Shown: piece by piece, positions 1 to 32,706 of the stretch
How the letters are laid out: each line of letters begins with the position of its first letter
Numbering within the stretch: position 1 is the stretch's first letter
Origin: an uncultured Flavobacteriales bacterium
Lineage (GTDB): Bacteria; Bacteroidota; Bacteroidia; Flavobacteriales_D; Sanyastnellaceae
Direction: 5' to 3'
Length of the DNA stretch: 32,706 bases
NCBI GenBank assembly: GCA_938085425.1
Contig: CALKGQ010000035.1
Coordinates: 1-32,706 of the forward strand
The notes under the pieces: generated by a model
Seen by the model: only the letters and a program-made list of their open reading frames with translations
The model's database searches: none
Told to the model about the DNA's origin: nothing
Program-made: the position numbers and the translations under genes

Positions 1-441
1 GTCTTCGTAAACGTCTTCATAAAAGCCTACGTTGTGGTATTCCAATTTGAAAATGCGGTTGGGAGAGACACCTTCCGTGGTGTGACGAATTTCGCTGACA
101 TCCTGCCCCGTGCTGTCTGCTGGGGACACGTCACAAATGTCCATTCCGAACATGGGCGCCAAATAATGAGGATTGCCAGAAGAGGGCTCACAGTAAAGCA
201 CTTCGCCAACCCCCTCGGTGAAAATGCCGGTGCAGGTGTCGTTCCAAACAAGCATGTCAAAAGGCATTGGAAGCGCAACAATAGGGTCGTCCCAGCCCAA
301 GCCGACGGGCAAGATGCTGTATTCTTCAAGTGGTTCGTAGGCTTGGTTTCCCACCACAACAGTGTATGGAGAGTCTTGGGCGTGAAGGGAAAGAGAACAA
401 AAGCAAAGACAAGCCAAGGCTAGGAGTGAAGGTGATTTCAT
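1..441 (-). CDS. Secreted protein of unknown function, 3' end cut by window edge
   Basis: An open frame starts at an ATG whose first base is 441 and runs without a stop to base 1 (147 codons visible). The product starts with a clear Sec signal peptide: MKSP, then a Leu/Cys/Ala/Phe-rich core, and a likely cleavage after residues 19-21 (HAQ). The mature part (VVVGNQAYEPL...) is acidic and rich in aromatic residues, Gly and Asp. I recognise no family in the visible part. Many Bacteroidota exported proteins of this style end in a T9SS or repeat domain, but that end would lie outside the window, so this is only a guess. The gene lies 35 nt downstream of the LOG-family gene and may be the last gene of the yajC-nhaC-uvrA-LOG series. 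No TAnnTTTG box is visible before its start. Confidence is high that it is coding and low for any function. Confidence 0.75.
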   Translation of the reverse strand, partial: MKSPSLLALACLCFCSLSLHAQDSPYTVVVGNQAYEPLEEYSILPVGLGWDDPIVALPMPFDMLVWNDTCTGIFTEGVGEVLYCEPSSGNPHYLAPMFGMDICDVSPADSTGQDVSEIRHTTEGVSPNRIFKLEYHNVGFYEDVYED

Positions 442-476
442 GAGAATGAGAGTGAAGGTGTTGATGGAAAAGAGCG

Positions 477-1163
477 TCAAAAATTGGGGCGAAGCTTGTT
501 TTGGACATGGAAATCTTCAATGGCCTTGACCACTTGTTCAGGGGAGTCGGCCATGTAAAACAGCTTGTGGTCGTCGGGGCTGATGGTTTGGTAACGCTCC
601 GCCATGACGCTCTGGAACCAATCCAGCAATCCAGCCCAAAATGAGCTGTCGTACAAGACTATCGGTTGCTTCTTGATTTTCTCTGTTTGCATCAAGGTCA
701 AGGCCTCAAACAGTTCATCCATCGTGCCAAACCCACCGGGCATCACGACAAAGGCTTGGCTGTATTTCACGAACATGACCTTTCGCACGAAGAAATAGTC
801 AAAGTGAAGGCAAGTGTCTGCATTGATGTAATCGTTGTGACTTTGCTCGAAGGGGAGCTCAATGTTGAGCCCCACAGACACGCCTTCACGGTCTTGTGCA
901 CCTCGGTTGCCGGCTTCCATGACCCCTGGGCCACCGCCCGTGATCACACCATATCCTGCGTCCACCAAGGCCGAGGCCACAGCGCGTGAAGCTTTGTACG
1001 TCTCTGTTTCTGGTCCTGTTCTTGCCGAGCCGTAGATGCTGACGCAAGGTCCAATGCGCTGCAAGGTTTCGTAGCCCTCAACGAACTCGCTCATGATTTT
1101 GAAAATCGACCAGCTGTCGTTGCTTTTGATTTCTGCCCAGGGCAATTGTGGATGCTTCTTCAT
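477..1163 (-). CDS. LOG-family (TIGR00730) nucleotide-binding protein, putative nucleoside 5'-monophosphate phosphoribohydrolase
   Basis: A 228-residue Rossmann-fold protein of the LOG / YvdD / lysine-decarboxylase-like family. Characterised members release the base from (cytokinin) nucleoside 5'-monophosphates; bacterial substrates are often AMP-like. Visible signatures are SIYGSAR near the N-terminus, GGGPGVMEAGNRGA, the conserved Arg in the FVRK stretch, and PGGFGTMDELFEALT, which carries the catalytic Glu. I chose the ATG at 1163 (MKKHPQLPW). An upstream TTG at 1187 would add eight residues and is less likely. The gene follows uvrA by about 51 nt and looks co-transcribed with it. The older label lysine decarboxylase should not be used for this family. 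Family assignment is firm; physiological substrate is unknown. Confidence 0.9.
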   Translation of the reverse strand: MKKHPQLPWAEIKSNDSWSIFKIMSEFVEGYETLQRIGPCVSIYGSARTGPETETYKASRAVASALVDAGYGVITGGGPGVMEAGNRGAQDREGVSVGLNIELPFEQSHNDYINADTCLHFDYFFVRKVMFVKYSQAFVVMPGGFGTMDELFEALTLMQTEKIKKQPIVLYDSSFWAGLLDWFQSVMAERYQTISPDDHKLFYMADSPEQVVKAIEDFHVQNKLRPNF

Positions 1164-1214
1164 GGCGGGAAGATGCACCAACTCCAACCACGGCCCAAAC
1201 TTTTGGAAGAGTCT

Positions 1215-4061
1215 TTATCTCGCCAGAAGCTCCTTGAGGTACTTGCCGGTGTGGCTTTGAGGTGCTTCCGCCACTTGTTCAGGAGTGCCCTGGGCCACAA
1301 TCGTCCCTCCATGTTTCCCCCCTTCAGGGCCGACGTCGACCACATGGTCGCACACCTTGATCACATCGAGTTGGTGCTCAATGACCACCACGGTGTTCCC
1401 CTGGTCCACCAACCGATGGAGCACATCGATCAGCATTTGCACGTCTTGAAAATGAAGCCCCGTGGTCGGTTCGTCCAGGATGTAGAGCGTATTTCCCGTG
1501 CCCACTCTTGCAAGTTCCGAGGCGAGTTTGACGCGCTGTGCCTCACCGCCACTCAGTGTGGTGCTCTGTTGTCCCAAGGTGATGTACCCCAATCCCACAG
1601 AGCGAAGGGTGGAGGTGATGCGGTGAATTTTGGGGATGGCTTCAAAGAAGACGAAGGCATCGTCCACGGTCATGGCCAACACATCTGCAATGCTTTTGCC
1701 CTTGTAACGCACCTCCAAAGTTTCTCTGTTGAAGCGCTTGCCTTGGCATGTTTCGCAGGTGACATGCACATCGGGCAGGAAGTTCATTTCCACAGTTCGA
1801 ACCCCCGCACCTTTGCATGTTTCACAGCGCCCCCCTGCCACATTGAACGAGAATCTGCCCTTCTTGTATCCTCTGATTTTGGCTTCAGGGAGAAGCGTGA
1901 ATTGCGTCCGGATGAGGTCCATCAACCCGGTGTAGGTGGCTGGGTTGGAGCGTGGCGTCCTTCCGATGGGGCTTTGGTCGATGGCGATGCACTTGTCGAT
2001 GTGCTGCATCCCCATGATGCGCTTGTGGGGCAACGGGATTCGGATGTCGTCGTGCAGGTGATTGAGAAGGGCGGGCAACAACGTCTGGTTGACGAGGGTG
2101 CTCTTTCCGCTTCCGCTGACGCCGCTGACGCCAATCAAGCATCCCAGTGGCAGTTTCAAGTCAACTTTTTGCAGGTTGTGGCCTGTTGCTCCCTTCAAAA
2201 TCAGGTTTTTTCTGTGTCCTTTGCGTCGCTTTTGGGGGAGTGCGATGCGTTTTTCGCCGTTGAGGAATTGTGCGGTCACCGATGCCGAGGCGAGGTGGGC
2301 ATTGGGAGGCCCTTGTGCCACGATGGCCCCGCCATGCACACCCGCTCCTGGGCCAATGTCCACAAGGTGGTCCGCTGCAAGCATCATGTCCTCGTCGTGC
2401 TCCACCACAATCACCGAGTTGCCAGCGTCTCGGAGGGCACAAAGGCTGTCGATCAATTTGCGGTTGTCCCTTTGGTGGAGTCCGATGCTTGGCTCATCTA
2501 GAATGTAAAGGACCTCCGTCAGTCGGCTGCCAATTTGGGTGGCCAGTCGGATGCGTTGTGCTTCTCCGCCACTGATGCTTCGAGTGGGGCGGTCCAAGCT
2601 GAGGTACCCCAAACCCACGTCCAAGAGGAACCCGATCCTGGCGCGTACTTCTTTCAGCGGTGCCTGGGCAATGATCGCTTGTTTCTCTGAAAGTTGTCCT
2701 TCCAAGCCGTCTAGGAAGACGGAGAGATCCACCAGGTCGAGATGCCCCAATTCCCCAATGTTTTTTCCACCAAGCCGGAATTGAAGGCTGACAGGCTTCA
2801 ATCGAGCGCCATCGCACGTGGGGCAGGTGACCTTGTGCATGAAGGACTGGGCCCAACGGCGAAGGGGAATGGACTTGGCTTTTTGGGCCGACCGCACGAT
2901 GGCGGCGACCAGACCCTCAAAGGGGACGGTGCCTCCTCGAATGCCTCCTTTGTCCTGAAGCTTCACCTCTCGATCTGTGCCGTACAAAATTTCTCCCATC
3001 ACCGCCTCCGGGATGTTGCCCACTGGGGTGGAAGGGGCGATGTTGTGTCCTGCAAGGATGGAGGCCACAATGCGTGACGTCAAATTGTCCTTCAACTTGC
3101 CCAAAGGGGCGATGCCTCCACGCTTGACGGTGGCAGTAGGGTCAGGCATCAAGGTCTCAGGGTCCACTTCGGCCACCTTTCCCAATCCATTGCAGGTGGG
3201 ACAGGCACCGTACGGGCTGTTGAAGCTGAACAGATTGGGTTCCGGATCGGGGTAGGCAAGTCCTGTGGACGGGCACATCAAGTTCCTGCTGAAATGGATG
3301 GGATCGTTTCCTTCGAGCGGCATCACCGCCATGGTGCCCTTTCCAAGTGCAAGCGCGGTCTGCACGGACTTGAAGATGCGCGCTTGGTCTTGGGAGCGCA
3401 CCACAATGCGGTCCACCACAGCCTCGATGTCGTGGACCTTGTATCGGTCCACCTTGAACCCAGGCTCGAGCTCCTTGATTTGTCCGTCCACACGGGCGCG
3501 CACATAGCCCTGCCGCATGATCTGTTCGAACAACTCCCGGTAATGACCTTTCCTGCCACGGACCATGGGCGCCAACAGCAGGAGTTTTTCACCTTCGAAA
3601 CGCGCGAGGATGTTCTCTGCAATTTGCGCATCGGTGTACCGTACCATGGGCTCGCCTGTCTCTAGGGAAAAGGCATCGGCGGCACGCGCATACAGCAACC
3701 GTAAAAAGTCATGGACTTCGGTGACGGTGCCCACGGTGGAACGTGGGTTTTTGGACACGGTTTTTTGCTCAATGGCCACCACCGGACTTAGACCTGTGAT
3801 GCTTTCTACTTTGGGGCGTTTCAGGCCGCCGAGGAATTGTCGGGCATAGGCACTCAGGGTCTCCAGAAATCGCCTTTGGCCCTCGGCGTAGAGCGTGTCA
3901 AACGCCAGGCTGGACTTTCCGCTGCCGCTCACTCCCGTGAACACCACGAGTTGGTTGCGGGGCAGTTCCAAGTCGACATTCTTGAGGTTGTGTTCCGACG
4001 CCCCAGTGACCACCAGACGGTCTTGTCTTTGGTCTGGGGTGGGGTGTTGGAGGGTCGACAT
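1215..4061 (-). CDS. uvrA: Excinuclease ABC subunit A
   Basis: UvrA, the DNA-damage sensor of nucleotide excision repair, acts as an ATP-binding dimer that loads UvrB on lesions in the cytoplasm. The 948 residues match the usual length. It has two ABC modules: Walker A GVSGSGKS at residues 43-50 and a second GVSGSGKST near the middle, with signature motifs SISGGEAQRIRLA and TLSGGEAQRVKLA, each followed by an ILDEPS/ILDEPT Walker B. The C-terminal zinc module is intact (CETC...CETC, about 19 residues apart). The first zinc module is not: the expected C-x2-C is Cys263-Pro-Ser-Thr266, while its partner pair Cys287/Cys290 is present. It starts 30 nt after nhaC and probably shares that transcript; I see no promoter box of its own. 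Confidence 0.98.
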   Translation of the reverse strand: MSTLQHPTPDQRQDRLVVTGASEHNLKNVDLELPRNQLVVFTGVSGSGKSSLAFDTLYAEGQRRFLETLSAYARQFLGGLKRPKVESITGLSPVVAIEQKTVSKNPRSTVGTVTEVHDFLRLLYARAADAFSLETGEPMVRYTDAQIAENILARFEGEKLLLLAPMVRGRKGHYRELFEQIMRQGYVRARVDGQIKELEPGFKVDRYKVHDIEAVVDRIVVRSQDQARIFKSVQTALALGKGTMAVMPLEGNDPIHFSRNLMCPSTGLAYPDPEPNLFSFNSPYGACPTCNGLGKVAEVDPETLMPDPTATVKRGGIAPLGKLKDNLTSRIVASILAGHNIAPSTPVGNIPEAVMGEILYGTDREVKLQDKGGIRGGTVPFEGLVAAIVRSAQKAKSIPLRRWAQSFMHKVTCPTCDGARLKPVSLQFRLGGKNIGELGHLDLVDLSVFLDGLEGQLSEKQAIIAQAPLKEVRARIGFLLDVGLGYLSLDRPTRSISGGEAQRIRLATQIGSRLTEVLYILDEPSIGLHQRDNRKLIDSLCALRDAGNSVIVVEHDEDMMLAADHLVDIGPGAGVHGGAIVAQGPPNAHLASASVTAQFLNGEKRIALPQKRRKGHRKNLILKGATGHNLQKVDLKLPLGCLIGVSGVSGSGKSTLVNQTLLPALLNHLHDDIRIPLPHKRIMGMQHIDKCIAIDQSPIGRTPRSNPATYTGLMDLIRTQFTLLPEAKIRGYKKGRFSFNVAGGRCETCKGAGVRTVEMNFLPDVHVTCETCQGKRFNRETLEVRYKGKSIADVLAMTVDDAFVFFEAIPKIHRITSTLRSVGLGYITLGQQSTTLSGGEAQRVKLASELARVGTGNTLYILDEPTTGLHFQDVQMLIDVLHRLVDQGNTVVVIEHQLDVIKVCDHVVDVGPEGGKHGGTIVAQGTPEQVAEAPQSHTGKYLKELLAR

Positions 4062-4091
4062 GAGGGAGCAACAATTTTGCAGTCAACTCGT

Positions 4092-5561
4092 TCACACCTC
4101 GGGCCGGATCTCTGGGGTCGGCGCTTCGGAAAGCGTTCTCAGGTTCCACCCAAGTCCCGCAACCAGCAAAGTCATGAGCGGGGACACCCAGTTGAAGATG
4201 CAATACGGCGCATAGGCCAAGGTCGCCACGCCAAGGATGCCACTTTGGGCAACACCACAGGTGTTCCACGGGATGAGGACCGACGTCACCGTGCCAGCAT
4301 CTTCCAACGTTCGGCTCAAGTTTTCGGGCGCAAGTCCTTGTTTTTGGTAGGCACTTCCCAGCATTTTGCCAGGCACAACGATGGCGATGTACTGGTCCGA
4401 GGCGAGGACATTGAATGCCAAGCAGGCTCCAACGGTGCGGCCAATCAATCCCAGTGCACTGTTGACGCCGCCTACAAGGGCTTGTGTCAACCGCGCAAGC
4501 ATGCCGGTGGCTTGCAACACGGCCCCAAACGTCATGGCACAAACGATCAGCCACACGGTGTTGAGCATGCCTGCCATGCCACTCGAGCTCAACAGTTTGT
4601 CCGCCAATTCGTGGCCTGTCACCACACTGACATCCAAGGCCATCGCCTGCATGGAAGCGATGTAAGCGGCTGCGGCGCCCCCCCATTCGGGGCCGGCGAC
4701 GGAAGCAACGACATCGGGTTGGAACACCACGGCAGTCAATGCGCCGAGGAGAACTCCGACAAAGAGGGCAGGGGCGGCGGGCACCTTTCGCGCAATCATG
4801 ACCAGCACCACAACGGGGGCGAGGAAAAGGCCCAGGTGGATGTTGAATGCTCCTGACACAGCCTCTGCAAATCCAGGCGCCAAGGTGGCATTGGCATCTG
4901 CGGCACCTCCAGTGAAGCCCACGGCCAGAAAGACCAAAAGGGCGACGGCAATGCTTGGGCCTGTGGTGTACAGCATGTAGCGGATGTGCGTGACCAAATC
5001 GGTGCCTGCCACGGCAGGTGCGAGGTTGGTGGTGTCGCTCAGCGGGGACATCTTGTCCCCGAAGTAGGCGCCACTGATGATGGCGCCGGCCACCCATCCT
5101 TCAGAGAGGCCCATGGCCTGTCCAATGCCAATCAGTGCAATGCCCACCGTGCCTACGGTGCCCCACGAACTGCCTGTGGCGAGAGAGAGCACGGCACAAA
5201 CAATGCAGGCTGCGAACAAAAAGATGCCTGGCTGCAACACCATCATGCCATAATGAATGAAGGCGGGGATGATGCCTGCGAGAAGCCAAGTTCCCGACAA
5301 AGCGCCGATGAGCAGCAGGATCAAGAGGGCCTCAGTGGCCGTGCCAATGCTGTGGGCGATGGCCTCGCGAATGGACTCCCAATTGGTGCCTCTGGCCATC
5401 CCCAATGCACCTGCACTCAATGCCGCAAGGAGCAACGCGATTTGGTTGGATCCGTAGGAGCTGTCTTCTCCAAAGAAGACGACATCTGCGCCAAGAAGGC
5501 AGACCAAAAGAACCACTGGTGCCAGGGCCACCAGAAGGGGCATGCTCGGCCGGGAGGTCAT
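4092..5561 (-). CDS. nhaC: NhaC-family Na+/H+ antiporter
   Basis: A 489-residue inner-membrane protein made almost entirely of hydrophobic segments (roughly 11-12 helices). Segments such as TGSSWGTVGTVGIALIGIGQ, the AGAIISGAYFGDKMSPLSDTTNL stretch and LASDQYIAIVVPGKM are characteristic of the NhaC / IT-superfamily antiporters, which exchange Na+ for H+ (some relatives exchange malate/lactate). The start at 5561 overlaps the yajC stop by 4 nt (ATGA), indicating translational coupling. Together with NqrA at the other end of the window it suggests a cell that runs a Na+ cycle. The exact substrate cannot be read from sequence, so the gene symbol is by family. Confidence 0.88.
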   Translation of the reverse strand: MTSRPSMPLLVALAPVVLLVCLLGADVVFFGEDSSYGSNQIALLLAALSAGALGMARGTNWESIREAIAHSIGTATEALLILLLIGALSGTWLLAGIIPAFIHYGMMVLQPGIFLFAACIVCAVLSLATGSSWGTVGTVGIALIGIGQAMGLSEGWVAGAIISGAYFGDKMSPLSDTTNLAPAVAGTDLVTHIRYMLYTTGPSIAVALLVFLAVGFTGGAADANATLAPGFAEAVSGAFNIHLGLFLAPVVVLVMIARKVPAAPALFVGVLLGALTAVVFQPDVVASVAGPEWGGAAAAYIASMQAMALDVSVVTGHELADKLLSSSGMAGMLNTVWLIVCAMTFGAVLQATGMLARLTQALVGGVNSALGLIGRTVGACLAFNVLASDQYIAIVVPGKMLGSAYQKQGLAPENLSRTLEDAGTVTSVLIPWNTCGVAQSGILGVATLAYAPYCIFNWVSPLMTLLVAGLGWNLRTLSEAPTPEIRPEV

Positions 5562-5881
5562 TTGGTCTTTGCTTCGAGCTCTTGCGTGTCTGCCGCGCCA
5601 TTGGGGGACAAAGAGGATTTGTCCAGACGTGCCTTGCCAGACTCCATGTCCACCACAACGGTTTTTTCACTGACGGAAACAACTTTGCCGTGCAACCCGC
5701 CAATGGTGACCACATGGTCCCCCTTTTTGACAGCTTCACGGTACTTCTGGGCTTCCTTTTGGCGCTTCATTTGGGGCCGAATCATGAACAAGTACATGAT
5801 GGCAAACATGCCCGACAACATGAGCAATGTGGACATGCTGCTGCCTCCGGCAGCGGCTTGGAGAAGAAGGTTGGAGATCAT
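5558..5881 (-). CDS. yajC: Sec translocon accessory protein YajC
   Basis: A 107-residue single-span inner-membrane protein. YajC associates with SecDF-SecYEG, although its precise role remains modest. A hydrophobic helix (about residues 17-34) is followed by the family hallmark MIRPQMKRQKE, and then by a small basic/beta domain with GDHVVTIGGLHGKV. The acidic, Lys-rich tail is typical. Its ATG (5881) sits only 4 nt after a perfect TAnnTTTG box, so it may be translated from a leaderless mRNA and probably begins the yajC-nhaC-uvrA transcription unit. The DUF1573 gene ends 33 nt upstream; the nusB-DUF1573-yajC order is one I recall as common in Bacteroidota. Confidence 0.96.
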   Translation of the reverse strand: MISNLLLQAAAGGSSMSTLLMLSGMFAIMYLFMIRPQMKRQKEAQKYREAVKKGDHVVTIGGLHGKVVSVSEKTVVVDMESGKARLDKSSLSPNGAADTQELEAKTK

Positions 5882-5885
5882 GGCT

Positions 5886-5918
5886 CAAATGTACCCATCG
5901 AGTGGGTTCCGGCGTCAA
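5886..5918 (-). promoter_or_regulatory. Bacteroidota-type promoter of yajC
   Basis: On the minus strand TACATTTG (5893 to 5886) matches the Bacteroidota -7 consensus TAnnTTTG exactly. A TTG at 5918-5916 lies 22 nt upstream, inside the 17-23 nt spacing reported for flavobacterial promoters. Only 4 nt (AGCC) separate the box from the yajC ATG, so the predicted transcription start falls on or next to the start codon. Confidence 0.75.
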
Positions 5919-6385
5919 TGGGAAGTCAACACTTCCCCAACAAGATGCAAACGCACGATACTGGGGTCTGTGTTGGCCACGACGGAGATGACCTTGTCTT
6001 GAGGCCCCGATTTGTCTTGGGAATCGAAGGCCACTTCGACCACACCTTCTTCGCCTGGTGCCAAGGCATGCCGAGGCCAAGTTTTGGGGACCGTGCATCC
6101 ACAGGTGGTGGACACATCGGCGATCAAGGCTTGTCCAGGACCTTCGTTGCGGAATGAAAATCGATGGGTCACCACATGGCCCTCGCTGATGATGCCAAAT
6201 GCATGGAGCGTGTCTTGAAACACCAGGGTGGGCCTTGCCACGGTTTGGGCCCCACCTTCCGCTGCCGTCGCAGGGATGACGATGGCTTGCGTGCCCGGGA
6301 CTTGGGGTTGGTCACAAGCGACCCAAGGGGCCAGTAAGACAGCAGTTAGGGCAGGGAGGAGGTTGCGCATGGACAGCATGGTCAT
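5915..6385 (-). CDS. DUF1573 domain protein, probable lipoprotein
   Basis: A 156-residue exported protein. The start is taken at the ATG at 6385 because it overlaps the nusB stop as ATGA; later in-frame ATGs at 6379 and 6370 are possible. A hydrophobic signal ends in APWVAC, with Cys24 as a possible lipidation site, although Trp at -3 is atypical for a lipobox. The rest is one DUF1573 domain (Ig-like, ASH/MSP-like fold): FGIISEGHVVTHRFSFRNEG, then the hallmark STTCGCTVP, then LAPGEEGVVEVAFDS. Function is unknown; these proteins are abundant in Bacteroidota envelopes. It lies between nusB and yajC and is probably translated with nusB. Confidence 0.9.
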   Translation of the reverse strand: MTMLSMRNLLPALTAVLLAPWVACDQPQVPGTQAIVIPATAAEGGAQTVARPTLVFQDTLHAFGIISEGHVVTHRFSFRNEGPGQALIADVSTTCGCTVPKTWPRHALAPGEEGVVEVAFDSQDKSGPQDKVISVVANTDPSIVRLHLVGEVLTSH

Positions 6386-7326
6386 TCGATCAATCCCCGT
6401 CCAACTTTTTTGATGCCTCCGCTTTCTTTCAATTGCGTGAACAACTGGTCCAAAATGCCATTGATGAATCCGTGGCTCTTGGGGGTGCTGTAGTACTTGC
6501 TCAATTCGATGTACTCGTTGAGTGTCACTTTCAAGGGGATGGAGTCGAAGGTTTGGGCTTCTGCCAAGGCCATCTTCATCAGGATGCGGTCGGTGGTGGC
6601 GATGCGCTCGAGTTCCCAATTTTGCGCCCCCTCCTTGATGTGCCCCTCACTGGCCTCACCGAGTGCAAGGGTCTGCGTGAAAAGACCTTCCATGAAAGCT
6701 TTGTCGTCGTCATCGTCCCTCCACAAAGGAAGAAGTTCGACATCCTCATCGCCTTCTTTGATGGTTTTGATGGTTTTGATGGCCATGCTCGCGGCCAAAT
6801 CGAGGTCGTCCACCCAGAAGATGCTTTCCTCTTCCAACATGTCTTGGAACAAGTCAAAGTTCACCATGTGTTTGCGGAACATCCTGACCAAGCTCTCCCG
6901 GTCCACTTGAAACCCACGATCGTCATTCGCCATGTACTCCTGGTACTCTTCATTGTCCAGCATCCCTTTGAAGATGGCGCGAAGCAGTTCTTGTCGATTG
7001 GCCCAGCCTACACCTGTGGACTCGCATGCTTTCTTCAGGTTCTTGCTGTTGGCCAAAACCCGAAGGGGTTTGTTGGTCACAAACTTCGTATTGGGGTTCA
7101 GGTCTTCCGGCGAAGGCAGCTGCTTTTTGTACCCCGCTTCGATGCGGTCAATGGCCAAGGCTTGCATCGACCCCACCATGTCGAGCAGCATCAGATACAG
7201 TTCCTGCATCTTGATTGTGCTGTGGTCCAATGCCTTTCGGGCCCGCACGACGTCGCGTTCCTCATCTTGGTAGTATCCAAACAAAACTTGCAGGATTTTG
7301 ATCCTGAGATGGCGGCGATTGAGCAT
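6382..7326 (-). CDS. nusB: Transcription antitermination protein NusB (long Bacteroidota form)
   Basis: NusB binds rRNA leader boxA RNA with NusE/S10 and supports antitermination of rRNA transcription. The ATG at 7326 gives MLNRRHLRIKILQVLFGYYQ, the usual NusB opening, and 314 residues. This is more than twice the E. coli length; the extended N-terminal half is normal for Bacteroidota. The classical NusB fold lies in the last 130 or so residues (ERIATTDRILMKMALAEAQTF, LNEYIELSKYYSTPKSHGFINGILD). The stop overlaps the DUF1573 start by 4 nt. A perfect TAnnTTTG box lies 16 nt upstream. A short in-frame tandem repeat (6757-6783) encodes an IKT/IKT/IKE run. Confidence 0.95.
   Translation of the reverse strand: MLNRRHLRIKILQVLFGYYQDEERDVVRARKALDHSTIKMQELYLMLLDMVGSMQALAIDRIEAGYKKQLPSPEDLNPNTKFVTNKPLRVLANSKNLKKACESTGVGWANRQELLRAIFKGMLDNEEYQEYMANDDRGFQVDRESLVRMFRKHMVNFDLFQDMLEEESIFWVDDLDLAASMAIKTIKTIKEGDEDVELLPLWRDDDDDKAFMEGLFTQTLALGEASEGHIKEGAQNWELERIATTDRILMKMALAEAQTFDSIPLKVTLNEYIELSKYYSTPKSHGFINGILDQLFTQLKESGGIKKVGRGLIE
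6757..6783 (-). repeat. Three 9-bp tandem units inside nusB
   Basis: Read on the plus strand, three successive copies of TTTGATGG(T/C) occupy 6757-6765, 6766-6774 and 6775-6783. They encode an Ile-Lys-Thr repeat on the minus strand in the linker between the N-terminal half and the NusB fold. Being in frame, gain or loss of one unit would preserve the reading frame. Confidence 0.8.
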
Positions 7327-7342
7327 GGTGGCGAGTTGGGTC

Positions 7343-7350
7343 CAAAAGTA
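7343..7350 (-). promoter_or_regulatory. -7 box of the nusB promoter
   Basis: TACTTTTG on the minus strand is a full match to TAnnTTTG and lies 16 nt before the nusB ATG, leaving a leader of roughly 10 nt. I see no TTG at the expected -33 distance, so the call rests on the -7 box and position only. Confidence 0.55.
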
Positions 7351-7429
7351 GTCAGGCAAACGAAGAGAACATCTCGGCTGTGTTTAAGTTTTTTCACCAA
7401 GCGAACGGGGACATCGCATGCGCTCCGGT

Positions 7430-7437
7430 TAATTTTG
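7430..7437 (+). promoter_or_regulatory. -7 box of the DUF4249 gene
   Basis: TAATTTTG is a full TAnnTTTG match, with only 5 nt between it and the ATG at 7443. This predicts transcription starting at or beside the start codon. No TTG is visible 17-23 nt upstream. It shares the 116-nt divergent region 7327-7442 with the nusB promoter. Confidence 0.6.
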
Positions 7438-7442
7438 CACCC

Positions 7443-8402
7443 ATGAAATCACCACATCACCTTAATCTTGTCGCTTTTGTGCTCCTTTTGACGGGGGTGG
7501 TGGGATGCACCACATTGGTGGAAGTGGACCTCCCAGACATTCCGCCCCAGGGAGTGATGGAGGCAAGCTTGCGGTTGGACGAGGCCCCTTTGGTCTTGTT
7601 GACCACGACCCAGGGGTATTTCGAGGCCACGGATGCGTCCACGCTCCCTGAGCTTTTTGTGGGGAATGCAGAAGTGGTCATGACGGTGGACGGCCAAGAG
7701 GTGGAATTGCCTGCGTTGTGCTCAGGGGACTTGCCGCCAGAGGCATTGGCAGCTGCGGCCGATTTCTTGGGGGTCTCCGCGGAGGTGCTGACGGACTTTG
7801 ATTTGTGCGTCTACACAGGCCTTGCGGAACCTTCCACGTACGGACTGGAAGGAGTTGAATATGGTCTCCGGGCCACATGGAGTGAAGGGGGGCAATCCTT
7901 CGATTTGTCAGCCACCACCACCATGCCTTCTGTTCCTGCATTGGACAGCAGTTGGTTCGCCATTCCACCAACGTCCACCAACGACAGTTTGGGGCTCATC
8001 TGGACGGCCTTTACGGATCCTTTGGGCTTTGGTGATGCCTATCGGTGGTCTTCCAAAAGAGTGAACAAATCCGAGGAATTCCTCTACCCTTTGGGCAGCG
8101 TGTTTGACGATGTTTTCGTCGATGGCTTGTCCTTCCCATTCCAAAGTTTCAGGGTGTCTCAACCTGGGGAGGAAGAAGAAGTAGGGGAGGCGGGGTTTTG
8201 GAAGGTTGGAGACACCGTTGTCGTCCGCTTGGAGGCGATCGACCACGAGGTGTTCGAGGTGCTTCGGGATTTTGAGACAAGTGTGTCCAACCAAGGAAAT
8301 CCGTTTGCCTTGCCGTCTTCCGCGAGTTCCAACGTGGAGGGCGGACTCGGGTGGTTCGTGGCCTATGCAGGCGTCACCGACACCGTGGTTTGTGCCCCTT
8401 GA
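7443..8402 (+). CDS. DUF4249 family outer-membrane lipoprotein
   Basis: A 319-residue protein beginning MKSPHHLNL, with a hydrophobic core and the lipobox VVGC (Cys22). The sequence after the Cys (TTLVEVDLPD), the LLTTTQGYFEATDAS stretch leading to the AEVVMTVDGQEVELP strand, and the C-terminal SSNVEGGLGWFVAYAG motif fit DUF4249, a Bacteroidota-specific family. DUF4249 genes usually sit next to a TonB-dependent receptor and are suspected to act as receptor-associated surface lipoproteins; here there is no receptor neighbour, which is odd. I chose the ATG at 7443 because the upstream in-frame ATG (7380) would add a non-hydrophobic extension and would start before the -7 box. Function unknown. 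Confidence 0.85.
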   Translation: MKSPHHLNLVAFVLLLTGVVGCTTLVEVDLPDIPPQGVMEASLRLDEAPLVLLTTTQGYFEATDASTLPELFVGNAEVVMTVDGQEVELPALCSGDLPPEALAAAADFLGVSAEVLTDFDLCVYTGLAEPSTYGLEGVEYGLRATWSEGGQSFDLSATTTMPSVPALDSSWFAIPPTSTNDSLGLIWTAFTDPLGFGDAYRWSSKRVNKSEEFLYPLGSVFDDVFVDGLSFPFQSFRVSQPGEEEEVGEAGFWKVGDTVVVRLEAIDHEVFEVLRDFETSVSNQGNPFALPSSASSNVEGGLGWFVAYAGVTDTVVCAP

Positions 8403-8430
8403 TTTTTGGGCACAGACGCCTCGGGCATTG

Positions 8431-8438
8431 TACATTTC
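8431..8438 (+). promoter_or_regulatory. Probable -7 box of the DUF4139 gene
   Basis: TACATTTC differs from TAnnTTTG in the last base and lies 16 nt before the ATG at 8455, in the 52-nt gap after the DUF4249 gene. It suggests the DUF4139 gene can be transcribed independently. Confidence 0.45.
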
Positions 8439-8454
8439 CATCAAAACCACATTT

Positions 8455-10026
8455 ATGCGCTTCAACACGCTTCCTCTCCTGACTTCGTGGGCACTCTTTT
8501 TGTTCTCCTTCTTCTTGCCAAGCTCTGGTTGGTCGCAAAGCAACGGTGAACCGTGGCGGTTGGATGCGGTGACTTGCCATGAAGTGGGGGCCTTGATGAC
8601 ATTTGAAACGAACATTGAATCGGCAGGTGGCGAGTCTTTGGTGTTGCTTTCAGGTTTGCCCCAGGATGTGGAGGTGTCCAGTGCGCAGATCTTGATGCCA
8701 GAAGGCATGGCATTGGTCTCGGTCACACAGGAGTCACCTTTGCCAGACATGGATGCGGAATTGACGCGTGCCCGTGCCGCAAACAACGCCCAACGGTTGG
8801 CCATCGACCTGGAGGAGGCACTGCTTTCTGCCTTGGACCAAGAGCGCGCATTTTTGGAATACAACCGCACGATTGGCGGCGGGGGCGAGGTGCTCCTCGT
8901 TGACGATGTGGAGGAAATGCGGCATTACGTCGCCCAGCGTCATCAGGAATTGGCTTTGGACAGGGTGGACCTGACCAGCAACCTCCGCGTCATGCGCGAA
9001 GCACTGGTCCAATCGGATCAAGCATTGGCCCAACTCGAACGGAAAGCAGCGACTCCATTGCACGCATTGCAATTGGTTCTTGCTGGGGAGGGACGTGGAT
9101 TGTTGAAGGTGCAGGTGGCCACGCAGCAAGCTGGCTGGGCCAGTTCATACGACTTGTCTTGGGAAGAGTCCGAAGGGGTGTTGAAGGCCGATCGCTTTGC
9201 GCTGGTGGTCCAAAACACCGGTTTGGATTGGGACCAGGTCGTTTTGGAATTGCGGACAGGGAAGCCGCTGGGCCTCGCCCATGTTGTCCCGACCCGTCCT
9301 GTGTTGAGGGCTTCAAGTGAGGCCTCCTACAAAGGTTACTCTGCGAATGTGGCCTGGGTGAACAGTGGTCTTCACGACACGCGTGCAAGAGAAGATGTAC
9401 TGAGCTTGAGTGGCGCCCAAGCCTCCAATTGGCGAATGGCCGCCGAGGGCAGGGTGACCGTCTCTGGCGATGGTGCTGCGGCCCGGGTCAAACTCGACAC
9501 ACAGCGGTTGGAAGCCACCCCGCATTGGGTGGCAAGTGTCCAACGGGGTGAGTCGGCTCTTCGCACCTGCCAAACGGTTTCTTGGATGGACGCGAACATG
9601 CTGTCTGGGGAAGGAAGGATTTTCCAAAACAATGCGATGCTCGGGGTCATGCCCGTGAACATGCCTCCTTGGGGGGACTCGTTGACTGTCGAATTGGGCA
9701 TGGACCAAACCATCCGGATTGCACGTGAGTTGCTTCGTGACGACAGTGGCACAAGAAGGTGGAGTGGAAAACGCGTGGTGGAGCAAGTGCGGGAACTGAC
9801 GGTGCACAATGCACGTCCCACAGAAGCTGCCATCGAGGTCGAAGAGCAACTTCCATTGGCCATCGGTTGGGACATTGAAGTCCAAGCGACCGAGGGAGGA
9901 ATGTACGATGCAGCCACAGGCAAGGTCGTTTGGTCGGAAGTGAACATGGCCCCTGAGAGCACCTGGACTGCACAGGTCAGAATCAACATCGTGGTGCCAA
10001 GAGGCCAGCAACTTCTGGGGTTCTGA
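8455..10026 (+). CDS. DUF4140/DUF4139 domain protein (mucoidy inhibitor MuiA-like), exported
   Basis: A 523-residue protein with an N-terminal signal peptide (MRFNTLPLL, hydrophobic core, cleavage near GWSQ, residue 28). An N-terminal DUF4140-like beta region follows (SLVLLSGLPQDVEVSSAQI). Then comes a helical, probably coiled-coil segment (about residues 100-200, with LTRARAANNAQRLAIDLEEALL and later helices). The rest is a DUF4139 beta domain (GWASSYDLSWEES, LVVQNTGLDWDQVVLELRTGKP, the Y-K-S-like SYKGYSANVAW, and the C-terminal REL-VHNARPTEAAIEVEEQLPL stretch). Family members are implicated in mucoidy control in some species, but the biochemical role is unknown. It is probably periplasmic or surface-exposed. 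It converges on lpxB with only 23 nt between stops. Confidence 0.85.
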   Translation: MRFNTLPLLTSWALFLFSFFLPSSGWSQSNGEPWRLDAVTCHEVGALMTFETNIESAGGESLVLLSGLPQDVEVSSAQILMPEGMALVSVTQESPLPDMDAELTRARAANNAQRLAIDLEEALLSALDQERAFLEYNRTIGGGGEVLLVDDVEEMRHYVAQRHQELALDRVDLTSNLRVMREALVQSDQALAQLERKAATPLHALQLVLAGEGRGLLKVQVATQQAGWASSYDLSWEESEGVLKADRFALVVQNTGLDWDQVVLELRTGKPLGLAHVVPTRPVLRASSEASYKGYSANVAWVNSGLHDTRAREDVLSLSGAQASNWRMAAEGRVTVSGDGAAARVKLDTQRLEATPHWVASVQRGESALRTCQTVSWMDANMLSGEGRIFQNNAMLGVMPVNMPPWGDSLTVELGMDQTIRIARELLRDDSGTRRWSGKRVVEQVRELTVHNARPTEAAIEVEEQLPLAIGWDIEVQATEGGMYDAATGKVVWSEVNMAPESTWTAQVRINIVVPRGQQLLGF

Positions 10027-10049
10027 GGGGGAGTTGATGGACAACGTAT

Positions 10050-11168
10050 TCAGCCCAGCACTTGAAAGAGGTGTTGGGCAAGACGTTCAGCGGCCCCTGG
10101 GCCACCAAGCTTTGAGGCGACTTCCTGAAACGCCTTTTTCTGAGGGGCAAGGTCCTCCAATGTCAAGCCCAAGAGAGCCTCAGGCGTCAATTCGTTTTGG
10201 ATCAATTCAGGAACGACTTTCCGGTCCAGCAAGATGTTGGGCAATCCGATGAACGGCACCTTCGCCAGTTGCTTGGCCACGGCATAAGTGAGCCGGCTCG
10301 TTCGGTACACGAGAACATGCGGGGTGCCCGCCAATGCAGCTTCCAAGGTGGCAGTCCCACTGGCCACCCATGCCATTTGGGCCCGTTGAAGCACCTCCTC
10401 AGTGGGCCCAAACACCACATCGACACCTGCATCCACGGCCAATTGGTAGTCCTTGGGCTGCTTTCCGGGAGCTCCAGCGATGGCCACGTCCCGCAACGCC
10501 CACCTTCCTTGGGCAGCTCCTCGTCGAGCGGCTTCGACCAGGATGGGGAGGTGGTGTTGCAGCTCTTGGTGCCTCGATCCTGGGAGCATCGCCAAAGCGA
10601 GGGGCCTGTCGCGAGGAGGCGTGACGCTGCCATCGAGCCCGTCCAGCAGAGGATGGCCAACATTCCAGGTGTTCACTCCTGCTTGCGACAGGAGGTCATT
10701 TTCAAATGGGAGGATGGGGCAGGCCACGTCGAAGTCTTGGGCCAAGGCCTTGGTCCGCCCAGCTTTCCAAGCCCAGATTTGGGGGGTCACCCATTGCAAT
10801 CTGAAGGCGGGATGGCCTGTTTTTCTCAAACGCTTTGCCAGTCTCATGTTGAATCCTGGAAAGTCGATGGTCACGACCACATCAGGGGCAAAATCTTCGA
10901 TGTCGGACTGGATGCGTCGCAGGTTTTTGAAGATGGTCATGATGTTTTGGGCCACTTCCCAAAACCCCATGAAATTGATGTCATTGCAATGGGTCAGCAC
11001 CTTCATGCCCGAGGCTGCCATGGCATCTCCTCCCCAGCCAACACATTCTGCTTGCCATCCTCGTTGCTGGGCCATTTCTCCAAGCTGGCGCACCAACATG
11101 GCGCCATACGCGTCGCCTGAGGCTTCGCCAGCGACAAGGAACACCTTCAAGTGCCCCGGGGTCTGCAT
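10050..11168 (-). CDS. lpxB: Lipid-A-disaccharide synthase
   Basis: LpxB, a GT19 peripheral membrane enzyme, condenses UDP-2,3-diacylglucosamine with lipid X to form the lipid A disaccharide. With the ATG at 11168 the product is 372 residues. Hallmarks are FLVAGEASGDAYGAMLV at the N-terminus, GWGGDAMAASGM, INFMGFWEV, PDVVVTIDFPGFNMRLAK, WVTPQIWAWK, LPFEN and NVGHPLLD, then ALAMLPGSRHQELQ and the ASGTATLEAAL-GTPHVLVYRTS region. A GTG at 11183 that overlaps the upstream gene's stop as GTGA is an alternative start, adding five residues (xTSRP). It is the last gene of pepD-surE-membrane protein-lpxB. Confidence 0.97.
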   Translation of the reverse strand: MQTPGHLKVFLVAGEASGDAYGAMLVRQLGEMAQQRGWQAECVGWGGDAMAASGMKVLTHCNDINFMGFWEVAQNIMTIFKNLRRIQSDIEDFAPDVVVTIDFPGFNMRLAKRLRKTGHPAFRLQWVTPQIWAWKAGRTKALAQDFDVACPILPFENDLLSQAGVNTWNVGHPLLDGLDGSVTPPRDRPLALAMLPGSRHQELQHHLPILVEAARRGAAQGRWALRDVAIAGAPGKQPKDYQLAVDAGVDVVFGPTEEVLQRAQMAWVASGTATLEAALAGTPHVLVYRTSRLTYAVAKQLAKVPFIGLPNILLDRKVVPELIQNELTPEALLGLTLEDLAPQKKAFQEVASKLGGPGAAERLAQHLFQVLG

Positions 11169-11179
11169 GGGACGGGATG

Positions 11180-11503
11180 TCACCACGTTCCGGCCGAGGA
11201 TTGGAAATAAATGATGAGGGGCACGGTCAGCAGAATGACCGCCAAGATTCCCTGTGCAATCCGTTCCCAGTCCATTCGGTTGGCCAGCCAAAACAGCACC
11301 ACATTGAGAAGCGTGCTGGCTGTGAGAATGCTGTCGCGGTAGAGGGTGCTCCCCAGCACCACGGTTTTCCAAAAGTCTTGAAACGTGGTGTGGTTGGCCC
11401 AAGCCCACCACTGTCCCAGCAGCAACCCTCCGAGCAAGGTGCCGAGGATGCCCGCAGCCAATCCAGTGGCAAAATGATCGTATCGCGCGCTTTCAGTCTT
11501 CAA
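11180..11503 (-). CDS. Small three-helix membrane protein between surE and lpxB, function unknown
   Basis: A 107-residue protein (ATG at 11503, stop at 11180) that overlaps the end of surE by 11 nt and meets a possible GTG start of lpxB. Hydrophobic helices are predicted by eye at about residues 13-33 (Gly/Leu-rich), 58-74 and 81-100, with an aromatic loop QWWAW after the first helix. I do not recognise a named family. Its position between surE and the lipid A gene lpxB, with overlaps on both sides, argues that it is a real, co-translated gene. An envelope-lipid role is inference from context only. Confidence 0.75.
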   Translation of the reverse strand: MKTESARYDHFATGLAAGILGTLLGGLLLGQWWAWANHTTFQDFWKTVVLGSTLYRDSILTASTLLNVVLFWLANRMDWERIAQGILAVILLTVPLIIYFQSSAGTW

Positions 11504-12287
11504 GTCGCAGGTTCCATTGGTTCAACTCGGCCAAGGCGTGGTGGGCGGTCAAGTCGTATTGCACAGGGACCACACTGACATGGTGGTTGCGCAATGCCCA
11601 TTCGTCCGTGTCTTCTCCGGAGTCAATGTCGGTGAAATTCCCAGTCATCCAGTAATAGGGGCGGCCGCCAGGGGACTTTCTTTCTTCGAAGGCATCGGCC
11701 CAATGACCTGCAGCCTGTCGACAGATGCGAATGCCCTTGAGCTCATTCGGTGCAACTTTGGGAATGTTGACATTGAGGCATGTGCCTTTGGGCGTGCCAT
11801 GTTGGAGGACCTGTTGGGTCAAGGTCCTGACGACCCCGCGTGAAGCTGTAAAGTCCGCATGTTCATCAAAGTCGCACAGCGAAAAACCAATGGAAGGGAT
11901 GCCTTCAAGGGCCCCTTCGACTGCGGCGGACATGGTGCCAGAGTAGATGACATTGATGGAGCTGTTGCTGCCATGGTTGATTCCACTCAGCAAGATGTCC
12001 GGTTTGCGGTCCAAAATTTTGTAGATCGCCAACTTGACACAATCCACTGGGGTGCCAGAAGTTCGATACGCCTTGATGTTGGCGGCACCAAAGTCATGGG
12101 GCCACATTTTCAGAATGTTGCTGATGGTGATGGCATGTCCCATCCCGCTTTGGTGGCTGTCTGGCGCCACGACCACGACATCTCCCAAGTCGGAGATGCT
12201 TTCCACCAAGTTGCGGATGCCAGGTGCGGTGATGCCGTCGTCATTGGTGACGAGAATGAGGGGGCGTTTGGAGGATCCTTGGGTCAT
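11493..12287 (-). CDS. surE: 5'/3'-nucleotidase SurE
   Basis: SurE is a metal-dependent phosphatase acting on nucleoside 5'- and 3'-monophosphates and short polyphosphates, linked to stationary-phase survival. The 264 residues carry the metal site motif LVTNDDGI (Asp-Asp) near the N-terminus, VVVAPDSHQSGMGHAITI, the TSGTPVDCVKLAI segment and LLSGINHGSN (metal-binding Asn). The ATG at 12287 is preferred; a TTG at 12293 abutting the pepD stop would add two residues. Six bases separate it from pepD, so the pair is surely co-transcribed. Confidence 0.96.
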   Translation of the reverse strand: MTQGSSKRPLILVTNDDGITAPGIRNLVESISDLGDVVVVAPDSHQSGMGHAITISNILKMWPHDFGAANIKAYRTSGTPVDCVKLAIYKILDRKPDILLSGINHGSNSSINVIYSGTMSAAVEGALEGIPSIGFSLCDFDEHADFTASRGVVRTLTQQVLQHGTPKGTCLNVNIPKVAPNELKGIRICRQAAGHWADAFEERKSPGGRPYYWMTGNFTDIDSGEDTDEWALRNHHVSVVPVQYDLTAHHALAELNQWNLRLED

Positions 12288-12293
12288 GTCCAA

Positions 12294-13778
12294 TCAGGCT
12301 TGAGGCGTGCGGTGAAGAACTTCGAGGAAATACCCCCAAAACTTTTGAACGGAGCTGATCTGAACACATTCGTCGGGGCTGTGGGCACCGCGGATGTTGG
12401 GGCCAAATGACACCATGTCCATGTTGGGGTAGTTCGTTCCAAGGATGCCACATTCAAGTCCTGCATGACAGGCCAAAACACGTGGGTCTTCTCCAAAATG
12501 TTCTGTATACAGGGCGCGGCACATCGCAACGGCCTCGCTCGAGGGGTTGGGGGTCCATCCAGGATACGATCCACTTCGCTCCGTTTGGAGACCCGCCAAA
12601 GCGAAGGCAGCCTCAATGCCTCTGGCATGGTCGTCCTTTTCCGAGTCGACACTGCTTCGGTTCAGGCATTGGATTTCAACTTTCCCACCTTTGACATCCA
12701 CGCGTGCCAAGTTGTTGGAGGTTTGCACCAGGCCTTCAATGTCAGGGCTCATCCTGTGGATGCCCACTGGACAAGCTTGAAGCGCGAGAAGCAAGGCATA
12801 CTGGTCCTCTTCGCCCATGACGTGGCTCGGCAGGTCAACAGGATTCCACTCGACCACCAAATCGGGGTCTGTGGTGCCATGCTCTGCTCTCAAGCGTTCT
12901 GCGGTTTGGGCCAAGGCTTGTGCGAGCGGGTCCAGGTCACTTTTCGCGCAAACGACCACCGTTCTGGATTCTCGTGGGATGGCATTTCGAAGCCCGCCTC
13001 CTTCGATCTGGGCGACGCGCAGGTCCACGTGGTCCAGTGCTTCAAGCACGACGCGGTTGCCCAATTTGTTGGCGTTTGCCAATCCCTTGTGAATGTCCAT
13101 TCCACTGTGGCCACCGGATGCACCACGCACCACGATTTCAAGGGCCATGTTGCCTTCTTCCACGGTGGTCTCCTCCGTGTAGGTGCCTCGCGAAGTGAGG
13201 TCGACGCCTCCTGCGCATCCGATGCTGATTTCATCGTCGTCCTCGGTGTCCAGGTTGAGGAGGATGTCACCTGAGAGAAAGCCGCCTTTCAGGCCCAAAG
13301 CGCCGGTCATGCCCGTCTCCTCGTCGATGGTGAAAAGTGCTTCCAAAGCGGGGTGGGGCACGTCTTGGCTTTCGAGCACCGCCAAAATGCTGGCCACGCC
13401 TATGCCATTGTCTGCGCCGAGCGTGGTGCCGTCTGCGCGCACCCAATCGCCGTCCACCATCATCCGGATGCCCTCCGACATGAAGTCAAAATCGGTGGCT
13501 GCGTTTTTTTGGCACACCATGTCCACATGGCTTTGGAGGACCACTGTTTTTCTCGACTCCATTCCTGGAGTTGAATCCTTTTTAATCAAGACGTTGCCAA
13601 CCTCGTCCTGAAGTGATTGTAGACCCTTTTGTTTGGCCCACGTGTGCAGCCATTCAACCACCTTGCCCTCATGCTTTGAGGGCCGAGGAATGGCGTTCAA
13701 ATCGGCAAATCGGTTCCAGAGGTCAAGCGGCTCGAGTTGGCGAACCGGGTGGGTGGGGTGATCGGCGTGGTCCTTCAT
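12294..13778 (-). CDS. pepD: Aminoacyl-histidine dipeptidase (M20 family)
   Basis: PepD (peptidase D, carnosinase-type) is a cytoplasmic zinc dipeptidase of family M20. The 494 residues start at the ATG at 13778. Metal and catalytic residues are visible: SHVDMV (His84), ADNGIG (Asp123), DEETGMTG (Glu153-Glu154), the acidic NLDTEDDDE stretch, and the C-terminal HAGLECG. The lid-domain motif GASGGHSGMDIHKG is also present. It heads a four-gene minus-strand operon with surE, a small membrane protein and lpxB. A near-consensus -7 box sits 5 nt before its start codon. Confidence 0.95.
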   Translation of the reverse strand: MKDHADHPTHPVRQLEPLDLWNRFADLNAIPRPSKHEGKVVEWLHTWAKQKGLQSLQDEVGNVLIKKDSTPGMESRKTVVLQSHVDMVCQKNAATDFDFMSEGIRMMVDGDWVRADGTTLGADNGIGVASILAVLESQDVPHPALEALFTIDEETGMTGALGLKGGFLSGDILLNLDTEDDDEISIGCAGGVDLTSRGTYTEETTVEEGNMALEIVVRGASGGHSGMDIHKGLANANKLGNRVVLEALDHVDLRVAQIEGGGLRNAIPRESRTVVVCAKSDLDPLAQALAQTAERLRAEHGTTDPDLVVEWNPVDLPSHVMGEEDQYALLLALQACPVGIHRMSPDIEGLVQTSNNLARVDVKGGKVEIQCLNRSSVDSEKDDHARGIEAAFALAGLQTERSGSYPGWTPNPSSEAVAMCRALYTEHFGEDPRVLACHAGLECGILGTNYPNMDMVSFGPNIRGAHSPDECVQISSVQKFWGYFLEVLHRTPQA

Positions 13779-13783
13779 GGTTC

Positions 13784-13791
13784 GAAAGGTA
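13784..13791 (-). promoter_or_regulatory. Probable -7 box of the pepD operon
   Basis: TACCTTTC (one mismatch to TAnnTTTG, last base) lies 5 nt before the pepD ATG on the minus strand. No TTG is visible at -33. It lies in the 110-nt divergent region 13779-13888 shared with parE. Confidence 0.5.
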
Positions 13792-13872
13792 GGCACCGAT
13801 TGGTGTGTGAAAGGCGCGTATGGTGTGGAAAAGTTGAGGTTTTGCCTGAGTGCTTCGGAGCGTGTGCTTAGG

Positions 13873-13880
13873 TACTTTCG
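13873..13880 (+). promoter_or_regulatory. Possible -7 box of the parE-parC operon
   Basis: TACTTTCG differs from TAnnTTTG at one base and lies 8 nt before the parE ATG at 13889. No TTG is visible at the expected upstream spacing, so this is a weak call resting on position. Confidence 0.4.
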
Positions 13881-13888
13881 AGGTTGAA

Positions 13889-15739
13889 ATGGCAGAACAA
13901 GTCACGTACACAGAAGACAACATCCGTAGCCTGGATTGGAAGGAGCACATCCGCATGCGTCCAGGCATGTACATCGGCAAGTTGGGCGATGGCAAGGACG
14001 CCGACGACGGCATCTACGTTTTGCTCAAAGAGGTGGTGGACAATTGCATCGATGAATACACCATGGGCCATGGCCGCAAGGTGGAAGTGGTCATCAAAGA
14101 CGATGAGGTGCGTGTCCGTGATTACGGCCGGGGAATCCCATTGGGCAAGGTCGTAGATTGTGTGTCCAAGATCAACACAGGCGGCAAGTACGACAGCCGT
14201 GCATTCAAAAAGTCTGTGGGTCTGAATGGTGTGGGCACCAAGGCCGTGAATGCACTGAGCACGGAGTTTGTGGTCGAAAGTGTGCGTGAAGGCCAAATGA
14301 AAAGGGCTGGGTTCACTTCCGGCGTGCTCACCGACGATGCTGCATTGGAAGCCACCACCAAACGGGACGGCACGCGCATCCGATTCAAGCCAGACACAGA
14401 GATTTTCAAGGCCTACCGATTTCGGATGGAGCATGTGGAAAAGCTCCTGTGGAACTACGCTTACCTGAACACGGGATTGAGCCTGTACTTGAACGGAGAG
14501 AAGTTCAGGAGTGAACATGGCCTCAAAGACCTTCTGGAGGACCGCCTGGACAGCAAGCTGCGCTACCCCATCATGCATTTGAAGGGAGAGGACATCGAAG
14601 TGGCGTTGACGCACACCGACGCTTACGGGGAGGATTACCAAAGCTTCGTCAACGGTCAATTCACGCCCCAAGGAGGCACCCACCAAAGCGCCTTCCGCGA
14701 AGCCTACATCAGGGTGGTGCGCGATTTCTTTGGCAAGGATTATGATGCCCAGGACATCCGAGGCGGGATTTCTGCAGCCGTCGCCGTCAAGGTGGAGGAG
14801 CCCGTCTTTGAATCCCAAACCAAAACCAAGCTGGGGTCTCAAGATGTGGGACCCAACCGGCCCACACTGAAAAGCTTTGTGTTCGAATTTCTCAAGCGAG
14901 AGCTTGACAACTTCTTGCATAGGAACCCAGAGACCGCGCAGGCCTTGCAGGCCCGAATTGTCCAAAGTGAGAAGGAGCGCAAGGACCTAGCAGGCATCAA
15001 AAAGCTGGCACGTGAGCGCGCCAAAAAGGCATCGCTGCACAACCGAAAGCTCCGCGATTGTCGGTTGCACCTCACCGACAGCAAGAAGGACAGGAACGAA
15101 GAAACCACCTTGTTCATCACCGAGGGAGACTCCGCTTCAGGATCGATCACCAAGGCGAGAGATGTGGCGACACAGGCCGTCTTCAGTTTGAAAGGGAAGC
15201 CTTTGAACAGTTTTGGGCTGACCAAGAAGGTGGTCTACGAGAATGAAGAATTCAATTTGCTTCAGGCGGCCCTCAACATCGAGGACGGATTGGACACCTT
15301 GCGCTACAACAAGGTGGTCATCGCCACCGATGCGGATGTGGACGGCATGCACATTCGCCTGCTGCTGATCACCTTCTTTTTGCAGTTCTTCCCAGATTTG
15401 GTCAAGCGTGGACACCTCTACGTGCTGCAGACCCCTCTTTTTAGGGTCCGGAACAAGAAAGAGACGCGCTATTGCTACGACCCCATGGAGAAGCACAAAG
15501 CCCTCCAAGACCTGGGGGCGCGGGCAGAGATCACGCGGTTCAAGGGGTTGGGAGAAATCAGCCCCAGTGAGTTCAGCCACTTCATTGGCGAAGACATCCG
15601 TTTGGACCCTGTGGTGATTGGCAAGGAGCAGAGCCTTCAGGAAATGCTCGGGTTCTTCATGGGCAAGAACACCCCCAACCGGCAGAAATTCATCATTGAG
15701 AACCTCCGAGTGGAGAAAGACGAAGTGACGGAAGCATGA
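13889..15739 (+). CDS. parE: DNA topoisomerase IV subunit B
   Basis: ParE provides the ATPase and TOPRIM parts of topoisomerase IV, which unlinks replicated chromosomes. The start at 13889 ([17 protein letters not shown]) leads directly into the GHKL ATPase domain: [24 protein letters not shown] (the Asn-containing N box), [11 protein letters not shown] and [14 protein letters not shown]. The QTKTKLG switch Lys loop follows. TOPRIM motifs are EGDSASGS (Glu412) and [11 protein letters not shown] (about residue 481). At 616 residues it is ParE-sized rather than GyrB-sized. The stop overlaps the parC start by 4 nt (ATGA). Gyrase versus topo IV is inferred from the adjacent ParC-type partner and length. 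Confidence 0.93.
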
Positions 15740-18465
15740 GTGTCAACGAGGACCTTCACAACGACGATCGAGACGAGCGGGACGACGAGTTCGCTGGAGA
15801 GGATGCAGCTGCAGAGGCGGGTGAAATGGAACATGTCATTCCCGTTCGAGGGATGTACAATGACTATTTCCTCGACTATGCGAGCTATGTGATTCTCGAG
15901 CGTGCCGTGCCTCACCAGCACGATGGATTGAAACCAGTGCAGCGCAGGATTTTGCACAGTTTGCGCGAAATGGACGATGGTCGCTTCCACAAGGTGGCCA
16001 ATGTCATTGGCAACACCATGAAGTTCCACCCGCACGGGGATGCGAGCATAGGGGATGCCATGGTCCAAATCGGCCAACGTGAGCTGCTGTTGGACTGCCA
16101 AGGAAACTGGGGCAACATTTTGACTGGCGACCGCGCTGCGGCGCCACGTTACATCGAAGTGAAGCTGAGCAAGTTTGCACTGGAGGTGCTCTTCAATGCG
16201 AAAACCACCACGTGGCTCTCGAGTTACGATGGACGTAACCAAGAGCCTGAGACCTTGCCCGTCAAATTTCCGCTGCTGCTGTCAAGCGGAGTGGATGGCA
16301 TCGCCGTTGGATTGGCGTGCAAGATCCTGCCGTACAATTTTGTGGAGTTGATCGATGCGTGCATTGCACACTATCAAAACAAGCGGTTCAAGCTGTACCC
16401 CGACTTCGCATCGGGCGGCATGGCCGACATGGAGAATTACCACGAAGGACTGCGGGGCGACCGGGTGCGCGTTCGCGCCCGCATCGACAAGCTCGACAGC
16501 AAGACGCTCGTGGTGCGAGAAGTGCCCTACGGGGTGACCACTGGCTCCTTGATCGACAGCATTCTCAAGGCGAACGACAAGGGCAAAATCAAGATCAAAA
16601 AGGTCGAGGACAACACCGCTGAAAAGGTGGAGGTCGTCGTTCATTTGGCGAACAACATTTCGCCGGACAAGATGCTGGATGCCCTTTACGCGTTCACGGA
16701 TTGTGAAGTCAGCCTTGCGCCCAACAGTTGTGTGGTGTTCGATGACAAGCCCGTGTTCATGGGGGTGTCAGAAATCCTCAAAATCAGTGCCGACAGAACA
16801 CGACATCTCTTGCAGAGGGAGTTGGAGATTGAGTTGGGGGAGCTGCAGGAGACGTGGCATTTTGCTTCTTTGGAAAAAATCTTCATTGAGAACCGCATCT
16901 ACCGCGACATTGAGGAATGCGAAACTTGGGAGGAGATTTTGAAGGCCATCCACGCGGGCTTGAAGCCCCACATCAAGCATTTGCTGCGGGAAGTGACAGA
17001 TGAGGATGTGACGCGCTTGACCGAAATCCGCATCAAGCGCATTTCCAAGTTCGACAGCTTCAAGGCGGATGAGAAAATTGCGGGTTTGGAGGGAGGCATT
17101 GAGCGGGTCAAAAACCACCTCGACCATCTGACGGACTATGCGATCGCATGGTTCAAAAACCTTAAGGAGAAATACGGCCCAGGCCGAGAACGGAAAACCG
17201 AGTTGCGCACCTTCGAGTCCATCGATCGCAGCAAAGTGGCCGTGGCCAACGCCAAGTTGTATTGGAATGCGGAAGAGGGGTTTGTGGGCACAGGCCTCAA
17301 GCGCACAGAGGGAGAACTTCTGGGAGATTGCTCGGACATCGACGACATCATCGTGTTCCGAAGCGACGGGACCATGAAAGTCAGCAAGGTCTCTTCCAAG
17401 GCATTCTTTGGCAAGAACTTGCTCTATGTCGCAGTGTGGAAGCGCGGCGACAAACGCACCACCTACAATGCCATTTATTTGGATGGAGCCACGGGCAAGA
17501 GCCTCGTGAAGAGGTTCAATGTCACAAGCATCACCCGCGACCGAGAATACCCCATCACCAAAGGGACGCCCAAGTCCAAGTTGCTGTACTTCACGGCCAA
17601 CCCCAATGGCGAGGCGGAAGTGGTTTCCGTGTTTTTGAGGGCCCAAGCAAGGTTGAAAAAGGTCAAGTTTGACGTTGATTTCAGTGACATCGGCATCAAA
17701 GGCCGTGGAGCAGGAGGCAACCTGGTGTCCAAATTTCCTGTGCGCAAAGTGGAATTGAAGGAGGCAGGCGTAAGCACCCTTGGTGCCAGGAAGGTCTGGT
17801 ACGACGAAACCGTCCGTCGCCTCAACGCGGATGGAAGGGGTCGATTCTTGGGAGACTTCAAAGCAGAGGACAAGATCTTGGTTCTGCTGGAGACTGGCAA
17901 CTATGTGTTCTCCGGCTTTGACCTGAGCACGCATTTTGACGAGAAAATGATCCATCTCGAAAAATTTGACCCTGACCGCGCGGTGTCTGTGGTTTACTAC
18001 GAGGGGGAAAAAGACGAGTGGTTTGTCAAGCGGTTCTTGCCAGAATTCAGCAAAAATCCGACGGGATTCATTGGTGACCATGCCCAGTCCAAGCTCTGGG
18101 TGGCCTCCACCTTGCATCACCCTCACGTCCGGATCCGCTACAACCGCAGGTTCAAGCACACGCGGGACCGCGAGGACGACGTGGTGGACTTGCGCGGCTT
18201 CATTTCAGTCAAAGGTGTCAAAGCCCTTGGCAACAAACTGAGCGCGTTGCCCATCACCGAGGTGGCGCTCGAGGCCCCCATGGTGGCTTTGGAGGAAGCC
18301 TTGGAAAAAGAACTCCAAACGGCACGCGAGGCAGACGACATGCGCGAAGCCAAGGACAGGGCTGATGCCCAGGTCCAGGCCTCCCAGGAGCCCATGGCAG
18401 AGTCTGCTGCGGAGGATGGTGCGGAGGACCCTGCGGAGGATCAAGGCCAGGCGACTTTGTTCTGA
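15736..18465 (+). CDS. parC: DNA topoisomerase IV subunit A (DNA gyrase/topo IV A-family)
   Basis: A 909-residue breakage-reunion subunit. An acidic N-terminal extension of about 32 residues precedes the conserved [19 protein letters not shown]. The helix-turn-helix region reads [10 protein letters not shown] (residues 98-107). The catalytic tyrosine is Tyr139 in [11 protein letters not shown] long C-terminal part follows (beta-propeller-like repeats such as [19 protein letters not shown]). The last 80 residues are Glu/Ala-rich and end QATLF. At the position of the quinolone-interacting Ser83 of E. coli GyrA this protein has Ala103; the Asp87 equivalent, Asp107, is kept. It overlaps parE by 4 nt. 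The closing QATLF resembles a sliding-clamp binding peptide. Confidence 0.93.
18409..18444 (+). repeat. Three 12-bp tandem units in the 3' end of parC
   Basis: GCGGAGGA(T/C) plus a variable codon repeats three times (18409, 18421, 18433), encoding AEDG, AEDP and AEDQ in the acidic tail. It is in frame and lies immediately before the terminal QATLF, so copy-number change would only lengthen or shorten the linker. Confidence 0.85.
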
Positions 18466-18496
18466 ATCCCGTGACCTGTCGTGTGTGCCGGTGGGG

Positions 18497-18504
18497 TACA
18501 TTTG
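18497..18504 (+). promoter_or_regulatory. -7 box of mgsA
   Basis: TACATTTG is a full TAnnTTTG match placed 4 nt (GGCC) before the mgsA ATG. The arrangement is nearly identical to that of yajC (TACATTTG, AGCC, ATG). It lies in the 43-nt gap after parC. No TTG at the -33 spacing is visible. Confidence 0.65.
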
Positions 18505-18508
18505 GGCC

Positions 18509-18888
18509 ATGAATTTGAAGCGCGTCGCACTGATTGCCCACGACGGGAAAAAAGATGATTTGGTGGACTTTGTCCAAAACCACCTGACGTGGTTTTCACA
18601 ACTGGAGTTGGTGGGCACAGGAACCACTGGGGGACGGATTGAGGAGTTGGGTTTGACGGTGGAGAGGCTCGCTTCTGGGCCACTTGGTGGAGATGCCCAA
18701 ATCGCTGCCCGGATCACAGAGGGACGGCTGGATGCCGTCATTTTCTTTCGCGACCCCATGGGCAAGCATCCTCATGAACCCGACGTGAACATGCTGCTTC
18801 GTCAATGCGATGTGCACAATGTGGCCTTGGCCACCAACCGTGCGACGGCGGAATGGCTGGTGGCTGCAGCCGGCAAGGCGCAGGTGTG

Positions 18889-18889
<1 letters not shown>
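18509..18889 (+). CDS. mgsA: Methylglyoxal synthase
   Basis: MgsA converts dihydroxyacetone phosphate to methylglyoxal and phosphate, a cytoplasmic overflow bypass of lower glycolysis. The start at 18509 gives 126 residues (MNLKRVALIAHDGKKDDLVDF), slightly shorter than the E. coli enzyme. Conserved motifs are AHDGKK at the N-terminus, TGTTGGRIEE (phosphate binding), ASGPLGGDAQIAARI with the catalytic Asp, IFFRDPM, and HPHEPDVNMLLR with the conserved His and Asp, then ATNRATAEWLV. It overlaps prmC by one base (TGATG) and likely begins an mgsA-prmC-ligA unit with its own promoter. Confidence 0.94.
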
Positions 18890-21829
<2,940 letters not shown>

Positions 21830-21846
21830 CCGCCGAAGCTCTGGGG

Positions 21847-23889
21847 TCAGTGGATGACTTCCAGGGTGGTCTTCAAACTGCCCGATTGCATCCCGCCACA
21901 TGTGGCCAGGTATTGCACTGAGACGATGTAGGCTCCAGGATCCACCAACTGACCACCGGCACGGCCATCCCATTGCAATGGCATGCCTTCGTTTTGGAAC
22001 AGCAATTGTCCCCAGCGGTTGTGCACTTGGATGTGGTATTCCTCCATCATGGTCAACACGTTTTCATGTTCTTGGCCTGGGATGAAGGGCACGAAACGGT
22101 CGTTTCGTCCATTGTTGTCTGGGGTGATCACATTGGGGAGGACCATTTGGTCCAAATCCAAAACTGGCATTTCAGACTCCACCAAAGCGGCATCATGCAC
22201 CTCCGTGGCGCACCCGTTTTCCAAGAATTCTACCGTCAAGTTGTAGGCGCCAGCATGCTCGAAAGATGGCGTTTCGGAGGATGAAACGACGGTTCCGCTC
22301 TCCGCATCAGTCCATTCGAACATGGCGGTCCACTCTTGTGGGAACACGTCCAGTCCAAGCATGGTGACCTCTTGCACGTTGCAATCCAAAGCGTCGTCGA
22401 TGTAGCCCAAAGTCACCTCAGGGGCCTCTGTGTTTTCACCGATGGTCACGCTGTCCACGCTGATGCAACCGTTGCGCTCCCATTCTGCGGTGAGAAGGTA
22501 CTGGCCTCCTGATGTGGCCATGGCCGTGGGGCCATCGATGGCCCCGTCAAAGGAGCCGGTCTCAGTGGACCAAACCACGGATGTTTCGTCCAAGGAAGGC
22601 ACGTCGCCCATGAGCTCAATGCCGGGTGTCAGGCACGTGATGGTGCCCGGAAGCCCTGCGCTGATGTTCAGCGTTGTGGTGTCCATGGCCACTTGGATGC
22701 CGGCACTCGCTTGGCATTGGAGGCTGGAGGTTCCTGGATAAAAGACATGAACTTGGAGAGACCCTTCATTTTGAAGGCCCATGAGTTCCATGTCTTGTGC
22801 AATCACAGCATTGTTCAGTGTCCATTCGTACTGCAAGGCGTTGCCAAACGCAGCATCGGCGATGCAATCGAGTGTGGCATTGTTTGCGCATGTAAGGTTG
22901 GTGCCGTCGCTCACAATGTCCACGTCGACGTCTTCCACAATGACGGAAACATCGTCTGTGACCATCACGCCGCAGGCGTTGAGGTAAGTGACCGTCAAGG
23001 CATTGCTCACAACGCCGGTGTAGACAGGGTGCGCAAGTGTGGCATCGCTGACAAGCGTGCTTGGAGCCCAGGCATAGGCATCGGCGTCCATTCCCCCTGC
23101 AGTGAGTTGAACGGAAGCTTCTGGGCAAATGTGGACTTCCGAGTCTGTTCCCATGGCATTGGAGGTCAGACAAACGCGCTCTGAGTTGAGCGCCCCGTCT
23201 GCTTCAGCCGTGAACCCCCAATGCACGATAGGGTGACCGTCAAAAATGTCGTGGATCAAGTCGATGCTCGCAATGAGCCTTTCTTCGCAATTCATGGAGA
23301 CACGCATCTCGGGGCCACTGGGGTCCCATACGATGTCCACCACGTGGTCGTTGCCGTCTTCCAAATTGCTGCCATCGACAAATGCCGCCACGGGACCTGC
23401 AGTGAGGTTGCCTGGAGAATCCAGGTGCGTCAAGGACCCGTCGTTGAGCATGGCAATGTGGTCGGCCTCGATGTCCCCGTATTCGCGCTGGTGACGCGTG
23501 TCAAACTCCACCCCAAAACTGGTGTCGAAGTCCGTGTAAGAAACCCCTTGTGAAGACAGTCCTTCATTGTGCAGCACGAAGACCACCCCTTCGGCACCAT
23601 GGTCGATGGAGCCAAAGTTGATGGTCGTTTGCAAATGAAACGGCTGGCGCAAATCAATGGCGGTTTCTGCCCAAACGGCGCCCGAGCTTCCCGTGGGGCC
23701 TGAGGTCAATTCGAAGCACTGGTCGCCAAGAGATTGGGAGGACCCTGTGGCTTCAAAAGTGCTGAGCTGGGCCCATCCTTCTCCACTCAAGGAGAAAACT
23801 GCCAAAAGCGACAGCACAAAGGGGATGCGCACATGGGCGGTCGTGAAGCTGCGAAAGTCGCAAAGACGTGTGTGATGGTTCAAGTCCAT
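21847..23889 (-). CDS. L-type lectin domain protein with gliding-motility/T9SS C-terminal domain
   Basis: A 680-residue exported protein. A signal peptide ends near GEGWAQ (about residue 41; the first 19 residues before the hydrophobic core make it long). Residues about 42-240 look like a bacterial L-type (legume-like) lectin: SQSLGDQCFELT, GVVFVLHNEG, FGVEFDT (likely metal/sugar-site Asp) and DIVWDPSGPEMRVSMN. Several Cys-containing Ig/PKD-like repeats follow (YAWAPSTLVSDATLAHPVYTG and similar). The C-terminus is the CHU_C/gliding-motility type B T9SS sorting domain: VLPNVITPDNNGRNDRFVPF, IQVHNRWGQLLFQ, WDGRAGGQLVDPGAYIVSVQY. I infer a carbohydrate-binding surface protein or adhesin. It lies 70 nt after the TonB-dependent receptor gene, a gap with two possible hairpins. 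Confidence 0.88.
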   Translation of the reverse strand: MDLNHHTRLCDFRSFTTAHVRIPFVLSLLAVFSLSGEGWAQLSTFEATGSSQSLGDQCFELTSGPTGSSGAVWAETAIDLRQPFHLQTTINFGSIDHGAEGVVFVLHNEGLSSQGVSYTDFDTSFGVEFDTRHQREYGDIEADHIAMLNDGSLTHLDSPGNLTAGPVAAFVDGSNLEDGNDHVVDIVWDPSGPEMRVSMNCEERLIASIDLIHDIFDGHPIVHWGFTAEADGALNSERVCLTSNAMGTDSEVHICPEASVQLTAGGMDADAYAWAPSTLVSDATLAHPVYTGVVSNALTVTYLNACGVMVTDDVSVIVEDVDVDIVSDGTNLTCANNATLDCIADAAFGNALQYEWTLNNAVIAQDMELMGLQNEGSLQVHVFYPGTSSLQCQASAGIQVAMDTTTLNISAGLPGTITCLTPGIELMGDVPSLDETSVVWSTETGSFDGAIDGPTAMATSGGQYLLTAEWERNGCISVDSVTIGENTEAPEVTLGYIDDALDCNVQEVTMLGLDVFPQEWTAMFEWTDAESGTVVSSSETPSFEHAGAYNLTVEFLENGCATEVHDAALVESEMPVLDLDQMVLPNVITPDNNGRNDRFVPFIPGQEHENVLTMMEEYHIQVHNRWGQLLFQNEGMPLQWDGRAGGQLVDPGAYIVSVQYLATCGGMQSGSLKTTLEVIH

Positions 23890-23891
23890 GC

Positions 23892-23941
23892 GGGGAATAC
23901 GCGAACTCCCCCGTCAAGGTTTCATTCCACCATGGAAACTT
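23892..23941 (-). other. Two possible RNA hairpins in the leader of the lectin gene
   Basis: In the 70-nt gap between receptor and lectin genes, 23917-23941 can fold into a stem (GGTTTC pairing with GAAAC plus flanking pairs, one G-U and one bulge). A second stem, GGGGA with TCCCC and a 10-nt loop, occupies 23892-23911, ending 2 nt before the lectin ATG. There is no T-run, so these are poor classical terminators; start-codon masking or processing is possible. Confidence 0.35.
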
Positions 23942-23959
23942 GGCAGGGGGGAGGTGGGG

Positions 23960-26515
23960 TCAGAATTGCAGGCTGACCTTCAAGTTGACCCGACGTCCTG
24001 TCAAGAAATTGGGCACCGCATAGTACCTGCCGTTCACGTCTTGGATCCAATTGTGGTTGATCGTGTTGTTGATGCCCAAGAGATTGAACACCTCGAGGGA
24101 GATCAGCCCACTCTTTTCACTGTCCTTGCTGAACATGACCCTTGAAAACCCGACGTCGACCCTTCGGTAGGCGGGTGTCCGCAACACATCCTGGTAGCGG
24201 TTCATCGAAGGCGGTCCATAGGGCAAGCCGCTTCCATAGAAGAGACTCAGCAACACCTTGTAGTCGGGGTTGCGTGGCATTTCATCTTGGAACAACAGGC
24301 TCAGGCTGAAGCGCTGGTCTGCAGGGCGAGGGATCATCCCAGGCTGGACAAGGACCGTGTCGGTGATGGCTGCGAAGGTCCCTGAGTGGTATCCCGGAAC
24401 GACTTGGAACCCATCTTCGTTGAAGTATTCTTCATAACTGTCGTCGACCAAATCTTCGGCCGTGGTCAAGGCGGACATCCGCAACCAACTCTGGATGCCA
24501 GGGATGAACTCCCCATTCAGCAAGACATCCAATCCCGCAGCATACCCCTCGCTGTTGTTGGTGGCGTAGTAGCGCTGTCGGACATTTTCAATCTCGTACG
24601 GGATCAATTGATCGAGGTCCTTCCAATACAATTCCCCGACGACTTTGAAGGGCCGGCCCTTCGAGCTGAATTCATGGTCGAAACCGGCCACAGCGTGGAT
24701 GGCCCTTTGTGGGGCCACCTCAGGGTTGATCTGTCCATCGAACCCGCGCATCTCCCGGTAAAAAGGCGGTTGGTAGTACCACCCTCCTGACACCCGGTAC
24801 GTCGTCAGTGGTTTTGCCTTGGGCGTGAAGGAGGCATGTGCCCTTGGGCCACCGACAAGATGGGTGTTGCGTTCAGATGCCCAAGGGTTGGGCAGTGCCG
24901 ACCATCTGTGGGCCCGCACACCCAAATGAAGGTCCAGGTCTCCAGCATTCAGGCCCAGTCGCCAGGTGTCTTGGACGAAAGCGGTGGTGCGATGGGCGGT
25001 GACGTTGTTGGTCTGCGAGACATAGTAGGGGAGCTCAATGAGTTGCTCTGGGCGACCTCCGGGGTCCATGTACCCCAAGTTGTCCGTGGGGTGGGGGGCA
25101 AAAAACCCAGCGCTGTCAATCACATTCCATTCGGACACGACGTCGTCAAACGTTTCGACGCGGTGCTTGGCGCCCCAATCGATGCGGTGTTCCCCCAAGA
25201 GTTGGGTGCCTTTGACAGCTGTGCTCAGGACCCGCGCCCACAATTGATTTCGGCCATGTTGAAGAAAGCCGCCCACCCCAAAGGTGTCCCCTTCGTCAAA
25301 GCTGTCGCCTCCCGGGTCGCGCTCCAATTCACTCAGGAAATATTGGCCCAGCACATCGTAGGACTCCCTTTCTGCGGTTTGGAAAATGGATTGGATCCAC
25401 CGAATGCGGGAGTTTTCAGTTCGACGCTCCAGCGCCAGGGCCCCAAACCCTGTCTCATACCCCGATTGTTCTTCCCCGTCGTAATAGACGGTCAAACGGG
25501 CAGCCTGGTTGATGGTCCCGATGTTGGTCTCTCTGGTTTGGGGCAGAAACCGGTAATCGTTGCTTCCATACACTCCCAACATTTGAACTTCCCAAGGTCC
25601 ATAGCCATCGGGGTCCCATGTGAGGTAGCATTGTCCGTCCAAGTATGTGGGCGCGTATTCGCCGCGTTGGTCGAGGGTGGACAGGACATAGCTGTTGTTG
25701 CGGTACCGCACCCCGAGGTTCATCCGGACAGGACCCCAAACATGGTCGTGCTGCAACTGTGCACCCAAGGCACTCGCCATGGCCCTCGTGGCGTCTTCCG
25801 TGGGCTTGCGGTAATGGATGTCGAGAACCGAACTCAGTTTGTCCCCGTATTTGGCCTCGAAGCCTCCCGCGCTGAACTCGATGCGGTCCACCATGTCGGG
25901 GTTGGCAAACGACAAGCCTTCCTGTTGTCCGCTTCGCACGAGAAACGGCCGATACACCTCGATGTCGTTGACATAGACCAAATTCTCGTCGAACGATCCC
26001 CCTCGGACGTTGTACGCGCTGCTCAGCTCTGAGGTGAAGTTGACCGGTGCTTGCAGCAATGCATCTTCAATGGTGCCTCTTGGGGTGGGGACCTTGCCGG
26101 CAAGTCTTGGGTCGATTTTTTGGACGGTGACGTCGCGGGGTCCGTTCCCCACCACCTCAGCTTCGCGCAAGCTCGTGCCTGGGGTGAGTTTGAACTTGTG
26201 GTCCGCCCTGGCACTTTTGAACCGCAGGGTCCAATCCTCGGCCTGGTGGCCCACAAACGAAGCCCGGATGTTCCATGGACCTTCGGAGGGAAAGGTGATT
26301 TCAAAGGTGCCATCGACCTTGGAGGTCACCCCCAATCGGATGTCCTCGGACACCAAAACCGCGGCCCCAGGCAACGGGGTTCCCTTGGTGTCCACGACGC
26401 TCCCGGTCAACACGAAATTCCCGTCAGTGCTTTGTGCCAGCGCCGACAAAGGTGAGATGGCGGCCATCAAAACAACAGCTGCCAGAAGCGTGATGGTCCG
26501 GGGACTCGGGGTCAT
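23960..26515 (-). CDS. TonB-dependent outer-membrane receptor with CarboxypepD_reg domain
   Basis: An 851-residue outer-membrane transporter. The start at 26515 overlaps the preceding gene's stop as ATGA and gives a clean signal peptide (MTPSPRTIT, hydrophobic core, cleavage at SALAQ about residue 28). A CarboxypepD_reg/DUF4480-type beta domain follows (VLTGSVVDTKGTPLPGAAVLVSED, about residues 33-115). The TonB plug comes next (TPRGTIEDALLQAPVNFTSE, YNVRGGSFDENLVYVNDIEVYRP, VDRIEFSAGGFEAKYGDKLSSVLDI). The remainder is a 22-strand-type barrel ending in Phe (VNLKVSLQF). There is no SusD-like or DUF4249 gene directly beside it, so no substrate can be named; carbohydrate or peptide import is a guess from the lectin neighbour. 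Confidence 0.95.
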   Translation of the reverse strand: MTPSPRTITLLAAVVLMAAISPLSALAQSTDGNFVLTGSVVDTKGTPLPGAAVLVSEDIRLGVTSKVDGTFEITFPSEGPWNIRASFVGHQAEDWTLRFKSARADHKFKLTPGTSLREAEVVGNGPRDVTVQKIDPRLAGKVPTPRGTIEDALLQAPVNFTSELSSAYNVRGGSFDENLVYVNDIEVYRPFLVRSGQQEGLSFANPDMVDRIEFSAGGFEAKYGDKLSSVLDIHYRKPTEDATRAMASALGAQLQHDHVWGPVRMNLGVRYRNNSYVLSTLDQRGEYAPTYLDGQCYLTWDPDGYGPWEVQMLGVYGSNDYRFLPQTRETNIGTINQAARLTVYYDGEEQSGYETGFGALALERRTENSRIRWIQSIFQTAERESYDVLGQYFLSELERDPGGDSFDEGDTFGVGGFLQHGRNQLWARVLSTAVKGTQLLGEHRIDWGAKHRVETFDDVVSEWNVIDSAGFFAPHPTDNLGYMDPGGRPEQLIELPYYVSQTNNVTAHRTTAFVQDTWRLGLNAGDLDLHLGVRAHRWSALPNPWASERNTHLVGGPRAHASFTPKAKPLTTYRVSGGWYYQPPFYREMRGFDGQINPEVAPQRAIHAVAGFDHEFSSKGRPFKVVGELYWKDLDQLIPYEIENVRQRYYATNNSEGYAAGLDVLLNGEFIPGIQSWLRMSALTTAEDLVDDSYEEYFNEDGFQVVPGYHSGTFAAITDTVLVQPGMIPRPADQRFSLSLLFQDEMPRNPDYKVLLSLFYGSGLPYGPPSMNRYQDVLRTPAYRRVDVGFSRVMFSKDSEKSGLISLEVFNLLGINNTINHNWIQDVNGRYYAVPNFLTGRRVNLKVSLQF

Positions 26516-27162
26516 TGTCGTTTCAGGTCGCCGGATTTGAGGGCTTGAATGAACTGGGCCCAGGCCACCGGATTGAGCAGGTTCACAGGGGGGGCTTGTC
26601 CAGCGTATCCAGCCTGCTGCGCTTGGGCAGCCAAGACGCTGGTGGAGGTCGATTGTCCATCCCGCCCCACCTCGGTAAGTCTGTCGTAGATGTCGATGGG
26701 GTCGATGGGAGAGTCCCAAGCGGGGTCGAGGCCTTGGTTGGGCAATCCCAGCGCGAGAAACTCCTGCTTGAACCGTTCACGCGTGGGCCAAGGATACACA
26801 AAGGCATCGGCCATGTTGACGGTGTCCCTTCCAAGGGGCTGCACCAGGTTGACCCTGCCCAACTCTCCGCCCTCGGGAATGACGACTTGCTGCGAGATGT
26901 AGCCCAAACTGGAAAACTCCACCGTGTCCCCGGCAAGGGTGGGAAGGCTGAAGAACCCGCGCATGTCGGTCGTGGTCCCTCTTCGGTCACGTGACCTGAA
27001 CACGGTGCAATAGGGCAGAGGTGACAAGGAATCCCCCGTCACGACCAGCCCACTGACCTGCACGACTTGAGGGGTGTCAGGCTGGGTTTGGCCCCATGCC
27101 TTGGCCCAGCAAGCCAGCAGCAAGAGGGAAAGAGAAATGAAGCGAAGCATGAAGTGGTTCAT
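26512..27162 (-). CDS. Small exported CarboxypepD_reg-like domain protein
   Basis: A 216-residue protein starting at the ATG at 27162; an internal ATG at 27150 (MLRFISLS) gives 212 residues. It has a signal peptide (cleavage near AWGQ) and then a single carboxypeptidase-regulatory-like beta domain (QVSGLVVTGDSLSPLPYCTVF, TTTDMRGFFSLPTLAGDTVEFSSLGY). A C-terminal region rich in Gln, Asp and Pro ends LLNPVAWAQFIQALKSGDLKRQ. It has no plug or barrel of its own. The stop overlaps the TonB-dependent receptor start by 4 nt. I recall similar stand-alone proteins in other Bacteroidota, but no function is established. A periplasmic or outer-membrane partner of the receptor is inferred from the coupling. 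Confidence 0.82.
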   Translation of the reverse strand: MNHFMLRFISLSLLLLACWAKAWGQTQPDTPQVVQVSGLVVTGDSLSPLPYCTVFRSRDRRGTTTDMRGFFSLPTLAGDTVEFSSLGYISQQVVIPEGGELGRVNLVQPLGRDTVNMADAFVYPWPTRERFKQEFLALGLPNQGLDPAWDSPIDPIDIYDRLTEVGRDGQSTSTSVLAAQAQQAGYAGQAPPVNLLNPVAWAQFIQALKSGDLKRQ

Positions 27163-27184
27163 GAGGCGTTCAAGGTACAACGCA

Positions 27185-28792
27185 TCAATTGGCATCTTCT
27201 TGTGCCGTCTTGAATTCGCTTGTGAAATGGAAGGTGATTTCAGGGAAGTTTTGAATCTCCATTTGAAGCATGAATTCAGAAGGGGCGAGGTACACTTCCA
27301 GCCCGTCTTTGTCATGGACAATGTCCTGTGCTTTGATCCGCCGGAATTCGGCAAGCTTTTCTTCGTGGTCGGATTCAATCCAGCAAGCCTTGGAATAAGG
27401 CTTGGGTTGAAACTCACATTTGGCGCCGTACTCGTGTTCCAGGCGGTATTGAATGACTTCAAATTGAAGCTCTCCAACGGTGCCTACGATTTTGCGGTTG
27501 CCTGCTTCTCGAATGAACAGCTGGGCGACCCCCTCGTCGGTCAATTGCTGGATGCCTTTCTCCAGTTGCTTGCTCTTCATGGGGTCTTTGTTCACCAGTT
27601 CCTTGAAGATCTCCGGAGAAAAGCTCGGGATGCCTCTGAACTGCAATTCTTCCCCTTCGGTCAGCGTGTCTCCGATTTTGAAGTTTCCAGTGTCGTAGAG
27701 GCCCACGACGTCGCCGGGCCATGCCTCTTCCACCACGCTCTTTTCTTGGGCAAGGAAGGCCGCGGGGTTGGCGAACTTCAACTTTTTGGAGATGCGCGTG
27801 TGCTGGTAAAACGTGTTGCGCTGAAAGCTGCCGGAACACACCCTCAAAAAGGCGATGCGGTCCCTGTGCTTGGGGTCGATGTTCGCGTGGATTTTGAAGA
27901 TGAAGCCGGTGAATTTGGATTCATCGGGTGCCACCATCCGTGAAGAGGTTTCGCGTGGCTTGGGGTTGGGGGCGATGTCCACAAAAGTGTCCAGCATTTC
28001 TTGGACACCAAAGTTGTTGACCGCACTGCCAAAGAACACGGGAGCCAGCTTTCCCTCGAGGTAGGGCTGTGGATCCCACGCGTCATAGACGCCTTCGATC
28101 AATTCGACATCTTCCCTCAGCGTGTCGGCATGCTCGCCCACCAAACCGTCCAAATCCTCGTCGTCCAGGGAATCGATGGCCACCACTTCTTTGGCCACCT
28201 TCGTCTTGTCCGCCTGAAAGAGGCGAAGGCTCTTGTTGTAGAGGTTGTAAACCCCTTGGAAGGTGTGTCCCTGTGAAATGGGCCAGGAGAGGGGACGCAC
28301 TTGAATGTTGAGCTTGGCTTCGACTTCGTCAAGCAAGTCGGTGGGATCCCGTCCTTCAAGGTCCATTTTGTTGATGAACACGATCACTGGGGTGTTCCTC
28401 ATCCGACAGACTTCCATCAATCGCTCGGTTTGGGGCTCCACTCCTTTGACACAATCAATGACCAAGATGACGCTGTCCACCGCCGTCAGGGTGCGGTAGG
28501 TGTCTTCCGCAAAATCCCTGTGTCCAGGGGTGTCCAACAGATTGATCAAGATGTCACGGTAATGGAAGGCCATCACCGAGGTGGCCACAGAGATGCCCCT
28601 CTGCCGCTCGATTTCCATGAAGTCAGAGGCTGCCGACTTCGTGATTTTGTTGTTCTTCACCGCACCCGCAGTCTGGATGGCTCCGCCAAACAGCAAAAAT
28701 TTCTCTGTCAACGTGGTTTTGCCAGCATCTGGGTGAGAGATGATGGCGAAGGTGCGTCGACGGTCGATTTGGTCTTGGATGTGGGCGCTCAT
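27185..28792 (-). CDS. prfC: Peptide chain release factor 3
   Basis: RF3 is the GTPase that recycles RF1/RF2 from the ribosome after peptide release. The ATG at 28792 gives 535 residues ([17 protein letters not shown]). GTPase motifs in order are G1 [13 protein letters not shown] (about residues 19-31), the switch region [12 protein letters not shown]3 [12 protein letters not shown] and G4 [11 protein letters not shown]. The RF3-type domain II and III sequences follow ([37 protein letters not shown]). Its promoter overlaps the stop codon of the upstream glycosyltransferase gene, and the ATG lies only 6 nt after the -7 box. A gene series of envelope proteins follows it, 22 nt downstream. Confidence 0.97.
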
Positions 28793-28798
28793 GGGGGA

Positions 28799-28826
28799 CA
28801 AAATTACGCCTTCTCTCCGGAGCCAA
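28799..28826 (-). promoter_or_regulatory. Promoter of prfC, overlapping the upstream stop codon
   Basis: On the minus strand TTG (28826-28824), a 17-nt spacer and TAATTTTG (28806-28799) match the Bacteroidota TTG / TAnnTTTG promoter. The first three bases of the -7 box are also the TAA stop of the glycosyltransferase gene. Six bases (TCCCCC) separate the box from the prfC ATG, again predicting a leaderless or nearly leaderless mRNA. Confidence 0.72.
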
Positions 28827-29928
28827 CGACGCTTTGGAGAAGTCGTTCCCAAATGGCCGATTGTTCCGAATGACAGGACTTCATCGCCAAGGCAAAGGCG
28901 AGGTCCAGTTGTTGCTTGCGCTCCGCGTCGGACAGGCCCAAGGTGGCGCGAACCGCCGATGCAAGTGCCGCCGCATCTCGGGACTCAAAGGTTTGGCCCC
29001 GCCCTTCGTCCAGAAGCTCCTTTGTCCCACCAGCAGCAGACCCCACGACAGGCACCCTGCGCGCCATGGCTTCAAGGGTGACCGTTCCGATGGTCTCGGC
29101 GTGACTGGTCATGGCGAAGACATCCAAGGCGTCGTACACGGGAAGAACGTCCTGCATGGCGCCCAACCAATGGACCCTGTGTTCGATTCCCAAGGCCTGG
29201 GCCTTCAGACGCAGCTCGCTGCGTTCATCGCGTCCGTTGTTGACGGTGTTGTCTCCCACAAACAGAACGTGGACATGGTCTGGCAATGCGGGCAGGGCAT
29301 CGAGGGTCAGCCTTTGGCCTTTTCCTTCGTCGAGCCTGCCCACCGTGCCCACCAAGGTGGCGCCATCAGGCAGGTGCAAGCCCAGCCTTTCGCGCGCTTC
29401 CATTTTGGAGCGTTGCGGCGTGTCAAACCAAGCATCTTCAAGTGGCAGGGGAATGACATGGGTCTGGCGACCAATGAGGGGGGTGAGGGCCAAGGTGCGC
29501 TCCTTGAGGGCATGCAGCCCGCAAACCCATGCGTCGACAGAGCGGTAGCGACGCTGGTGCCAAAAGAAGTTCTTGGGCCTGCCGATTTGCATGGCTTGTT
29601 GCATCAGCAACTTGGTTGGAGAATGGCGGCACGCTCGCCCCGCCAAGTCCAAGTCTCGGGGCGCACGGATCCACAACACGTCGCTCCCTTCCATGCGCTG
29701 CCGCATGCGGCGAACATCCAAGACGGTGGCCCTTCGGGGATGATGGGACACGGGGTGTGGTGAGAGGTTCCTTCGGATGGCTTCTTCCCAAGTGGGTGTG
29801 CCTTGCACCGCCCCCAAGCTCACGTGGTGGCCAGCACGCCTCATCCAGTCCGCCATCACCAACAGATTGCGCTCCAATCCACCCCAACCTTTGGACGATG
29901 TGAAGAAGTATATTCTGATGTTATTCAA
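28804..29928 (-). CDS. Glycosyltransferase family 4 (GT-B fold)
   Basis: A 374-residue GT4-type glycosyltransferase, probably acting at the cytoplasmic face of the inner membrane. The N-terminus ([20 protein letters not shown]) has the Gly-rich acceptor loop. The C-terminal Rossmann half has [54 protein letters not shown], and the E-x7-E motif (Glu278 and Glu286), followed by [14 protein letters not shown]. The only start that keeps the conserved N-terminus is a TTG at 29928; the first ATG would delete it. The start lies 17 nt after the SDR stop, in a locally AT-rich patch. Surface polysaccharide or LPS synthesis is likely; the sugar is not predictable. Confidence 0.9.
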
Positions 29929-29945
29929 TTTGTTATATCATCAAT

Positions 29946-30680
29946 TCACGACCTTCTGTCAGGACGAATGGTCAACTCGCTGACCATGCCTCTTCCTTGG
30001 CTCTCGATGGCGAAACACACGGCCTCCGCCACGTATTCTGGGGTCATCCCTTGGTCGAATTGTGGACGGTAGTCCGACCTCAATTCATCATTTGTGGTGC
30101 GGTCGATGAAAGGTGTGTTGACTGCGCCCGGGTTGATGGTGGTGACGGCCAAGTCGTTTCGAAATTCTGTCCGCAAGGATTCTGAGATGGCCAGCACCGC
30201 ATGTTTGGTGGCGCAATACACCCCGCTGTTGGGGAACACTTGTCGTGCGGCCAGAGACCCAATGTTGACCACGTGTCCCTTGGAGGAGAGCAGCATGGGC
30301 AAACTCCTGTGGATGGTGTTGAGCACCCCATGAATGTTGACATTGACCATGGCATGCCACTCGTCCAGTTGGGCTTTTTCAAGGGGGTCAAAGTAGCCAA
30401 TGCCCGCATTGGGGATGACCACGTCAAGTCCTTGCCAGTTCGAAGTCATGTGTTCGATGCACCGGTCAACCGAGGCCACATCTGTGACGTCGCACTTGAG
30501 GATGCTCAAATCGTATCCGGCGTCACGGACTTCGTTTTGGAGGCTGCGCAGGCGGTCTTCGTTTCGGGCGGAAGCCAGCACGCGATGACCACGTTGGGCA
30601 AGGGCCATGGCACAGGCCTTGCCAATGCCACTGGAGGCCCCTGTGATCCAAATGCGCAGGTTGTTGGAGGCGTTTGTCAT
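29946..30680 (-). CDS. Short-chain dehydrogenase/reductase
   Basis: A 244-residue classical SDR oxidoreductase with NAD(P)-binding TGASSGIG at residues 13-20, NAG at 91-93 and Asn115 in the active-site helix. The catalytic Ser142, Tyr155 and Lys159 lie in VNIGSLAARQ...YCATK, and the NPGAVNTPF tail loop is present. The Arg in LASARNEDRL after the second strand suggests NADP(H) preference. The ATG at 30680 is 10 nt after the T9SS plug protein stop, and the downstream glycosyltransferase follows by 17 nt, so the three look like one operon. It is a generic SDR (YdfG-like); substrate unknown. Confidence 0.93.
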   Translation of the reverse strand: MTNASNNLRIWITGASSGIGKACAMALAQRGHRVLASARNEDRLRSLQNEVRDAGYDLSILKCDVTDVASVDRCIEHMTSNWQGLDVVIPNAGIGYFDPLEKAQLDEWHAMVNVNIHGVLNTIHRSLPMLLSSKGHVVNIGSLAARQVFPNSGVYCATKHAVLAISESLRTEFRNDLAVTTINPGAVNTPFIDRTTNDELRSDYRPQFDQGMTPEYVAEAVCFAIESQGRGMVSELTIRPDRRS

Positions 30681-30690
30681 GGAGAGAGGG

Positions 30691-31986
30691 TCAAGGGTTG
30701 CTTTCCCATTGTGCGAAGCCGACCACCCGGTCGTAGCCGTCCCAATCGGCGTAATGCACAAAGAGTGAATAGAGGTTGTCGGTTCGGTTGTGGCTCCCTT
30801 CAAGATCAAACAAGGTGCCCGGGTCGCCAGCCGCGTCTTTGGGGTCTTTCACCACATAGTGATAGTTGTAATACCCTTGTTTCAATTTGTGTTGCAACGT
30901 GTAGACGCCGCGGCCGGCATTGTATTGCATGCGGAAGTGAGGCAAGCATTGGTTTTGGGTGAAGGCCCCTACGATGTAAATGTCACGACCCACCAACGGA
31001 TGCCGGGTGTCAAGGCTCCAATGGACCCAAACGTAGTCGCTGCCTGTGTAAGGTTCCAGCCGGTCGTTGTGGGTGACCATGGCCCCGTGAATGTCATCCC
31101 CTCCGGCAAAGGTGTCGTAGGTCCTCCGCACGTCCGTGTCCAGATAGAAATGCCAATGGTCGTCGCTCTCTTGAAGGCTCGCCACGCCGAGGGCCAAAAA
31201 CTCCAACCCCTTCAAGTCGGCAAATCGATAGGTGTTGCCCCCTTCGAAGACATGCCCTGTGCGACGGTAGTCAATTTCATTGCCTTTCACAAAGCGGGGG
31301 TCTTTGCCAGAAATGGCGCGGTCCCATCGCCAGTTGGGCACGACAGTGGCCTCCAGTCGGTCGTAAGGGTCAGAGAGGTTGTACCCTTCTTCAAATACTG
31401 AGAAGTGCACCTCCTGGTGGGACCTTCTCAAGGCAATGTCGGAAGGTTCTCCTGCTTGGGCTTCGACGCGACACAAATCTTCAAACACCACAAACCGTCG
31501 CACTGCGACCGGGGTTTCAGGAGCATCGGGGTCCAGCACTTGGAGCAAATAGTTCCCGCTCAATGTCCAGGACAGATCGTCATTGGGCAGGCGCACGGAG
31601 TGGTGGGTGAAGTCCACCTTGGTGCCAAAGCTTGCCTCGTCGTCCTCCATTGGCGTGGTGTAGAAGCCTTGAAGGTATTCGCTCGGATGCAGGTCCGATG
31701 GCGTCCAATGCCGGTCGCAATGCACAATGGTGATTTCCCATGGAGTGTAATCTCCTGACAGGTCGTCGAACCGAATCTCCAACAGCCCCAATTCCTGCGA
31801 CAAGGGAACGACAGGGGGAGAAAGGGGTTGCCCTGTGGGGTGGAAGAGCAAGGTTTCAATCCGAGGCCCATCTGCTGGCAACGACAGAAACTGCGCACTT
31901 GAAGAAGGCGAATAGAGACAGGCCAGGAACATCCCGGTCCAAAAGCCGCACCATGCAGTGCCCGATCCACACCATCTGAAAGTCAT
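30691..31986 (-). CDS. Type IX secretion system plug protein (DUF5103)
   Basis: A 431-residue exported protein with a signal peptide (cleavage near SSSAQ, about residue 32). It matches the DUF5103 family, now described as the plug protein that gates the SprA (T9SS) translocon from the periplasmic side. Recognisable segments are LGLLEIRFDDLSGDYTPWEITIVHCDRHWTPSDL, SEYLQGFYTT, FTHHSVRLPNDDLSWTLSGNYLL, IDYRRTGHVFEGGNTYRFADLKG, and the C-terminal NYHYVVKD...LEGSHNRTDNLYSLFVHY. It fits the lectin-CHU_C cargo protein in the same window. It diverges from nqrA; I recall a DUF5103-nqrA neighbourhood in other Flavobacteriales. A near-consensus -7 box sits 4 nt before the ATG. Confidence 0.87.
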   Translation of the reverse strand: MTFRWCGSGTAWCGFWTGMFLACLYSPSSSAQFLSLPADGPRIETLLFHPTGQPLSPPVVPLSQELGLLEIRFDDLSGDYTPWEITIVHCDRHWTPSDLHPSEYLQGFYTTPMEDDEASFGTKVDFTHHSVRLPNDDLSWTLSGNYLLQVLDPDAPETPVAVRRFVVFEDLCRVEAQAGEPSDIALRRSHQEVHFSVFEEGYNLSDPYDRLEATVVPNWRWDRAISGKDPRFVKGNEIDYRRTGHVFEGGNTYRFADLKGLEFLALGVASLQESDDHWHFYLDTDVRRTYDTFAGGDDIHGAMVTHNDRLEPYTGSDYVWVHWSLDTRHPLVGRDIYIVGAFTQNQCLPHFRMQYNAGRGVYTLQHKLKQGYYNYHYVVKDPKDAAGDPGTLFDLEGSHNRTDNLYSLFVHYADWDGYDRVVGFAQWESNP

Positions 31987-31990
31987 GCCC

Positions 31991-31998
31991 CAAAGTTC
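31991..31998 (-). promoter_or_regulatory. Probable -7 box of the DUF5103 operon
   Basis: GAACTTTG (first base differs from TAnnTTTG) lies 4 nt (GGGC) before the ATG at 31986 on the minus strand. A TTTG at 32018-32015 lies 16 nt upstream, one base short of the reported spacer range. Confidence 0.5.
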
Positions 31999-32043
31999 GT
32001 AGGAAAACCTTTGTCAAATTGACCTTGCGACCATGGACAAATC

Positions 32044-32059
32044 GCGCATGCATTTGCGC
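32044..32059. other. Imperfect palindrome in the divergent DUF5103/nqrA region
   Basis: GCGCA-TGCATT-TGCGC forms a perfect 5-bp inverted repeat, nested with CAAAT (32038-32042) and ATTTG (32052-32056). It is centred about 60 nt before nqrA and 65 nt before the DUF5103 gene, where an operator could act on both. No regulator is known. Confidence 0.3.
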
Positions 32060-32081
32060 CGTTCTTTTGAATCGTGGGCGT

Positions 32082-32089
32082 TACCTTTG
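32082..32089 (+). promoter_or_regulatory. -7 box of nqrA
   Basis: TACCTTTG is a full TAnnTTTG match 21 nt before the nqrA ATG at 32111, leaving a short leader of roughly 15 nt. TTG trimers upstream are at spacings of 12 and 25, outside the usual range. Confidence 0.5.
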
Positions 32090-32110
32090 CGCCCCGAAAA
32101 CCTTTGGATC

Positions 32111-32706
32111 ATGTCCAAGACCTTGCGAATCAAAAAAGGGGTAGACATCCGGTTGACCGGAACGCCCTCGACCGCGTGCGCAGATGCGCCGCAACCCTCC
32201 GTGGTGGCTGTACAGCCCACCGACTGCCCAGGCCTCATCCCCAAGTTGGTGGTGAAGGAAGGGGCGAGCGTCCAAGCCGGCGATGCACTTTTTCACGACA
32301 AAACTTGCCCTACGGTGATGTTTGCAAGCCCTGTTTCAGGGACGGTGAAAGAAGTGGTTCGCGGCGCCAAAAGGCGCATTCTGGCGGTGGTGGTGGAAGC
32401 CGATGGTGCGAACCAATCGCGTGATTTTGGCCCTTGGAAGGGCGGAGACCGCGAGGCCCTTTTGGCCCACTTGACCGCGTCAGGCGCTTTCGCTTTTTTC
32501 CGCCAGCGCCCGTTTGACGTGCTCGCCAACCCGTCCGACACCCCTCGTGCCATCTATGTGAGCGGCTTCGATTCGTCGCCTTTGGCGGCGGACCCAGCCG
32601 TGGTCGTGGATGGAAGGTTGGAAGATTTGCAGCAGGGCATCGATGCCTTGGCCATGTTGGCAGGGGACGGTGGTGTCCATCTGGGCATCCGTCCAGACCA
32701 AAAAGA
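32111..32706 (+). CDS. nqrA: Na+-translocating NADH:quinone reductase subunit A, 3' end cut by window edge
   Basis: NqrA is the peripheral, quinone-associated subunit of the Na+-pumping respiratory NADH dehydrogenase (NQR). The frame opens at the ATG at 32111 and stays open to the window end (198 codons of about 450 expected). It begins MSKTLRIKKGVDIRLTG, as NqrA does. The biotinyl-like fold follows (KLVVKEGASVQAGDALFHDKT, FASPVSGTVKEVVRGAKRRIL). The strongly conserved FRQRPFDVLANPSDTPRAIYVSGFDSSPLAAD segment is present. The remaining nqr genes should lie to the right. Na+-NQR and the NhaC antiporter together suggest a marine-type sodium economy. Confidence 0.96.
   Translation, partial: MSKTLRIKKGVDIRLTGTPSTACADAPQPSVVAVQPTDCPGLIPKLVVKEGASVQAGDALFHDKTCPTVMFASPVSGTVKEVVRGAKRRILAVVVEADGANQSRDFGPWKGGDREALLAHLTASGAFAFFRQRPFDVLANPSDTPRAIYVSGFDSSPLAADPAVVVDGRLEDLQQGIDALAMLAGDGGVHLGIRPDQK

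Follow-up and report, generated by a model that had tools for sequence, protein, structure and literature searches.

Upstream of many genes in the genome of an uncultured Flavobacteriales bacterium, the -7 box of the housekeeping promoter ends only a few nucleotides before the ATG. We propose, with a probability of about 0.75 on the sequence evidence, that these boxes are ordinary sigma-ABfr promoters fused to the start codon, that the resulting mRNAs are leaderless, and that this is a common mode of gene start in the lineage. RNA polymerase would start at the A of the ATG where the gap is 4, or 1-2 bases before it where the gap is 5-6, and the leaderless mRNA would be translated through recognition of its 5'-terminal AUG. 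The arrangement appears to be common in this genus, and less uniform among the members of its family and of one related genus in the order. The box, its spacing with a sharp edge, its restriction to ATG, its recurrence in close relatives and its distribution among lineages are all observed directly in the DNA.

The window is the whole stretch of 32,706 nucleotides that was analysed, contig 35 of a genome of 2.07 Mb (56 contigs, 97.8% complete), hereafter G000. A sample of 830 kb of this genome, made of the window and 40 stretches of its own genome, has a G+C content of 56%, and 628 genes with their start codons were called in G000 by a home-made coding-potential script. Judged by the gyrA/parC-type protein, the nearest named relatives are unclassified Flavobacteriales/Bacteroidetes MAGs with a best-segment identity of 82-93%, for example UBA7382, ERR315863_bin.45, casp15-mb.151 and casp150-mb.187. 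G505 is a same-genus genome and L numbers denote loci of relatives. The gap is the number of nucleotides between the end of the -7 box and the ATG.

The distance histogram at genome scale, which the earlier note had asked for as a check, peaks sharply at 4-6 nt. In the 830 kb, each TAHHTTTG of either strand was paired with all ATGs opening at least 80 codons. Gaps 0-3 hold 2 pairs in total, gap 4 holds 28, gap 5 holds 11 and gap 6 holds 5; counts of 4, 6 and 2 at gaps 7, 8 and 9 are followed by a low hump at about 16-24, over a background of 1.2 per gap, and the reversed motif used as a control is flat across gaps. For the whole genome without the ORF filter, the counts are 8 at gaps 2-3, 89 at gaps 4-5, 13 at gaps 10-11 and 83 over the ten gaps 18-27, to be compared with 5, 1, 2 and 24 for the reversed pattern. 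The octamer has the form of the -7 element of the sigma-ABfr promoter, TAnnTTTG (TAHHTTTG), and the hard edge at 4 nt fits a promoter whose box and start are 4-5 nt apart, because a smaller gap would remove the A of the AUG. From this spacing we infer that transcription would start at the ATG, and likewise the mode of translation. No clear TTG enrichment pointing to a -33 element (TTTG/TTG) was found at spacers of 12-29 upstream of 39 fused boxes, the maximum being a count of 4 at 16; this missing signal is not decisive, since the element is likewise weak in F. johnsoniae (PMC6847099). The fused boxes resemble the sigma-ABfr promoters of F. johnsoniae in the -7 octamer, in the 4-5 nt to the (here presumed) transcription start and in the lack of an evident -33 element.

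Within the window, the raw number of boxes is unremarkable and their position is striking; at the scale of the genome this position is far beyond the controls. Exact matches to TANNTTTG number 8 in the window for 4.25 expected, and 6 of 100 shuffles reach 8. Four of the eight are fused to an ATG (gaps 4, 5, 4 and 6), two lie at a leadered distance and two are intra-coding (20005 and 31028). The four fused exact boxes, at yajC, the DUF4249 gene, mgsA and prfC, were located by pattern and ORF check just as the earlier note had described them, and the three one-mismatch boxes that it listed, at pepD, ligA and the DUF5103 gene, were all found as well.

The yajC box (TACATTTG, 5886-5893, minus strand) stands at gap 4 to the ATG at 5881 of a preprotein translocase subunit gene (5558-5881, minus strand; Pfam PF02699, E 1.6e-26) that is predicted to be leaderless and starts 33 nt past a same-strand upstream gene; in the relative L063 the counterpart is TACCTTTC, with one mismatch and unchanged spacing. 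The DUF4249 gene (7443-8402, plus strand; PF14054, E 3.8e-17), a divergent head also predicted to be leaderless, has its box (TAATTTTG, 7430-7437, plus strand) at gap 5 to the ATG at 7443, and no start codon is kept at the aligned place in L061, the sole relative aligned. For mgsA, the MGS-like domain gene (18509-18889, plus strand; PF02142, E 3.4e-12), a leaderless mRNA is again predicted from a box (TACATTTG, 18497-18504, plus strand) at gap 4 to the ATG at 18509, and a gyrA/parC-type gene on the same strand ends 43 nt before this ATG. The gap-4 box of mgsA is present in the six closest relatives (exact in L062-L065, one mismatch in L061, two in L082), and at gaps 4-6 it is absent, with at least 3 mismatches, in 11 relatives of 59-78% identity, 5 of which have an aligned ATG. 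The limitation of this fused promoter to the closest relatives suggests that it was gained recently, behind the gyrA/parC-type gene. The weakest of the four exact cases is prfC, encoding release factor 3 (27185-28792, minus strand; PF16658, E 3.5e-46), whose box (TAATTTTG, 28799-28806, minus strand) lies at gap 6 to the ATG at 28792. Its TAA (28804-28806) also terminates the upstream ORF, which ends 11 nt from the ATG, and in L062-L064 the counterpart TAAGTTTG stands 8 nt from the ATG.

Among the one-mismatch boxes, that of pepD (TACCTTTC, 13784-13791, minus strand) is at gap 5 to the ATG at 13778 of a divergent head, a beta-Ala-His dipeptidase gene (TIGR01893), and L063 keeps both box and gap. 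The ligA box (TATCTTTA, 19793-19800, plus strand; gap 4 to the ATG at 19805) sits in the tail of an upstream prmC-like ORF, ligA starting 1 nt after this same-strand gene; LigA was assigned by NCBIfam, and its box in L082 has two mismatches. The box of the DUF5103/T9SS plug gene (PF17116) is GAACTTTG (31991-31998, minus strand), at gap 4 to the ATG at 31986, and this gene is probably a divergent head because an opposite-strand ORF from the ATG at 32111 extends towards the window edge. The predicted gene starting at 32111 is itself preceded, at gap 21, by one of the two leadered counterparts (TACCTTTG, 32082-32089, plus strand); the other belongs to nusB (TACTTTTG, 7343-7350, minus strand), at gap 16 to the ATG at 7326. 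The reading of the window genes as operon heads, which the earlier note had implied, thus holds for the DUF4249 gene, pepD and probably the DUF5103 gene, and not for yajC, mgsA, prfC and ligA, which trail a same-strand gene at the 33, 43, 11 and 1 nt given above.

Across G000, divergent heads were compared with close-spaced genes, defined as those at most 20 nt from the gene ahead of them on the same strand. Of 182 divergent heads, 24 have an exact box at gaps 4-6, and of 181 close-spaced genes 6 have one; control gaps give 0-4%. With a fixed box model corrected for composition, the share among the 168 divergent heads with a usable ATG is estimated at 39% (bootstrap 30-48%; shuffled mean 0.3%); other gap triples give at most 5%. 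The same model gives 20-21% for same-strand genes at larger distance and 15% for close-spaced genes, where 5 of the 23 matches fall in 4-nt overlaps. A free motif search returned TAnCTTnG in the divergent heads, with a gap-4 weight of 0.55, and a weak AT-containing motif resembling AACCTTGA in the close-spaced genes, with gap 4 again on top at a weight of 0.22; only the fixed-motif share is quoted here, since the mixing share of the free search is untrustworthy (0.45-1.0 in controls). The contrast between heads and internal genes is therefore real and not absolute. The claim that heads carry the box and internal genes lack it stands in the 39% against 15%, and in the 4 mismatches found at the likely ATGs of surE (12287), lpxB (11168) and uvrA (4061), and fails in that close-spaced genes still reach 15%; in the same way, the peak anticipated for heads only is stronger in heads and persists in close-spaced genes. 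With yajC, mgsA, prfC and ligA all trailing a same-strand gene in the window, some cases must be due to promoters inside operons, to operon borders drawn wrongly or to a weaker translation signal.

Two side observations concern the boxes themselves. Among the close-spaced genes of G000, the five boxes of the 4-nt overlaps have at most one mismatch and lie inside the coding sequence of the preceding gene. In the stretches of G435 (L176-L185), the free motif search gives A and G about equally at the last box position, where G dominates in G000 and G505.

The start codon itself was also considered. In the two same-genus genomes, the gap-4 starts are 46 ATG, 2 GTG and no TTG, the GTG and TTG counts being at or below their backgrounds of 2.1 and 3.3 per gap, and GTG and TTG make up 102 of the 628 called starts in G000. 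In G435, G496 and G448 together, the corresponding counts are 23 ATG, 3 GTG and 1 TTG (backgrounds 1.9, 1.1 and 3.2). Leaderless mRNAs are expected to depend on a terminal AUG, whereas a general AT-rich ribosome-binding region would not show such selectivity for the start codon. Shine-Dalgarno-like words are not enriched upstream of the starts (27 of 628, or 4.3%, for 8.0% in a control window), an absence that is unspecific because the phylum generally lacks them. The anti-Shine-Dalgarno pattern had no match in G000, and what it matched in other genomes are candidate 16S sequences at most. Loss of bS21 was considered as an explanation and rejected, as the protein was found in all six genomes searched. 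Positions -13 to -11 of the close-spaced genes are A-rich, and a C precedes the ATG in 58-66% of cases in all gene classes. The latter was rejected as an initiation context, since internal Met codons are alike (C 58%, T 1%) and the preference thus reflects a genome-wide avoidance of T|A. Over G000 and G505 (L001-L060), an ATG, whether start or internal, is preceded by T in 1-8% and by C in 58-68% of cases; the avoidance of T|A across codon borders is absent in the AT-rich genome G021 of the same class (T 28-46%).

Conservation was followed in 117 genes whose start codon had an aligned counterpart in a locus of the same genus or of a close relative. In the tblastn set that supplied the mgsA and prfC comparisons, 26 of 50 query genes gave no row. 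Among the 117, a box with at most one mismatch stands at gaps 4-6 in 18 G000 genes (one of them a TTG start), and the relative also has it in 12 of these 18 and in 4 of the other 99. In three control gap sets pooled, a box is present in 19 of 351 and kept in the relative in 8 of the 19. Boxes are thus found in 15% at gaps 4-6 and in 5% at control gaps, and conserved pairs in 12 of 117 and 8 of 351, respectively, and the rate of conservation given a box is just moderately above that at control gaps. Individual cases include three genes that we take, from their N-termini, to be lpdA-like, mnmA and trmD: the first retains box and gap 4 in L050, the second retains gap 4 both in L151, with an exact box, and in L059, with one mismatch, and the third has gap 5 in G000, while in L177 the box is exact and the gap is 4.

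Several explanations compete with fused promoters. The octamer at -12 to -5 could be a translation signal, an AT-rich ribosome-binding region of the kind typical of Bacteroidota, with leadered transcripts, in line with gene-start work whose usual models give the FCB group AT-rich non-Shine-Dalgarno sites (PMC9581028). The weaker signal in 15% of close-spaced genes, their A-rich -13 to -11 positions and their faint gap-4 motif would all suit such a signal, which is nevertheless unlikely: the boxes match the promoter consensus in full, down to its final G, at an exact spacing with a hard edge, they are several times rarer in close-spaced genes than in divergent heads, they are limited to ATG starts, and the same box is also found at leadered distances upstream of genes.

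A slightly smaller chance is given to promoters with a scattered start, which would leave leaders of 1-8 nt or have some genes translated from a downstream codon. Scatter in the start of RNA polymerase is common, gaps 5-9 are also occupied in the histogram (11, 5, 4, 6 and 2) and the relatives of prfC are at gap 8; yet the mode is gap 4 and not 6-9, and the ATGs of orthologues align at the same place. That chance placed an AT-rich octamer ahead of a few ATGs would suit the ordinary box count of the window and is very improbable given the position-specific excess genome-wide and in close relatives, with flat reversed-motif controls. Start-codon-fused promoters thus remain the preferred reading. 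For the earlier prediction that mRNAs begin at or next to the ATG, widely in this lineage, the histogram peak, the restriction to ATG, the conservation in close relatives and the lineage comparison all speak in favor, and the finding that internal genes are not simply without the box speaks against its full form.

The lineage distribution was examined in 395 genomes across the phylum. By inspection, the ratio of fused to reversed pattern is highest in the genome of the window (123 to 13), a ratio that favors genomes of low background. Counts at gaps 4-5 and 10-11 were compared in 80 genomes chosen by hand, some for high ratios beforehand; they include 17 of the 31 listed genomes of f1, the window's own family, G463 not being among them. 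All 17 f1 genomes have a ratio of at least 2, with a median of 3.8 against 1.4 for the 63 others. Outside f1, high ratios occur in f2 (G435, G459, G041, G444), f25, f9, f7 (one of three), f63, f58, f62 and f13. Those beyond the window's order include G136, G101, G027 and G381 (f25), G072 (f9) and G178 (f7), which are possibly separate origins of fused promoters. The ratio correlates with control density (Spearman -0.56), which the excess per Mb does not (-0.14, p 0.22), and since the ratio is inflated at low background, the composition-corrected model share was used instead. Among divergent heads, this share is 38% of 80 in G505, 32% of 25 in G496, 32% of 42 in G435 (another family, 42% G+C) and 20% of 32 in G448, yet with 18% at gaps 16-18 in the last; it is 4% of 30 in G021 and 10% of 119 in the pooled distant named loci. 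The histograms, unlike the share model, also took in the named pools of 60-79% identity and the genomes G472 and G441, and the loci of G045 (L175), G381 (L186) and G390 (L187-L188), being too few, were omitted from the histograms and kept in the tblastn set.

Fused boxes number 67-72 for 3-10 controls in the four closest named genomes and 62-140 for 15-34 controls in six genomes of intermediate identity (L066, L067, L068, L070, L074 and L076). Named loci of 66-79% identity, pooled over 374 kb, show no clear peak (2, 0 and 2 at gaps 4, 5 and 6), and G463, of family f1, has no excess over the reversed pattern (197 versus 208). The fused-box signal in family f1 is therefore not uniform, and it is weak in relatives of intermediate distance. 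Labilibaculum euxinus has 132 fused for 112 reversed and Portibacter marinus 173 for 72, so that an excess over the reversed pattern, taken alone, is unspecific.

The promoter and the mRNA type are already known; what is unusual is their frequency and the phylum. The earlier description of Bacteroidota as mostly leadered is in accord with three studies. Of the transcripts predicted for F. johnsoniae that have a probable promoter, 87% carry leaders above 10 nt, which leaves about 13% with leaders of at most 10 nt (PMC6847099), whereas the commonest box-to-ATG distance here is 4 nt; about 3.7% of 5' UTRs are below 10 nt in B. thetaiotaomicron (PMC7366714), and 5.5% of mRNAs are leaderless in F. 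psychrophilum (PMC9723704). The promoter and the predicted outcome are shared with the leaderless or short-leader mRNAs of the last two species, in which they form a minor class, while about two fifths of divergent heads are predicted by the model here, the measured 3.7% to about 13% having mapped-start mRNAs as another denominator. A 2011 survey reports more than 20% leaderless genes in Actinobacteria and Deinococcus-Thermus and places Bacteroidetes among the clades rich in "atypical" genes (PMC3160421). The present case is like those two phyla in that a housekeeping box precedes the start codon by a fixed, short distance in a large share of genes, and unlike them (there TANNNT, roughly 12 bp upstream of the start codon) in phylum and sigma consensus. 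Leaderless mRNA in some Flavobacteriia without the CCUCC anti-Shine-Dalgarno is also mentioned by PMC10783764, whose results agree with it. A TAnnTTTG-fused, leaderless-rich Bacteroidota lineage is not reported among the literature matches listed, at the level of titles and abstract openings and with subscription journals largely outside.

More tentatively, and with the odds somewhat against it, a clade of Bacteroidota may have made leaderless initiation its main mode of operon start with the housekeeping promoter, similar shifts having occurred separately in f25, f9, part of f7 and a genus of f2, which are low-background and probably GC-richer lineages. Without Shine-Dalgarno pairing in the phylum, leaders would be dispensable, and in such genomes unstructured AT-rich leaders would be costly, so that promoters could shift up to the ATG. 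A lineage with about 40% of its heads leaderless, set against the 3.7-5.5% of leaderless mRNAs or leaders below 10 nt in two mapped model Bacteroidota, would alter gene-start prediction and promoter annotation for these bacteria, and related genomes with and without the shift would provide a natural comparison for why leaders stay or go in the absence of Shine-Dalgarno pairing.
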